A stretch of DNA of 64,000 nucleotides from Granulicoccus phenolivorans DSM 17626 = NBRC 107789 = JCM 15570 (GTDB taxonomy: Bacteria > Actinomycetota > Actinomycetes > Propionibacteriales > Propionibacteriaceae). Below the pieces are notes generated by a model. That model did not search any database. It saw nothing but the letters and a program-made list of their open reading frames with translations, and had not been told where the DNA came from. Made by a program: the position numbers and the translations under genes. Position 1 is the stretch's first letter. Each line of letters begins with the position of its first letter. Below, in pieces: positions 1 to 64,000 of this stretch. The stretch covers positions 1 through 64,000 of the forward strand of contig NZ_AUHH01000015.1 of the NCBI RefSeq assembly GCF_000423085.1, given 5' to 3'.

Positions 1-30
1 ATCCCGCTGCCCCAGGATGCGAGCGGCGTT

Positions 31-115
31 TCCGGCGACGGCTCGGGCAATCCGGCGACAGCAAGTGGCGTGCGTGGGCTTCCGGCGACGGCTCGGGCAA
101 TCCGGCGACAGCAAG
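31..115. repeat. Two direct copies of a 35-bp unit, period 50
   Basis: Positions 31-65 and 81-115 are identical 35-bp copies (beginning TCCGGCGACGGCTCGGGCAA) separated by 15 bp of unique sequence. No gene is supported in 1-346 on either strand. The apparent open frames there are produced by the repeats having lengths divisible by three. Confidence 0.9.
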
Positions 116-170
116 AGGTTCCCGCGAGTGGTGCACCGGGTGCGGGATGATTGTCGACCCGCGGAATGTA

Positions 171-340
171 CGAGCCTGTCGCGAGAACGCCCACTCGGTC
201 CGAACCTGTCGCGGGACGGCCCACCCGCTCCGAACCTGTCGCAGGAACGCCCACCCGCTCCGAACCTGTCGCAGGAACGCCCACCCGCTCCGAACCTGTC
301 GCAGGAACGCCCACCCGCTCCGAACCTGTCGCGGGAACGC
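171..340. repeat. 30-bp tandem minisatellite, about 5.7 copies
   Basis: A strict 30-bp period starts at 171, 201, 231, 261, 291 and 321. The copies at 231, 261 and 291 are identical; the outer copies carry point changes. Each unit contains CTGTCGCAGGAACGCCC or a variant. The array ends 7 bp beyond the 3' end of the minus-strand nrtR gene, so it lies in that gene's 3' flank. There is no unique spacer between units, so it is not a CRISPR array. Related cores recur near 39.9-40.1 kb. Confidence 0.95.
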
Positions 341-346
341 TGCTCG

Positions 347-1063
347 TCACTCGTTGGGGCGCAGGATCGCGAACGGATCGGTGACCTCGAGTTCGCGACT
401 GGTGAACCGGAACAGCTTGGCCGGCCGACCGCCCTGCTCGCCGGACGCACTGACGTCCCCGGTCGGCTCAAGCTGACCGCGCCGCAGCAGGATCCGTTGC
501 AGGTTCGTCGAGGAGACCTCGTGGTCCAGCGCGATCGCGTACGCCCGGCGCAACTGGGCCATGGTGAACTCGTCGGCGGCCAGGGCGAACCCGATGTTGG
601 TGTAGGAGAGTTTCGCGCGCAGTCGGCGCACCCCCTCCGCGATCACCGGGCGATGGTCGAAGGCCACCTCGGGCAGCGCGCCGACCGGCCACCAGGCTCC
701 GTGGGCGGGCAGTTCGGGGTCGCTGGTCCAGGGCACCAGGCCGAGATAGGCGGTCGCGATGGTGCGCTCGAACGGGTCGCGGCCCGGGTCGCTGAGCGTC
801 CGCAACTGCTCCAGGTGGGCGATCTGGGTCAGGTCCACCTTCGCCGCCAGGTGCCGCCGCACCGACGCCCCCACCGTCTCGGTCGCCTCCACCGGTCCGC
901 TCGGCAACGCCCAGGCGCCGGCGTACGGATCGCGGCGCCGGCGCAGCATCAGCACCGACAACTGGGGTCGCGGCGTCCCCGGGCGGACCTGGAGAACGAC
1001 CGCCAATGCCTCGTGTCGATACTTCGCCACCCCGGTTTCGTCCCGGACTAGTTGCCTGACCAC
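347..1063 (-). CDS. nrtR: NrtR-type Nudix-related transcriptional regulator of NAD biosynthesis
   Basis: 238 aa. The N-terminal two thirds has a Nudix fold whose catalytic box is degenerate (the [17 protein letters not shown] region lacks the REVxEE metal ligands). The C-terminal part is a winged helix ending in GRPAKLFRF. That arrangement is diagnostic of NrtR repressors, which sense ADP-ribose or related NAD metabolites. The gene diverges from nadA, a classical NrtR target, so it probably represses nadA-nadBC and perhaps itself. The chosen GTG lies 6 nt after a TAGCAT -10 (1075-1070), which suggests a leaderless mRNA. The assignment rests on the fold and the position next to nadA. Confidence 0.88.
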
Positions 1064-1111
1064 ACGGGCATGCTATCGTTCAAAGACAGTTTTCGACCGA
1101 TAGGCGAAAAC
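1052..1111 (+). promoter_or_regulatory. Divergent nrtR/nadA promoters with candidate NrtR operator
   Basis: A perfect inverted repeat GTTTTCG-N9-CGAAAAC spans 1089-1111, just upstream of the nadA ribosome-binding site. A second, wider dyad CTATCG (1073-1078) / CGATAG (1098-1103) overlaps it. A possible nadA promoter is TTGCCT (1052-1057), 16 bp, TATCGT (1074-1079); on the other strand TAGCAT (1075-1070) would serve nrtR. The dyads sit where a repressor would block both genes. The promoter and operator assignments are inferred from symmetry and position. Confidence 0.55.
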
Positions 1112-1125
1112 CGAAGGAGAAGGAA

Positions 1126-2163
1126 ATGACCGAGCTCAATGAAGCCACTCGGCTCAGCCCCGCCGAACTGGCCACCGACTGGCGGTCCTGGTCGCCCGAG
1201 CAACTGCGACGCTGGGCCGAGGAGGTCCGCCGGCTCGCCGAGCAGCAGAACGCGGTGATCCTGGCGCACAACTATCAGTTGCCGCAGATTCAGGATGTCG
1301 CCCACCATGTCGGTGACTCCCTCGCCCTGTCCCGGATCGCCGCCGAGGTCGAGGCGGACACGATCGTGTTCTGCGGGGTGCACTTCATGGCCGAGACCGC
1401 GAAGATCCTCTCCCCCGACAAGCGGGTGCTGATCCCCGACGCGAACGCCGGCTGCTCGCTGGCCGACACCATCAACGCCGAACAGTTGCGCGCCTGGAAG
1501 GCCGAGCATCCCGGTGCCGTGGTGGTCTCCTACGTCAACACCACCGCCGAGGTGAAGGCGGAGACCGACGTGTGCTGCACGTCCTCCAACGCCGTCGACG
1601 TGGTGAACTCGATCCCGGCCGACACCGAGATCCTGTTCTGCCCCGACCAGTTCCTGGGTGCCCACGTACGCCGGCAGACCGGCCGGACCAACATCCGGAT
1701 CTGGCTCGGCGAGTGCCACGTGCACGCCGGCATCAGCCCGGAGAACCTGGTGCAGCAGGTCGAGGACAACCCCGAGGCGGAGCTGTTCGTCCACCCCGAG
1801 TGCGGCTGCACCACCTCGGCGCTGTGGCTGAACGACACCGGCGCCCTGCCGAAGGGCCGTACGCACATCCTGTCCACCGGCGGAATGCTGGACGAGGCGC
1901 GAGCCACCCACGCGAAGAAGGTCCTGGTCGCCACCGAGATCGGGATGCTGCACCAGCTGCGCAAGGCCAACCCGGACACCGACTTCCAGCCGGTCAACCC
2001 GCAGGCGGCGTGCAAGTTCATGCAGATGATCACCCCGCCGAAGGTGCTGCGGGCGCTCACCGAGGGCACCGACGAGGTCTTCGTCGACCGGGCGACCGCC
2101 GCCCGGGCCAAGCGGGCCGTCGAGCGGATGGTCGCGATCGGCAACCCGGGTTCGGGGGAATGA
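1126..2163 (+). CDS. nadA: Quinolinate synthase NadA
   Basis: 345 aa. Condenses iminoaspartate with dihydroxyacetone phosphate to quinolinate, the second step of de novo NAD synthesis, in the cytosol. The three cysteines expected to bind the [4Fe-4S] cluster are present at about C83 ([12 protein letters not shown]), C226 ([11 protein letters not shown]) and C296 (PQAACKFM). Length is typical. The ATG follows a GAAGGAGAAGGAA ribosome-binding site. Its stop overlaps the start of nadBC by 4 bp (ATGA), so the two are translationally coupled, and NadA receives the unstable iminoaspartate from the downstream NadB domain. Confidence 0.97.
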
Positions 2164-4754
2164 GCGTGAACGAACCGGTACGCCTCCCCCGGCGGATCCC
2201 GGCACCGGATCCGACCTCGGTCACCGAGACCGATGTGGTGATCGTCGGGACCGGGGCGGCCGGACTCTCGGCCGCGCTGCACCTGGCCACCGCCGGGATC
2301 CCGACGGTACTCATCACCCGCGGGACGGTCACCGACTCGGCCACGGCGTGGGCGCAGGGTGGCCTGGCCGCGGTGTGGGACGCGGGCGATTCCACCGATC
2401 TACACTACTCCGACACGCTGACCGCCGGCGCCGGGCTGTGCGAGCCCGGCGTGGTGCGCGAACTGGTGGAGTCCGCCCCGCGCGCGGTGCAGCGGCTGAT
2501 CGACCTGGGTGCGCAGTTCGATCGGGCTCACGACGGGTCCTACGACCTGCACCTGGAGGGCGGCCATCATCACCGCCGGATCCTGCACGCCGGCGGCGAC
2601 GCCTCCGGCCACGAGGTCGAGCGGACCCTGGCGGCGGCGCTGGATCGCACCCTCACCACACCGAATTCCTCGGTCACCCTCGCCGAGCAGACCCGGGTGA
2701 TCGATGTGCTGACCGATTCCGACGGGGTCGCCTGCGGCGTCCGGGTGCTCGGCCCCGACGGCAGCATCGGGGACATTCATGCCCGCGCGGTCGTGCTCGC
2801 CTCGGGTGGGGTCGGCCAGCTGTGGCCGCAGACGACCAACCCGCTCGGGGCGACCGGGGACGGCATCGCGATCGCGGCCCGGGCCGGGGCGCTGATCCGC
2901 GACATCGAGTTCGTCCAGTTCCACCCGACCCTGCTGGTGGTGCCCGATGCCCACCGGGTGCCCGGGGACCGCGGAGTGCTGATCTCCGAGGCGGTGCGCG
3001 GCGAAGGGGCGTACCTGATCGATCACGCGGGCAATCGGGTGATGACCGGGCTGCATCCGATGGCCGACCTCGCCCCGCGCGACGTGGTGTCGGCGGCGAT
3101 GCAGGCCCACCTGGCCCGGACCGGCGAACCGCACCTGTTCCTGGACGCGACCGCGTTCGGCACCGACAAGTGGCAGCGCCAGTTCCCGAGCATCCTGGCG
3201 ATGTGCCGCGAACGCGGCGTCGATCCGGTCACCCAGCCGATTCCGGTGCTGCCCGGGGCGCACTACCTGTGCGGCGGCATCGCCGCCGACCTGTCCGGTC
3301 GGACCACCCTGGCCGGCCTGTACGCCATCGGCGAGGTCGCCGCGACCGGCGTCCAGGGCGCCAATCGGCTGGCCTCGAACTCGGTCACCGAGGCCCTGGT
3401 GGCCGGGGACCACTGGGGCGCGCTGCTGGCGAGCCAGTTGGGTCCGCGACTGACGCCGGCGTTCCAGCCCGAGTCGGGGGCGGTGGTCCCGCGGACCGCG
3501 ACGGAGGCGATCCAGCAGGTGATGGCCTCCTCGGTCGCCGTGCTGCGGACCGCCGAGTCACTGACCGCCGCGCTCACCGAACTGGCCACGATGCCGACGC
3601 CGGCGGCGGCCGCGAGCGCGGACCGGGCCCTGGACCACCCCACACTGGATGCGACCAATCTGCACACCGTGGCCACCCTGATCGCGACCGCGGCCCTGGC
3701 CCGCACCGAATCGCGCGGGTGCCATCGCCGTGCGGACTTCCCCGAATCGGTGCAGCGCTGGGTACGCCACCTGGCGCTGACGTTGGAACCGGACGGCTCG
3801 CTGAGCGTGCACAACCAGCCGCTCGATCTGCCGGCCGACGCGCTGTTCAGCGGGCGGCGGTTCCCCTGGCCGGTCGAGATCAGCGACCTGCTGGTGGCCG
3901 GCGGGCTCGATCCGAGTCATGTGCTGGAGGTCATCAATCGGACCCTCGACGAGGATCTGCAGTGGGGGCCCGATGTGACCACCGAGGCGACCCTGGGGGC
4001 GGATGCAACCGGGGTGGCCGATGTGGTGGCGCGGCAGACCGGTTGCCTGGCGGCGGTTCCGGTCGGCGCGGCGGTGATCCACACCCTGGCCCAGCGACAG
4101 CAGGTGCCGGTCGAGGTGACCCTGGTGGCCGCCGACGGGGATCGCGTACAGCCCGGGGATGTGGTGCTGACCGCGTCCGGGCCGCTGCGCTGCCTGTTGA
4201 CCGCCGAACGGACGATGCTCAATCTGACCTCGCAGTTGTCCGGAGTGGCCACCGCGACCGCCGCCTGGGCCGATGCCCTGGCCGGCACCCCGACCCGGGT
4301 CCGCGACACCCGCAAGACGGTGCCCGGGCTGCGGGTGCTGCAGAAGTACGCCGTGCGCTGCGGCGGCGGGGTGAATCACCGGATGGGCCTGGGCGATGCG
4401 GCGCTGATCAAGGACAACCATGTGGCCGGAGCGGGGTCGGTCGCCGGCGCCTTCCGTGCCGTCCGGGAACGCGCGCCGCACGTCAGCGTGGAGATCGAGG
4501 TCGACACGATCCAGCAGGCCCGGGAGGCGATCAGTGCCGGTGCCGACCTGATCCTGTTGGACAACATGTCCCCGGAACAGATGGCCGAGTGCGTCGAGCT
4601 GTGCCGGGCCGCCGATGTGCGTACCGAGGCCAGCGGCGGGCTGACCCTGCCGGATGCCCCGGCGGTGGCCGCGGCCGGAGTCGACTTCATCGCGGTGGGT
4701 GCGCTGACCCACTCCGCGAAGGTGCTCGATCTCGGCTTCGACCTGCGAGGGTGA
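2160..4754 (+). CDS. nadBC: Fused L-aspartate oxidase (NadB) - nicotinate-nucleotide pyrophosphorylase (NadC)
   Basis: 864 aa in one uninterrupted frame. Residues about 20-560 are L-aspartate oxidase: Rossmann FAD motif [11 protein letters not shown], the [11 protein letters not shown] loop and the [16 protein letters not shown] segment. Residues about 570-864 are quinolinate phosphoribosyltransferase: [38 protein letters not shown]. In most bacteria these are two adjacent proteins of about 540 and 285 aa; here no stop or restart separates them. The fusion would catalyse aspartate to iminoaspartate and quinolinate to nicotinate mononucleotide, the steps on either side of NadA, so the two coupled genes cover the whole aspartate-to-NaMN route. 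Confidence 0.95.
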
Positions 4755-4763
4755 AGCGCAGCG

Positions 4764-4792
4764 CCCCGAAGTGTGCCCGACACACTTCGGGG
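4764..4792 (+). terminator. Intrinsic terminator-like hairpin after nadBC
   Basis: A perfect 12-bp stem CCCCGAAGTGTG / CACACTTCGGGG with a 5-nt loop starts 9 bp after the nadBC stop. It lacks a U-tract, as is usual for actinobacterial terminators. It also rules out an upstream start for the next gene, because any start inside it would precede that gene's promoter. Confidence 0.75.
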
Positions 4793-4798
4793 GCCCGC

Positions 4799-4816
4799 CG
4801 TGCGAGAGCGCTCCCG
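4799..4816. promoter_or_regulatory. LacI-family operator, site 1
   Basis: CGTGCGAGAGCGCTCCCG is identical over 18 bp to 5835-5852. The core CGAGAGC|GCTCCCG is a 14-bp palindrome with one mismatch centred on GAGCGCTC, matching the known LacI-family box style (for example TGGGAGCGCTCCCA of CebR). It lies 37 bp before the phosphatase start. The probable binding protein is the LacI regulator at 10771-11784 (inference). Confidence 0.7.
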
Positions 4817-4853
4817 TAACCTCCTCGGCACCTCGGAATGTTCTGCTCGGTCC

Positions 4854-5657
4854 ATGCAGCACACCTTCATCAGTGGTAGCCGCGGAGTGGTCGAGTACGC
4901 CATCACTCCCAAGTCGGATGATCGCCCGTGCGAGGACGCACTGGTCATCACCGATGACTTCGTCGCGGTCATCGACGGCATGTCCGACCCCCAGGGTGAC
5001 CTGGCCCCCGGGGAGGTCGCCGGCCACTCCACCCAACTGGCCCATGCCATCACCGCGCTCCCGCCGGACATCGCCGCCACCGAGGCGCTGGCCATTCTCG
5101 CCGCCCTGCCCACCCGAGCCGGCGCCGTGCTCGCGATCTTCAGCCGCACGCGCCGGGAGATCTGGCGGGTCGGTGATGTGAATTGGGCCGTCGACGGGGT
5201 GCACCACGTCCCGACCAAGCGGGTCGACGACGCAATGACGCTGTTCCGGTCCGCGGTCAATCACGCCCACCTCGCCGCCGGTGCCGGCCTCGAGGACATC
5301 ATCACCACCGACCCGGGACTGACCGCGACCTTCCCTCTGCTGCACGCCCAGCGGTCCCTGGCCAACCAGCCCGGCCCCTGGGGCTACGGCGTCCTCAACG
5401 GCACCCCGATCCCCGCGGAGCATCTGGCGGTGGTCGACGTCACCGACGCCACCGAGGTCGTCCTCACCAGCGACGGTTACCCCGTGCCCGCGGCGTCCCT
5501 GGCAGCAGCCGAACGGGAACTCGCCGAGGCCCTGCTGGCCGACCCCGCCTGCCTCGACCGACTGGCCGGCATGGGCAAGGCGCCCAAGCCGGGCGCGCAC
5601 GGGCCCGATGATCGAACCTACGTCCGCATTCGCCCGGCCGACACCCGCCATGAGTGA
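4854..5657 (+). CDS. PP2C-like (PPM family) metal-dependent phosphatase
   Basis: 267 aa, no signal peptide or membrane segment. PPM-family landmarks appear in order: an acidic ED pair (residues 27-28), VIDGM (40-43, metal-binding D-G), WRVGDVNW, TSDGY (about 205-209) and a C-terminal DDRTYV (252-257). It is therefore probably a soluble Mn/Mg phosphatase, but sequence divergence from signalling PP2Cs leaves the substrate open: a protein or a small phosphoester. A start at 4854 is chosen because upstream in-frame starts lie inside the terminator or operator. The operator identical to that of the ABC importer suggests joint induction with uptake of an organophosphate. Confidence 0.65.
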   Translation: MQHTFISGSRGVVEYAITPKSDDRPCEDALVITDDFVAVIDGMSDPQGDLAPGEVAGHSTQLAHAITALPPDIAATEALAILAALPTRAGAVLAIFSRTRREIWRVGDVNWAVDGVHHVPTKRVDDAMTLFRSAVNHAHLAAGAGLEDIITTDPGLTATFPLLHAQRSLANQPGPWGYGVLNGTPIPAEHLAVVDVTDATEVVLTSDGYPVPAASLAAAERELAEALLADPACLDRLAGMGKAPKPGAHGPDDRTYVRIRPADTRHE

Positions 5658-5728
5658 CCGCTCACCGCTGCGCGTACCCACCCGGAACATCCTCCCCGAC
5701 CATGAGTTTCCGTGGTCACACGGCTGAG

Positions 5729-5754
5729 CCCCGGCGCCCGGGTCCGCGCCGGGG
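5729..5754 (+). terminator. Hairpin terminator after the PP2C-like gene
   Basis: A 9-bp perfect stem CCCCGGCGC / GCGCCGGGG with an 8-nt loop, 71 bp after the stop codon. It separates the phosphatase gene from the importer operon, which fits each having its own operator. Confidence 0.6.
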
Positions 5755-5834
5755 GTCGCACCGATCGTTTGCCCCAACGTCACCTTCCCGTTCCATTTCC
5801 ACGGCCCAGCCGCCATATCGACTGCCCAGGATGA

Positions 5835-5852
5835 CGTGCGAGAGCGCTCCCG
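5835..5852. promoter_or_regulatory. LacI-family operator, site 2
   Basis: An exact 18-bp copy of the site at 4799-4816, 27 bp upstream of the lipoprotein start and immediately before its AGAGGAGA ribosome-binding site. No convincing -35/-10 pair was found upstream, so whether the repressor blocks initiation or elongation cannot be told. Confidence 0.7.
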
Positions 5853-5879
5853 CTTCCGTCTCTTGCAGAGGAGATTTCG

Positions 5880-6938
5880 ATGTTCCGCACGACTTTGGCA
5901 GTCCTGGTGGCCGCTGCCCTGCTGCTGGTCACGGCCTGTGGCTCCGGTACCCCAGGTGCGAGCGGCTCCGGCGGCCCCGCCTCCGGTGACACGCTGATCG
6001 TCTACACCAACTCCGGCTCCGACGGCCGGGACGCCTGGCTCGTCGATCGGGCCAAGGCTGCCGGGTTCGACATCCAGGTGGTCCAGGCCGGCGGCGGCGA
6101 CGTGAAGAACAAGATCATCAACGAGAAGGCCAATCCGGTTGCCGACGTGGTCTTCGGCCTGAACAACTTCTACCTCGAGCAGATCGTCGCCGCCGGCGCG
6201 GTGGAGGCGTACAAGCCGTCGTGGTCGGACAAGACCGACCCCGCCCAGGGCGACCCGTCGGGGAAGGGCTACTACTGGCCCATCGTCCAGCAGGGCATCG
6301 TGCTCCCCTACAAGGCCGATGCCGCGCTCAAGCCCGCCGACTGGTCCGACCTGTGGAGCAAGCCGGAGTGGAAGGACAAGTACGAGGTCCCGACCAGTGT
6401 CACCGGCGCCACCACCCAATTGGCGATCGCGGGCATCCTGAGCCGCTACCGCGACGACCGCGGTGAGAACGGCATCTCTGCCGAGGGCTGGAACGCCATC
6501 AAGGCCTACTTCGCGAACGGCCGCAAGGCCGAAAAGGGAGTCGACCTGTTCAAGCAGATGGCCGACGGCAAGGTCATCACCGGTCAGATGTTCACCTCCG
6601 GTGTCATCCAGCGGGAGAAGCAGTACCAGATCCAGGTCCAGCTGATGCAGCCGGCGATCGGTGCACCCTTCGCCACCGAGCAGGTCGCTCTGGTGGCGGG
6701 CAGCAAGAAGGCCGAGCGCGCCAAGCAGTTCATCGACTGGTTCGGCGGCGCCGAGGTGCAGGGCGCCTGGAGCAAGGAGTTCACCTCCCTGCCGGCCAAC
6801 TCCGACGCCGTCGCCAACGCCGACCCCGCCGTCGTCGAGCTGCACAAGGGATTGAAGGTGCAGAACATCGACTGGACCTGGGTCGGTCAGAACATGGACG
6901 CCTGGGTCGAAAAGATCACCCTCGAGTACCTCAACTGA
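5880..6938 (+). CDS. ABC importer substrate-binding lipoprotein, AfuA/FbpA type
   Basis: 352 aa. A lipoprotein signal with lipobox LVTAC puts the acylated cysteine at residue 20, followed by a Gly/Ser-rich linker. The mature part resembles the type-II periplasmic binding fold used for ferric ion, phosphonates and hexose phosphates (TLIVYTNSG start; FGLNNFYLEQIVAAGAV; QTEQVALVAGSKKAE-like closing helix). It would capture substrate outside the membrane and deliver it to the permease encoded at 8061-9854. The downstream phosphodiesterase favours an organophosphate such as a glycerophosphodiester over iron; this is inference from context. Confidence 0.82.
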   Translation: MFRTTLAVLVAAALLLVTACGSGTPGASGSGGPASGDTLIVYTNSGSDGRDAWLVDRAKAAGFDIQVVQAGGGDVKNKIINEKANPVADVVFGLNNFYLEQIVAAGAVEAYKPSWSDKTDPAQGDPSGKGYYWPIVQQGIVLPYKADAALKPADWSDLWSKPEWKDKYEVPTSVTGATTQLAIAGILSRYRDDRGENGISAEGWNAIKAYFANGRKAEKGVDLFKQMADGKVITGQMFTSGVIQREKQYQIQVQLMQPAIGAPFATEQVALVAGSKKAERAKQFIDWFGGAEVQGAWSKEFTSLPANSDAVANADPAVVELHKGLKVQNIDWTWVGQNMDAWVEKITLEYLN

Positions 6939-6968
6939 CCGGTTTCCCGCCACCCGCATCACCCATGG

Positions 6969-6994
6969 GGCGGGGTCGCAGCGCCGACCCCGCC
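6969..6994 (+). promoter_or_regulatory. Intra-operon hairpin between lipoprotein and ATPase genes
   Basis: A perfect 10-bp stem GGCGGGGTCG / CGACCCCGCC with a 6-nt loop in the 94-bp gap. In ABC operons such hairpins often stabilise the upstream message or partly terminate transcription, giving more binding protein than membrane components. That role is inferred from position. Confidence 0.55.
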
Positions 6995-7032
6995 TCGCCG
7001 CAGCCCACCTGACGCACATGAAGGGACCAGAT

Positions 7033-8064
7033 GTGATCAGCTTCGAAGGGGTCGCCGTGAAGTTCGGTGACTTCACCGCTATCCCCGACCTCAACCTGGA
7101 GATCAATGAGGGCGAGTTCTTCACGTTGCTCGGCCCCTCGGGTTCGGGGAAGACGACCGCCCTGCGTACGCTGGCCGGATTCAACATTCCGGCCGCCGGT
7201 ACGGTCAACCTGAACGGTCGCGACATCACCCGCGAGTTGCCCGAAAAGCGCGGCATCGGGATGGTGTTCCAGAACTACGCGCTCTATCCGACGATGAACG
7301 TCTTCGAGAACATCGCCTTCGGCCTGCGCGTCAAGAAGGTCAAGGACCCCGAGGTCGCCACCAAGGTCGATGCGGCCGCCGACAGGGTCGGACTCACCCG
7401 TGACCAGCTGACCAAGAGCGTCGCTGCCCTCTCCGGAGGTCAGCAACAGCGGGTGGCGATCGCTCGCGCGCTCGTGCTGGAACCGGACATTCTGCTGCTG
7501 GACGAACCCCTGTCCAACCTCGACGCCAAGCTGCGCATCCGGCTGCGGCACCAGCTCAAGGATCTCCAGAACTCCCTGGGCATCACCACCGTCTACGTCA
7601 CCCATGACCAGGACGAGGCGTTGACGATGAGCGACCGGATCGCAGTGTTCAACCTCGGTCGCATCGAGCAGGTCGGCACTCCCCGCGACATCTACGATGC
7701 CTCCGCAACGGACTTCGTCAGCGGCTTCATCGGTGACCGCAGCATCATCAACCCCGGCCTGCTGGCCCGCCTGGACGTCCCCGCGACGATCGACCCCACC
7801 CGACCCGCGGTGATCCGGGCCGACAAGCCCCTGCTGATCGTCGGCACCGACGAGACCCGCGGCCTGCCGGGGGTGGTGACGTCGCTGCGCTACTACGGCC
7901 GCCACACCGAGTACGAGGTGCGCATGTTCGACAGTGACGTACGCCTGCTGCACAAGGAGGACGGCCGCACGCACGCCGAGGTCGGCGACGCGGTGCAGGT
8001 CCTGATCGATCCGCGCTTCCTGCGCCAGTACGCCGAGGCACCGAAGCTGGAGGACGAATCATGA
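7033..8064 (+). CDS. ABC importer ATP-binding protein
   Basis: About 343 aa. Complete ABC ATPase: Walker A GPSGSGKT, Q-loop VFQNYALYP, signature LSGGQQQR, Walker B ILLLDEP, D-loop SNLDAK and switch VYVTHDQ. A C-terminal TOBE-like extension (about residues 235-343) is typical of the FbpC/PotA/MalK group. It couples ATP hydrolysis to the permease. The GTG at 7033 is preferred because AAGGGA sits 6 nt upstream; an in-frame ATG at 7018 has no ribosome-binding site. Its stop overlaps the permease start by 4 bp. Confidence 0.9.
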   Translation: MISFEGVAVKFGDFTAIPDLNLEINEGEFFTLLGPSGSGKTTALRTLAGFNIPAAGTVNLNGRDITRELPEKRGIGMVFQNYALYPTMNVFENIAFGLRVKKVKDPEVATKVDAAADRVGLTRDQLTKSVAALSGGQQQRVAIARALVLEPDILLLDEPLSNLDAKLRIRLRHQLKDLQNSLGITTVYVTHDQDEALTMSDRIAVFNLGRIEQVGTPRDIYDASATDFVSGFIGDRSIINPGLLARLDVPATIDPTRPAVIRADKPLLIVGTDETRGLPGVVTSLRYYGRHTEYEVRMFDSDVRLLHKEDGRTHAEVGDAVQVLIDPRFLRQYAEAPKLEDES

Positions 8065-9854
8065 AAAAGACCGCGCTGATGTTCCGCTCGCCGTTCGTCA
8101 TCGTGCTGTGGGTGTTCCTGGCCTGGTTCATCGTGACCTTTCTCATCGTCCCGAACGTCGGCCTGCTCGTCGAGTCCTTCCAGCCCAAGCCGGGCCGCAA
8201 CGCGTTCCAGAAGCTGCTGGCCTCCGATCGGGCGATGCAATCGCTGTTCAACTCGGTGCTGCTGGCGTTCCTGCTGTCGGTGACGGTCAACCTGGTCGGG
8301 GTGTTCATCGCACTGGTCACGCAGTACTTCAAGGTGGCCGGGTCGCGCATCCTGTGGCTGGGGTATGCCACCACCTTCCTCTACGGCGGCGTCGTGCTGG
8401 TCACCGCGTACAAGTCGGTCTACGGCAAGGGCGGAGTGTTCGAGGCGCTGTTCGGCGGCCTGGGCTACTCCGGGGAGTGGTTCGGTGGCCTGGTCGCGAT
8501 CGCGTTCGTGATGACGTTCGCCTGCACGACCAACCACCTGCTGTTCGTGTCCGCGGCGATCAACAAGGTCGACCAACAGGTGCTTGAGTCGGCCACGATG
8601 ATGGGCGCCTCCGAGTGGACCATCCTGCGCCGGCTGGTGCTGCCGCAGATCAAGCCGGCGCTGTTCGCCACCACCATCCTGACCTTCCTGACCGGCCTCG
8701 GCGCGCTGTCGGCGCCGCAGGTGATCGGCGGGAACTTCCAGACGATCAGCCCGATGATCCTGGCATTCTCCAACACCCAGACCTCCCGCGATCTGGCCGC
8801 CCTGTTGGCCCTGTTCCTGGGTGCGGTGACGGTGGTGATGCTGGCGATCATGAATCGGCTCGAATCCTCGGGCACCTACTACTCCCTGACCCGCGTCGCG
8901 ACCCCCCTGGCCAAGCGTCGGATCGCGAACCCGGTCGGCAACGCGGTCGTGCACATCGTGGCGTGGCTGCTGTTCGTGATCTATGCGATCCCGGTCGTGG
9001 TCGTCGTGCTCTTCTCCTTCCTGAACGGGACCGACGCGGCCCGCGGGACCCTGGGACTGCACTCGATCACCCTCGACAACTACATCCGGGTACTCTCCGG
9101 TGCCGACGCCCTGCGGCCCTTCCTCGTCTCGGTCGCGTACGCCGCCGCGACCGCCCTCATCGTGATCCTGATCGTGGGCATCACCGCCCGGTTCCTGCAG
9201 AAGTTCCGCAACGTGGTGACGGTGACCACCGAGTACCTGCTGCACATCCCGTGGGTGCTGCCGGGGACGATGATCGCGCTGGGCCTGCTGCTGACGTTCA
9301 ACACTCCGAATCCGCTGATCGGTGGGGTGGTGCTGACCGGGACCGTGTTCATCCTGCTCGTCGCCTATGTGATCGGGAAGATCCCCTTCACCCTGCGGAT
9401 GATGAAGTCGGCCTACGCCGGCGTGAACGTCTCCATGGAGGAGTCGGCCCAGATCATGGGGGCCTCCACCTTCACCGTGTTCCGGCGGATCCTGTTCCCG
9501 GCCGTCCTGCCGGTCGCCGCCGCCATCACCGCCCTGAACTTCAACGGCCTGCTCGACGACTATGACACGGCGGTCTTCCTGGCCCACCCGTCCTTCCAGC
9601 CGCTCGGCCTGGTCATTGCGGCGCAGACGAGTTCGGAGGTCAACCTGGATGCCCAGGCCAACGTGTTCGTCTACACGGTGCTGCTCATGCTGATCACCGG
9701 CGCGACCATGTGGTTGGTCTACGGTCGCCTGCTGAAGGACCCGACCAAGGAATCCGGACGCCGGGGCGCGCCCAAGGGCCGCGCCAAGGCAGACACCACC
9801 GCGGGCCCGGCGGAACCGGCCGCGCCGAAGACTGTCGCGGAGGTCGTGAAGTGA
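8061..9854 (+). CDS. ABC importer permease, two permease domains fused
   Basis: 597 aa, about 12 predicted membrane segments in two homologous halves (about residues 10-285 and 295-575). Each half carries an EAA coupling loop: ESATMMGASEWTILRRLVLPQIKPAL and, in the second half, ESAQIMGASTFTVFRRILFPAVLP (each quoted only to show the paired motif position near residues 177 and 465). Fused permeases are normal for the FbpB/AfuB class. The C-terminal 30 residues are a charged, Ala/Pro-rich cytoplasmic tail. ATGA overlap with the ATPase and GTGA overlap with the next gene make a tightly coupled operon. Confidence 0.88.
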   Translation: MKKTALMFRSPFVIVLWVFLAWFIVTFLIVPNVGLLVESFQPKPGRNAFQKLLASDRAMQSLFNSVLLAFLLSVTVNLVGVFIALVTQYFKVAGSRILWLGYATTFLYGGVVLVTAYKSVYGKGGVFEALFGGLGYSGEWFGGLVAIAFVMTFACTTNHLLFVSAAINKVDQQVLESATMMGASEWTILRRLVLPQIKPALFATTILTFLTGLGALSAPQVIGGNFQTISPMILAFSNTQTSRDLAALLALFLGAVTVVMLAIMNRLESSGTYYSLTRVATPLAKRRIANPVGNAVVHIVAWLLFVIYAIPVVVVVLFSFLNGTDAARGTLGLHSITLDNYIRVLSGADALRPFLVSVAYAAATALIVILIVGITARFLQKFRNVVTVTTEYLLHIPWVLPGTMIALGLLLTFNTPNPLIGGVVLTGTVFILLVAYVIGKIPFTLRMMKSAYAGVNVSMEESAQIMGASTFTVFRRILFPAVLPVAAAITALNFNGLLDDYDTAVFLAHPSFQPLGLVIAAQTSSEVNLDAQANVFVYTVLLMLITGATMWLVYGRLLKDPTKESGRRGAPKGRAKADTTAGPAEPAAPKTVAEVVK

Positions 9855-10744
9855 CCTTCGGCCAAGCCCGGTACGCCCGGATCAATGCTCGCTGGAACCG
9901 GGCCTTCGAGCAGCAGAGTCCCCTGATCATGGTCCACCGCGGCACCCACGCGGGCCTGCTCATCGAGAACACGGCCAACGCCGTGCGCGCGGCGATCGCC
10001 TCGGGCGCCGAGGTGGTCGAGATCGACGTCGCCCAGAGCCTCGACGGCGTGCTCTACTGCATCCACGACGGTTACGAGCTGCCGCTGATGGGCGTCCAGC
10101 ACAACGTACGCCGGATGACCTCGGCCCAGATCGACGCCATGCCGTACTTCCGTTCGACCGGGCGCAACCGGCACGTGGGCGTCGAACGGGCGTCGGAGTT
10201 GTTCGGCCAGTTCCGGGGCACCGACGTGCTGTTCAACGTCGACCGGTCCTGGTTCAACTGGCCGGACGAACTCGAGGTGCTGGCGGCCCTCGACATGGCC
10301 GACCAGATGACCGTGAAGTGCGATCCGCTCCCCGAGCTGGTGGACGCTGCCCGCGCCTTCGACGTGAAGTTCCCCTTCTGTCTGATGGTTCGCACCCCCG
10401 AAGAAGCCCTGGCCCACCTGGGTGATCCGGACCTGAACCTGATCGGACTGGAGCTGATCGCCGAGGACCGCGACCACCCGTTCTGCGACCGGGGCTTCAT
10501 CGCCGAGATCCGGGCAGCCGGGGTATTCGCCATGGTGAACGCGGAGGTGATCCTGGAGGACTCCCCCCTGTTCGGACGCTGGGACGACCATACGGCGCTG
10601 TTCGAGTCACCGGACGCGGGCTATGGGCCGCTGTTCGATCTCGGCGTGGATGTCATCCAGACCGACTGGCCCTGGCTCCTGGCCGCCTACCGAGCCACGA
10701 GGAGGGCGAATCCGGTCGATTCCACCGTCGCTGTCCCCCAATAG
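9851..10744 (+). CDS. Glycerophosphodiester phosphodiesterase-family protein
   Basis: 297 aa. TIM-barrel GDPD signature: H29-R30-G31, EN at 39-40, EID at 57-59 and HD at 72-73, the general acid/base histidines and metal ligands of this family. No signal peptide, so it acts in the cytosol. Family members hydrolyse glycerophosphodiesters to sn-glycerol 3-phosphate plus an alcohol. Sequence after residue 90 diverges from UgpQ, so the exact substrate is unknown. The GTG start overlaps the permease stop by 4 bp, tying the enzyme to the imported compound in the way UgpQ is tied to the Ugp importer. Confidence 0.8.
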   Translation: MTFGQARYARINARWNRAFEQQSPLIMVHRGTHAGLLIENTANAVRAAIASGAEVVEIDVAQSLDGVLYCIHDGYELPLMGVQHNVRRMTSAQIDAMPYFRSTGRNRHVGVERASELFGQFRGTDVLFNVDRSWFNWPDELEVLAALDMADQMTVKCDPLPELVDAARAFDVKFPFCLMVRTPEEALAHLGDPDLNLIGLELIAEDRDHPFCDRGFIAEIRAAGVFAMVNAEVILEDSPLFGRWDDHTALFESPDAGYGPLFDLGVDVIQTDWPWLLAAYRATRRANPVDSTVAVPQ

Positions 10745-10770
10745 CGGTTCCGGACGGCACAATGACTGCC

Positions 10771-11784
10771 ATGGTCAGCCATGCCGTCCCGACCCTCGAG
10801 GATGTCGCCGCCCGCGCGGGCGTGTCCCGCGCGACGGCGTCCCGGGCGCTGCTGCGCCAGGCCCGGGTGAGCGCGGCGACGATCGACAAAGTGACCGCAG
10901 CGGCACGCGAACTGGGCTACGTCGCCGATCGGGGGGCCGCGCGGCTCGCCGGCCACAGCCCCCGGACCGTCGGTCTGATCATTCGCGGGGCGCGCAACGC
11001 GGTGTACGGGGAACTGTTCAGCGAACTGGGCAAACATCTGCGTGCATCGGAAAGCGATGTGCTCGCAACCGCGGTGCCGGCGGCGATGCAGGTCGCGGAG
11101 GCCGAAGCGATCCTGGGCCGGGTGCTGGGCGTCCCGTTGGGTGGGTTGATGCTGGCGAACGGCTCGATCCGATCGGAGCAGGTGTTGCCCTATGTGGGGC
11201 GCCTGCCGATCATGCGCGTGGGTCACCCCGAGTCAACGCCGGAGCTGTCCGGCGTGGGCTACGACGAAGTGACCCATGGGCGCCTGATGGCCGACGCCGT
11301 CGCCGCGGCCGGTCACCGGCGGGTCCTGGCGGTCGGGCGTCCGTTCGCCAGTGGACAGACCCAGGGAGTGCGGATCGAGGCCCTCGTTGCTCGACTGCGC
11401 GAACGCGGGGTCGCGGTGGACACGGTGCCGGTCACCACGCTGGAGTTGCGGTTGCCGGCCGACACCGTGGCCCGGGCGCTCGCGGCCGGCTGTACCGCCC
11501 TGGTCTGCGCCTCGGACGAGCTTGCGTTCCAGGCCATGCTCGCCGCCCGCGAGTCGGGCGTCCGGGTGCCCGACGACCTCTCGGTGGTCGGGTTCGATGG
11601 GTACGAGCCCGGCCTGGATCTCATCGGCCTGACGACCGTGCGACTGCCGGTGGCCGCGGTCGCCCGGCGAGCAGCCGAGCTGATGCTGGAGCTGATGTCG
11701 ACTCCGGGCATGCCCCCGGTTCGGGAAGTGATCGCCGGCGAACTGACCGTGCGTACGTCGCTGGGCCCACCGCGCGCCACCTGA
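10771..11784 (+). CDS. LacI-family transcriptional regulator
   Basis: 337 aa from this ATG. N-terminal helix-turn-helix (TLEDVAARAGVSRATASRAL, about residues 8-27) followed by a periplasmic-binding-like sensor domain. It lies 17-26 bp after the GDPD gene on the same strand and is the obvious candidate to bind the two GAGCGCTC-type sites at 4799 and 5835. A CACAAT -10 (10758-10763) stands 7 nt before ATG 10771, which suggests an additional leaderless promoter; the in-frame ATG at 10762 would overlap that box. The inducer is probably the imported compound or its breakdown product (inference). Confidence 0.88.
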   Translation: MVSHAVPTLEDVAARAGVSRATASRALLRQARVSAATIDKVTAAARELGYVADRGAARLAGHSPRTVGLIIRGARNAVYGELFSELGKHLRASESDVLATAVPAAMQVAEAEAILGRVLGVPLGGLMLANGSIRSEQVLPYVGRLPIMRVGHPESTPELSGVGYDEVTHGRLMADAVAAAGHRRVLAVGRPFASGQTQGVRIEALVARLRERGVAVDTVPVTTLELRLPADTVARALAAGCTALVCASDELAFQAMLAARESGVRVPDDLSVVGFDGYEPGLDLIGLTTVRLPVAAVARRAAELMLELMSTPGMPPVREVIAGELTVRTSLGPPRAT

Positions 11785-11796
11785 CACCGGTCGGGG

Positions 11797-13308
11797 CTAC
11801 GCGATAAAGCCGTTCTGCGGGGTCCGCTCCGGTTTGGCCGGGGTGTCCACCCACGCGGTGAAGAACCCGGACAGGTCGGTCGAGGCGTGCTGCTGAGCAA
11901 AGACGCGGAACTCGGCCAGGCTCCGTGATCCCGGGCGCTGGGCCCACTCCCGGCACATGGCCAGGAACGCGTCGTCGCCCATCACATTGCGCAGCGCCTG
12001 CATGGTCATCGCGCCGCGGACGTAGACCGCCTCGTCGAACAGGTCATCCGGACCCGGATCGCTGATCTTCAACTGCCAGATGTCGTCGGGAAGTTGGTCG
12101 TAGTAGCCGTTCAGATAGTCATTGGCGGGTCCGTCGCCGGCCTGTTCGCCGACCATCCACTGTGCATGGGTCGCGAACGCCTCATTCATGAAGATGTCTT
12201 TCCAGCCCCGCAGGGTGACATTGTTGCCGAACCACATGTGGGCCAGTTCGTGCACCATCAGTTGCCGGGAGTCGGCCTGCAGGGCATCGGCCTGGTACAG
12301 CGGGCGCGTCTGGATCTCCAGTCCGCCGAAATCGAAGTCGGCCCCGGCGGCCACGCCGCCGATCTCGGTGAACGGGTAGGGCCCGTACAGGTTCTCCAGC
12401 TCCTTGACGATGCCGGCGGTGTCGTGCAGCGTCGTCATCAACTCATCGGCATTCGGCAGCTGGTTGGAGACCGCGTAGACGTAAGGGCGGCCGTCCACCA
12501 CCCCCTGCTCGATCCGGAAGTCCCCGATCGCGAAGAAGTTCAGATAGGTCGCCATCGGCTGGGAACTCACCCAGTGCCACACGTCCCGGCCGCCCTCGGT
12601 GGTGTGGGAGTCCAGTCGGCCGACACTGACCGCCTGCTTGCCCGTCGGTACGCGCAGCGTGACGTCCATCAGCGCCGGGTCGGAGGGGTGGTCGTTGGAC
12701 GGGAACCACAGCGGTGCCGAGGAGGGCTCGTCGGCGACCACGATCTCGCCGTTGGTGTCATAGAAGCCCCCGTCCCCGCTGACCAGGCCCGGATTTCCGG
12801 CATAGCTTAGGGTCAGCGCGAACTCCTGCCCGGCGCGCACCGGCTCGGCCAGTTTGACCCGGACGTCCTGGCCGTCCTGGGTGTACTCGGTGACCGTCGT
12901 GCCCTGGCTGACCCGATCGACCTTGAGGGCCAGGTCGACATGGACCGCGCTCAGATCCTTGGTGGCTCGTGCGGTCATCGTGGTCGTGCCGGACAACAGG
13001 GCGTGGGTGTCGTCCCAGGAGACGTCGATGGCGTACTTCTCGGCATCGTACCCGCCGCCACCCATCCGTGGGAAGTACGGGTCACCGACCCCGGTCCCGC
13101 CATCGGTCGCGTCGGGCACCAACACGATCACCCAGGCGATGATGGCCGCGATCAGCAGGGCCGCGACCACCGCGATCACGGTGATGGTCGGCCGGTTGCG
13201 GCCGATCCGCGGACGCTGCGCTCGGGGGTGGTCAAGTACCGACACCGGGCCCTGTGGGTGCACCGATCCCGACGAGCCGGGGTCGAGCGGGCCGTCAGTA
13301 CTGGACAT
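11797..13308 (-). CDS. M1-family zinc metallopeptidase, membrane-anchored
   Basis: 503 aa. An N-terminal cytoplasmic segment of about 40 residues, one membrane helix (41-64) and a large exported domain. The gluzincin site is complete: H353-E-L-A-H357 with the third ligand E376 in NEAF, as in aminopeptidase N-like enzymes. It probably trims peptides at the cell surface. The start is the ATG at 13308, which overlaps the end of recO by 14 bp, so it is likely co-transcribed with and translated behind recO. Shorter than the full-length aminopeptidase N (about 850 aa): only the beta-domain and catalytic domain are present, as in many actinobacterial M1 proteins. Confidence 0.88.
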   Translation of the reverse strand: MSSTDGPLDPGSSGSVHPQGPVSVLDHPRAQRPRIGRNRPTITVIAVVAALLIAAIIAWVIVLVPDATDGGTGVGDPYFPRMGGGGYDAEKYAIDVSWDDTHALLSGTTTMTARATKDLSAVHVDLALKVDRVSQGTTVTEYTQDGQDVRVKLAEPVRAGQEFALTLSYAGNPGLVSGDGGFYDTNGEIVVADEPSSAPLWFPSNDHPSDPALMDVTLRVPTGKQAVSVGRLDSHTTEGGRDVWHWVSSQPMATYLNFFAIGDFRIEQGVVDGRPYVYAVSNQLPNADELMTTLHDTAGIVKELENLYGPYPFTEIGGVAAGADFDFGGLEIQTRPLYQADALQADSRQLMVHELAHMWFGNNVTLRGWKDIFMNEAFATHAQWMVGEQAGDGPANDYLNGYYDQLPDDIWQLKISDPGPDDLFDEAVYVRGAMTMQALRNVMGDDAFLAMCREWAQRPGSRSLAEFRVFAQQHASTDLSGFFTAWVDTPAKPERTPQNGFIA

Positions 13309-14035
13309 GGGCCAATGATCGCAGTTGTCGATCCAGTTGCCAGCCCAGGAACGCGGCGGTGAGCGAGTCGGCCTCGGTGAGGACTTCCGGTGCCACGTCG
13401 GCGGTCTCCTCCCAGCGGCCGGACAGCAGCGCCCCGAGCAGGGCCAGGGTCTCCGGCCGCGGAACCGCACAGCCGGGTGGGCGGCAACCGGTACAGACCG
13501 CGCCGCCCAGGGCCGGGGAGAACGCCCGGTGCGGCCCTTCCAGTCCGCATTTGGCGCAGTCACCGAAGGAGGGGGCGTACCCGGCGATGGCCAGGGCGCG
13601 CAGCAGGTAGGAGTCCAGGATCATCGTCGGCGGCCGGACACCGGCCCGGGTGCCCATGTTCAGCACGTGCAGGGCGCCGACCAGGAGCTGGAACTGCTGG
13701 GTGGAGGGATCCCCCTCCTCGGCGACCAGCCGGTCGGCGGTCTCCAGCATCACCTCCCCGGCGGTGTAGCGCGGGAGATCTGTGGTGAGTTTCGGCCCGT
13801 AGGCATGCAACGACTCGACCTGGGTCACGATGTCGAGGGTACGTCCGGTGGCAAATTGGACATCGATGTGACTGAACGGCTCCAGTCGGGCGCCGAACTT
13901 GGAGCTGGTCCGGCGTACGCCCTTCGCGGCGGCCCGGATCTTGCCGTGCCGCCGGGACAGCAGAGTGATGATCCGGTCGGCCTCGCCCAGCTTGTGGGTC
14001 CGCAGCACGACAGCTTCATCACGATAGGTGGGCAC
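13295..14035 (-). CDS. recO: DNA repair protein RecO
   Basis: 246 aa. N-terminal OB fold (YRDEAVVLRTHKLGEADRIITLL) and C-terminal helical domain with a four-cysteine zinc knuckle (CAKCG ... CTGC). RecO loads RecA on SSB-coated single-stranded DNA with RecR. The GTG start is 6 nt after CAGAAT (14047-14042), suggesting leaderless transcription. In actinobacteria recO normally neighbours uppS; here about 4.6 kb of other genes separates them. Confidence 0.93.
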   Translation of the reverse strand: MPTYRDEAVVLRTHKLGEADRIITLLSRRHGKIRAAAKGVRRTSSKFGARLEPFSHIDVQFATGRTLDIVTQVESLHAYGPKLTTDLPRYTAGEVMLETADRLVAEEGDPSTQQFQLLVGALHVLNMGTRAGVRPPTMILDSYLLRALAIAGYAPSFGDCAKCGLEGPHRAFSPALGGAVCTGCRPPGCAVPRPETLALLGALLSGRWEETADVAPEVLTEADSLTAAFLGWQLDRQLRSLAHVQY

Positions 14036-14066
14036 TGCTCGATTCTGCCACCAGTAGACTCGCCCT

Positions 14067-14822
14067 ATGCGGACCGAACCGAGCGAACGCTGGATCCGGG
14101 GCTGGCTGAACGAGCAGCCCATCGTCGATACCCGAGCCGCACTGCTGTTCTGGGCGCCGGAGTTTCCGGTTCCGAACTATGCGTACGACTGGGCCGACAC
14201 CGACCGGGACGCCTTCCGCCCCGCCGAGCCGCCGGCGCACACCCATCCCTTCTACGGGCCGCACGGCGAGGTCACCCAATTCTTCGATGTGGTGGCGGGT
14301 GACCGGGTGCTCGAGCACGCGGCCTGGACCCTGGCCGAGCTGCCCGATCGGGTCGTGGTCAGTTGGCAGCCCGGTGTCCTGGATCGCTGGACCGAGGAGG
14401 ACGAGGAGGTCATCGAGCATCCCCGGGATCCGCACAAGCGGGTCGATGCGCTGCCCAGTTCCCGGCATATCCGGGTGCTGGACGGGGACACGGTGCTGGC
14501 CGACAGCACCGACCCGGTTCTGTTGTTCGAGACCGGCCTGCCGATCCGGTACTACCTGCCCGAGGCCGACGTCGACCTGTCGCTGCTGACCCCCTCGGCG
14601 AACCACAGCCGCTGCCCGTACAAGGGCGCCACCACCGCGTACTGGTCCCGCCCCGGCAAGGAGAACGTCGCCTGGTGCTACGGCGAGCCGACTCCGGCGG
14701 TCGGCGCGATCCAGGGCCGGATCGCGTTCTACAACGAGTTGGTCACCCTCGAGGTGGACGGCGTACGCCAGCCGCGCGCGGTGAGCATCTTCAGCGATCC
14801 CAAGCAGCGACCCACCAGCTGA
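14067..14822 (+). CDS. DUF427 domain protein
   Basis: 251 aa, cytosolic. Two DUF427-like modules: the C-terminal one is clear (GLPIRYYLPEADVDLSLL, CPYKGATTAYWS, VAWCYGEPTPAVGAIQGRIAFYNE). The family is common in actinobacteria and has no established enzymatic role. A TAGACT -10 (14055-14060) precedes the ATG by 6 nt, so the mRNA is probably leaderless and the promoter is back to back with that of recO. Confidence 0.85.
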   Translation: MRTEPSERWIRGWLNEQPIVDTRAALLFWAPEFPVPNYAYDWADTDRDAFRPAEPPAHTHPFYGPHGEVTQFFDVVAGDRVLEHAAWTLAELPDRVVVSWQPGVLDRWTEEDEEVIEHPRDPHKRVDALPSSRHIRVLDGDTVLADSTDPVLLFETGLPIRYYLPEADVDLSLLTPSANHSRCPYKGATTAYWSRPGKENVAWCYGEPTPAVGAIQGRIAFYNELVTLEVDGVRQPRAVSIFSDPKQRPTS

Positions 14823-14832
14823 GGCACTGGGG

Positions 14833-16296
14833 TCAGAGGGCGAGCCAGACGTTCTTGCGGCGGCTGAACTCCTCCAGCCCGGCCAGACCCCCGACGCGGC
14901 CGGTGCCGCTGGCCTTGACCCCGCCGAACGGCATCGACGGCGACAGGTTGCCCGCACCGTTCACCCAGACCATCCCGGTGTCCAGTCCGGCGGCCAGCCG
15001 ATGCGCCCGACGGACATCCCCGGTCTGCACGTACGCCGCGAGCCCGTACTCGGTGTCATTGGCCAGCGCCAGCGCCTGTTCCTCGGTGTCGAACTTCAGC
15101 ACCGCCAGCACCGGCCCGAAGACCTCGTTGCGGGCCAGGTCCGAGGCCGGGTCGACGTCGGCGAACACGGTCGGCTCGATATAGAAGCCGTCGGCCAGGT
15201 CGCCACCGGGGGCCTTGCCGCCGGTCACCAGGGTGGCGCCGTCGCGGGCGGCCCGATCGATCACCCCTATGATCCGGTCACGCGCACCGGCGGTGATCAC
15301 CGGACCGAGGACGGTGGTGGGCGAGGTCGGGTCGCCGGGCGCGAAGCCGGCGCTCATCGCCCGGATCCGCTCGAGTACGTCGTCGTAGACGCTGGATTCG
15401 ACCAGCAGCCGGGTGCCGTTGTAGCAGCCCTGTCCAGTCACCATCATGCAGGAGCCGAGCGCGATCCCGACCGCCTGATCGAGGTCGGCGTCGCCGAAGA
15501 TCAGGTTCGGGCTCTTGCCGCCGAGTTCGGTGGCGACCGGAGTCAGGTTCTGCGCGGCGGACTGGATGATCTTGGTGGCGGTCGGGCCGCTGCCGACGAA
15601 GTGGATCTTGTCGATCCCGCGGTGGGCGACCAGGGCGGACCCCACGGCCCCATCGCCGGGAACGACGTTGACCACGCCCGGCGGGAAGCCGGCCTCCAGC
15701 GCCAGTTCCGCGAACCGGATCGCGGTGAATGGGGTGAGCTCCGGCGGCTTGACGACGATGCAGTTGCCGGCGGCCAGCGCCTGCGCGGCGAATTGGCCGA
15801 CGGTGGCCAGCGGGCTGTTCCAGGGAATGATGCCGGCGATCACGCCGTACGGTTCCAGGACGCTGTAGTCGAGCGCGGCGACCGGCCAGACCGGATTCAC
15901 GTCACCGGTGACCTTGTCCGGCCAGCCGGCGTAGTACTCCAGATAGTCGGCGGCCACCGACGGGAACATGCCGGACACCATCTGCGGGGTGCTGTTCTCG
16001 ATGATCTGGATCGAGGTGAGCTCTTCGGCGTGCTCCTGGATCAGCCGGGCCAGCGCCAGCATCAGCCTCCGCCGGTCGGTCACCGCGACGGTTTTCCATT
16101 CCTGAAAGGCCTGGCGCGCGGTGGTCACGATCCGGTCGACGTCATCGGCGCCGGCCAGCGGGACGCGGACCGTGGCCCGGCCGGTGGCGGCGTACACGTG
16201 CTCGGTGTCGCGACCGCTGGTCACCCGGAGTCGACCGTTCCCGGCCAACGGCGCGGGGTCGGGCAGGACGTCGGTGTCTGCCTGGGTAAGAGTCAC
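14833..16296 (-). CDS. NAD(P)-dependent aldehyde dehydrogenase
   Basis: 487 aa. Catalytic Cys291 (TGQGCYNGTR), general base Glu257 (ATELGGKSPN), Asn160 in PWN and the GSGPT cofactor turn are all present. The closest classes are betaine-aldehyde-like and broad aldehyde dehydrogenases; the substrate cannot be assigned. GTG start with a GGAGG ribosome-binding site. It is divergent from a TetR regulator with a dyad between them, so expression is probably controlled by that regulator and by an aldehyde or precursor. Confidence 0.9.
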   Translation of the reverse strand: MTLTQADTDVLPDPAPLAGNGRLRVTSGRDTEHVYAATGRATVRVPLAGADDVDRIVTTARQAFQEWKTVAVTDRRRLMLALARLIQEHAEELTSIQIIENSTPQMVSGMFPSVAADYLEYYAGWPDKVTGDVNPVWPVAALDYSVLEPYGVIAGIIPWNSPLATVGQFAAQALAAGNCIVVKPPELTPFTAIRFAELALEAGFPPGVVNVVPGDGAVGSALVAHRGIDKIHFVGSGPTATKIIQSAAQNLTPVATELGGKSPNLIFGDADLDQAVGIALGSCMMVTGQGCYNGTRLLVESSVYDDVLERIRAMSAGFAPGDPTSPTTVLGPVITAGARDRIIGVIDRAARDGATLVTGGKAPGGDLADGFYIEPTVFADVDPASDLARNEVFGPVLAVLKFDTEEQALALANDTEYGLAAYVQTGDVRRAHRLAAGLDTGMVWVNGAGNLSPSMPFGGVKASGTGRVGGLAGLEEFSRRKNVWLAL

Positions 16297-16396
16297 AAGG
16301 GCCTCCGTACTGATGCGGGACGGGCGCGCCCGGTGGGCGGCCGAATGCGTTCAAACTACTCCTCCAATCATGGTTGAACAAGCTTTAAACATAATT

Positions 16397-16420
16397 GGAT
16401 GCCATACACATTCGGCATCC
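16397..16420. promoter_or_regulatory. Candidate TetR operator between aldehyde dehydrogenase and TetR genes
   Basis: A perfect inverted repeat GGATGCC-N10-GGCATCC lies in the 198-bp divergent gap. A second inverted pair, GTTCAA (16349-16354) and TTGAAC (16374-16379), flanks the AT-rich stretch to its left. The whole gap is markedly less GC-rich than its surroundings, as expected of a shared promoter region. Which dyad is bound is not determinable from sequence. Confidence 0.5.
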
Positions 16421-16494
16421 CGGACAGATCGGCCGCCCTGATGATGCAGGGCATCCAGCTATGTATGCGCAGGAATGCGCCCTAGGGTGAAACG

Positions 16495-17106
16495 GTGAGC
16501 GAACCCGACGGGCCGGACCGGGCCACGAATGCGCGTTACCAGGAGTACGTTCGGGCCGCGATCCGCATCTTCAGCGTGAAGGGCTACACCGGAACCACGC
16601 TGGCCGACATCGGCGCCGAGGCCCACGTCTCCCAACCGCGGATCAGTCAGGTCTTCGGCACCAAGGAGAACGCCTTCCTCGAAGCGCACCGGGCTGCCCT
16701 GCACAACCTCGCGCCCTGCCTCGCCACCCTGGCCCAGCCGTCGTTCGACGCCGGCCGGATCGGTCAGGCCTACCCCGACCTGATGACCACCCACCGGGCC
16801 GAACTGATGATCGTCCTCCAGGCCTTCGCGGCGGCCGACTGCCCCGCGATCGGCACCGAGGCCCGCGCCGGGATGCACGAGATCATCGCGCTGCTGCAGT
16901 CCACCGGCGCCGGCTATCCGGAGATCCGCGACTTTCTGGCCCGCACGTTCCTCGTGAAGATCGCGCTCGCCGCCGACATCGGCGATCACCTCGAGGAATC
17001 GGCCCACTTCGCGCCGCTGCTCGACTCGCTGCATCTGCCGATTCCGCCGAGTGTCGACCCGGGAGCAGCCGCCATCCGTCCCACCCATCCGGACACTCGT
17101 CCATAG
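16495..17106 (+). CDS. TetR-family transcriptional regulator
   Basis: 203 aa. N-terminal TetR HTH (AIRIFSVKGYTGTTLADIGAEAHVSQPRISQVFGTKE, about residues 22-58), then a divergent ligand domain. The GTG start is 6 nt after TAGGGT (16483-16488), a leaderless arrangement. Divergence from the aldehyde dehydrogenase gene suggests it represses that gene and itself. Confidence 0.88.
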   Translation: MSEPDGPDRATNARYQEYVRAAIRIFSVKGYTGTTLADIGAEAHVSQPRISQVFGTKENAFLEAHRAALHNLAPCLATLAQPSFDAGRIGQAYPDLMTTHRAELMIVLQAFAAADCPAIGTEARAGMHEIIALLQSTGAGYPEIRDFLARTFLVKIALAADIGDHLEESAHFAPLLDSLHLPIPPSVDPGAAAIRPTHPDTRP

Positions 17107-17227
17107 CGTTCGGCTATGGCTGCATTCGCGCGGGCGATCTACTGGAACCCGCAGCCCACTCCTAGCCTTCAGGGGCGCCCGGCGACCTGCTGGGTGCGCA
17201 CGCTTCTGAACGAAAGTGAGGCACACC

Positions 17228-17512
17228 ATGGCCGCCTATCTCGAAGTCACCCTGAAGATCGACGACGCCGACCGCCCCGCCGCGGCGGGCGTCTACCAGG
17301 AGTACAAGCAGCCCTTCCTGGACACCATCCCCGGTGCATCCAGCAAGGAACTGCTGGTTCGTGACGAGGACGTGCAGGTGCTGCACGGCTTCGACACGAC
17401 CGACCAGGCGCAGGCCTACCTGTCCAGCGACCTGTTCACCAAGGACGTCGTGGGAGGGCTCTCGCCGCTCTGGAAGGCCGACCCGGAGATCCGCATCTAC
17501 CAGGTGGCCTGA
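17228..17512 (+). CDS. Small protein, dimeric alpha/beta-barrel-like, function unknown
   Basis: 94 aa, soluble. The pattern of a beta strand (AYLEVTLKI), a helix, a strand with VLHGFDTTDQAQAYL and a C-terminal IRIYQV strand resembles ABM-type ferredoxin-like monomers. No catalytic residue set is recognisable and no firm family can be named. The ATG at 17228 is favoured over a GTG at 17216 because AAAGTGAGG lies in front of it. Confidence 0.6.
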   Translation: MAAYLEVTLKIDDADRPAAAGVYQEYKQPFLDTIPGASSKELLVRDEDVQVLHGFDTTDQAQAYLSSDLFTKDVVGGLSPLWKADPEIRIYQVA

Positions 17513-17551
17513 GCCCGAACCCGGATCGGGCCACGCGGCCGCCCGGTGCGA

Positions 17552-17572
17552 GCCCCGGACCGTGACCGGGGC
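17552..17572 (+). terminator. Short GC hairpin before the ribokinase gene
   Basis: GCCCCGG / CCGGGGC with a 7-nt loop, in the 98-bp gap after the small ABM-like gene. It is followed by GC-rich DNA rather than a U-tract, so it is a weak candidate terminator. Confidence 0.4.
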
Positions 17573-17610
17573 GGGCGCCGTGCCAGGATGGCCCCGACCG
17601 AAGGAGGGCC

Positions 17611-18624
17611 ATGTCCGCACAGGTACTGGTGATCGGGTCGATCAACGTCGACCTGACCGTCCGCACGTCGCGGATCCCGCAGCCCGGGGAGACGCTGACC
17701 GGGTCCGGGCCACACACCTACTCCGGCGGCAAGGGTGCCAACCAGGCGGTCGCCGCGGCCCGGCTCGGTGCCTCGGTCGGTTTCCTCGGGGCCGTCGGCG
17801 ATGATGCGTACGCCGACCTCGCGCTGGCCGGACTGCGCGCGGCCGGGGTCGACCTGCGGGACCTGGCGGTGGTGCCGGGCCCGTGTGGAATGGCGCTGAT
17901 CACTGTCGACGATGCCGGGGAGAACACGATCATCATCACCCCCGGCGCGAACGCCGCCGTCACCGCGGACCGACTGGACGCGGTGGCCGATCGGATCGCG
18001 GCGGCGGACTTCGTGGTGCTGCAGGCCGAGATTCCCACCGACGCCCTGGTCCGGGCGAGCGAACTGGCGCGGGGTCGACTGATCTGGAATCTGGCCCCGG
18101 CCCGGGAGGTGCCGCGGGAGGCGTTGCTGCGGGCCGATCCGCTGGTGGTCAATGAGCACGAGGCGCGGCTGGTGCTGGCGGCGCTCGGGGCGCCGGCGCC
18201 GGTCTCCGCGGAGGCGGCGGCGACGACGCTGCGTGAGGTGGGGTTCGCGTCGGTGGTCATCACCCTCGGCGCAGAGGGGGCCCTGGTCGCCGAAGGCACC
18301 ATCACCAAAGGAACGGTCACCGAAGGCACCATCACCAAAGGAACGGTCGCCGAAGGCACCATCACCAAAGGAACGGTCACCGAAGGCACCGGCGCCGGGG
18401 ACCCGGTGGTCCGGGTGCCCAGCCCGCGGATCGACGCGGTCGACACCACCGGCGCCGGGGACGCGTTCGTCGGAGCCCTGGTCGCCGGGCTGACCCGCGG
18501 GGAATCCCTGGTCGAGGCGGCCCGGTTCGCCGCCCGGGTCGGGGCGTACGCCTGCCTGCGCCCGGGCGCCCAGGAGTCGTATCCCGGAGTGGATGACCCG
18601 CTGCCCCGGGTGAGTGACGACTAG
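17611..18624 (+). CDS. rbsK: PfkB-family ribokinase with an in-frame repeat insertion
   Basis: 337 aa. N-terminal GSINVDLTVRTSRIPQPGET and GGKGANQA substrate-binding motifs, and a C-terminal DTTGAGDAFVGAL containing the catalytic base Asp284 and anion hole. It would phosphorylate ribose or a similar sugar. Usual family length is about 300-310 aa; the excess of about 30 residues equals the 10-residue repeats at residues 228-260. Those repeats lie in the surface segment just before the active-site loop and end in a second, misplaced GAGD (261-264). SD AAGGAGG. The TAG stop lies inside the -10 box of uppS. Confidence 0.85.
   Translation: MSAQVLVIGSINVDLTVRTSRIPQPGETLTGSGPHTYSGGKGANQAVAAARLGASVGFLGAVGDDAYADLALAGLRAAGVDLRDLAVVPGPCGMALITVDDAGENTIIITPGANAAVTADRLDAVADRIAAADFVVLQAEIPTDALVRASELARGRLIWNLAPAREVPREALLRADPLVVNEHEARLVLAALGAPAPVSAEAAATTLREVGFASVVITLGAEGALVAEGTITKGTVTEGTITKGTVAEGTITKGTVTEGTGAGDPVVRVPSPRIDAVDTTGAGDAFVGALVAGLTRGESLVEAARFAARVGAYACLRPGAQESYPGVDDPLPRVSDD
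18291..18390 (+). repeat. In-frame 30-bp tandem repeat inside the ribokinase gene
   Basis: Units at 18291, 18321 and 18351 plus a 10-bp partial copy at 18381. Copies 1 and 3 are identical; copy 2 has one change. Each unit encodes ten residues of pattern EGTITKGTV(T/A). The frame is preserved, so copy-number change alters protein length without truncation. Confidence 0.95.
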
Positions 18625-18633
18625 AGTCGGGCC

Positions 18634-19443
18634 ATGGCCAAGCAGCGTGTACGCCCGCCGAAACGGGGCCCGCTCCCCCATCCCAGCAGTGCGACCCCAC
18701 CCGCGATTCCGGCGGAGGTGCTGCCGCAGCACGTCGCCATCGTGATGGACGGCAACGGCCGGTGGGCCAAACAGCGCGGGCTCAAGCGCACCGAGGGCCA
18801 TGCCCGCGGGGAGGACGCACTGTTCGACGTGATCGAGGGCGCGATCGAGATCGGGGTCAAGTACCTGTCGGCGTACGCCTTCTCCACCGAGAACTGGAAA
18901 CGCTCCCCCGACGAGGTGCGCTGGCTGATGGGCTTCAACCGGGACGTGATCCACCGCCGCCGCGACCAGTTGGACGCGATGGGCGTCCGGATCCGGTGGG
19001 CCGGGCGACGGCCGCGGCTGTGGGCCTCGGTGATCAAGGAGCTCGAGGAGGCCGAGGAGCAGTCGAAGGACAACGACGTGCTCACCCTGCAGTTCTGCGT
19101 GAACTACGGCGGGCGCGCCGAGATCGTCGACGCGGTCCGCGAGATCGCCCAGGCGGCCAAGGACGGTCGGCTGGATCCCAAGCACATCAGCGAGAAGTCG
19201 TTCCGGCGCTACCTCGATGAGCCGGAGATTCCCGATGTCGACCTGTTCCTGCGGTCCTCCGGTGAGCAGCGGACCTCGAACTTCCTGCTGTGGCAGTCCG
19301 CGTACGCCGAGATGGTCTTCCTGGACACCCTGTGGCCCGACTTCGACCGCCGCGATCTGTGGCGAGCGATCGAGATCTACGCCCGGCGGGATCGGCGCTT
19401 CGGCGGGGCCATCCCGAACGAGGTCGCTGAGCCGACGAGCTGA
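18634..19443 (+). CDS. uppS: Isoprenyl transferase (undecaprenyl diphosphate synthase family)
   Basis: 269 aa. cis-Prenyltransferase motifs: [12 protein letters not shown] (catalytic Asp), [24 protein letters not shown] and [19 protein letters not shown]. Makes the C50/C55 polyprenyl diphosphate lipid carrier for cell-wall synthesis. A TAGAGT -10 (18622-18627) is 6 nt before the ATG and overlaps the stop codon of the ribokinase gene, so this gene has its own leaderless promoter. Its chain-length class cannot be read from sequence alone. Confidence 0.92.
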
Positions 19444-19484
19444 CACTCGGGCCGTGTGGCCCCGGCGCATCCTCGACGTGTCGG

Positions 19485-19787
19485 TCAGTCCTCGAGGTCG
19501 AAGGCCTCGTGCAGGGCGCGGGTCAGATCCTGCTCCTGGGCGGGCAACAGCGCACCGACGGGCCGCAGTAACGCCTCTCGGGGCACCGTGGTGATGGAGT
19601 CCAGGTTGACGACGCACTCGCGGTCGAGTCCGTTGGCCGGTCCGACGAGCACTTCGCTGCGCAGCCCGCGCGCGGTGCTGGTAATCGGAGCGATGGTGAC
19701 CAGTCGGCGCACGGCTCGAACTTCTTCGCGAGTCAGCACGAGCACGGGGCGGACCTTGTCGACCCGCGCCAGCCAGATCAGATGCAT
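19485..19787 (-). CDS. MazF-type toxin (type II toxin-antitoxin endoribonuclease)
   Basis: 100 aa. Features of the MazF/PemK fold: RVDKVRPVLVL near the N-terminus, VTIAPITSTARG and VVNLDSITTV. Family members cut single-stranded mRNA at short motifs. The ATG overlaps the antitoxin stop by one base (TGATG), the usual coupled antitoxin-first order. Cleavage specificity is unknown. Confidence 0.88.
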   Translation of the reverse strand: MHLIWLARVDKVRPVLVLTREEVRAVRRLVTIAPITSTARGLRSEVLVGPANGLDRECVVNLDSITTVPREALLRPVGALLPAQEQDLTRALHEAFDLED

Positions 19788-20032
19788 CAGTCGAGTTCCG
19801 ACCATGCCTGGCCGGCATTGCGGGAGGCCCAGGCGGCGTACTCATCAGACTCGAGATCCGGATCAACCTCGGCAGCGTAGATCCGGGCGTCCTGTTCCGC
19901 GGCGCGACGCCGAATCTCCCGCCTGAGTGCGCGATTGATCACGTCGGCCCGGCTGCCCTCGCCTGCCGCGGCTGCCCGGTCGACGAAGTCGGCAAGATCG
20001 TCATCCACGCGAATGGTCATCTGAACAGTCAT
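19787..20032 (-). CDS. Ribbon-helix-helix antitoxin partner of MazF-type toxin
   Basis: 81 aa. N-terminal ribbon-helix-helix (MTIRVDDDLADFVDRAAAAG ... RADVINRALRREIRRR) for DNA binding, and an acidic C-terminal tail (VDPDLESDEYAAW) of the sort that blocks the toxin. A TATGAT -10 (20044-20039) lies 6 nt before the chosen ATG, suggesting a leaderless message. An internal ATG four codons later is an alternative start. Confidence 0.85.
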   Translation of the reverse strand: MTVQMTIRVDDDLADFVDRAAAAGEGSRADVINRALRREIRRRAAEQDARIYAAEVDPDLESDEYAAWASRNAGQAWSELD

Positions 20033-20055
20033 ACCAGAATCATACCAGTTCGGTA
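20029..20055. promoter_or_regulatory. Autoregulatory operator of the toxin-antitoxin pair
   Basis: Two direct copies of TCATACCAG at 20029-20037 and 20040-20048 (11-bp spacing), followed by the dyad TACC-N5-GGTA at 20043-20055. They cover the -10 box and the antitoxin start. Ribbon-helix-helix antitoxins typically bind such closely spaced repeats, so autorepression is expected. Confidence 0.55.
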
Positions 20056-20157
20056 TTGCCGGATGGGGATCGCTCGAATCCGGCCCGACTGGGCCTTTCC
20101 TGCCGATGAGGCTAGGCTCAGCGCCGCTGGTGTCGGTGCGCGCATGGGAGTGGTTCG

Positions 20158-21615
20158 ATGAGTACAGCCGATTCGGCAACGGCCGGTCCGCGTCCGCGCA
20201 ACCCGTGGTGGGGTGCCGGGATCCTCATCTCCGCGACCGCGCTGTCACTGCTCAACTCCACCATCGTCAACGTCGCCCTCCCGGCGATCCGCGAGGGACT
20301 CCGGCTGACCCCCGCCGGCGTGTCCTGGGTGATGGCCGGCTGGGCCCTGGCGTACGCGATCGCGCTGGTCCCGGCCGGACGGCTCGGGGACCGGATCGGG
20401 CACCGGCGGGTCTTCATCACCGGCGTCGCCCTGTTCGTGCTGACCAGCATCGCCTGCGGCTTCGCCCAGAACGAGGTCCAACTGGTGCTGTTCCGGATCG
20501 CCCAGGGGGTCGCCGGCGGCATGTTCTACCCGGCGATCGGCGCCACACTGAGCCGACTCTTCTCCGGTCCGGCGCGCAGCCGGGCCTTCGCGATCATGGG
20601 CGCCACGATCGGGGTGGCGGCCGCGATCGGGCCCCTGCTCGGCGGCATCCTGGTCGACGCACTGCCCGGCGAACTCGGCTGGCGGTCGGTGTTCCTGGTG
20701 AATGCGCCCCTCGGGCTGGCGATCGTGCTCGGTGCGCTGCGCTGGCTGCCGCGCGAGGCGGGCGCAGCACGCAGCGCCGGCGGTTCGGACCCGTTCGGGC
20801 TGGCCCTGCTGATCGTGGCCCTGGCCGGGTTGTTCGTGCCGCTGATCATCGGGCAGGATCTCGGCTGGCCGGGGTGGCTGTGGCTGGTGATGCTGGGCGG
20901 GATCGCAGTCCTGGTCGGGTTCCTGTTCTGGGAGTCGCACGTGGACCGGTCCGGTCGGCTGCCGCTGGTTCCGCCGCGGTTGTTCGCGCTGCCCCGGTTC
21001 ACCGTCCCTGCGGTGATCAGCTTCGTCCAGTTTGCCGGGTTCGTCGCGATCTTCTATGTGCTGGCGCTGCTGTGGCAGAGCGGGCTCGGGCGCTCTGCCT
21101 TCGAGATGGGCCTGCTCACCCTGCCCGAGGCGCTCGGCTCGATCGTCGGCTCCTGGGCCCTGGTGCGGATCCTGCCCTGGCTGGGCCTGCACACCGTCAC
21201 CCTCGGGTCGGCGCTGATGGTCGGCGGGATCACCGGGATCTGGGGTGTCCTGCTGGCCGTCCCGGCCGGGGACCTGAACGCCTGGCAACTGGCGCTGCCG
21301 CTGTTCGTGATGGGGGTCGGCGTGGGCCTGACGATCACCTCGACGCTGAATGTGGCCCTGGCCGCCGTCCCGCCGCAGGACGCCGGTGGGGCCAGCGGAC
21401 TGGTCGCCACCATGCAGCGGCTGGGCAATGGGGCCGGCCTGGCCATCGTCGGTGCGGTCTTCTTCGCGACGCTGGCCTCGGTGCCCCCGAGCCCGGAGGG
21501 CTATGTGTCCGCGACGGCGAACGCGCTGCTGGTGTCCATCGGCTTCACCGCGGTCGGACTGGTGCTGGCCCTGGTCCTGGTCGCGCTGGACCGCCGGCGT
21601 ACCGACACGGTCTGA
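20158..21615 (+). CDS. DHA2-type MFS multidrug exporter
   Basis: 485 aa with about 14 hydrophobic segments. Contains the MFS loop GRLGDRIGHRR after helix 2 and the antiporter-type GPLLGGILVD motif in helix 5. The EmrB/QacA group exports drugs by proton antiport. The ATG has a GGGAGTGG ribosome-binding site. No dedicated regulator adjoins it. Confidence 0.88.
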   Translation: MSTADSATAGPRPRNPWWGAGILISATALSLLNSTIVNVALPAIREGLRLTPAGVSWVMAGWALAYAIALVPAGRLGDRIGHRRVFITGVALFVLTSIACGFAQNEVQLVLFRIAQGVAGGMFYPAIGATLSRLFSGPARSRAFAIMGATIGVAAAIGPLLGGILVDALPGELGWRSVFLVNAPLGLAIVLGALRWLPREAGAARSAGGSDPFGLALLIVALAGLFVPLIIGQDLGWPGWLWLVMLGGIAVLVGFLFWESHVDRSGRLPLVPPRLFALPRFTVPAVISFVQFAGFVAIFYVLALLWQSGLGRSAFEMGLLTLPEALGSIVGSWALVRILPWLGLHTVTLGSALMVGGITGIWGVLLAVPAGDLNAWQLALPLFVMGVGVGLTITSTLNVALAAVPPQDAGGASGLVATMQRLGNGAGLAIVGAVFFATLASVPPSPEGYVSATANALLVSIGFTAVGLVLALVLVALDRRRTDTV

Positions 21616-21689
21616 TTCTCTCCCCACCCGGCAGCGTCCGGGGCTAGCGTCAGCGCTGTGGCCCGTCGGGCCGAGGAGAGGACTCCGCC

Positions 21690-22259
21690 ATGTGGCACGA
21701 CCTTGCGGTGATGGACATGTCGGTCTGGGAGAAGATCGCCCGAACCATCCTGGTGTACGCCGGGATCGCCCTGATCATCCGACTGTTCGGGAAACGGTTG
21801 ATGGCCCAGATGAACAGCATGGACCTGGTGGTCGTGTTGCTGCTGAGCAACGTGGTGCAGAACGCCATCATCGGCAATGACAACACCGTCGCCGGCGGAC
21901 TGCTCGGCGCGATCGTGCTGGTCCTGACCAACGTCGTCGTGGACTGGGCCATGCACCGCTCCCCCCGACTGGAACGGCTCCTGGTCGGCCGCCCCACCAC
22001 GGTGATCACCGACGGCCGCCTCGACGAGCGAGCCCTGCATCGGCTCGGGATCACCCGCGGCGAGCTCCGGCATGCCCTGCACAACCAGGGTGCCGACACG
22101 ATCGGTGAGGTGAAGCAGGCCAGCATCGAACCGGCCGGCTCGGTCGTGGTCGACCTGAACCGCGAGGATCAGGCGGTCTCCCGGGGTGAATTGGTGGCCG
22201 AACTCACCGCCCTGCGCGAGCATCTGGACGCCGCCATCGCCCGCGCCGGGCGCAGCTGA
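21690..22259 (+). CDS. DUF421 (YetF-like) membrane protein
   Basis: 189 aa. Three N-terminal membrane segments (about residues 15-90, with GKRLMAQMNSMDLVVVLLLSN spread over the second) and a cytoplasmic C-terminal domain (PTTVITDGRLDERALHRLGIT). That architecture is DUF421/YetF; the molecular role is not established. SD GGAGAGGA. Confidence 0.85.
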   Translation: MWHDLAVMDMSVWEKIARTILVYAGIALIIRLFGKRLMAQMNSMDLVVVLLLSNVVQNAIIGNDNTVAGGLLGAIVLVLTNVVVDWAMHRSPRLERLLVGRPTTVITDGRLDERALHRLGITRGELRHALHNQGADTIGEVKQASIEPAGSVVVDLNREDQAVSRGELVAELTALREHLDAAIARAGRS

Positions 22260-22266
22260 CCCCGGA

Positions 22267-22908
22267 TCAGCCCGGCAACCGGAACAACCGCAGCAGGCGC
22301 TCCGCCCGGGCGCGATCGCCGCGCACCTGCAGCCGATCCGCCGCTATCAAGCCGGTCAGCCCGGCCCCACCCAACAAGGCCTGCTGCAGGGTCGGCACGT
22401 CCCCCACCAGGGTGACCGGCACCTCCTCGGTACGCCCCCGGGCGACCTGCCCGACTCCCCCGGCGATGCGGACCACATACTGCTCCGCACCGATCTCAAG
22501 GCCGAACTCGGTGTCGGGCGCCTCGGGCACCACCAGCACGCGCAGGCTGCGCAGGAACGGAATCGTGCCCAGCGGCCGATCGGTGGTCACCGGTCGGGTG
22601 GCGCCCCAGCGACCCAGGGCCTGCAACACGGGATCCAGGCCGAGCCCGGCCTCGGTCAGTTCGTACACGGTGGTGTTGGCCGGCGGATCGAGCTCGTAGC
22701 GGCGCAGCAGCCCGGCGGCCTCGAGTTCGCGCAGGCGTTGGGAGAGCACGTTAGGGCTGATCCCGGGCAGCCCGCTGCGCAGTTCCCCGAACCGACGCGC
22801 TCCCAGGCTGAGTTCGCGGACCACCAGCAGCGCCCAGCGCTCCCCGACCGCGTCGAGGGCGCGGGCGACACCGCAGGCGTCGTCGTACCGGCGCGACTCA
22901 CGCATCAT
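22267..22908 (-). CDS. HxlR-family regulator with C-terminal extension
   Basis: 213 aa. The first 100 residues are a canonical HxlR winged helix (GERWALLVVRELSLGARRFGEL, LSQRLRELEAAGLLRR, VYELTEAG). The C-terminal 100 residues resemble an SCP2-like sterol-carrier or ligand-binding fold. ATG start, 6 nt after TAACCT (22920-22915). It diverges from the hydrolase-isomerase fusion and is its likely regulator. Confidence 0.87.
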   Translation of the reverse strand: MMRESRRYDDACGVARALDAVGERWALLVVRELSLGARRFGELRSGLPGISPNVLSQRLRELEAAGLLRRYELDPPANTTVYELTEAGLGLDPVLQALGRWGATRPVTTDRPLGTIPFLRSLRVLVVPEAPDTEFGLEIGAEQYVVRIAGGVGQVARGRTEEVPVTLVGDVPTLQQALLGGAGLTGLIAADRLQVRGDRARAERLLRLFRLPG

Positions 22909-22957
22909 GACCCCAGGTTACTTCGCAATCAGTAGTAGGCATTGCTATTCGGGATCG

Positions 22958-22978
22958 ATAGTCCTAAGTTAGGAGTAT
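22958..22978. promoter_or_regulatory. Candidate HxlR operator
   Basis: A near-perfect 21-bp palindrome: TCCTAA-g-TTAGGA with outer ATA/TAT and one mismatched pair on each side. It lies in the 92-bp divergent gap, 22 bp before the start of the fusion gene. A dimeric winged-helix protein would fit this spacing. Confidence 0.6.
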
Positions 22979-23000
22979 CACGACGAGGTGAGGACCCCCG

Positions 23001-24251
23001 ATGACCACATTCGTACTGATTCCCGGCGCCGGTGGCGCCGGCGAGGTCTACTGGCGCGAGGTCGCCGCGGAACTCGAACGCCGGGGAGACACCGCCATCC
23101 CGGTCGAGATCGCCGAGGACGATCCCGCGCTCGGCCTGCCCGAGTACGCCGCCATCGTGGATGCTGCGATCGGCGACCGGGACGAGGTGGTGCTGGTGGC
23201 GCAGTCGTTGGGCGGGTTCACCGCCCCGATGATCGGCAAGCGCGACCGACTCTCGGCGATCGTGTTCCTCAATGCAATGATCCCGCTGCCGGGCGAAACC
23301 CCGGGCGCGTGGTGGGCGGCGACCGGGCAGGAAGCGGCGCAGGCCGCCGCCAACGCCGCGGCCGGGCGATCGAACGAGTTCGATGTCGAGGAGGTCTTCC
23401 TGCACGACATTCCCGAGCATGTGCGGGCGAGCATGCTGGGCGCCGACCGTGGCCCGGCCGAGACACCGTTCGGGCAGCCGTGCGCGTTCGAGGCCTGGCC
23501 GCCGGTGCCGCTGCATGTCCTGGTCGGGGCCGATGATCGGCTGTTTCCCGCCGACTTCCAGGTCCGGGTGGCCCGGGAGCGGCTCGGCGTCGCCGCGGAC
23601 GTGATGCCGGGTGGTCATCTGGTCGCCAAGAGCCGGCCGGTCGAGGTAGCCGAGCGGCTGCGGGCGTACGCGGCTGCCGGTCCGGGATTCGACCTGGCCG
23701 ATGCCGCCGCCGAGCTGGCCCGGGTGGCGGCCGGCGTACGCGATGACCAGCTCGCCGACCCGACCCCCTGTCAGGACTGGACGGTACGCACCCTCGTCCG
23801 CCACATCCTCGGGCTGACAACGGCCTTCACCCACACCGCGCGGCACGAACCGCCGCCGGCCGGGCCGGCGCCCGACGAACTCCCCGCGGATTGGCGCACC
23901 CGGCTGGCCACCGATCTGGACACCCTGGTCGCCGCGTGGCGGGATCCGGCCGCCTGGGTCGGCGAGTCCGAGGCGGGCGGGGTCCGGATGGCATCGGCCG
24001 ATCTCGCCGTGGTCGCCCTGGACGAACTGGTCCTGCACGGCTGGGATCTGGCCCGCGCGACCGGGCAGGAGTTCACCGCCACCACCACCGATGCCGAGAT
24101 CTGCACCGGGTTCGCGGCAGCGATGTCGACCCCGGAAACGGTGGCGAGTCGGCAGGGGCTGTACGGCCCGGTGGTAGCGGTTCCGTCGGACGCCTCCCCG
24201 CTGGATCGGCTGCTCGGGCTGGCCGGCCGGGACCCGGCACGACGGGGCTGA
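23001..24251 (+). CDS. Alpha/beta hydrolase fused to a mycothiol-dependent isomerase-like (MDMPI) domain
   Basis: 416 aa. Residues 1 to about 225 are an alpha/beta hydrolase: oxyanion GAGGAG, nucleophile elbow AQSLGG, late Asp in VGADDRLF and His in GGHL. Residues about 230-416 are a DinB-like/MDMPI bundle of the TIGR03086 type (LADPTPCQDWTVRTLVRHI, ELVLHGWDLARATG). The two are normally separate proteins. The mycothiol link fits an organism with ino1 and mshA. The substrate is unknown; a thiol-linked hydrolysis or detoxification is possible. Divergent from an HxlR regulator. SD GAGGTGAGGA. Confidence 0.85.
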   Translation: MTTFVLIPGAGGAGEVYWREVAAELERRGDTAIPVEIAEDDPALGLPEYAAIVDAAIGDRDEVVLVAQSLGGFTAPMIGKRDRLSAIVFLNAMIPLPGETPGAWWAATGQEAAQAAANAAAGRSNEFDVEEVFLHDIPEHVRASMLGADRGPAETPFGQPCAFEAWPPVPLHVLVGADDRLFPADFQVRVARERLGVAADVMPGGHLVAKSRPVEVAERLRAYAAAGPGFDLADAAAELARVAAGVRDDQLADPTPCQDWTVRTLVRHILGLTTAFTHTARHEPPPAGPAPDELPADWRTRLATDLDTLVAAWRDPAAWVGESEAGGVRMASADLAVVALDELVLHGWDLARATGQEFTATTTDAEICTGFAAAMSTPETVASRQGLYGPVVAVPSDASPLDRLLGLAGRDPARRG

Positions 24252-24272
24252 CCCCGACCGCCGGGCAACACA

Positions 24273-24301
24273 AACGCCCCGGGGGATCACCCCGGGGCGT
24301 T
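24273..24301. terminator. Bidirectional terminator between the fusion gene and leuA
   Basis: A perfect 12-bp stem AACGCCCCGGGG / CCCCGGGGCGTT with a 5-nt loop. It lies between convergent genes and would work in both directions, with leading A and trailing T residues. Positions 24302-24400 hold no gene. Confidence 0.8.
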
Positions 24302-24400
24302 GGCAATGTGCAGGCTCAGGTCGGCGGATCGCGCCGCCCGCAGCATCAGGTCATGCCGGTATCGCTGGATCGCAGTGATCCGGCACGTCTCGGGCCGGAA

Positions 24401-26149
<1,749 letters not shown>

Positions 26150-26200
26150 TCAATCTTCCTCGGGTCGTGGACGGTTTTCCATTCGGGCCGGTGGCGCGAG

Positions 26201-26250
26201 AAAACTCCGCAGCGAGGAAGCCTGAGCCCTATTAGTGGGCCTCGCTGCGG
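26201..26250 (-). terminator. Attenuator terminator in the leuA leader
   Basis: Read on the minus strand, an 11-bp perfect stem CCGCAGCGAGG (26250-26240) / CCTCGCTGCGG (26217-26207) is followed by AGTTTTCT (26206-26199). The left arm lies within the final codons of the leader peptide, so a ribosome stalled at the Leu codons or stopped at the tandem stops would alter folding. This is the classical attenuation layout. Confidence 0.85.
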
Positions 26251-26279
26251 CAACCGAGGAGGATGAACACCTGTGCCAC
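26232..26279 (-). CDS. Leucine leader peptide (LeuL-type)
   Basis: 15 aa from the GTG at 26279 (MAQVFILLGCRSEAH), or 12 aa from a GTG at 26270. Two adjacent CTC leucine codons are preceded by ATC, and the ORF ends in tandem stops TAA TAG. The 7-nt distance from the -10 box to GTG 26279 indicates a leaderless mRNA with the peptide starting at or near nucleotide 1. Low charged leucyl-tRNA would stall the ribosome and favour read-through into leuA. Confidence 0.82.
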   Translation of the reverse strand: MAQVFILLGCRSEAH

Positions 26280-26286
26280 GTCGGTG

Positions 26287-26315
26287 ACAATAGCACGCAT
26301 TCCCCGGGGTGCACA
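26287..26315 (-). promoter_or_regulatory. leuL-leuA promoter
   Basis: On the minus strand, -35 TGTGCA (26315-26310), a 17-bp spacer and -10 TATTGT (26292-26287). The predicted start is close to 26279-26280, at the leader-peptide GTG. Confidence 0.65.
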
Positions 26316-26407
26316 GGGGCGGCGGGCACCGCCGGGTTGCCGATTGTGGGTCAGTCCACAGATCGAGGTCAGCCGAACCCGGCGAACCGGAGCCCGGGGC
26401 ACCAGTC

Positions 26408-26622
26408 GTCACCCCGGGCACGCGGCCGGGCACCGAGCGTCAGCGGGGGCATCGAGTGTCACCCCGGGTACGCGGCCAGCCGGTCACCGAGCGTCAGCGT
26501 GGGCGTCCAGCGTCAGCGGAGGCATTGAGCGTCACCCCGGGTACGCGGCCGGCCGGTCACCGAGCCCCCGCGGGGGCATCAAGCGTCAGCGGGGGCATCG
26601 AGCGTCACCCCGGGGTGGGCAG
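26408..26622. repeat. Complex degenerate repeat block
   Basis: The motif GTCACCCCGGG(C/T)ACGCGGCC occurs at 26408, 26459 and 26531, and a truncated form at 26604. Between the copies are shorter GCGTCAGCG(G/T)GGGC(A/G)TC units. The repeats produce long spurious frames in several phases. The 26316-26960 interval contains no gene I can support; besides this block and the inverted repeat at 26823-26911 nothing was recognised in it. Confidence 0.8.
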
Positions 26623-26822
26623 CTTCAGTGCGCCCAGAAGCCGGGTGCACCAGAGCGAAGCTGGATCACCCGACCGACGCCGGCTCCTGGCTCGACAGCA
26701 CAGACCCGCCGATCCTGCCCGACCCCGCCCCCGAACACCCGGCCACCGACCTATCCACAGCCAACTCTGCGTGAACACGCCATGACCACACACCCACCCA
26801 GCCCGGGGTCACCCGGCCACAT

Positions 26823-26911
26823 CGTCGTTCCGGATGCAGCAGATTTCCTCGGTGGCCAGTCAGGGTAGGTTTGCTGGGCTCTGGGGAGGGTTTGCTACAT
26901 CCAGAACGACG
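26823..26911 (-). repeat. Long inverted repeat, 19-nt arms
   Basis: Arms CGTCGTTCCGGATGCAGCA (26823-26841) and its imperfect complement (26893-26911) differ at two positions. On minus-strand RNA both differences are G-U pairs, giving a continuous 19-bp helix; on plus-strand RNA they are C-A mismatches. The loop is 51 nt. It lies 50 bp beyond the 3' end of the minus-strand membrane-protein gene, so a terminator or 3'-end stabiliser is plausible. Confidence 0.7.
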
Positions 26912-26960
26912 GTGACGGCGCGAGACCGCCCAGATCCCGTGCCGCCACCCCGCCGCGGGC

Positions 26961-27479
26961 TCAGCCCCGCCGCAGCAGCCGCACACACAGCGCGACGCCG
27001 AGCCCCTGCACCAGGAACCCCGCCACCACGGCGCCGATGCTGGCGTACCAGGCCAGGGCCGGCACCAGGGCCATCACCAGCGTGACCACCCCGGCCAGCG
27101 CGATGCCCACCCCGAAACCGGACGCCAACCCGTCGTCGCGGACGAGTCGATACAGGGCGAATCCACCGATCGCAATCGCGGCTCCGACGCTGGCGAACAC
27201 CGGCAGTCCGAGGAACGTGAATCCCGCCGACACCGCGATCATCGCCGCGACGGCCACAATCACGCCGATCACCACCCGCAGGCCGGGTCCGCGCGTGGGG
27301 AGGTACCGAGCCCCCCACCCCCGGGCCACGAAGGCTCCGATCAGCACCAGCACGAACACCCCGAAGGAGATCCCGCGCAGGCTGTCGACCACCGGGCCGG
27401 ACAGCGGGCGCCCAGCGGTCGAGACCACCAACGACATCCCGATCGCCGTACTCAGCACCGGGTGGATCAACGTGCGCAT
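26961..27479 (-). CDS. Small integral membrane protein, function unknown
   Basis: 172 aa, with five to six hydrophobic segments (for example ISFGVFVLVLIGAFVA, VVIGVIVAVAAMIAV, FASVGAAIAIGGFALY, GIALAGVVTLVMALVPALAW). No family motif was recognised. The predicted start is the ATG at 27479. It lies between leuA and argG on the same strand but 1.3 kb of non-coding DNA separates it from leuA's start. Confidence 0.65.
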   Translation of the reverse strand: MRTLIHPVLSTAIGMSLVVSTAGRPLSGPVVDSLRGISFGVFVLVLIGAFVARGWGARYLPTRGPGLRVVIGVIVAVAAMIAVSAGFTFLGLPVFASVGAAIAIGGFALYRLVRDDGLASGFGVGIALAGVVTLVMALVPALAWYASIGAVVAGFLVQGLGVALCVRLLRRG

Positions 27480-27494
27480 AGTCACCAGCCAACC

Positions 27495-27522
27495 AGATCG
27501 GACCAAGCAGATCGGACCAAGC
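27495..27522. repeat. 14-bp tandem duplication upstream of the membrane-protein gene
   Basis: AGATCGGACCAAGC occurs twice in direct contact (27495-27508, 27509-27522), 16 bp before the start codon of the minus-strand gene. It would lie in that gene's 5' region and could change promoter spacing. Confidence 0.75.
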
Positions 27523-27612
27523 AGTCCCCGAACCAGCTCTCCCGTCCCGGAACCGGTGCGGCCCGGCGGATCGAACCGCCGGGCCACCCCATCCCATCGA
27601 ACCTGCGCCGGC

Positions 27613-29115
<1,503 letters not shown>

Positions 29116-29129
29116 TTAGAGTGGCGCAC

Positions 29130-30059
29130 GTGTCGCAGACTGACTCCACTCCCCTGCCCCCCGCCACTGCCCGGGTGACCGTGCTCGATGAGTTCCTGCC
29201 GGAGAAGGCCCTCACCGAGGTGGCCGGCATCCTCACCACCGCCGGCGCCCGGATCCTGACCACCACCACCCTGTCCACCGGCCCGACCGCCGCGGTCGCC
29301 TACGACGTCGCCGACGCCGCGGTCAGTGACCTGCGGCAGGCGATCCACACCTGTGATCTCGGCGTCGACGTGGTGGTCAGTGACGCCGCCTTCGTCGGCC
29401 CGGGCCCGCGGCTGCTGGTCAGCGATGTGGATTCCACCTTCATCCAGGACGAGGTGATCGAGCTGCTGGCCCGCCGCTGCGGCCGCGAGGCCGAGGTCGC
29501 CGCGGTCACCGACCGGGCGATGCGCGGCGAACTCGACTTCGCCGAATCCCTGCGCGAGCGGGTCGCGACCCTGGCCGGCCTCCCCGCGACGGTGATCACC
29601 GAGGTCAGCACCGAACTGCGCCTCACCCCGGGTGCGGAGCGCCTGGTCGGTACGCTGAAGCGGCTGGGCCACACCGTGGCGCTGGTCTCCGGCGGCTTCA
29701 CCGACATCATCGCCCCGACCGCCGAACGCCTCGGGATCGATCACGTCGAGGCCAATCAGCTCGAGATCGCCGACGGTGTGCTCACCGGGCGGGTGCTGGG
29801 CCGGATCGTGGATCGCAAATGGAAGGCCGAGACGCTGCGTCGGGTGGCCTTCGATCACGACATCCCGCTGGAGCGGACGATCGCGGTCGGCGACGGCGCC
29901 AACGATCTCGAGCTGCTGGCCACCGCGGGCCTGGGGGTCGCGTTCAATGCGAAGCCGATCGTCCGCGAGCAGGCCCCGGCGGCGCTGACGGTGCCCCGGG
30001 TCGACGCGGTGCTGTACCTGCTGGGCCTCAGCGACGCCGAGATCGCCGAAATCGGTTGA
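29130..30059 (+). CDS. serB: Phosphoserine phosphatase
   Basis: 309 aa. N-terminal ACT-like regulatory half (about 1-85) and a C-terminal HAD domain with nucleophile DVDSTFIQDEVIE, SGGF, lysine in NAKP-upstream DRKWKAE and GDGANDLEL. Converts phosphoserine to serine. GTG start; TAGAGT (29117-29122) is 7 nt upstream, so the mRNA is probably leaderless. Divergent from argG. Confidence 0.93.
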   Translation: MSQTDSTPLPPATARVTVLDEFLPEKALTEVAGILTTAGARILTTTTLSTGPTAAVAYDVADAAVSDLRQAIHTCDLGVDVVVSDAAFVGPGPRLLVSDVDSTFIQDEVIELLARRCGREAEVAAVTDRAMRGELDFAESLRERVATLAGLPATVITEVSTELRLTPGAERLVGTLKRLGHTVALVSGGFTDIIAPTAERLGIDHVEANQLEIADGVLTGRVLGRIVDRKWKAETLRRVAFDHDIPLERTIAVGDGANDLELLATAGLGVAFNAKPIVREQAPAALTVPRVDAVLYLLGLSDAEIAEIG

Positions 30060-30091
30060 ACGCCCACCGCGCAGCCGACAGGATGACCTCC

Positions 30092-31270
30092 ATGAGCGAA
30101 TCGGAGTGGACCTTCCCGTCGGGCTTCACCGCCCGGGTCGCGGCCCTGGGGCTGCGTGAGACCGGCGACGATCTGTCGCTGGTGCTCGCCGACCGCCCGG
30201 CCGCTTGTGCGGCGATGTTCACCCGAAGCCTGTTCGCCGGCCCGAGCGTCACCCTCAGCAAGCACCGCGCCGCCGCCGGGACCGCGCGCGGGATCGTCAC
30301 CGTCGCCAAGAACGCCAATGTCGCCACCGGCGCCGAGGGGGCCCGCAATGCCGCCGAGGTGGCCGACCTGGCGGCGACGGCGTACGGGCTGCCGGAGGGA
30401 TCGCTGCTGATCTGCAGCACCGGGGTGATCGGCCGGCAGTATCCGATGCCGGTCTTCCGCGACCATTTCGCCGCGGCCGCGGAGCACTCCCGGGCGGCCA
30501 CACCGCTGGCGGTGGCGACCGCGATGATGACCACCGATACCCATCCCAAGCTCGCCCAGGCGTACGCCGGGCCCGCCCGGGTCCTCGGGATCGCCAAGGG
30601 GGTCGGCATGTCGGAACCGAACATGGCGACCGTGCTGGTCTACCTGTTCACCGACGCCGAGATCGCCGCCCCCGAGCTGGATGCGCTCTTCCGGCCCGCG
30701 GTCGAGGACACCCTGAACAGCCTCTCCGTGGACACCGACACCTCCACCTCCGACACCGCGATCATCCTGGCCTCCGGCGCCGCGGGACCGGTCGAGCACA
30801 CCGCGCTCGCCGACGCCGTGGGCAGCGTCCTGCTCGACCTGACCCGGCAGCTCGCCCGCGACGGCGAAGGGGCGACCAAGCTGCTCACTGTGACCGTCAC
30901 CGGCGCCCGGGACAAGGCCCAGGCCAAGCGGGCCGCGAAGGCGGTGGTGAACTCGCCGCTGGTGAAGACGGCGGTCCACGGCGCCGACCCGAACTGGGGC
31001 CGGGTGGCGATGGCGATCGGCAAACTGTTCGACGACACCGACATCGACCCGGAGCGGGTGAGCATCGCCTTCGGCGACCAGCAGGTCTATCCGATCGCCG
31101 CCGACGGACAGCAGGACCTGGCCCGACTGACCGAGATCATGCGGGCCGAGGAGGTCGTCATCTCCGTCGACCTGGGGATCACCGACCCGGCCGGTGAGGC
31201 CCGCAGCACCGTCTACGGCTGCGACCTCACCGACCAGTACGTCCGGATCAACGCCGACTACACGACCTGA
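30092..31270 (+). CDS. argJ: Glutamate N-acetyltransferase / ornithine acetyltransferase
   Basis: 392 aa. The autoproteolytic site NMAT|V places the catalytic N-terminal threonine of the beta chain at Thr180, giving alpha and beta chains of about 179 and 213 aa. GEGATKLL and DPNWGRVA motifs are present. Transfers acetyl from N-acetylornithine to glutamate. The context KGVGMSEPNMATV departs from the commoner KGxGMIxPNMATML, so a paralogous acyl transferase is possible. A start at ATG 30092 fits a CAGGAT box 7 nt upstream; ATG 30083 is an alternative. Not in the usual argCJBD cluster. Confidence 0.85.
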   Translation: MSESEWTFPSGFTARVAALGLRETGDDLSLVLADRPAACAAMFTRSLFAGPSVTLSKHRAAAGTARGIVTVAKNANVATGAEGARNAAEVADLAATAYGLPEGSLLICSTGVIGRQYPMPVFRDHFAAAAEHSRAATPLAVATAMMTTDTHPKLAQAYAGPARVLGIAKGVGMSEPNMATVLVYLFTDAEIAAPELDALFRPAVEDTLNSLSVDTDTSTSDTAIILASGAAGPVEHTALADAVGSVLLDLTRQLARDGEGATKLLTVTVTGARDKAQAKRAAKAVVNSPLVKTAVHGADPNWGRVAMAIGKLFDDTDIDPERVSIAFGDQQVYPIAADGQQDLARLTEIMRAEEVVISVDLGITDPAGEARSTVYGCDLTDQYVRINADYTT

Positions 31271-32310
31271 TCGGCGACCTCGACCGGCCCCCGGGTGCCC
31301 TGGTCCGGTTCCCCGGCCAGCGCCAGATGCCGGGCGTACTCGGGGTCACCGAGCCGCTTCAGCGTCTTGCCCAGCAGCAGATGCAGGTACGCATCGCTCG
31401 GGTACGCCTCGACCAGCTGCTCCAGCTTCTCCCGGGCCGGGCCCAGGCTCGCCGACGCGGCCAGCGCCCGGGCGGTCAGTTGCTCCAGGTTCCGGTCCCC
31501 GTCGAACTCCGGCCGCAGCGGCTTGAGCAGGTAGCGGCACCCGTGCGGATCACGCTGGTCGAGCAGCGACTCGGCGAGCCGGAAGCGGCGTACCACCTCG
31601 GGCTGGTCGGCAGCCTCCCGCTCCGCGGCCGTGAGGAAGTGCTCGACCAGTACCTCGACCGGCTGCGCGCCGGACAGGGCACTGTGGCCGTTGACCACGA
31701 ACGTGGGCGAGGAGGCGACCTCGATCGCCCGCCCGGTCAGCAGCGCCTCCCGGGTGCGCCGTTCCAGCGGCTCCTCGGGGTCGACGCCGCGTTCCATGTA
31801 CACCAGCGCCGTCCGCCCCGAGCCGGCCAGCGGCTGCGGCAGGGCGTACGCCTCGGCGACCTCGCGCAGGAAGGACAGGTCGTTGATGTCGCGCCCGGCC
31901 ACGAAGTGGCTGCGCAGGAACAGTTCCACGACCTCGTCCTGCACCGCGGGACCGTGCTCGGCCGCCGCGGTGATCATCCGGTGCGCGGCCCAACTGCTGG
32001 TCCGCCACTGCGCGCCGAAGTCGTCGCCCAGCCCCTCCTCGCGAGCCAGGTCCCGCACCCGGAACCGGTTCTCCCAGGTGCTGAGCCCGGGCTCACACTG
32101 CTGCAGCGCGGCGTCGATCGCCGGATCCTGCAGGGCCACCCGCAGGTCCTCCGAGACCGCCGGCGCCGTCGGATCGATCAGGTAGGGCCGCCACACGACG
32201 GTGGGCTCCACCCCGTGCTCGTCCCGCAGGATCGCCAGGGCCCCTTCCAGGCGACGCTTGCCCACGTACGCCCACGCACACAACACATCGGCATAGATCT
32301 CGATCTTCAT
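31258..32310 (-). CDS. DsbA/FrnE-like thioredoxin-fold protein with TPR-like tail
   Basis: 350 aa. Residues 1 to about 215 form a FrnE-type DsbA domain (KIEIYADVLCAWAYVGKRRLEGAL, cis-Pro region SSPTFVVNG). The usual CPWC redox motif reads C11-A-W-A14, so only one cysteine remains. Residues about 270-340 form a tetratricopeptide-like helix pair (ALAASASLGPAREKLEQLVEAYP ... LLLGKTLKRLGD). No signal peptide, hence cytosolic. The last 13 bp overlap argJ convergently. ATG 32310 lies 7 nt after TATCAT. Divergent from a TetR regulator. Confidence 0.82.
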   Translation of the reverse strand: MKIEIYADVLCAWAYVGKRRLEGALAILRDEHGVEPTVVWRPYLIDPTAPAVSEDLRVALQDPAIDAALQQCEPGLSTWENRFRVRDLAREEGLGDDFGAQWRTSSWAAHRMITAAAEHGPAVQDEVVELFLRSHFVAGRDINDLSFLREVAEAYALPQPLAGSGRTALVYMERGVDPEEPLERRTREALLTGRAIEVASSPTFVVNGHSALSGAQPVEVLVEHFLTAAEREAADQPEVVRRFRLAESLLDQRDPHGCRYLLKPLRPEFDGDRNLEQLTARALAASASLGPAREKLEQLVEAYPSDAYLHLLLGKTLKRLGDPEYARHLALAGEPDQGTRGPVEVADQVV

Positions 32311-32332
32311 GGGAACCATGATAACCCACATC

Positions 32333-32374
32333 TGTCGGATATCCAACATCTGTTGTCTATCCGTCATATGTTGG
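32333..32374. promoter_or_regulatory. Overlapping dyads between DsbA-like and TetR genes
   Basis: TGTCGGATA (32333-32341) faces TATCCGTCA (32358-32366) with 8 of 9 positions complementary; CCAACAT (32343-32349) faces ATGTTGG (32368-32374). Both lie between two probable leaderless promoters (TATCAT for the left gene, TATGCT 32383-32388 for the right), a position suited to repression of both by the TetR protein. Confidence 0.55.
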
Positions 32375-32394
32375 GTTGCGGGTATGCTGGGCCC

Positions 32395-32937
32395 ATGGCG
32401 AATGCGGACGATCCCCGGTCGATGCGAACCCGGGCCCAGTTACAGGCAGCGGTACGCCGGTTGCTGACCGAGCGCGAGCCGCTGACGTTCGCCCGGGTCG
32501 CCCAGGCCGCCGGGGTCAATCGCAGCACGGTGCACCAGCACTATGCGAACCTGCGCGAGCTGATCTGCGACGCCCTGATCGACGACCTGCGCGCGCTGGT
32601 CGAACCATTCGGCGACTGCCCCTTCGCCGATCCGACGCAGACCCCGCCCGAACTGACCGCCGTCTTCACCATCGCCCGCAACCAGGCCGACCTGTGGGCA
32701 TGCCTGACCGAGGCCGAAACCGAAGCCGCCACCGCCCGACTGCAGCACCTGCTCACCGAGCAACTGACCGACCGCTTCCGGGCCGGCGCCCGCCCGCCCG
32801 GGTACGACCGGGTCCCCCCGGAGATTCACGCCCGCTGGATCGCCGGCGGACTGACCGCCCTGCTCACCGGCGACACCGATCTCGACCCGGCCGAACGAGC
32901 CGATCAGGCCTGGGCGCTGATCACCGGCCCGGCCTGA
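32395..32937 (+). CDS. TetR-family transcriptional regulator
   Basis: 180 aa. HTH in MRTRAQLQAAVRRLLTEREPLTFARVAQAAGVNRSTVHQHY (about residues 9-49), with a C-terminal ligand domain of little recognisable similarity. Leaderless start: TATGCT is 6 nt before the ATG. Likely to regulate the divergent DsbA-like gene and itself. Ends 6 bp from the era stop, convergently. Confidence 0.87.
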   Translation: MANADDPRSMRTRAQLQAAVRRLLTEREPLTFARVAQAAGVNRSTVHQHYANLRELICDALIDDLRALVEPFGDCPFADPTQTPPELTAVFTIARNQADLWACLTEAETEAATARLQHLLTEQLTDRFRAGARPPGYDRVPPEIHARWIAGGLTALLTGDTDLDPAERADQAWALITGPA

Positions 32938-32943
32938 CCCGGC

Positions 32944-33981
32944 TCAAAAGCCCAGCCGGTTCAGGTACTTCGCGTCGCGCTGCCACTCCTTGAACACCTT
33001 GACCCGCAGATCCAGGTGCACCGGGGTCCCGAGCAGAGCCGCGATCTGCAGCCGCGCGGTCGTTCCGACCTCCCGCAACCGGGACCCCTTGTGGCCGATC
33101 ATGATGCCCTTCTGGGAATCGCGCTCCACGATCAGCGAGGCGTAGATGTCCAGCAACGGCTTGTCCTCCGCGCGCCCCTCCCGCAGGCCCATCTCCTCGA
33201 TGGTCACCACGATGGAGTGCGGCAGTTCCTCGCGTACGCCCTCCAGCGCGGCCTCGCGGATCAGCTCGGCGACCAGGGTCTCGGTCGGCTCGTCGGTGAT
33301 CTCGCCCTCGGGGTAGTACCGCGGCCCCTCCGGCAACAGGGACACCAGCACGTCGGAGACCTCGTCGACCTGCTCCCCCGACACCGCCGAGACCGGCACG
33401 ATGTGCTCCCACTCGATGCCGAGCTTCGCGCCGTGCTCCTGGATCGACAGCAGATGCTGCCGCAGCCGGTCCGGCGAGACCAGGTCGGTCTTGGTGGCCA
33501 GCGCGACCAGCTTGGGGCGCCGGGTGAGTTCGGCGATCTGGCTGATCAGGTAGGAGTCGCCCGGCCCGATCCGCTGATCGGCGGGCAGGCAGACCCCGAT
33601 CACATCGACGCTGGCCCAGGTCTCGTGCACCAGATCGTTCAGTCGCTCCCCCAGCAGGGTCCGCGGCTTGTGCAGGCCGGGCGTGTCGATCAGCACCAGT
33701 TGGGCGTCCGGGCGGTCGACGATGCCCCGGATCGCGTGCCGGGTGGTCTGCGGCTTGGAGGAGGTGATCGCGATCTTCGAGCCGACCAGCGCATTCGTCA
33801 GCGTCGACTTGCCCGCATTGGGCCGCCCGACGAAGCAGGCGAAGCCCGAGCGGAACCCCTCCGGGGTCGCCGCGTTGCGGGCGTACACCTCCGGGTCGAC
33901 CGCGGCCAGCGCCGAGGCCGGGAGCCGGCGTTCGTCCAGATCCAGTTCGTCGGCGTCCGGCCGATCCTGTTGTCCGCTCAT
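32944..33981 (-). CDS. era: GTPase Era
   Basis: 345 aa. GTPase motifs GRPNAGKST, TTRH, DTPGLHKPR, TKTD, and a C-terminal KH domain (KGIMIGHKGSRLREVG) that binds 16S rRNA near the 3' end during 30S maturation. An N-terminal extension of about 48 residues before the G domain is a little longer than in E. coli Era (301 aa). The ATG overlaps the corC stop by one base (TGATG), making era the last gene of the phoH-ybeY-corC-era operon. Confidence 0.95.
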   Translation of the reverse strand: MSGQQDRPDADELDLDERRLPASALAAVDPEVYARNAATPEGFRSGFACFVGRPNAGKSTLTNALVGSKIAITSSKPQTTRHAIRGIVDRPDAQLVLIDTPGLHKPRTLLGERLNDLVHETWASVDVIGVCLPADQRIGPGDSYLISQIAELTRRPKLVALATKTDLVSPDRLRQHLLSIQEHGAKLGIEWEHIVPVSAVSGEQVDEVSDVLVSLLPEGPRYYPEGEITDEPTETLVAELIREAALEGVREELPHSIVVTIEEMGLREGRAEDKPLLDIYASLIVERDSQKGIMIGHKGSRLREVGTTARLQIAALLGTPVHLDLRVKVFKEWQRDAKYLNRLGF

Positions 33982-35315
33982 CACGTCCTCCGTTCGGCCG
34001 ATTCGGCCGCCAGTTCGGTTGCCGCATCCACTCCGGGTTCCCCGATATCGGCCCGGGTCACCATGATCGTACGGATTCGGTTGCGCCGCCCGGTGCCCCG
34101 CTCGGCGGTCAGTTCCAGCCCGTGGACGACCACCTCCGAGCCGGGGATCGGGACCTTGTTCAGTTCCTTGGCCATCAGCCCACCGACGGAGTCGACGTCC
34201 TCGTCATCGAGGTCGAGGCCGAACAGTTCGCCCAGGTCGCTGACCGACAGCCGCGCCGAGACCCGGTAGCGCTCGGGCCCGAGTTCCTCGGAGGGGGCGA
34301 GCTCCTCCTCGTCGAACTCATCGACGATCTCGCCGACGATCTCCTCCAGGATGTCCTCGATGGTGGCCAGGCCGGCCACCCCGCCGAACTCGTCGATCAC
34401 GATCACCATGTGGCTGCGGTTGGCCTGCATCTCCTGCATCAGCTCGGCGACCGGCTTGGAATCGGGGCAGAACGCCGCCGGGCGCATCACCGACGCGACC
34501 CGCTCGGACTTCTGGGAGTCGGCATTGTCGTAGACCCGCTTCATCAGGTCCTTGAAGAACAGCACCCCCTGGACGTCATCGAGGCCGTCGTCGCCGATCA
34601 CCGGAATCCGGCTGAACCCCGAGCGCAGCATCAGCGAGAGTCCCTGCCGCAGCGTCTTGTCGTGCTCGATGAACACCACATCGGTGCGCGGGACCATCAC
34701 CTCCTTGACGATCGTGGTGCCCAGGTCGAACACCGAGCGGATCATCTGACCCTCGGGTTTCTCCAGCACGTCGGTGTCCACGGCCCGGTCCACCAGCTCG
34801 CGCAACTCGGCCTCGCTGGTGAACGGGCCGTCGGCGTACCCCCGCCCCGGGGTCAGCGCGTTGCCGACCAGGATCAACAGTTGCGGCAGCGGTCCGAGCA
34901 CGGTGGTGAGCAGGCTCAACGGCGCCGAGTACGCCACCGCCACCTTCGTCGCATGCTGGCGCCCGAGCGTACGCGGGGCGACTCCCCAGCCGATGTAGTC
35001 GACCAGCACCATGATCCCGATCACCAGCAGCAGCCGCAGCCAGAGCTCGCCGATATTGTCGAAGACGACCAGTGCGACCAGGACCGCGGTCGAGGCCTGC
35101 AGCAGGACCCGGACGAACAGGGAGGTGTTCAGGTAGGGCGGCGGGTCCTCGGTGATCAGCAGGACCCGTTTCGCGCCGCCCACCCCCTGGTCGACGAGTT
35201 CCTGGGCGCGGCCCTTGGAGAACTGGTACAGCGCGGTTTCTCCGGCGGTCATCAGGCCGGCCAGCACGGTCAGGACGGCCGCAACCGCGACCGCGATCCA
35301 ATCGAATTGGGTCAC
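33981..35315 (-). CDS. HlyC/CorC-family membrane protein (CNNM domain plus CBS pair)
   Basis: 444 aa. Three to four N-terminal membrane segments (DUF21/CNNM), two CBS domains (about residues 200-320; VMVPRTDVVFIE, MVIVIDEFGGVAGLATIEDI) and a C-terminal CorC/HlyC transporter-associated domain. Family proteins are linked to Mg2+/Co2+ efflux. Coupled to ybeY by a 4-bp overlap and to era by one base; co-occurrence with ribosome-maturation factors is usual. Confidence 0.9.
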   Translation of the reverse strand: MTQFDWIAVAVAAVLTVLAGLMTAGETALYQFSKGRAQELVDQGVGGAKRVLLITEDPPPYLNTSLFVRVLLQASTAVLVALVVFDNIGELWLRLLLVIGIMVLVDYIGWGVAPRTLGRQHATKVAVAYSAPLSLLTTVLGPLPQLLILVGNALTPGRGYADGPFTSEAELRELVDRAVDTDVLEKPEGQMIRSVFDLGTTIVKEVMVPRTDVVFIEHDKTLRQGLSLMLRSGFSRIPVIGDDGLDDVQGVLFFKDLMKRVYDNADSQKSERVASVMRPAAFCPDSKPVAELMQEMQANRSHMVIVIDEFGGVAGLATIEDILEEIVGEIVDEFDEEELAPSEELGPERYRVSARLSVSDLGELFGLDLDDEDVDSVGGLMAKELNKVPIPGSEVVVHGLELTAERGTGRRNRIRTIMVTRADIGEPGVDAATELAAESAERRT

Positions 35316-35773
35316 GGGCGCTGCGCACTCTCCCAGGCGGCGATCAGCCGATCCTTGAGGCCGAACATCTCCGCGTGTTCGGCCTCGGTGCCGTGGTCGT
35401 AGCCGAGCAGGTGCAGCATGCCGTGCACCAGCAGGTACTCCGCCTCCTCCTGCGGTTCGCGCCCGTTCTCGGCGGCCTGCCGCTCGGTGACCGGCGGGCA
35501 GAGCACGACATCGCCGAGGACGCCCAGCGGGGGCTCATCGTCATCGTCGCGCGGGGGCCGCAGCTCGTCCATCGGGAAGCTGAGCACATCGGTCGGTCCC
35601 GGCTCGTTCATCCACTTCTCGTGGTAGGCGGTCATCGTCGGCTCGTCGACCAGCAGCACCGACAGTTCCGATTCGGGATGGATCCGCAGTTCGTCGAGCA
35701 CGAAGGTGGCCAGTTCCAGCAGGCGCTGTTCGTCGACCTGATGACCGGACTCGTTGTTCAGGTCGATGCTCAC
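35312..35773 (-). CDS. ybeY: Endoribonuclease YbeY
   Basis: 153 aa. Zinc site LLVHGMLHLLGYDHG (H-x3-H-x5-H), and VLSFPMDE. Processes 16S rRNA 3' ends and joins in ribosome quality control. An acidic insertion RDDDDEPP lies in the loop before LGDVVLCP. Overlaps phoH and corC by 4 bp each. Confidence 0.95.
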   Translation of the reverse strand: MSIDLNNESGHQVDEQRLLELATFVLDELRIHPESELSVLLVDEPTMTAYHEKWMNEPGPTDVLSFPMDELRPPRDDDDEPPLGVLGDVVLCPPVTERQAAENGREPQEEAEYLLVHGMLHLLGYDHGTEAEHAEMFGLKDRLIAAWESAQRP

Positions 35774-36885
35774 CGTCGTTCCCCCCGGGCCTTCCCCGCC
35801 TCGGTGCGGCGGTCGTCGTTCCTGCGGTCCTCATGTTTGGACCGGTCGGGTCGCGGGCTCAGGTCGATCGCCTCGAACCGGTCATAGGCCGCGACGATCC
35901 GGCCGACCAGCTTGTGCCGCACGACGTCGTGGCTGGTCAGGTTGCAGAAGGCGATGTCCTCCACCCCGTCCAGAATCGCCTGGACCCCGCGCAGCCCACT
36001 GCGTACGCCGCCGGGGAGGTCGACCTGGGTGACGTCACCGGTGACCACGATCTTGGACCCGAAGCCGAGGCGGGTCAGGAACATCTTCATCTGCTCCATC
36101 GAGGTGTTCTGGGCCTCGTCGAGGATGATGAAGGCATCGTTGAGGGTCCGTCCACGCATGTAGGCCAGCGGGGCGACCTCGATCGTGCCGGCGGTCAGCA
36201 GCCGCGGAATCGACTCCGGGTCGACCATGTCGTGCAGGGCGTCGTAGAGCGGGCGCAGGTAGGGATCGATCTTGTCGTTCAACGTGCCGGGCAGGAAGCC
36301 GAGTCGCTCGCCGGCCTCGATCGCCGGGCGGGTCAGCACGATCCGGTTGACCTCCTTGCGCTGCAGCGCCTGGACCGCCTTGGCCATCGCCAGATAGGTC
36401 TTCCCGGTTCCGGCGGGGCCGATCCCGAAGACCACGGTGTGCTGATCGATCGCGTCGACGTAGCGCTTCTGGTTCAGCGTCTTGGGCCGGATGGTCTTGC
36501 CGCGGGTGGACAGGATGTTCTGGGTGAGCACGTCGGCGGGCCGGTCGTCGATATCGGCGGCCATCATCGCCAGGATCCGCTCGACGGCATCCTCGGTCAG
36601 CCCCTGGCCGGTGCGGATCACGGTGACCATCTCGGTCAGTGCGTCGGCGCCCTGGACCAGGGCTTCGGAGGTACCGGTCAGGGTGATCTCGTTACCCCGG
36701 ACATGGATGTCGGCGTCGAGTTCACGTTCCAGAATGCGTAGGAAGGAATCGGCCGGACCGAGCACCTTCACCATGTCGATGCTGGCCGGAATGGTGATCC
36801 GGCGGCTGCCGGGCTCGCCGTAACCCGGCGTGTCCACCTGATGTGGTCTGATTGTGAGCCTCCCGCTAGTAACGATGAGGTTCAT
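35770..36885 (-). CDS. phoH: PhoH-family ATPase
   Basis: About 371 aa. An N-terminal KH-like region, then the PhoH domain: Walker A GPAGTGKTYLAMA, VLTRPAIEAGE, Walker B FIILDEAQNTS. A predicted RNA helicase-like ATPase, usually paired with ybeY as here. The start is uncertain: ATG 36885 has no ribosome-binding site and overlaps a good -10 (TACAAT, 36889-36884), so if that box is used translation must begin further in, for example at GTG 36837 or near the GGGAGG at about 36863-36858. Confidence 0.9.
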   Translation of the reverse strand: MNLIVTSGRLTIRPHQVDTPGYGEPGSRRITIPASIDMVKVLGPADSFLRILERELDADIHVRGNEITLTGTSEALVQGADALTEMVTVIRTGQGLTEDAVERILAMMAADIDDRPADVLTQNILSTRGKTIRPKTLNQKRYVDAIDQHTVVFGIGPAGTGKTYLAMAKAVQALQRKEVNRIVLTRPAIEAGERLGFLPGTLNDKIDPYLRPLYDALHDMVDPESIPRLLTAGTIEVAPLAYMRGRTLNDAFIILDEAQNTSMEQMKMFLTRLGFGSKIVVTGDVTQVDLPGGVRSGLRGVQAILDGVEDIAFCNLTSHDVVRHKLVGRIVAAYDRFEAIDLSPRPDRSKHEDRRNDDRRTEAGKARGERR

Positions 36886-36906
36886 TGTAGGAGACCCCGC
36901 CGCACA

Positions 36907-36932
36907 CGGGCACCGTGTTTTCCGGGTGCCCG
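36907..36932 (+). promoter_or_regulatory. Hairpin in the 5' region of the 36964 gene
   Basis: CGGGCACC / GGTGCCCG with a 10-nt T-rich loop, 22 bp before the GGAGGA ribosome-binding site. It could influence initiation of the downstream gene or be part of the divergent phoH promoter region. Confidence 0.45.
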
Positions 36933-36963
36933 GTACGCTCGACGCCCAGACGCAGGAGGAGCC

Positions 36964-37311
36964 GTGTTCCAGACCCATCAGCAGATGCTCGAGACCGAGC
37001 CGAACCGGCTCGCCGCGGAGTGCCTGCTGCGCACCTTCCGGCTGCGGCCGTTGGTCGACTTCCACCAGTTGTTCGAGGTCGTGGACGGGATGTGTGTCCA
37101 GAAGGCCCCGCGCTTTCTCGGTCTGGTCACCAGTGAGCAGCCGGTGCTGATGGCGGTGATCACCCGCACCATCCTGATCTGGGAGCGGGCCCTGGCGGCG
37201 AGTCGGTATGTGGTCGGCGGGGACAGTGCCCGGTCCAAGCTCGTGCTGATCGACTATCGGTGCATGACGATGCGCCCGATCGAGTTGACGAACCACTTCA
37301 AGCTCAGCTGA
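36964..37311 (+). CDS. Conserved-looking protein of unknown function
   Basis: 115 aa, soluble, GTG start with a strong CAGGAGGAG ribosome-binding site. Mixed helix and strand (ECLLRTFRLRPLVDFHQLFEVVDG; LVTSEQPVLMAVITRTILIWERALAAS). Coding is supported by codon bias and the ribosome-binding site. I do not recognise a family. Followed 11 bp later by the 80-bp dispersed element. Confidence 0.6.
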   Translation: MFQTHQQMLETEPNRLAAECLLRTFRLRPLVDFHQLFEVVDGMCVQKAPRFLGLVTSEQPVLMAVITRTILIWERALAASRYVVGGDSARSKLVLIDYRCMTMRPIELTNHFKLS

Positions 37312-37321
37312 CCGGCCGCCC

Positions 37322-37401
37322 GTGTGCGGATCGTGCTGCTCGATGGTCCCTCACGCCCCACAACAGCGATCTACCGGAAAGTAGCATCACGATCCGCACA
37401 C
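37322..37401. repeat. 80-bp dispersed element with 14-bp inverted ends, copy 1
   Basis: Ends GTGTGCGGATCGTG and CACGATCCGCACAC are a perfect 14-bp inverted repeat. An inner CTAC-N6-GTAG hairpin lies near the right arm. The same 80-bp unit, in the same orientation, recurs at 59315-59394. It fills the gap after the 36964 gene, before the DUF559 gene. Confidence 0.9.
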
Positions 37402-37467
37402 GATGCGAAGTAGCCCCTCACAAATCGCCCGAAAAATCGGCCTGTTCCGGGTGTGGAGATACTTTTC

Positions 37468-38292
37468 ATGAAGCAGGACCGTGCCCGCATCCAGGCGGGG
37501 CTGCGCAAGGGTGACCTGATCAGGTTGCTCCCCGGGATCTACGCCTCCGAATTGAGTGCCGAGGCCCTGCTGCGGGCCGTCGCGCAGGTCGATCCCGATG
37601 CGGTGGTGGTGGGTCCGGGCGCGCGCTGGCTGGGGTGGCGACCCGATGCGCCGCCGACCCGCCTCACCGTGGCGAGCAGACGCCGGTTCGGCAGTGCGCA
37701 CATCCGTTCGGTGCAGCGATCGGTGCCGCTGGACTTCCTCGCCGAGGGCCCACTGCGGTTCACCACACCGGCCTACACCGCGGTCGATCTGATCCCCGAT
37801 CTCGGCGGCTCGGTGGTCGACGAGGTGCTGCGGCACAGCGGGACCCAGCAGGGCGCTGCGGCGCGGGCCCGAATGTGGGAAGCACTGGCCGCGATGCCCG
37901 GGCGCCGCCACAACCTGCTGCGGCGACAGATTCTGGAGGACTCGCGCGATCGCCCCTGGTCGGAAGCGGAGCGCCGGCTGCACCGGATCCTGCGCGCGGC
38001 GGGAATCACCGGCTGGCGGACCAATGTGCGGGTACTCGAGCAGGGCTGGATCGTGGATCTGGTCTTCCCGCAGTGGCGGATCGCGATCGAGATCGACGGG
38101 TGGCAGTACCACAGCAGTCACGCGGCGTTCCTCGCCGACCGGGCCAAATCCAACGATCTGGCGGTGGCCGGGTGGCTGGTGTTGCGCCTGACCTGGGAGG
38201 ACCTGGCCGAGCGGGCCCTGCCGTGGATCAGGCAGGCGCTGGCGCTGCGGCAGGGCCGGTCAGCGCCGGCCGCCACGCCGGCGGCGGCCTGA
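37468..38292 (+). CDS. DUF559-type endonuclease-like protein with AbiEi-like N-terminus
   Basis: 274 aa. N-terminal winged-helix-like segment (ARIQAGLRKGDLIRLLPGIYAS) as in AbiEi antitoxin-related proteins; C-terminal DUF559/Vsr-like nuclease fold with RIAIEIDGWQYH, a typical D-x-E/D...E-I-D active-site strand, and VLRLTWEDL. Such proteins are widespread and variably present in actinobacteria, and their biological role is unsettled. ATG 37468 is preferred for its GGAGA; GTG 37453 is upstream in frame. Confidence 0.75.
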   Translation: MKQDRARIQAGLRKGDLIRLLPGIYASELSAEALLRAVAQVDPDAVVVGPGARWLGWRPDAPPTRLTVASRRRFGSAHIRSVQRSVPLDFLAEGPLRFTTPAYTAVDLIPDLGGSVVDEVLRHSGTQQGAAARARMWEALAAMPGRRHNLLRRQILEDSRDRPWSEAERRLHRILRAAGITGWRTNVRVLEQGWIVDLVFPQWRIAIEIDGWQYHSSHAAFLADRAKSNDLAVAGWLVLRLTWEDLAERALPWIRQALALRQGRSAPAATPAAA

Positions 38293-38294
38293 AC

Positions 38295-38732
38295 TCACAG
38301 CGCCCGGCGGTCGTCCTCGATCACGTGCATCGCGGCCTCTTCGGCGGTGGCGCCGGCGCCGTCGATGCCGACGTCCTCGGCGAGCAACTCGGACTCCCGG
38401 TCCTCGCCGGGGTAACCGTGGTTGGTGTCGACCAGTCGCCCCGCCCGGGTGGCCCCGACCTCGCGACCCTCCTCGTGTTCGGCCTCCTCTTCGTCCTCCG
38501 ACCAGGTGTCGATGGGCTCGGGCTCTTCCTGGGGCAACCGGATCTCGATGGTCTCGCCCTGCAACGCCTCGGCGGGGGTGTTCCCGAAGCCCTGGGCCGG
38601 CGACCACCGGTCGGTGGGCACGATGCCTTCGTCCAGGGGATCGCCGACGCCGCGCTCGATCAGGCTGTCTGCGGCATCCAGTTGATCCAGCTGCTCGGAC
38701 TCGTCGGGAATCTCGTAGTCGAACTCACTCAT
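38295..38732 (-). CDS. DUF5709 acidic protein
   Basis: 145 aa, strongly acidic (EEPEPIDTWSEDEEEAEHEEG). Contains LDEGIVPTDRWSP, the GETIEIRLPQEEPE stretch, GRLVDTNHG and C-terminal DVGIDGAGATAEEAAMHVI, which together mark the DUF5709 family of actinobacteria. Probably largely unstructured; role unknown. Convergent with the DUF559-like gene, two bases apart. Confidence 0.8.
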   Translation of the reverse strand: MSEFDYEIPDESEQLDQLDAADSLIERGVGDPLDEGIVPTDRWSPAQGFGNTPAEALQGETIEIRLPQEEPEPIDTWSEDEEEAEHEEGREVGATRAGRLVDTNHGYPGEDRESELLAEDVGIDGAGATAEEAAMHVIEDDRRAL

Positions 38733-38825
38733 GGATCAATCCTGCCACTGCTGTCCGGCGAAATTGGACGATGCGCAATTCGCCGAACCGGCGCGTCGCA
38801 GCGCCACCTCGCATACCGTTATTGC

Positions 38826-39896
38826 ATGGCTGAGGATCCCTTTGATCCGAGGGACACCGGCGATGAGCCGGACTATCCTCCGGCGTACCCCGAAGCGTTC
38901 AGCAACGCGTACCGGGGCATGTTGCTCGGCCTGCTGCTCGGCGATGTCCGCGACCCGACCCAGCGGGTCCTGCAGTCCGGGCCCGCGGTCCAACAGACCT
39001 GCCTGACCGTCGATGCCCTGATCCGCTACGAGGCCTGGCTGGGCAACGATTCCGGCGCGCGCGACCCGATGCCGGAGGTGTCCAGTGCGGTGCTGCGGTG
39101 GGCGGCGATGCAGGGCCTGGTCAAACGTCCGGACCTGCTCAGCGGGTGGGTCAGTCGGGTCACGGTGCTCAATGCGCCGCGCGGCCAGGATCGACCCAGC
39201 GAGCAGGCGCTCCCCGGGCTGACCGTCGGTCGGCAGTGGGCGGCGAACGAGGACACCTCCTCGGTTCCGTTGCTGCGCTGCCTTCCGCTGGCCGGGACCG
39301 CGATCGTGGCCGGCCCCGCCGAGGTCTCCCAGTGGTGCGCCCTGTCCGCGGCCCTCACTCATGGCAATGCCGATGCGCTGATCTCGACCAGTTTTCTCGG
39401 CGTGATGGTCGGGGCCCACCTCACCTCGGTCTTCCGCGAGGGCGCCCAGGAACTGGATCCCGCGACCGCCACCTCTTGGCTGATGCGCGAGCATCCGGGC
39501 TGTGAACTGATCGACCGGGTGATCAGCGTGCTCGCCGACAGTGAGCCCTGGTCGGCCCAGCGCCTGGCCGAGCTCTCCCCCGACCCCTCCGCGGGATCGG
39601 TGCTGATCGGTGCGCTGTACCTGCACCGCCACTTCCGGGGTCAGTCACCCAGCGCCCTGCGTCCCCGCACCCGCTCCGCCGGTGACCCGTACGCCGTGGC
39701 GGCACTCACCGGGGCTCTGCTGGGGCTGGAACGCGGGGTGGACGTCCTCGATGTCGACGAACTGACCCGGCACGAACTGACCTGGCCGATGGACACCCTG
39801 GCCCGGGACTACTGCTCGCTGATGTGGGTGATCCCCAGCGAGTTCGGCTCCCCGGATTCCTACGAGCAGATCCGCGAGCGCTATCCGACCCAGTGA
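38826..39896 (+). CDS. ADP-ribosylglycohydrolase-like protein, probably degenerate
   Basis: 356 aa. The helical ARH/DraG fold is suggested by YRGMLLGLLLGD, LPLLRCLPLAG, ALSAALTHGN and AVAALTGALLG. The metal-ligand stretches normally reading GDALG and TDDT are replaced by GDVRDP and QQTCLTV, so hydrolase activity is doubtful. A TACCGT box (38814-38819) is 6 nt before the ATG (leaderless). Its 3' flank carries ~30-bp repeats. Confidence 0.65.
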   Translation: MAEDPFDPRDTGDEPDYPPAYPEAFSNAYRGMLLGLLLGDVRDPTQRVLQSGPAVQQTCLTVDALIRYEAWLGNDSGARDPMPEVSSAVLRWAAMQGLVKRPDLLSGWVSRVTVLNAPRGQDRPSEQALPGLTVGRQWAANEDTSSVPLLRCLPLAGTAIVAGPAEVSQWCALSAALTHGNADALISTSFLGVMVGAHLTSVFREGAQELDPATATSWLMREHPGCELIDRVISVLADSEPWSAQRLAELSPDPSAGSVLIGALYLHRHFRGQSPSALRPRTRSAGDPYAVAALTGALLGLERGVDVLDVDELTRHELTWPMDTLARDYCSLMWVIPSEFGSPDSYEQIRERYPTQ

Positions 39897-39920
39897 CCGC
39901 GGCCGACGATTCCGCGACAC

Positions 39921-39980
39921 AACCGCACGCCCGGCCCTTCCCGCGACAGCAACCGCACGCCCGGCCCTTCCCGCGACGCG
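39921..39980. repeat. 30-bp tandem repeat, two copies, downstream of the ARH-like gene
   Basis: 39921-39950 and 39951-39980 are near-identical (start AACCGCACGCCCGGCCCTTC). The core TTCCCGCGACAG matches the complement of the CTGTCGC(A/G)GGAA core at 171-340. No gene is present in 39897-40283. Confidence 0.85.
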
Positions 39981-40058
39981 ATCCACCACCCGGCGACACA
40001 GCATCCCTCCGGCGCCTGCTGCAGCAAACGCGGCAAGCATTTCAACCTGCACGACACA

Positions 40059-40109
40059 CGAACCCATCGCAGGAAAGCCCCGGCCGAAACATGCATCGCA
40101 GGAAGGCCC
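40059..40109. repeat. Two copies of TCGCAGGAA-type repeat, period 29
   Basis: CATCGCAGGAAAGCCC (40065-40080) and CATCGCAGGAAGGCCC (40094-40109). With the preceding CGAAC the first matches the 171-340 unit at 19 of 22 positions. It belongs to the same family but in the opposite orientation to the repeats at 39921-39980. Confidence 0.75.
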
Positions 40110-40283
40110 ACCCCGGACCTGACACCCGGCCGCCCCGAAACCCTGCACCGGAATGATGGCCGCCAGAGCCGGAGCGTGCCGCTTCCCGCGACGCCGGCCC
40201 CGATCCGCGCAGCGAAATGCTCCCGCAGGCGCCCGCCGGTCGCGATGCGCCGCATCCACGGCCCGGGCCTACACTGATCGGCC

Positions 40284-40979
40284 GTGACAGATTCCTCCCG
40301 CCCGTTGGTGTACGCCGAGACCGGCTCGCGTTTCTACGCGTACCTGTTGGCGGGGGTGACCATCGTGGTGATCCTGTCCGGGATCGGCGCCTCCAAGGGC
40401 GTCATGATCGGCCCGGTGATCACCGACGGCGCCTTCTTCCTGTTCCCGCTGGCCTACATCCTCGGGGACGTGATCACCGAGGTGTACGGCCCGAACGCCG
40501 CCCGCCGGGCCATCATCGCCGGTTTCGTCGCGAATGTGACCTCGGTCGGGGTCTACCAGTTGATCATCGTGCTGCCCGGCTTCACCGACGACTACGGGGT
40601 GGCCAAACAACACGCCCTGGAAACCGCCCTCGGCCCGGTCTGGCAGGTCGTCCTCGCCGGCCTCCTCGGGTACGCCGCCGGCCAGTCCCTCAACTCCCTG
40701 ACCATGTGGCTGGGCAAACGCCGGCACGGGGAACGCGGTCTGCTCGGCCGACTCGCCGGCGCCACCGGCCTGGGTGAGGCCGTGGACACGATCGTGTTCT
40801 GCACCGTCGCCGCGACCGCGATCGGGATCTCCACGATCGGCCAGTGGGCGAACTACACCTTCTTCGGATTCCTCTACAAGGTGATCGTCCAGTACGCCGT
40901 GATGCCACTCACCGCGCTGGCGATTCGGCGCCTGAAAGTGGCCGAGCCGAGCTACCAGGCCCGCCTGCACCGGGCCTGA
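40284..40979 (+). CDS. yhhQ: Queuosine-precursor transporter, YhhQ family
   Basis: 231 aa, six to seven membrane helices. VUT/YhhQ family features: KGVMIGPVITDGAFFLFPLAYILGD (read as helix 2), a conserved D-V-ITEVYG segment and QWANYTFFGFLYK near the C-terminus. E. coli YhhQ imports preQ0/preQ1, and related proteins take up queuine or queuosine. GTG start, 8 nt after TACACT. It converges on the nucleoside hydrolase-tgt pair, the enzymes that would use the imported compound. Confidence 0.88.
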   Translation: MTDSSRPLVYAETGSRFYAYLLAGVTIVVILSGIGASKGVMIGPVITDGAFFLFPLAYILGDVITEVYGPNAARRAIIAGFVANVTSVGVYQLIIVLPGFTDDYGVAKQHALETALGPVWQVVLAGLLGYAAGQSLNSLTMWLGKRRHGERGLLGRLAGATGLGEAVDTIVFCTVAATAIGISTIGQWANYTFFGFLYKVIVQYAVMPLTALAIRRLKVAEPSYQARLHRA

Positions 40980-41042
40980 GCACACCGGGCCTGAACGCAC
41001 CGGGCCCGACTGCACCAAGCCTGAGGGCACCGGGCCAGAGCG
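40968..41042. repeat. 15-bp tandem repeat spanning the yhhQ stop codon, five copies
   Basis: Copies start at 40968, 40983, 40998, 41013 and 41028, unit CACCGGGCCTGAGCA with changes. The first copy includes the last codons and the TGA of yhhQ. In-frame TGA recurs in copies 2 and 4. The array fills the whole 69-bp gap to the converging hydrolase gene. Confidence 0.9.
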
Positions 41043-41048
41043 TCGGGT

Positions 41049-42013
41049 TCAGCGCTCGCCGGCCCCCAGTGCGGCGATGGCCGCGGCGAGCAGGTCCAGC
41101 ACCCGATGGGGATCCGCCCGATCGACGATCCGGGCGTTCGGCGGATACCCCCACAACCGCCGGGCGTCGCGTACGGTCGTGCCCCGCATCAGCTCCGACT
41201 CGGTCTCCACCCCGACCCATTGCGGGGTCGTCGGCACCGCCAACGCGCCCGCGGCCACCTGCGCGGCGAGCAGATCATGGATCATCGCCAAATACCCGTA
41301 GCCGTACTCCTCATGGAACTCGAAGTAGAACCGCAACGCGTCGGTGAGCAGCCGGGGCACCGGCGCCGCGTCCAGCGCAGCGGTCATCGCGGTCAGTTGC
41401 TGCGGGGTGATCACGATCTGTTCGGTGACCTGCAACGAGCACAGCACGGGCAGCCGGTCCACCGGGCGGCCCTGCCAAGCGGCCAGCACCCGCGCCAACG
41501 CGTGCGGATCGGCCCAGGCGTTGAACTCCGCGCTCGGGGTGGTGTTGCCCGGATGGTCGAACCCGCCGCCCATGATGACCACCGACCCGAGCAGGTCCGG
41601 CAGGTCGGGCTCGGCGTCCAGCGCGACGGCGAGGTTGGTGACCGGCCCGGTCAGCAGCAGCGTGGTTTCGCCGGGGTGGCGGCGTACCTCCTCCAGCCAG
41701 ACCTCCAGCGCCGGCCGCGGCGACAGCGCGCGATTCGGCTCCGGCAGCCGGGCGTACCCGAGACCGGTCGGGCCGTGCGTCTCCGGCACGGTCACCAGCG
41801 GTACGCGCAGCGGCGCCCGGGCCCCCACGGCCACCTCGACATCGTCGCGGCCGCACACCTGCAGCACCCCGAGGGAGTTCGCCGCGGCCTGGTCGGCGTC
41901 GGTGTTTCCCGCGCAGGTGGTCACCGCGACCAGCTCCACCTCCGGTTGCGCGGCCAGCCAGACCAGCGCCAACGCGTCGTCGATGCCGGTGTCGACGTCA
42001 GCGATCAGCCGCA

Positions 42014-42014
<1 letters not shown>
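41049..42014 (-). CDS. Inosine-uridine-type nucleoside hydrolase, candidate queuosine hydrolase
   Basis: 321 aa. IunH-family calcium site D6-x-D8-T-G-x-D12-D13, VIMGG(G), the NAWADPHA segment and a late HDLLA where the family has HDP. It splits the N-glycosidic bond of a ribonucleoside. Its ATG overlaps the tgt stop by one base (TGATG), so it is translated with tgt. Nucleoside hydrolases of this fold (QueK) are known to release queuine from queuosine, and the partnership with tgt and yhhQ makes that the leading hypothesis; ordinary purine or pyrimidine salvage is the alternative. Confidence 0.85.
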
Positions 42015-44611
<2,597 letters not shown>

Positions 44612-44624
<13 letters not shown>

Positions 44625-44675
44625 CGAGGTCGACCAGAAACGAGGTCGACCAGAAACGAGGTCGACCAGAAATCG
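44612..44675. repeat. 16-bp tandem repeat spanning the P450 stop codon, four copies
   Basis: Unit GGTCGACCAGAAACGA at 44612, 44628, 44644 and 44660 (the last ends in ATCG). Copy 1 contains the TAA stop; copies 2-4 have AAA at that place. A period of 16 shifts the reading frame between copies. Confidence 0.92.
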
Positions 44676-44700
44676 GCGCGGCGCACTGCGTCCGCGGCAA

Positions 44701-45426
44701 TCAGTCCGGCCGGCGCAGCTGACCGACCGCGACCACGCCCGCGGTGGAGGTACGCAGCACCCCGTCGCTGATCACGGCCGTCCGGGCCCCGGCGGCGGTC
44801 AACAGCCCGAGCTCGTCGTCCCCGATCCCGCCCTCGGGACCGACCAGCAGCAGCACCCGCTGCCCCGGTTCGGCCGCCGACAGCGGGTCGGTGGCGTCCT
44901 CGTGCAGCACATACACCGCGTCGAAACCGGCGAACTCCGCGACCAGTTGCTTGGTGGTCAGCGGCCCGCGCACCTGCGGGATCCACAGCCGCCGCGACTG
45001 TTTGGTGGCCTCCCGGACGGTGTTCGCCCATTTCCCCAGCGCTTTCGCCGCCCGGTCCCCGGACCATTTCACGATCGACCGGTTCGCCTGCCAGGCGTAC
45101 ACCCCGGCGACGCCGACCTCGGTCAGCATCTCCACGGCCAGTTCGCCGCGGTCGCCCTTGGCCAGGGCCTGGGCGACCCAGACCTCCGGGGCCGGCGCGG
45201 CGGCCACCCGGACCTCCGCCACTTCGATGGTGATGCCCTGCTTGGTCACCTCGGTCACCGGCCCGGTGACCGCCCGTCCGGCGCCGTCGGCCAGGTCGAC
45301 GACCTCACCGGGTTCGATCCGGCGTACCACCGCGGCGTGCCGGCCCTCGTCCCCGCGCAGCGGCACCGCCTGCCCGACCGCCGGGAGCGGCTCGGGCAAC
45401 TCGGTGAGGAACAGCGGCCGGGTCAC
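44701..45426 (-). CDS. rsmE: 16S rRNA (uracil(1498)-N3)-methyltransferase RsmE
   Basis: 241 aa. An N-terminal PUA-like domain and a SPOUT knot domain ([32 protein letters not shown]). Methylates U1498 of 16S rRNA. GTG start overlapping the dnaJ stop by 4 bp, which is the usual actinobacterial arrangement. Confidence 0.94.
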
Positions 45427-46589
45427 GACTTGAAGGCATCCCGGACGCGCTCGAAGAAGTTCTTCTCGTGCCGGTCGGGTACCGGTTCGAACTGCTCCTC
45501 GTCCCGGGCCACCGCGAGCTGGCGCAGCAGATCCTTCTGCTCGTCGGTCAGGTCGGTCGGGGTCTGCACCAGGAAGGTGATCCCCAGTTCACCGCGGCCG
45601 CGACCGTCCAGCGACGCGATCCCGCGCCCGGGCACGGCGATCCGGTGCCCGGACTGGGTCCCGGCCGGCACGTCCACCTCCAGCGCGCGATCCTCCTCGG
45701 CGGAGTCGGGCCATTCGGCCTCCAGAGTGTCCAGGCGTACCTCGGTGCCCAGTGCCGCCGCGGTCATCGGCACCTTCACCACCATCTCCAGAGCAGTCCC
45801 ATTGCGACGAAACCGGGGATGCTCGGCCACCTGCACCTCCACATAGAGATCGCCGGCCGGACCGCCCCCGGGGCCGACCTCGCCGTGCGAGTCGAGCCGG
45901 ATCCGGATCCCGTTGTCGACGCCGGCGGGCACCTTGACCTTGATCTCGTGGGTGCTGCGGACCCGGCCCTCGCCGTCGCACTCACCACACGGGTGCGCGA
46001 TCACGCTGCCGTACCCGTGACAGGTGGGGCACGGCTGCACGGTGCGGATATCACCGAGGAAGGACCGCTGTACCCGGGTCACATCGCCGGCGCCCTTACA
46101 GGTCTTGCACTGCTCCGGCTGGGTCCCGTCGGCCGCACCGGTGCCCTGACACTTCGGGCAGACCACCGCGGTCTCGACGTTCAGCGGTTTGACCGTCCCG
46201 AACGCGGCCTCCCACAGCTCCAGGCGGACCCGGATCAGCGCGTCCTGGCCCCGTCGGGTACGCGACCGCGGCCCGCGCGGCGCCTGCTGGCCGAACATCG
46301 CATCGACGAGGTTGGTGAAGTCGAAGCCACCGGAGGCGTCGAACCCGCCGAAACCGCCACCCATCCCGCCATTGCCGCGCGGGTCACCGCCCCGGTCGTA
46401 GATCGAACGCTTGCGGTCGTCGGAGAGCACGTCATAGGCCTCCTGGATCGACTTGAACTTCTCATCCGCACCCGGCTCGGTGTTCACGTCGGGGTGATAC
46501 TGCATCGCGAGGCGGCGGTACGCCTTCTTGATCGCTTCCGCCGACGCATCGCGCGCCACCCCGAGGGTCTGGTAGTAGTCAGAACTCAT
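45423..46589 (-). CDS. dnaJ: Chaperone DnaJ
   Basis: 388 aa. J domain with HPD (residues 32-34), a Gly/Phe-rich linker, four CxxCxGxG zinc motifs ([32 protein letters not shown]) and the C-terminal peptide-binding domain. Stimulates DnaK. It is in the hrcA-dnaJ-rsmE operon (DnaJ2 type) rather than beside dnaK. Starts 9 bp after hrcA. Confidence 0.96.
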
Positions 46590-46598
46590 GCGTGTCCA

Positions 46599-47609
46599 TC
46601 ATCCTTCACTGAGGAACCGGCCGACGTAGCGCGCGACCGCGCGTACCGAGGCGATTGTCGAGGGATAGTCCATCCGGGTCGGGCCGACGATACCGAGGGT
46701 GGCCCAGGTGTCCGGGGCGTTCCCATATCCGGCGGCCACCATCGAGGTGGACTGCAACTGCTCGAAGGGGTTCTCCCGCCCGATCCGGACGGTCACCTCG
46801 TCCCCGGAGGCCGCCTCCCCGAGCAGGCGCAGCAGCACCACCTGCTCCTCCAGGGCCTCCAGCACCGGCGCGATGGTCGACTCGAAGTCTTCCCCGAACC
46901 GGGTGAGATTGGGTACGCCGCCGACCACGACCCGGGTGTCGCCGGCCAGGCCGAGCATCTCGATGACCGCGGCCACCACCACCCGGGCGCTGGGCCGCAG
47001 CGGCGGATCGAACTGCTCCCCCAGGGTCTCCAGCACGGTCAGCGCCTCGGCGGTCGCCAGGCCGACGACGGCCTTGTTGATCCGGTTCTTCACCCGGGTC
47101 AGGTCGTCCTCGCCGAGGTTGAGCAGCAGGTTGCGCTGCTCGACCTTGCCGGTGGAACTGATCGCGATCACCAGTGTGCGGTCCGGGGACAGGGAGAGCA
47201 GTTCGATATGGCGGACCGAGGAGTTCGACAGGATCGGATACTGCACGATCGCGACCTGTTGGGTGGCCCGGGCGAGCAGGCGTACGGTCCGGGCGACGAT
47301 GTCGTCCAGGTCGGCCGCACCGGACATGAACGTGGTGATCGCCCGCTTCTCCGCACCGGACAACGGCTTGATCTCGGCCAACTGGTCGACGAACAGCCGG
47401 TAGCCCTTGTCGGTCGGGATCCGGCCGGCGGAGGTGTGCGGCTGCATGATGTAGCCCTCCTCCTCCAGCACGGCCATGTCATTGCGGATGGTGGCCGGGG
47501 AGACCCCGAGGTTGTGCCGCTCGACCAGCGCCTTCGAGCCGACCGGCTCGCGCGAATCGACGTAATCGGTCACGATGGCGCGCAGCACCTGACGTTTGCG
47601 GTCGTCCAT
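46599..47609 (-). CDS. hrcA: Heat-inducible transcriptional repressor HrcA
   Basis: 336 aa. N-terminal winged helix (VERHNLGVSPATIRNDMAVLEEEGY), then the HrcA dimerisation and inserted domains. Represses heat-shock genes by binding CIRCE; a CIRCE element lies 34 bp upstream. ATG 47609 follows GGAGGGAAC. Confidence 0.96.
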   Translation of the reverse strand: MDDRKRQVLRAIVTDYVDSREPVGSKALVERHNLGVSPATIRNDMAVLEEEGYIMQPHTSAGRIPTDKGYRLFVDQLAEIKPLSGAEKRAITTFMSGAADLDDIVARTVRLLARATQQVAIVQYPILSNSSVRHIELLSLSPDRTLVIAISSTGKVEQRNLLLNLGEDDLTRVKNRINKAVVGLATAEALTVLETLGEQFDPPLRPSARVVVAAVIEMLGLAGDTRVVVGGVPNLTRFGEDFESTIAPVLEALEEQVVLLRLLGEAASGDEVTVRIGRENPFEQLQSTSMVAAGYGNAPDTWATLGIVGPTRMDYPSTIASVRAVARYVGRFLSEG

Positions 47610-47642
47610 CGTTCCCTCCTGTCGTTCCCGGCTCGATGCGGC

Positions 47643-47669
47643 TTGGCACTCACCGGTACCGAGTGCCAG
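47643..47669. promoter_or_regulatory. CIRCE operator
   Basis: TTGGCACTC-N9-GAGTGCCAG, differing from the consensus TTAGCACTC-N9-GAGTGCTAA at one position on each side, symmetrically. It lies between hrcA and the divergent MBL-hydrolase gene, whose start is 10 bp away. A TACACT -10 for hrcA overlaps its right arm on the minus strand. Confidence 0.92.
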
Positions 47670-47679
47670 TGTAATCCTT

Positions 47680-48537
47680 ATGGCAACACACACCACACCG
47701 ACCGAATCCGAGAGCGCATGGCGGGAGGTGGCCGCCGGCGTCCACCTGCTCACCGCCGAACCCGACACGGTGACGATCGGGCTGGTGGTGGGCAGCGAGG
47801 CCGCCGTCCTGATCGATACCGGCTCGACTCCGGCCCAGGGGGCGCGGCTGCGGGCCCGGGTCGCCGAGGTGACCGACGTGCCGCTGGTGGCCGCGGTGAT
47901 CACCCACGGGCACCGGGATCACTGGTTCGGGCTGGCCGGGGTGGACGTGCCCGGGTACGGCCATGAGTCGCTGGTCGACCTGGCGGCCGCGCCGGACCCG
48001 GAGCTGCAGACCGGCCTGGCCCGCGCGGGGCTCACCGCCGCCGAGCTGCGGGCGCCGGAGCATCCGGTGTCCCTGGCCGGGGTCGTTGCGTTGGGTGACC
48101 GCCGGGTCGAGCTGATCTTTGTCGGGGCGGGTCACAGTCGCTCCGACCTGGTCGCGCTGGTCCCGGGCGAGGGCGAGCGGCCGACGGTGATCTTCGCCGG
48201 GGACCTGGTGGAGTCGTTGCCCGAGGAGCAGCCGACCCCGCAGATCGGCCCGGACGCCGACCTCGGGTCCTGGGTGGATGCGGTCGGACAGTTGATGGGG
48301 CTGGCCGGCGACGCGATCATCGTCCCCGGGCACGGCGCCCCGGTCGATGCGCGCTTCCTCGACACCCAGGGTGGCGATCTCGCCCAGACCCGGTTCCTCG
48401 CGCAGCAACTGGCGGCCGACGGCGTACCGCTGGCGGAGGCGGAGCACCGCGGCGAGTGGCCGCTGCCCTGGGCCGCGATCGAACCCGGGGTCCGTCAGGT
48501 CTACGCCGGGATCCCCAAGCGCCTCCCGCTGATCTGA
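47680..48537 (+). CDS. Metallo-beta-lactamase-fold hydrolase
   Basis: 285 aa. ITHGHRDHWFG is the HxHxDH zinc motif; GAGHSRSD supplies the third histidine, FAGDLVE the bridging Asp and PGHGAP the last His. A broad hydrolase family; no closer function assigned. Start at ATG 47680, immediately after CIRCE, so HrcA could also affect this gene. Confidence 0.85.
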   Translation: MATHTTPTESESAWREVAAGVHLLTAEPDTVTIGLVVGSEAAVLIDTGSTPAQGARLRARVAEVTDVPLVAAVITHGHRDHWFGLAGVDVPGYGHESLVDLAAAPDPELQTGLARAGLTAAELRAPEHPVSLAGVVALGDRRVELIFVGAGHSRSDLVALVPGEGERPTVIFAGDLVESLPEEQPTPQIGPDADLGSWVDAVGQLMGLAGDAIIVPGHGAPVDARFLDTQGGDLAQTRFLAQQLAADGVPLAEAEHRGEWPLPWAAIEPGVRQVYAGIPKRLPLI

Positions 48538-48540
48538 GCC

Positions 48541-49314
48541 TCAGGTGTGCAGACCGGCGCGGGCGAGCTCCCAGATCTCCGCGTCGGCGGCGGCCAGCAG
48601 CGGCGGGACGTGGGAGACGGCCCGATAGTCCTCACCGTCGAAACTGCGCGCCACCCCGCCGGCCTCGGTGAGCAGCAGGGTGCCCGGGACGTGGTCCCAG
48701 GGCTTCATGCCGCGGTAGAGGATGAAGTCCACCGCGCCCTCGATGAGTTTGGGATAGTCGACCCCGCAGCACAGCCAGGTCAGCCCGATCGGCTGGGCGA
48801 CCCCGGCGGGTTGCTGTCCGATCCAGCGGCGGTGCGAGGTCGCCCCGGAGATCGTCTGTCGATCCCGGGTGCCCACGTGCAGCGGTTCCCCGTTGCGGCG
48901 GGCCCCGGCGCCCTTCTCGGCCACATAGGCGACCTGGTGTTCGGGCTGCCAGATCCAGCCGCGGACGGTTTCCCCGCGCTGCACCTCCCCGACCATCACC
49001 GCGTAGTCGTCCTTGCCGTTGACGAAGTTCTTGGTGCCGTCGATCGGATCGATCACGAAGGCGTGCTCGGCGTGGGCGAGCCCGGTCAGCAGGCCGGGAT
49101 CGGCGGCGGTCGCCTCCTCCCCGACGATCACTGCCTGCGGGTAGGCGGCGCGCAGCGCGGCCTCGATCCGGTCCTCGGATTCCCGGTCGGCGATGGTGAC
49201 GAAATCGCCGGGGTTCTTCTCCGCGATCTCGTCGGTGGCCAGCTTGCGGAAGCGGGGCCGGACGACCTCGTCGGCCACGTCACGAAGAAGGTCGAGGACT
49301 TCGTCGGTCTGCAT
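48541..49314 (-). CDS. Inositol monophosphatase-family phosphatase (HisN or IMPase)
   Basis: 257 aa. Metal sites GEEAT and DPIDGTKNFV, plus MKPWDHVPGTLLLTEAGG. In actinobacteria this subgroup includes histidinol-phosphatase HisN and inositol-1-phosphatase; hisI and ino1 are both within 12 kb, so either is credible. ATG 49314 is 7 nt after CACAAT (49327-49322). Confidence 0.85.
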   Translation of the reverse strand: MQTDEVLDLLRDVADEVVRPRFRKLATDEIAEKNPGDFVTIADRESEDRIEAALRAAYPQAVIVGEEATAADPGLLTGLAHAEHAFVIDPIDGTKNFVNGKDDYAVMVGEVQRGETVRGWIWQPEHQVAYVAEKGAGARRNGEPLHVGTRDRQTISGATSHRRWIGQQPAGVAQPIGLTWLCCGVDYPKLIEGAVDFILYRGMKPWDHVPGTLLLTEAGGVARSFDGEDYRAVSHVPPLLAAADAEIWELARAGLHT

Positions 49315-49364
49315 GGCCTCGATTGTGCCAGGGTTCAGCGACGGCGCGGCAATCGCTCGCCCGC

Positions 49365-50231
49365 TCAGTCCATCGGATGGTCCTCGGTGACGAAGTCGAT
49401 CAGCCGCTCGACTTCGGTCACCAGGCGCCGGTCCAGGTGCTGGAAGGAGTCGACCCGGGCCAGGATCGCCTGCCAGGCCTTGGCGATGTCGGCCTGGTTG
49501 CGGTGCTTGAGGCCGAGGTGCGCACAGATCCCGGACTTCCAATCGGTGCCCTTGGGGATGTGCGGCCATGCCTTGAGGCCGACCCGTTCGGGTTTGACCG
49601 CCTCCCAGATGTCGATGAACTGGTGGCCGGTGACCAGCACCCAGTCGGCGTACCGGCCGCGGGCGACCTCGTCGGCGATCCGCTGCTCCTTCGAGCCGGG
49701 CACCAGATGGTCGGCCAGGACGCCCAGGCGCCGGCCCTGCTCGGGCGCGAACTCGGCGACGATCGCCGGCAGGTCGTCGATGCCGCCGAGGTACTCGACC
49801 ACGACGCCGACATAGCGCAGGTCGTCGCCCCAGATCTTCTCGATCAGTTCGGCGTCGTGGCGGCCCTCGACGTACAGCCGGCTGGGCAGAGCCACCTTGG
49901 ACTGGTGGTTCGCCGGCAGCCGACGCGATCCGGACGCGGTATGGGTCAGGCTCTTCGGCGGGGCGGCCGCCTTCCGCTTCGGGGCGAGCAGGTTCACCGG
50001 TTTCCCGTCGACCCAGAAGCCGGGGCCCAGCGGGAAGGAGCGACGCTTGCCGCGGCGGTCCTCCAGGATGACCAGGCCGTTCTCGCTGCCGACGACCGCG
50101 CCGACGAAACCGCTGCTGGGCTCCTCGACGACCAGGTCCTTGGCGATCACCAGGTCGGTGGCCTGCGGGCGGTTGCCCCGCTGCCAGCCGGGCTTGAGCA
50201 CGTCCCCGCGATACCGATCACTCACACTCAC
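49365..50231 (-). CDS. DUF3097 protein
   Basis: 288 aa. An N-terminal SH3-like region, a low-complexity link (PKRKAAAPPKS) and a Toprim-like core (RLYVEGRHDAELIEKIWGDDLR, EYLGGIDDL, GVLADHLVPGSKE, LVTGHQFIDIWEAV). DUF3097 is actinobacterial and regularly lies next to hemW; its role is unknown. GTG start 7 nt after TAGGCT (50244-50239). Confidence 0.9.
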   Translation of the reverse strand: MSVSDRYRGDVLKPGWQRGNRPQATDLVIAKDLVVEEPSSGFVGAVVGSENGLVILEDRRGKRRSFPLGPGFWVDGKPVNLLAPKRKAAAPPKSLTHTASGSRRLPANHQSKVALPSRLYVEGRHDAELIEKIWGDDLRYVGVVVEYLGGIDDLPAIVAEFAPEQGRRLGVLADHLVPGSKEQRIADEVARGRYADWVLVTGHQFIDIWEAVKPERVGLKAWPHIPKGTDWKSGICAHLGLKHRNQADIAKAWQAILARVDSFQHLDRRLVTEVERLIDFVTEDHPMD

Positions 50232-50294
50232 CGGGCCGAGCCTAGGCCGCGACCCCGGGGGCGGGCGGGAGCCGCGGCGGCGTGTGCGGGGATC

Positions 50295-51521
50295 TCAGTC
50301 GAGCAGGTCCCGGATGACGCCGTCGGCCAGCAGTCGGCCGGTCCGGGTCAGTACCAGCCGGTCACCGGTCGGGCCGGTGGTCAGGGTGGCCAGGCCGGTC
50401 TCGATCGGGCGGCTCATCCGGGCCCGTTCGGAGTCGGTCAGCAGCGCCGGGTCGAGCCCGTCGACCAGCCGCAGTTCCAGCAGGATCCGTTCGATCCGGC
50501 GGGTGTCGGCGTCCAGCACCTCCCGGGCGTACGCCGGGGGCCGCCCGGCGGCCAGGCGCCCGGCGTACGCGGCGGGGTGTTTGACGTTCCAGAACCGGAC
50601 CCCGCCGATGTGGGAGTGCGCGCCCGGCCCGATCCCCCACCAGTGGTGCCCGCGCCAGTACGCCAGGTTGTGCCGGGCCCGATGCTGCGGGGTCCGGGCC
50701 CAGTTCGACACCTCGTACCAGCCGTAGCCGGCCGCGCTCAGGGTGTCCTCGGCCTGCAGGTACTTGTCCGCGAGGTCGTCCTCGTCGGGTTCGGGCAACT
50801 CGCCGCGGCGGATCCGACCGGCCAGTCGGGTGCCCTCCTCCACGATCAACGAGTAGGCGCTGAGGTGGTCCGGCTCGACCGACAGCGCGGCATCCAGCGA
50901 GGCCTGCCAGTCCGCCGCGGACTCGCCGGGGGTGCCGTAGATCAGGTCCAGGGAGATGTTGTCGAACCCGGCCGCGCGCGCATCCCGGACCGCCCGCAGC
51001 GCGCCGCCGGGGGTGTGCACCCGGTCCAGCACCTGCAGGACATGGGTGCGGGCCGACTGCATCCCGAAGGAGATCCGGTTCAGCCCGCCGGCGCGGAGGG
51101 CGGCGAGTTCGGCCGGGCCGACGGTTTCCGGGTTGGCCTCGGTGGTGATCTCGGCGTCAGGTTCCAGCCCGAATCGGTCGGCGACTCCCGCCACGAACCG
51201 GGCCAGGTCGGCCGGCGGCAGCAGCGTCGGCGTACCGCCCCCGATGAAGATGGTCGACACCGGGGGCGCGGACGTACCCCCCAGCGCCCGGGCCGCCAGG
51301 TCGAGTTCGGCCAGCGCCGAATCGAGGTAGTCCGCGCGGGAGGCGCCGGGGCCGAGTTCGTCGGAGGTGTAGGTGTTGAAGTCGCAGTAGCCGCACCGGG
51401 TGCTGCAGAAGGGGACGTGCAGATAGATGCTCAGCGGGGTGTGGGCCACCTCGGCGAGCGCAGCGGGAGGCAGCGAACCGTCCTCGGGGACGGCCTCGCC
51501 GGCCAGGGTGACCGAAGGCAT
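50295..51521 (-). CDS. hemW: Heme chaperone HemW (radical SAM, coproporphyrinogen III oxidase-like)
   Basis: 408 aa. Radical-SAM cluster motif CSTRCGYC (C-x3-C-x2-C) with an extra Cys-free flank, the GGGTPT motif, ETTEANPE and a C-terminal HemN-like domain. The absence of the N-terminal extension of HemN and the position in the lepA-hrcA neighbourhood favour HemW, a heme-trafficking protein. ATG is 7 nt after TAAGGT (51534-51529). Confidence 0.92.
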   Translation of the reverse strand: MPSVTLAGEAVPEDGSLPPAALAEVAHTPLSIYLHVPFCSTRCGYCDFNTYTSDELGPGASRADYLDSALAELDLAARALGGTSAPPVSTIFIGGGTPTLLPPADLARFVAGVADRFGLEPDAEITTEANPETVGPAELAALRAGGLNRISFGMQSARTHVLQVLDRVHTPGGALRAVRDARAAGFDNISLDLIYGTPGESAADWQASLDAALSVEPDHLSAYSLIVEEGTRLAGRIRRGELPEPDEDDLADKYLQAEDTLSAAGYGWYEVSNWARTPQHRARHNLAYWRGHHWWGIGPGAHSHIGGVRFWNVKHPAAYAGRLAAGRPPAYAREVLDADTRRIERILLELRLVDGLDPALLTDSERARMSRPIETGLATLTTGPTGDRLVLTRTGRLLADGVIRDLLD

Positions 51522-51553
51522 GCGCCCGACCTTACCCCCGCCACCGCCGGACG

Positions 51554-51589
51554 CACCGCGGCCGGCAGGAGAACCTGCCGGCCGCGGTG
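51554..51589 (-). terminator. Strong terminator after the sugar symporter gene
   Basis: A perfect 16-bp stem CACCGCGGCCGGCAGG / CCTGCCGGCCGCGGTG with a 4-nt loop, 20 bp beyond the stop of the minus-strand symporter gene and 32 bp before the start of hemW. Confidence 0.85.
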
Positions 51590-51609
51590 GAGTGGATCAG
51601 TCGCGTGGG

Positions 51610-53100
51610 TCAACTCTGCGAGCCGGGCCCCTCGGCGTCGGTGTCGGTGCCACCGTGCGCCCGCTGCGCGGTCTGGGCACCGAGATGGATGCCCTTGGCC
51701 CGCCGATCCTGGATGTCGCGCATGATCTCCTGGAACCGGGTCTCGGTCAGCGGGTAGCTGGCCATGATCAGCGCGGCGATGATGAAGCAACCGGCGGCGA
51801 AGATCACGAACCACATCGCCATCGAGTTCAGCGTCTCGGGGCTCTGCGGCAGGCCCTGCTTCTTCAGGCCGGCGTCGTACAGCGACCAGGACAGCACCAG
51901 CCCGGACAGCGACAGGCCGATGCCCTGACCGACCTTGCGGGTGAAGGAGAAGGCGGAGTAGGTCGCGCCCTCGGTGCGGATGCCGGTCTTCCATTCGCCG
52001 TATTCGACGGTATCGGCCTCCAGCGCCCACGTCATGGTGTTCAGCATGGCCATCGACGCGCCGACGATGAACAGGCCGATCAGCGAGAGGGCCAGGTTGT
52101 TCAGCAGCACGTTGGCGATCCAGAAAATCACCGCGCCGGCGGCCGCCAGCAGGGCCGACCCCAGGAAGGAGCGCTTCTTGCCCAGCTTCTTGGTCAGCAT
52201 CGGGCCGAACGGACCCATGTAGAGCACCGCGCCGGTGGTGATGATGGTGACGACGGTGGCCATCCAGTTGCCGGTGGTCATCTTGCCGAGCATGTCGTTG
52301 GCGACGTAGATGGCGGTACCGGAGACGACGTTCTGCCCGGTCAGGTACGCCAGCGAGGACAGGCACAGCCGCAGCAGTGGGCCGTTCTTGCCGACGGTCA
52401 TCACCGTTTCCTTCAGCGTGACCTTTTCGACTTCGCGCTCGACGATCTCCTCGGTGGTCAAGAAGCAGGTCATGAAGAAGATCGTGCCGACCACCAGGAA
52501 GATGAGGGCGGTGACCAGGAAGGTGGTCTGCAGGTTCTCCGCCGCCTTGATCTGCGGAGCCAGCACGACCGCCAGGATCAGGATGGTGAAGCCGGAACCG
52601 ACCATCCGGGAGGCGGCCAGCTTGGAGCGATCCACCGGGTTCTGCGTCATGGCGCCGGCCAGCGAGCCGTAGGGGATGTTCACCATCGAGTACAGCAGGC
52701 CCATCAGGGCGTACGAAATGGTCGCCCAGGCGAGCTTGGCGCCGTAGCCGTCCACGGGGATCCAGAAGCAGAGCAGGTTCGACAGCAGCAGCGGGACCGA
52801 GTACCACAGGATGAACGGGCGGAACTTGCCCCAGCGGGTCATCGTGGAGTCGACCATCCGGCCCGCGAACAGGTCGGCGAAGGCGTCCCAGATCTTGATG
52901 ACCAGGAAGATGATGGCCGAGTGCTCGGGACGGATCCCGACCACATCGGTGTAGAACACCAGCAGGAACAGGCCGGTCATCTGGAAGGCGATATTGCACC
53001 CGGCATCGCCCATGCCGTAGCCGATCAGTGTCTTGGGCTTGATGTGGGGCTTGAGTGGATCCACGACTGCCGTCGTGGCGCCGCCTTTCACAGTACTCAT
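51610..53100 (-). CDS. GPH-family glycoside/pentoside:cation symporter
   Basis: 496 aa, 12 membrane helices. MelB-type features: GYGMGDAGCNIAFQ at the N-terminus, IKIWDAFADLFAGRMVD with cation-site acids, and ALEADTVEYGEWKTGIRTEGATYS near helix 10. Imports a sugar or glycoside with Na+ or H+. No glycosidase neighbours it, so the substrate is open. SD AAGGAGAC before ATG 53100. Confidence 0.88.
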   Translation of the reverse strand: MSTVKGGATTAVVDPLKPHIKPKTLIGYGMGDAGCNIAFQMTGLFLLVFYTDVVGIRPEHSAIIFLVIKIWDAFADLFAGRMVDSTMTRWGKFRPFILWYSVPLLLSNLLCFWIPVDGYGAKLAWATISYALMGLLYSMVNIPYGSLAGAMTQNPVDRSKLAASRMVGSGFTILILAVVLAPQIKAAENLQTTFLVTALIFLVVGTIFFMTCFLTTEEIVEREVEKVTLKETVMTVGKNGPLLRLCLSSLAYLTGQNVVSGTAIYVANDMLGKMTTGNWMATVVTIITTGAVLYMGPFGPMLTKKLGKKRSFLGSALLAAAGAVIFWIANVLLNNLALSLIGLFIVGASMAMLNTMTWALEADTVEYGEWKTGIRTEGATYSAFSFTRKVGQGIGLSLSGLVLSWSLYDAGLKKQGLPQSPETLNSMAMWFVIFAAGCFIIAALIMASYPLTETRFQEIMRDIQDRRAKGIHLGAQTAQRAHGGTDTDAEGPGSQS

Positions 53101-53393
53101 CCTGTCTCCTTGACGGGGCGCACTTTGTGGTGGGGGCCGGGGTACGCAGACCCGGCGTGCAACTGCGTTGTCATCTCAAAGTAAACGCCGGGCCATCTGA
53201 TCGGGGGGATGAGTTTCCAGGAGTTGCCGCGACAAACCGACGAGATCCCGGCCACAACGGCGCCGCCCGACCGATGCTGTCGGCGGTCGACCTCTGATTT
53301 CGGGGACTGAACGATTAGGCGTCCGGTATGAAATTTCAACTATGCTGGCCGACGCTGCGTCCAGCTCCGGACGCCTCGAAGGAGGATCCCCCG

Positions 53394-54506
53394 TTGTCCA
53401 GTGAATCCGCTGAAACCCCCGCGCGCTCGCACGAGATCCGCGTCGCGCTGGTGGGCGTCGGCAACTGCGCCTCGTCCCTGGTGCAGGGTGTCGAGTTCTA
53501 CAAGGATGCTGCAGACACCGAAGAGGTGCCGGGCCTGATGCACGTGCGCTTCGGCGATTACCACGTGGGTGATCTGAACTTCGTCGCCGCTTTCGATGTC
53601 GACGAGGCCAAGGTCGGCCTCGATCTGAGCGAAGCGATCATTGCCGGGGAGAACAACACCTTCCACATCGCCGACGTGCCCACCACGGGGGTCACCGTCC
53701 AGCGCGGCCACACCCTGGACGGCCTGGGCCGCTACTACCGCGAGACCATCACCGAGTCCGCCGCCGAACCGGTCGATGTCGTCCAGGCCCTCAAGGATGC
53801 CCGGGTCGACGTCGTAGTGTCGTACCTGCCGGTGGGCTCGGAGGAGGCCGACAAGTTCTACGCCCAGTGCGCGATCGATGCCCGCTGTGCGTTCGTGAAC
53901 GCGCTGCCGGTCTTCATCGCCGGCACCCCGGAGTGGGCCGACAAGTTCGCGCAGGCCGGCCTGCCGATCATCGGTGACGACATCAAGTCCCAGGTCGGCG
54001 CCACGATCACCCACCGGGTGATGGCACGGCTGATGGAGCAGCGCGGCTACACCGTCGACCGGACCTACCAGCTGAACGTCGGCGGCAACATGGACTTCAA
54101 GAACATGCTCGAGCGCGACCGGCTGGAGTCCAAGAAGATCTCCAAGACCCAGGCCGTCACCTCCAACATCAAGAACACCCTCGATGAGCGGGACGTGCAC
54201 ATCGGCCCGTCGGACTACGTCGGCTGGCTGGAGGACCGCAAGTTCGCGTTCGTCCGGCTGGAGGGCCAGGGGTTCGGCAACGCCCCGATGTCGATCGAGT
54301 ACAAGCTCGAGGTGTGGGACTCCCCCAACTCCGCCGGGGTGATCATCGACGCCGTCCGCGCCGCCAAGATCGGCCTGGACCGCGGCATCGGCGGCCCGCT
54401 GCTGTCGGCGTCGTCGTACCTGATGAAGTCCCCGCCGGTGCAGCGCCCCGACAACGAGGCCCGGGACACCCTGGAAGCCTTCATCCGGGGTGAGGAAGAG
54501 CGCTGA
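53394..54506 (+). CDS. ino1: Inositol-3-phosphate synthase
   Basis: 370 aa from a TTG start with AAGGAGG 8 nt upstream. NAD-binding [40 protein letters not shown] and the [13 protein letters not shown] catalytic lysine region. Converts glucose 6-phosphate to inositol phosphate, the precursor of mycothiol and phosphatidylinositol. An in-frame ATG at 53328 exists but a TATGCT -10 at 53341-53346 argues that transcription starts after it. mshA, the next mycothiol gene, lies 1.4 kb away. Confidence 0.94.
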
Positions 54507-54531
54507 GCCGCGCCCACACTGAGTTTCGGAC

Positions 54532-54561
54532 CGGAGCCGTCGCCGTAGGGTGACGGCTCCG
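54532..54561 (+). terminator. Terminator after ino1
   Basis: CGGAGCCGTC / GACGGCTCCG, a 10-bp perfect stem with a 10-nt loop, followed by GTCGCTTTCC. It lies 25 bp after the ino1 stop. Confidence 0.75.
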
Positions 54562-54665
54562 TCGCTTTCCCGGCCCGGGGCGGGGGCCGGACCCCCGAAG
54601 AACGGACAGACCGGGGACCGGGCGGCCGATCACACTGGAGGCAGACCCGTCCCGAGGAGCCCGTC

Positions 54666-55778
54666 ATGATCCTTGCCTCCTACAACGTGGAAAACCTCTT
54701 CTCCCGACCCCGGGCGATGAACCTGACCGATGCCCAGGCCGCACCGATCCTGGCTGCCCATGCCGAACTGCAACAGCTGCTGCAACTCGACAGCTATGTC
54801 GGCAAGCAGGCCCGCATCCTCGAACTGCTCGAGGTGCTGGGGCTGCTGCACGCCGACACCAGCACCTACGCCGTGCTCCGCCGGATCCGCGGACAACTGG
54901 TACGCCGCCCGCAGACCGGGCCGGTCACCGTGGTCGCCACCGGTCGGGCCGACTGGATCGGCTGGGTGGAACTGACCCGCGCCGAGGTCAACGAACTGGC
55001 GATGCGGCACACCGCCCAGGTGATCGCCGACCTGGGTGCCGACGTGCTCGGGGTGATCGAGGCCGAGAACCGGGTGAGTCTGGAACTGTTCTCCACCTCG
55101 CTGCTGCGCCAGGTCGGCAGTCGCCCCTACGAACAGGTAATGGTCGTCGACGGCAACGATCCCCGCGGCATCGACGTCGGCCTGCTGACCCGCCCCGCGT
55201 ATGCGCTGCAGACCATCCGCACCCACATCTTCGACACCGACGCCCAGGGCGTGATCTTCAGCCGCGACTGCGCCGAATACCACCTGGCCACCCCGGCCGG
55301 CGGCGAGTTGATCGTGCTGCTGAACCACTTCAAATCCAAGGGCTACGCCTCCCCCGGCGACCGGACCGGGGCCCTCAAGCGCCGCCGGCAGGCCACCGCG
55401 GTCGCCGAGATCTATCGCGGGCTGATCGCCGCGGGTCATGCTCGGGTGGCGGTGCTGGGTGACCTGAACGACTCCCCCGGCGGAGGCTCGCTCGATCCGC
55501 TGCTCACCGGCACCGATCTGCGCGACATCTCCGAGCATCCCGACTTCGTCTGGGGACCGCGCCGCGGGACCTATGGGTCGGGCAACGAGAAGGACAAGAT
55601 CGACTATGTGCTGCTGTCGCCGGAGCTGTTCGCCCGGGCCCGGGGCGGGCAGGTGTGCCGCAAGGGCGTGTATCGCGGGCCGCGGACGCAGAACCCGTGG
55701 GAGATCTATCCGACGCTGACCAAGAAGGCCGAGGAGGCCTCCGACCATGCGGCCATCGTGGCCGACCTGGACCTGTAG
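54666..55778 (+). CDS. Endonuclease/exonuclease/phosphatase-family protein
   Basis: 370 aa, no signal peptide. EEP-fold motifs: SYNVENLF at the N-terminus, GVIEAEN (catalytic Glu), VLLNHFKSKG, VLGDLNDSP (Asp-Asn) and C-terminal EEASDHAAIVADL (Asp-His). Nuclease or phosphodiesterase of unknown substrate. SD CGAGGAG. Its TAG stop is duplicated in a tandem repeat. Confidence 0.87.
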   Translation: MILASYNVENLFSRPRAMNLTDAQAAPILAAHAELQQLLQLDSYVGKQARILELLEVLGLLHADTSTYAVLRRIRGQLVRRPQTGPVTVVATGRADWIGWVELTRAEVNELAMRHTAQVIADLGADVLGVIEAENRVSLELFSTSLLRQVGSRPYEQVMVVDGNDPRGIDVGLLTRPAYALQTIRTHIFDTDAQGVIFSRDCAEYHLATPAGGELIVLLNHFKSKGYASPGDRTGALKRRRQATAVAEIYRGLIAAGHARVAVLGDLNDSPGGGSLDPLLTGTDLRDISEHPDFVWGPRRGTYGSGNEKDKIDYVLLSPELFARARGGQVCRKGVYRGPRTQNPWEIYPTLTKKAEEASDHAAIVADLDL

Positions 55779-55813
55779 TTCGCCGACCTGGACCTGTGGT
55801 TCGCCGACCTGAC
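55761..55813. repeat. 21-bp tandem duplication spanning the stop codon of the EEP gene
   Basis: GCCGACCTGGACCTGTAGTT plus C at 55761-55781 is repeated at 55782-55802 with TAG changed to TGG, then a partial copy at 55803-55813. The period keeps frame, so read-through of the stop would continue into the repeat. Confidence 0.92.
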
Positions 55814-55882
55814 AGGCAGGCGACATCGGTTTCGAATTCGGCCCCGAAAAGGGGTCTGCGGCGCAACCGATGCTGCCTGCAG

Positions 55883-57088
55883 TCACTGGGCCGCAGTAGC
55901 CGCCCGGGTGAGCCGGGCGTACAGGGCCCGATGCTCCCGGGCGACCCGGGCCCAGCTGTGCCCGGCGGCGTACGCCGCGCCTGCGCGGCCGAGCGTGCGC
56001 CGCCGCGCCGGGTCGTCGGCCAGGGCGCCGAGCGCGGCGGCCCAGGCGGCGGGGTCGCGGGAGTCGACCAGCAGCCCGGTCCGGCCGTCGCGGACCGCCA
56101 CCTCGAGTCCGTCGACCCGGGTCGCCACCACCGGGGTTGCGCAGCCCTGGGCCTCCAGTGCGACCAGGCCGAAGGTTTCCGAACTCGACGGGACCGCCAC
56201 CACGTCGGCAGCCCGCATCTGCTCGGCCAGGGCTGCGGCCGGTCGGCTCGGCAGCAGTTCCACCCGGTCAGTCAGGGCGGCCGCGGCGATCTGGGCGCGC
56301 AGCCCGGCGACGAACTCCGGGGCGCCGTCACCGATGATCCGGGCCACCACATCCCGGCCGGAGTCCCGGAGCAGGGCGAGGGCGGCGATCAGTACCTGCG
56401 GTCCCTTCAGCGATTGCAGCCGTCCGGCGAGCAGCACCCGCATCGGGTCCCGGGCGACCATGTCCCTCGGGTCCGGGCTGGGCGGGTGGTGGATCTCCGG
56501 GTCGATCCCGGGCGCGATCACCGCGATCCGAGCCGGGTCCGCGGCGTACAGGCGGGTGAGCTGCTCCCCTTCGGCGACGGTGTTGACCACCAACGCGTCG
56601 GTCTCGGCGATCACGGCCTGCTCGGCCCGGGCGCGGGATTCGGGTTCGATCACGTCGCCCGGGCCCCGCCGCTCATTCTTGGCGCGGGCAGTGGTGTGCA
56701 GGCAGGTGACCAGCCGCAGCCCGGTGCGTGCGGCGATCTGCCGGCCGGCGACAGCGGAGAGCCAGTAGTGCGCGTGCAGGATCCCCGGGCTCGGGTCGGC
56801 GGCCACCAGGTCCCCGCAGGCTGCGGCGAAGGCGTCGACATAGGCCGGCAGGTCCTCCTTGGCCCGGCCGATCGCCCCGAGGTCGAGGTGATGGACTCGG
56901 CTGCCGTCCGGCAGGTCGACCACTGCGGCCTGATCCGAGCGGCGGCGCAGGGCGTACATGATGACCTGCTCCCCCTGGGCGACCAGCTGGCGCGCCAGTT
57001 GGGCGACGTAGACGTTCATCCCACCGGCGTCCCCCCGGCCGGGCAGATCCAGCGGGGACGTGTGCAACGACATCACATGGATTGTCAC
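55883..57088 (-). CDS. mshA: D-inositol-3-phosphate glycosyltransferase MshA
   Basis: 401 aa. GT4-family Rossmann pair. DAGGMNVYVAQLARQL at the N-terminus binds the acceptor, HAHYWLSAVAGRQIA is diagnostic for MshA, and the C-terminal half has VPSSSETFGLVALEAQGCATPVVATRVDGL read as the nucleotide-sugar site (Glu-x7-Glu). First committed step of mycothiol synthesis: UDP-GlcNAc plus inositol phosphate. GTG start with GGGAGG. Confidence 0.92.
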   Translation of the reverse strand: MTIHVMSLHTSPLDLPGRGDAGGMNVYVAQLARQLVAQGEQVIMYALRRRSDQAAVVDLPDGSRVHHLDLGAIGRAKEDLPAYVDAFAAACGDLVAADPSPGILHAHYWLSAVAGRQIAARTGLRLVTCLHTTARAKNERRGPGDVIEPESRARAEQAVIAETDALVVNTVAEGEQLTRLYAADPARIAVIAPGIDPEIHHPPSPDPRDMVARDPMRVLLAGRLQSLKGPQVLIAALALLRDSGRDVVARIIGDGAPEFVAGLRAQIAAAALTDRVELLPSRPAAALAEQMRAADVVAVPSSSETFGLVALEAQGCATPVVATRVDGLEVAVRDGRTGLLVDSRDPAAWAAALGALADDPARRRTLGRAGAAYAAGHSWARVAREHRALYARLTRAATAAQ

Positions 57089-57169
57089 GTTTTTGCCTCC
57101 CTCAGCTACTTCTCAGATCTAGAATTTCTGACCGCCAGCAACCGATACATCAACGACGATGGGATCCGG

Positions 57170-57643
57170 ATGACCACTCATGACCATGAGCAGGAGTATG
57201 ACGCCGAGCGTCATCTTCCCCCACATCACACCCCGCTGCCGGCGCTGTCGCCCGATACCCACCGGGCGATCGCGGAGGCCGACTACGTCGCGATCAGCGA
57301 CTCCCCGGAATTCGGTGAACTCCGCCGCCGGTTCCGCAGCTTTGCATTCCCGATGACCCTGGCGTTTCTGATCTGGTACTTCGGCTACGTGCTGCTGTCC
57401 ACCTACGCGATCGAGTTCATGAGCCAGCGGATCGGCGGCTCCGCCATCACGATCGGCCTGGTTCTGGGCTTCGGCCAGTTCGTGACGACCTTCTTGATCA
57501 CCGCGCTGTACATCCGCCACGCGAACAAGTCCCTCGACCCGATCGCCACGCATCTCAAGAGCGCCCTCGAGAACGCCCACGGCACGCAGACCGGCTCCGA
57601 CCAGGACCGGGCCACCGACTCCGAGACCGGAGGTACCCGATGA
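57170..57643 (+). CDS. DUF485 membrane protein, companion of acetate symporter
   Basis: 157 aa. Two membrane helices (about 64-84 and 95-117) in the DUF485 pattern FAFPMTLAFLIWYFGYVLLS. His-rich N-terminal tail (HDHEQ, PPHHTPLP). DUF485 proteins regularly precede actP-like symporters, as here with a 4-bp overlap; they are presumed accessory subunits. Confidence 0.88.
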   Translation: MTTHDHEQEYDAERHLPPHHTPLPALSPDTHRAIAEADYVAISDSPEFGELRRRFRSFAFPMTLAFLIWYFGYVLLSTYAIEFMSQRIGGSAITIGLVLGFGQFVTTFLITALYIRHANKSLDPIATHLKSALENAHGTQTGSDQDRATDSETGGTR

Positions 57644-59259
57644 TTCCGCAGCTTCCGCTGGCCACCACCCAGCTCGGCAACCCGGCGATCAACATTGCGA
57701 TTTTCGCCGCCTTCGTGGTCATCACCCTGACCATCGTCATTCGCGTCTCCTCCGGTGGGAGGAAGAAGACCGGTGAGTTCTACACCGGCGGCGCCCGGTT
57801 CGACGGCCGCCAGAACGGCCTGGCCATCGCGGGTGATTACCTGTCCGCGGCGTCCTTCCTCGGCATCGCCGGATCGGTTGCCTTCTACGGCTACGACGGC
57901 CTGCTGTATTCGATCGGCTTCCTGGTGGCCTGGCTGGTGGCGCTGCTGCTGGTGGCCGAGCCGCTGCGCAACACCGGGCGCTACACGATGGCCGACGTGC
58001 TGTCGTTCCGGATGAAGCAGGGCCCGGTGCGGATGGCCGCCGCGATCTCGACGCTGCTGGTGTCGTTCTTCTACCTGCTGGCCCAGATGGCCGGCGCGGG
58101 CGGTCTGGTCGCGCTGCTATTGGGGATCACCGATGACACCATGATCAGCGTGGTGATCGGAATCGTCGGCGTCCTGATGATCGCCTACGTGATGATCGGC
58201 GGGATGAAGGGCACCACCTACGTGCAGATGATCAAGGCGGTGCTGCTCATCGTGGGCGTGCTGGTGATGACGGTGTGGGTGTTGGGGTTGTTCGGGTTCA
58301 ACCTGTCGAACCTGCTGCAGAATGCCGTCGATCATGTGAACAGCCTCAAGCCCGGGACCGGTGAGGCGCTGCTGCAGCCGATGGGCCGCTACGGCACGAA
58401 CAAGCTCGGCTTCATCTCGCTGTCGGTGGCGCTGGTGCTCGGGGCGGCCGGGCTGCCGCACGTGCTGATGCGCTTCTACACCGTGCCCACCGCCAAGGAG
58501 GCCCGGCGCTCGGTCACCTGGGCGATCGCGCTGATCGGGGCGTTCTACCTGATGACCATCGTGCTGGGCTACGGCGCCGCCGCCCTGGTCGGCAAGGAGG
58601 TCATCAATACCCTGCCGGGCAAGGCCAACGCCGCGGCCCCGGCGCTGGCCTTCGAGCTGGGCGGCACCGTGCTGCTGGCACTGATTGCCGGCGTCGCGTT
58701 CGCGACCATCCTGGCCGTGGTGGCGGGCCTGACGATCACCGCGTCGGCCTCCTTCGCCCATGACATCTACAACAACGTGCTGAAGAAGGGGAAGGCCGAC
58801 CCGGCCAAGGAGGTCAAGGTCGCGCGGGTCACCGTGGTCGTGATCGGCATCCTGGCGATCGTCGGCGGGATCCTGGCCCGTAACCAGAACGTCGCCTTCC
58901 TGGTGTCGCTGGCGTTCGCGGTGGCGGCCTCGGCGAACCTGCCCTCGATCCTCTACTCGCTGTACTGGCGCGGGTTCAAGACCCAGGGTGCGGTGTGGTC
59001 GCTCTACGGTGGCGTGATCTCGGCCCTGGTGCTGATCATCTTCTCCCCGGCCGTTTCGGGTGCCCCGACCGCGATGTTCCCGAATGTCGATTTCGCCTGG
59101 TTCCCGCTGGACAATCCGGCGCTGGTGTCGGTGCCGATCGGCTTCTTCCTCGGCTGGCTGGGCTCGGTGCTGTCCAAGGAGGACAACACCGCCGTGTCGC
59201 GGGAGATGGAGGTCCGCTCGCTCACCGGCGCCGGTGCCGGTGGGGTGCTGGAGCACTGA
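57640..59259 (+). CDS. actP: Cation:acetate symporter, ActP-like
   Basis: 539 aa, about 13 membrane helices. Solute:sodium symporter family: GEFYTGGARFDGRQNGLAIAGDYLS, GGMKGTTYVQMIKA and ALVLGAAGLPHVLMRFYTVP are spread along the protein as in ActP. Imports acetate, propionate or related monocarboxylates with Na+ or H+. ATGA overlap with the DUF485 gene. Followed by copy 2 of the 80-bp element. Confidence 0.9.
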   Translation: MIPQLPLATTQLGNPAINIAIFAAFVVITLTIVIRVSSGGRKKTGEFYTGGARFDGRQNGLAIAGDYLSAASFLGIAGSVAFYGYDGLLYSIGFLVAWLVALLLVAEPLRNTGRYTMADVLSFRMKQGPVRMAAAISTLLVSFFYLLAQMAGAGGLVALLLGITDDTMISVVIGIVGVLMIAYVMIGGMKGTTYVQMIKAVLLIVGVLVMTVWVLGLFGFNLSNLLQNAVDHVNSLKPGTGEALLQPMGRYGTNKLGFISLSVALVLGAAGLPHVLMRFYTVPTAKEARRSVTWAIALIGAFYLMTIVLGYGAAALVGKEVINTLPGKANAAAPALAFELGGTVLLALIAGVAFATILAVVAGLTITASASFAHDIYNNVLKKGKADPAKEVKVARVTVVVIGILAIVGGILARNQNVAFLVSLAFAVAASANLPSILYSLYWRGFKTQGAVWSLYGGVISALVLIIFSPAVSGAPTAMFPNVDFAWFPLDNPALVSVPIGFFLGWLGSVLSKEDNTAVSREMEVRSLTGAGAGGVLEH

Positions 59260-59314
59260 TCCCACGGCGGGCCGCCCACCCGGGCGGCCCGCTGCGGCTC
59301 GGTACCGCGGAATG

Positions 59315-59394
59315 GTGTGCGGATTGTGCTGCTCGATGGTCCGGAACGGCCCCAGACGCCGTTCTACCGCAAAGTAGCCACACGATCCGCACAC
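59315..59394. repeat. 80-bp dispersed element, copy 2
   Basis: Same length and orientation as 37322-37401; ends GTGTGCGGATTGTG and CACGATCCGCACAC. The single change in the left arm (C to T) still allows a U-G pair in plus-strand RNA. It lies between the convergent symporter and nucleosidase genes, 8 bp from the latter's stop. Confidence 0.9.
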
Positions 59395-59402
59395 ACCGGC
59401 GG

Positions 59403-59954
59403 TCAGAGCGCGGCGTAGGCCTGCGCGAGCGCGCGGGCCGACACGTCCACGAGGTCCTTCCAGGCGAGCGCGGCCTCGTCGGCGGCATCGGAGACGTGCT
59501 TGATCATCCGCAGCCCGACGCCCAGTTCCTGGCAGGCATAGGCGATGGCGTAGCCCTCCATGTCGACCAGTTCGCAGCGCTCCAGCAGTCGGTCCCGGGC
59601 CTCGCCGCCGGCCACGAAGGAGTCGCCGGTGCCGAGCACCGGGCCGGTCCCGGCCAGGTCGATCCGGTTGTGCACCGGCAGCTTGAGTTGGTGCATCACC
59701 GCCTCATCGACGTCACGGTTGATCACCGCCGACGGTTCGTGGATCCCGGCGAGCCCGGCGGTGAGCGCGCCGACCGAGCCGAGGTTGACCACCTGCCACT
59801 GCGCCCGGGCGGCCGGATCCGGACAGCGTTCCAGGATGGCCCGGGTGGTCGCGACCGCGGCCTGGGTCATCCCGACCCCGGTGAGAACCAGATCGGTGTC
59901 GGCGGGCAGATGAGCCGCCTCATAGGCATGGGCGACCAGAACCAGACGTTTCAC
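59403..59954 (-). CDS. Nucleosidase of the phosphorylase/MTAN superfamily
   Basis: 183 aa, shorter than typical MTA/SAH nucleosidase (about 230). Has LVLTGVGMTQAAVATT, VNLGSVGAL and ELVDMEGYAIAYACQELG, where the Met-Glu pair binds ribose, then KHVSDAADEAA with the catalytic Asp. Start GTG 59954, 6 nt after TACGGT (59966-59961). May cleave methylthioadenosine, S-adenosylhomocysteine or futalosine-like nucleosides. Confidence 0.8.
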   Translation of the reverse strand: MKRLVLVAHAYEAAHLPADTDLVLTGVGMTQAAVATTRAILERCPDPAARAQWQVVNLGSVGALTAGLAGIHEPSAVINRDVDEAVMHQLKLPVHNRIDLAGTGPVLGTGDSFVAGGEARDRLLERCELVDMEGYAIAYACQELGVGLRMIKHVSDAADEAALAWKDLVDVSARALAQAYAAL

Positions 59955-60036
59955 GGCCCCACCGTAGCGAGCCCCGGCCGCTTCCCGGCGCGGAATGCCG
60001 GGCGCGGATGCGGCGGCAGGGCCTATCGTTTCGGCC

Positions 60037-60429
60037 ATGACCAGCACAGACCTGCAGCCGGATTTCGCCAAGCACGACGGGCTCATCACCGCTGTCACCG
60101 TGGATGCCGCCGATGGCCAGGTGCTGATGGTGGCCTCCATGAACGAGGAGGCCTTCCGGCTAACCCGGGAGACCGGGCGGGTGCACTACTGGTCGCGGTC
60201 GCGCAACGAGCTGTGGAAGAAGGGCGAGACCTCGGGCAATATGCAGAAGCTGGTCGAACTGCGCATCGACTGCGACCAGGACGCGGTCGTGGTGGTCGTC
60301 GAGCAGTCCGGCCCGGCCTGCCACGAGGGGTACCGCAGTTGCTTCTACCGAACGGTCACCCCGGCCGGCGACCTGGTCGAGAACAGTGAACGGCTGATGA
60401 CCCCGGAGCAGATGTACGGCTCGAAGTAG
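60037..60429 (+). CDS. hisI: Phosphoribosyl-AMP cyclohydrolase
   Basis: 130 aa. [47 protein letters not shown] and the metal-binding [12 protein letters not shown]. Third step of histidine synthesis. Monofunctional, without the HisE domain. ATG is 7 nt after TATCGT (60024-60029). Isolated from other his genes. Confidence 0.94.
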
Positions 60430-60455
60430 GTCACCGGCGGCCGCGCCGGCCCCGG

Positions 60456-62309
60456 TCAGCTCTTCTTCTCCCCCACCGACTTCGTCTCACCGGTGGACAG
60501 CGCGGCAACGAAGGCCTCCTGGGGCACCTCGACCCGGCCGACCATCTTCATCCGCTTCTTGCCTTCCTTCTGCTTCTCCAGCAGCTTGCGCTTGCGGGAG
60601 ATGTCGCCGCCGTAGCACTTGGCCAGCACGTCCTTGCGGATCGCCCGGATGGTTTCCCGGGCGATCACCCGGGCCCCGATCGCGGCCTGGATCGGGACCT
60701 CGAACTGCTGCCGCGGAATCAGTTCCTTGAGCTTGCCGGCCATCTGGACGCCGTAGCTGTAGGCCTTGTCCTTGTGCACGATCGCGGAGAAGGCGTCCAC
60801 CGGCTCGCCGTGCAGCAGGATGTCGACCTTGACCAGATCGGCCTCCTGCTCGCCCGCTTCGTCGTAGTCCAGGGATGCGTAGCCCTTCGTGCGGGACTTC
60901 AGCGCGTCGAAGAAGTCGAACACGATCTCGGCCAGGGGCAGGATGTAGCGGATCTCGACCCGGTCCTCGGACAGGTAGTCCAGCCCCTGTTGTACGCCGC
61001 GGCGGGTCTGGCACAGCTCCAGGATCGTGCCGATGTATTCCGCCGGCGCCAGGATCGTCGCCTTGACCACCGGCTCGAAGACCCGGGCGATCTTCCCGCC
61101 GGTGGGGTACTCGCTGGGGTTGGTGACCACGTGCTCCGAGCCGTCCTCCATCTCGACGCGATAGACCACGTTCGGCGCGGTGGAGATCAGATCCAGGTTG
61201 AACTCGCGCTCGAGGCGTTCCCGGACGATCTCCATGTGCAGCAGGCCGAGGAAGCCAACCCGGAAACCGAAGCCGAGCGCGCCGGAGGTCTCGGGTTCGT
61301 AGACCAGCGCCGCATCGTTGAGCTGGAGCTTGTCCAGCGCCTCGCGCAGTTCGGTGAAGTCGTCGCCGTCGATTGGGTAGAGGCCGGCGTACACCATCGG
61401 GTTGGGGTGCTGGTAGCCCGACAGGGGTTCGACCGCCGGGCGACTCGCGCTGGTCACCGTGTCGCCGACGCGGGACTGGCGGACCTCCTTCACCCCGGTG
61501 ATCAGGTACCCGGTCTCACCCACGCTGAGCCGGTCGACCTTCATCGGTTCGGGGGAGATCACGCCGACCTCGAGCACCTCATGGGTGGCCTTGGTCGACA
61601 TCATCAGGATCTTCTCCCGATGGGACAGTTCGCCGTCGACGACCCGGACGTAGGTGACCACGCCGCGGTAGGTGTCGTAGACCGAGTCGAAGATCAGCGC
61701 GCGGGCCGGGGCCTCGGCATCGCCGACCGGTGCCGGGACCTGCCGGACGATCTCGTCGAGCAGCTCGCGTACGCCGGCCCCGGTCTTCGCCGACACCCGC
61801 AGCACCTCCGACGGGTCACAGCCGATGATCCCGGCGAGCTCGGCGGCGTACTTCTCCGGCTGCGCGCTGGGCAGATCGATCTTGTTCAGCACCGGGATGA
61901 TGGTCAGGTCGGCGTCGATGGCCAGATACAGGTTGGCCAGAGTCTGCGCCTCGATCCCCTGCGCCGCATCGACCAGCAGAATCGCGCCCTCACAGGCCTC
62001 CAGGGAGCGGGAGACCTCATAGGTGAAGTCGACGTGTCCGGGGGTGTCGATCATGTTCAGCACGTACGACTTGCCCGCGCTGACGAACGGCATCCGGACG
62101 GCCTGGGACTTGATCGTGATGCCCCGCTCGCGCTCGATGTCCATCCGGTCGAGATACTGGGCACGCATGTCGCGGGCCTGGACCACCTCGGTGATCTGCA
62201 ACATCCGGTCGGCCAACGTCGACTTGCCATGGTCGATGTGGGCGATGATGCAGAAGTTGCGAATGATCGCCGGATCGGTGTGTCCGGCCACCGGGGCGGA
62301 TGCGGCCAT
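60456..62309 (-). CDS. lepA: Elongation factor 4 (LepA)
   Basis: 617 aa. GTPase domain with [32 protein letters not shown] and NKIDLP, EF-G-like domains II, III and V, and the LepA-specific C-terminal domain ending in [22 protein letters not shown]. Back-translocates ribosomes. ATG 62309 follows GGGAGA. Confidence 0.97.
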
Positions 62310-62450
62310 GTAAATCCAGTCTCCCTTTGCTGAGCCTTCGCGCAGGCACTCGAGACGCGAGGCTGCGTGGACACACCATCTTTCCACACACGGCCGGGGC
62401 GACCACGTTTGTCAGTTGGTCCTGGCCCGGATTCGGGGACAATGGAGCGT

Positions 62451-63086
62451 ATGAACTCCCCCGCTGAGTCCCGTGCCAAGGTCGAGACCCCCAAGGGCGC
62501 CCTGTTCTTCATGATCGGCGCCGTGCTGTTCCTCTGGGTCCTCGAGATCATCGATTTCGTCATCTCGAGGATTCTGAATCCGTTCGGCAACACCGAGGTG
62601 CTGGATCAGTTCGGCATTCACTCCTGGGAGCCGTTGGGGCTGTTGGGGATTCCCTTCGCCCCGTTCCTGCACGCCGGGTTCGGGCACCTGGCGGCGAACT
62701 CGTTGCCGTTGCTCGTGCTCGGGTTCCTGATCCTGGTCGGCCGCGGCGGGTCCTGGCGGCTGCTGATCACCACCGCGTTCTCGGTGCTGTTCTCCGGCCT
62801 GTTCGCCTGGTTCCTCACCCCGGCCCATCACGTGATCGTGGGCGCCTCCGGGGTGGTCTTCGGCTGGCTGGTGTACCTGATTCTGCGCGGGGTCTTCGCC
62901 CGCGAGGTCAGGTCGATCATCGTCTCGGTGGTGGTGCTGGTGGTCTACGGCGGCGTGCTGTGGGGCGTGATGCCCAGCGTCGGCAGCAATGTCTCCTGGC
63001 AGGCGCACCTGGGCGGTGCCATCGGTGGCGGACTGGCCGCGTGGTACATGCACTCGCGGGCCAAGAAGAAGGCCCAATTGGTCTGA
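62451..63086 (+). CDS. Rhomboid-family intramembrane serine protease
   Basis: 211 aa, six membrane helices. HAGFGHLAANSLPLL carries the oxyanion Asn, GASGVVFGWL the nucleophilic Ser and SWQAHLGGAIGGG the catalytic His. GACAAT (62438-62443) is 7 nt before the ATG, with TTGGTC 16 bp upstream of it, a complete leaderless promoter. Confidence 0.9.
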   Translation: MNSPAESRAKVETPKGALFFMIGAVLFLWVLEIIDFVISRILNPFGNTEVLDQFGIHSWEPLGLLGIPFAPFLHAGFGHLAANSLPLLVLGFLILVGRGGSWRLLITTAFSVLFSGLFAWFLTPAHHVIVGASGVVFGWLVYLILRGVFAREVRSIIVSVVVLVVYGGVLWGVMPSVGSNVSWQAHLGGAIGGGLAAWYMHSRAKKKAQLV

Positions 63087-63122
63087 GCCGGGCCCGGCGC
63101 CCGGGCGTACGCTTGAGCGTAT

Positions 63123-64000
63123 GTGACCTACTTGGTCGTCGGCGCCGGCGCAGCGGGCCTGGCGTTCACTGATGCCCTGCTGGACCACTGCGACGCCCGG
63201 GTCGTGCTGATCGACAAACACTCCGGGGCCGGCGGCCACTGGCGCGCGGCGTACCCGTTCGTCCGGCTGCACCAGGCCTCGTGCTTCTACGGCGTCGCCT
63301 CCACCGAGTTGGGCACCGGCCGGCTGCAGACCGCAGGACCCGAGATCGGGCTGGCCGAGCGGGCCACCGGGGCCGAGGTCCTCCGGTACTTCGAGGACAC
63401 CCTGGATCGATTGTGCGCGAGCGGACGCGTCGAGTTCCACGGTGGTGCGACCTGGACCGGTGGGGCCGCGTTCCGCACCGCGGACGGGCGCGAGCACACG
63501 CTGGACGGGGCGCGCGTGGTGGATGCGACCTACCGGGCCGCGACGATTCCCGCGTCGTCCCCGCCGCCGTTCGAGGTGGCTCCCGGTGCCTGGGTCGAGC
63601 CGGTCAACACGCTGCCGGATCGGGGTCCGCGGCTGCCGGCGTACGTGATCGCCGGAGCCGGGAAGACCGCCACCGACGCCTGCGTCTGGCTGCTGCGCCA
63701 CGGGGTGCCACCGGAGGCGATCACCTGGGTGCGGTCGCGGGAACCGTGGATGCTGAACCGGGCCGTGGTCCAGCCCGATCCGGGAATCATGCTCACCATG
63801 GCCGCCGACACCTGGACGGCAGCGGCGGCCTCCACCTCGGTCGACGACTTCTTCGTACGCCTGGAGGCGGCCGGCATCATGCTCCGGATAGACCCGGCGG
63901 CGACGCCGACCATGGCGAAGTCTCCGACGCTGGCCCAGTGGGAACTCGACCTGCTGCGATCCATCCCGCGGGTGGTCCGGCACGGCCATCTGACGCGTGT
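63123..64000 (+). CDS. FAD/NAD(P)-binding oxidoreductase, 3' end outside the window
   Basis: At least 292 codons, open to the window edge. N-terminal Rossmann YLVVGAGAAGLAFTDALL, LIDKHSGAGGHWRAAYPFVRLHQ as in flavin monooxygenase-like proteins, and a second nucleotide motif YVIAGAGKTATDACVWLL at about 176. Function beyond flavin-dependent oxidoreductase cannot be named. GTG start chosen because the preceding ATG is followed directly by TGA; a TACGCT box lies 9 nt upstream. Confidence 0.8.
   Translation, partial: MTYLVVGAGAAGLAFTDALLDHCDARVVLIDKHSGAGGHWRAAYPFVRLHQASCFYGVASTELGTGRLQTAGPEIGLAERATGAEVLRYFEDTLDRLCASGRVEFHGGATWTGGAAFRTADGREHTLDGARVVDATYRAATIPASSPPPFEVAPGAWVEPVNTLPDRGPRLPAYVIAGAGKTATDACVWLLRHGVPPEAITWVRSREPWMLNRAVVQPDPGIMLTMAADTWTAAAASTSVDDFFVRLEAAGIMLRIDPAATPTMAKSPTLAQWELDLLRSIPRVVRHGHLTR

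Follow-up and report, generated by a model that had tools for sequence, protein, structure and literature searches.

A leader preceding leuA in Granulicoccus phenolivorans and the Propionibacteriaceae: a probable leaderless attenuator of translation in which leucine codons mask a Shine-Dalgarno sequence

INTRODUCTION

The closest described relative of the locus analysed here is the LEU element of actinobacteria (Seliverstov 2005, PMC1262725). In the accessible text of that paper the element lies directly upstream of leuA, contains a leader ORF with a run of leucine codons and includes a pseudoknot together with a base stem in which the leucine codons pair with the Shine-Dalgarno (SD) sequence of leuA. 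Apart from one transposase, the same text describes no location for the element other than upstream of leuA, and it states that P. acnes is without it. Mutants of the leuA leader of S. coelicolor are said there to have some effect that is not consistent with classical attenuation; later in the text it is stated that mutations of the Leu codons do not influence regulation and a binding protein is favoured, orthologs of ML1624, which has a helicase domain, being suggested for this role. An experimental dissection of the LEU element was not found in the literature searched, which covers few papers under subscription and neither the mutant study of S. coelicolor nor Neshat 2014.

Evidence for short ORFs at comparable positions exists in other actinobacteria. 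LeuL1, which precedes leuA in Streptomyces lividans TK24, was found to be leaderless by RNA-seq, and the available part of its description reports no typical Rho-independent terminator (PMC8079986). Ribosome profiling of M. abscessus revealed an uORF before leuA (PMC4974804); in C. diphtheriae a start site could be assigned neither to leuA nor to its leader (PMC5784534). In mycobacteria, leaderless polycysteine ORFs are described as mediating attenuation of translation (Canestrari 2020, as reported in PMC9031893 and PMC13236596): a short leaderless ORF carries sensor codons and the translation of the next gene is attenuated. Transcriptional control has been put forward in corynebacteria, where leuL of C. 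glutamicum is treated as a transcriptional attenuator (PMC8709942, PMC6892785) and where the uORF upstream of ilvBNC, which also encodes a leader peptide for branched-chain amino acids, is described with an antiterminator in its region P1 and an intrinsic-terminator-like region P2, i.e. as a case of classical transcription attenuation (PMC11109978).

RESULTS

Anatomy of the leuA leader

The window (the whole stretch of 64 000 nt that was analysed) carries leuA on its minus strand (24401-26149), with a start at GTG 26149 or ATG 26146; the product scores 841.6 bits with TIGR00970 (cutoff 697.4) and is also above the cutoff of NF002991, identifying it as 2-isopropylmalate synthase. An initial annotation, which gave no strand, had proposed a leaderless leucine attenuator upstream of this gene. 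All of the pieces that it named are present on the minus strand, like every feature given below, in the order -10-like box, 7 nt, GTG ORF, TAA TAG, hairpin, AG, TTTT and then leuA. The -10-like box TATTGT (26287-26292) has TGC on its 5' side (26295-26293), as in an extended -10, and is followed by the 7-nt spacer CACCGAC (26286-26280) and by the GTG start codon of the leader (26279-26277). The leader ORF (26232-26279), which is likely leaderless, has 15 codons and reads VAQVFILLGCRSEAH; its putative regulatory Leu codons CTC CTC (26256-26261) and the tandem stops TAA TAG (26234-26229) are as had been annotated. The window also contains tandem-like repeats (periods 19, 54 and 73) at 26396-26614, upstream of the leader promoter.

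The hairpin (stem A) is formed by a 5' arm, CCGCAGCGAGG (26240-26250), which is translated as the end of the leader ORF, and a 3' arm, CCTCGCTGCGG (26207-26217). All 11 pairs (11/11) can form around a 22-nt loop; the stem is followed by AGTTTTCT, in which TTTT (26201-26204) begins after two bases, and 57 nt separate it from the leuA GTG. Two further pairings, both overlooked in the initial annotation, were recognized. In the first (stem B), the hairpin loop (GGGCT .. GGC, 26220-26229; predicted duplex -14.7 kcal/mol) pairs with a downstream segment (GCC .. GGCCC, 26185-26195) to make a pseudoknot. In the second (P1), a segment consisting of the Leu codons, which are its core, and their neighbours (26251-26266) pairs with the SD region of leuA, CCGAGGAAG (26155-26163), with a predicted duplex energy of -16.7 kcal/mol; the SD motif GAGGA (26161-26157) then lies opposite the TCCTC of the Leu codons (26260-26256). 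The overall stability of the 130-nt leader is not exceptional when compared to shuffled sequences (z = -1.56, 12/200).

Distribution of the element

LeuA was found in 110 of the 117 genomes of the family (Propionibacteriaceae), and 102 upstream regions were used: two regions (G047, G030) reached a contig end, four (G101, G002, G085, G044) lacked the N-terminus of LeuA and two (G087, G076) were left out by choice, the N-terminus being present and the LeuA match short. The element precedes leuA in 100 of the 102 regions, representing 28 genus labels, whereas the accessible text of PMC1262725 has P. acnes, from this same family, without a LEU element. The two regions without it (L057 and L097, corresponding to G074 and G034) are apparent losses; the counts of family members given below refer to the other 100. 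In both of them leuA lies closely 3' of a reading frame ending ..LNRLGF, which resembles the C-terminus of Era. Comparison at the level of the genus could not be widened since the genus of the window consists of its own genome.

A covariance model was built from 48 sequences, window included (48 aligned out of 65 segments). Among genomes sampled from the class it detected the element in 189 of 197, and among those sampled from the phylum in 16 of 149; 12 of these 16 belong to the class (the genome of the window included) and, among the other 4, 3 are marginal (E 0.003-0.008). The window itself was matched with E = 2.1e-12, a value due in part to its presence among the sequences used to build the model, and elsewhere in the same genome the best match had E = 0.099. 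tblastn with LeuA indicated that 36 of the 38 class and phylum loci (L189-L226) carry leuA, the exceptions being L196, at a contig end, and L225, a leuB locus. Rfam release 15 gave no match in the window at the gathering score and, at E up to 5, only four weak sub-gathering matches to unrelated families. Judged by its sequence features, the window's element is a member of the published LEU element of actinobacteria (PMC1262725): it shares the position directly upstream of leuA, the leader ORF with a Leu run, the pseudoknot and the base stem between Leu codons and SD, this likeness being to the description in the accessible text of the paper. What sets the window's member apart is a run of just two Leu codons and a TTTT tail.

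A leaderless start is most likely

When the reading phase was set by the hairpin, an ATG or GTG codon with TAnnnT 3-12 nt upstream was found in 97 of the 100 family members; the same search in the two other phases succeeded in 4/100 and 16/100, which argues that the leader start is more than a chance occurrence. The distance between TAnnnT and the start codon is narrowly distributed (6 nt, 29; 7 nt, 66; 8 nt, 3; 10 nt, 3; 12 nt, 1; some genomes were counted at two spacings) and, at a spacing of 6-8 nt, ATG accounts for 49 of the 97 starts and GTG for 48. An SD-like motif (AGGAG, GGAGG, GAGGA or AAGGA) was present 5-18 nt before the leader start in none of the 97 (0/97); one was present before the leuA start in 80/97. 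In sigma-70-type promoters, a -10 element only 6-8 nt away places the transcription start on the start codon or directly beside it. From this spacing and the lack of an SD we infer that the leader gene is most likely translated from a transcript beginning at its start codon, a reading strongly supported by the family comparison and in agreement with the leaderless start initially proposed. In Streptomyces, a rule requiring TAnnnT at 5-9 nt missed many loci.

The -10-like box 7 nt before the GTG is present and conserved; however, no good -35 hexamer was found in the window (the best, TGCACC, has 3 of 6 positions), and generic promoter and terminator scans of 25900-26600 detected nothing, a result which is not decisive for a GC-rich actinobacterium. 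The promoter call therefore rests on comparison. The literature searched yielded no transcript or reporter data for Granulicoccus phenolivorans.

Within the leaders, whose length varies from 12 to 28 codons (97 leaders; L024, which has no usable leader start, was excluded from these counts and from those of SD openness), runs of at least 2 Leu codons were found in 91/97 and runs of 3 or 4 in 82/97. In 93/97, a gap of 5 nt separates the last Leu codon from the hairpin. The stop codon begins 2-11 nt past the hairpin 5' arm in 95/100 members, overlaps the last base of this arm in 4/100 and lies far downstream in 1/100.

Stem A, the pseudoknot and P1 covary

The potential pairings were assessed by comparing the duplex energies of each genome's own segments to those of segments mixed across genera. 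Among the 28 genera of the family, P1 (z = -3.95), stem B (z = -3.88) and stem A (z = -2.80) all had lower energies than any of the mixed sets (0/300 permutations as low in each case), and three control pairings were null. The test was repeated on the class and phylum loci, of which 34 out of 38 were usable: again, stem A (z = -8.24, 0/400), stem B (z = -2.95, 0/400) and P1 (z = -2.33, 3/400) gave low values, and two control pairings were null. Of the 526 cells of stem A in the 48-sequence alignment, 98.7% are paired, and both-sided (compensatory) changes are seen in 4 of the stem's 11 pairs. P1 is illustrated by the pairs CTCCTTCGCTG with CCAGCGAAGGAA, CTCCTCACTC with TAGTGAGGAA and GCTCCTTGGTC with AGCCAAGGAGA. 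As judged by covariation, the sensor codons thus mask the SD of the gene that follows, a feature of leaderless translational attenuators of the polycysteine type.

The folding of alternative structures, which had been suggested as a check, gave a mixed answer. With the pseudoknot imposed, placing a ribosome on the Leu codons raised the predicted openness of the window's SD from 0.02 to 0.41. An increase was obtained in 87 of 99 genomes and, by genus, in 24 of 27; openness tends to go up when bases are masked, and these values are to be read for their direction only. When the pseudoknot was not imposed, the effect was weak: mean SD openness over the 27 genera was 0.17 for the free leader, 0.26 with a stalled ribosome and 0.16 with a ribosome at the stop codon, the stalled state being higher in 17/27 genera in each comparison; the corresponding values for the window were 0.02, 0.18 and 0.23. 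For the window, openness at the stop is no lower than in the stalled state, which counts against masking of the SD as the mode of control. Overall, the folding predictions lend modest support to an SD-masking mechanism.

Is the hairpin a terminator?

The initial annotation had called the 11-bp hairpin with its TTTT a terminator. The hairpin and the T residues do exist, and on this basis hairpin 26250-26207 plus TTTT might operate as a leucine-controlled intrinsic terminator in a scheme of classical transcription attenuation, the window having an 11-bp GC-rich stem directly followed by AGTTTTCT and the leuL precedent of C. glutamicum pointing in the same direction. The tail after stem A is moreover T-enriched in the family, with a mean of 2.86 T in 8 nt against a T background of 17%, and TTTT occurs in 12/100 members against 0.3% of background 8-mers. 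Some termination is therefore possible, although the enrichment could alternatively reflect an A/U-rich loop of the pseudoknot. However, a T run within 8 nt of the hairpin is not conserved: TTTT is found there in only those 12/100 family members, in 2/34 class loci and in 1/80 named loci, and the two nearest LeuA relatives of the window (L004 and L005) have AGTTTCGT and AGTTGCGT instead. The 5-nt gap between the Leu codons and the hairpin (93/97) leaves nothing to form an antiterminator between the sensor codons and the terminator. Furthermore, the hairpin 5' arm is translated, and since the stop codon lies past it, a ribosome finishing the leader peptide would block the hairpin, which is the wrong polarity for classical attenuation. 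Lastly, the candidate terminator and stem B together make up a pseudoknot that covaries. Thus, of the features that characterize trp-type attenuators, a leader with regulatory codons was found, and a conserved U tract and an antiterminator segment were not. We regard a classical attenuator as unlikely.

Further copies in the class

Two or more matches to the covariance model were counted by hand in 53 of the 197 class genomes. Twelve regions from 10 multi-match genomes (G123, G124, G146, G147, G164, G200, G210, G235, G264 and G280) were read, together with L225. LEU-like elements were located before leuB (L225, L227, L230, L231, L232 and L234), directly upstream of leuC (L229 and L238) and upstream of leuA or of a gene closely paralogous to it (L228, L233, L235, L236 and L237); leuB of L234 and leuC of L238 were named by family search, the other translations by eye from likeness. 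In the genome of the window, one strong element was found by the covariance model, at leuA, and visual inspection of the 330 nt preceding leuC and leuB revealed none.

A conserved small ORF of 20-41 codons lies between the LEU-like element and leuB in six class genomes (about 200-345 in gene orientation). Its products have a common end like ..Q(E/Q)(S/A)MDRRDxG.., and searches of Pfam and NCBIfam with four of the sequences gave no family that exceeded its cutoff.

DISCUSSION

The anatomy of the element, its conservation and the covariation of stem A, stem B and P1 make it likely that this LEU element is a leaderless translational attenuator that controls leuA by sequestering its SD. Transcription would begin on the leader GTG or no more than a base or two away from it. 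A ribosome would load on this 5' start codon without the help of an SD. When leucine is plentiful, it would pass the two Leu codons rapidly and reach the stop codon; the freed Leu codons could then pair with the leuA SD (TCCTC with GAGGA in P1), resulting in low translation of leuA. If charged Leu-tRNA is in short supply, the ribosome would stall on the Leu codons and, by covering them, prevent P1. Hairpin A and pseudoknot B would then fold as a compact spacer, the SD would be exposed and leuA translated. The Leu codons would act both as sensor and as anti-SD, and control would be mainly translational; the location of the transcription start, the stalling and the direction of the response are presumed parts of this scheme.

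Compared to the systems described previously, this scheme departs from the accessible text on the LEU element, in which the leader is not taken to be leaderless (PMC1262725). It agrees on this point with LeuL1 of S. lividans, whose leader has a different sequence, MRFGLLLLSCRGEGL, containing a run of four Leu (PMC8079986). The polycysteine ORFs of mycobacteria are a parallel for the mode of action; compared by description, they differ in sensing cysteine instead of leucine, and no pseudoknot is mentioned in the parts of the descriptions available (PMC9031893, PMC13236596). The ilvBNC uORF of Corynebacterium resembles the present case in encoding an actinobacterial leader peptide for branched-chain amino acids and differs by its classical transcriptional mechanism (PMC11109978).

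The published statements on S. coelicolor mutants (PMC1262725) count against SD masking. On the other hand, mutation of a Leu codon would remove the sensor and the mask at the same time, which would explain why the mutants did not fit classical attenuation. They have also been taken in favour of a regulatory protein that binds the element, the Leu codons having only a structural part, and the strong conservation of the structure fits this possibility as well. A purely structural role, however, needs neither an in-phase ORF, nor a fixed spacing to the -10, nor Leu runs of 3 or 4 codons, all of which are kept while leader length varies, so that we find control by a binding protein improbable. 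Least credible is control of the SD by competing pairing with the stem A 3' arm rather than with the Leu codons: the window duplex reaches -15.4 kcal/mol and the class and phylum test was positive (z = -2.45, 4/400 on 34 loci), but the family test was not (z = -1.08, 40/300 as low, 28 genera) and stalling at the Leu codons would, judging from the 5-nt spacing, leave most of stem A able to form.

Taken by itself, the leuA locus of the window is ordinary within the LEU-element picture. Beyond it, the chances seem somewhat better than even that SD masking by a leaderless leader operates throughout the class, with Leu codons of dual role that a partly translated pseudoknot keeps in register and with a dispersed leucine regulon comprising leuA and, in genomes other than that of the window, also leuC and leuB. 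The covariation data predict which base changes should break and which should restore control. The role of the LEU element, a puzzle since 2005, becomes directly testable in these terms, with a leaderless leader taken to mask the following SD by means of its sensor codons. If this is true, actinobacteria would use SD-masking leaderless leaders for leucine as they do for cysteine, and some genomes would do so on several leucine genes.
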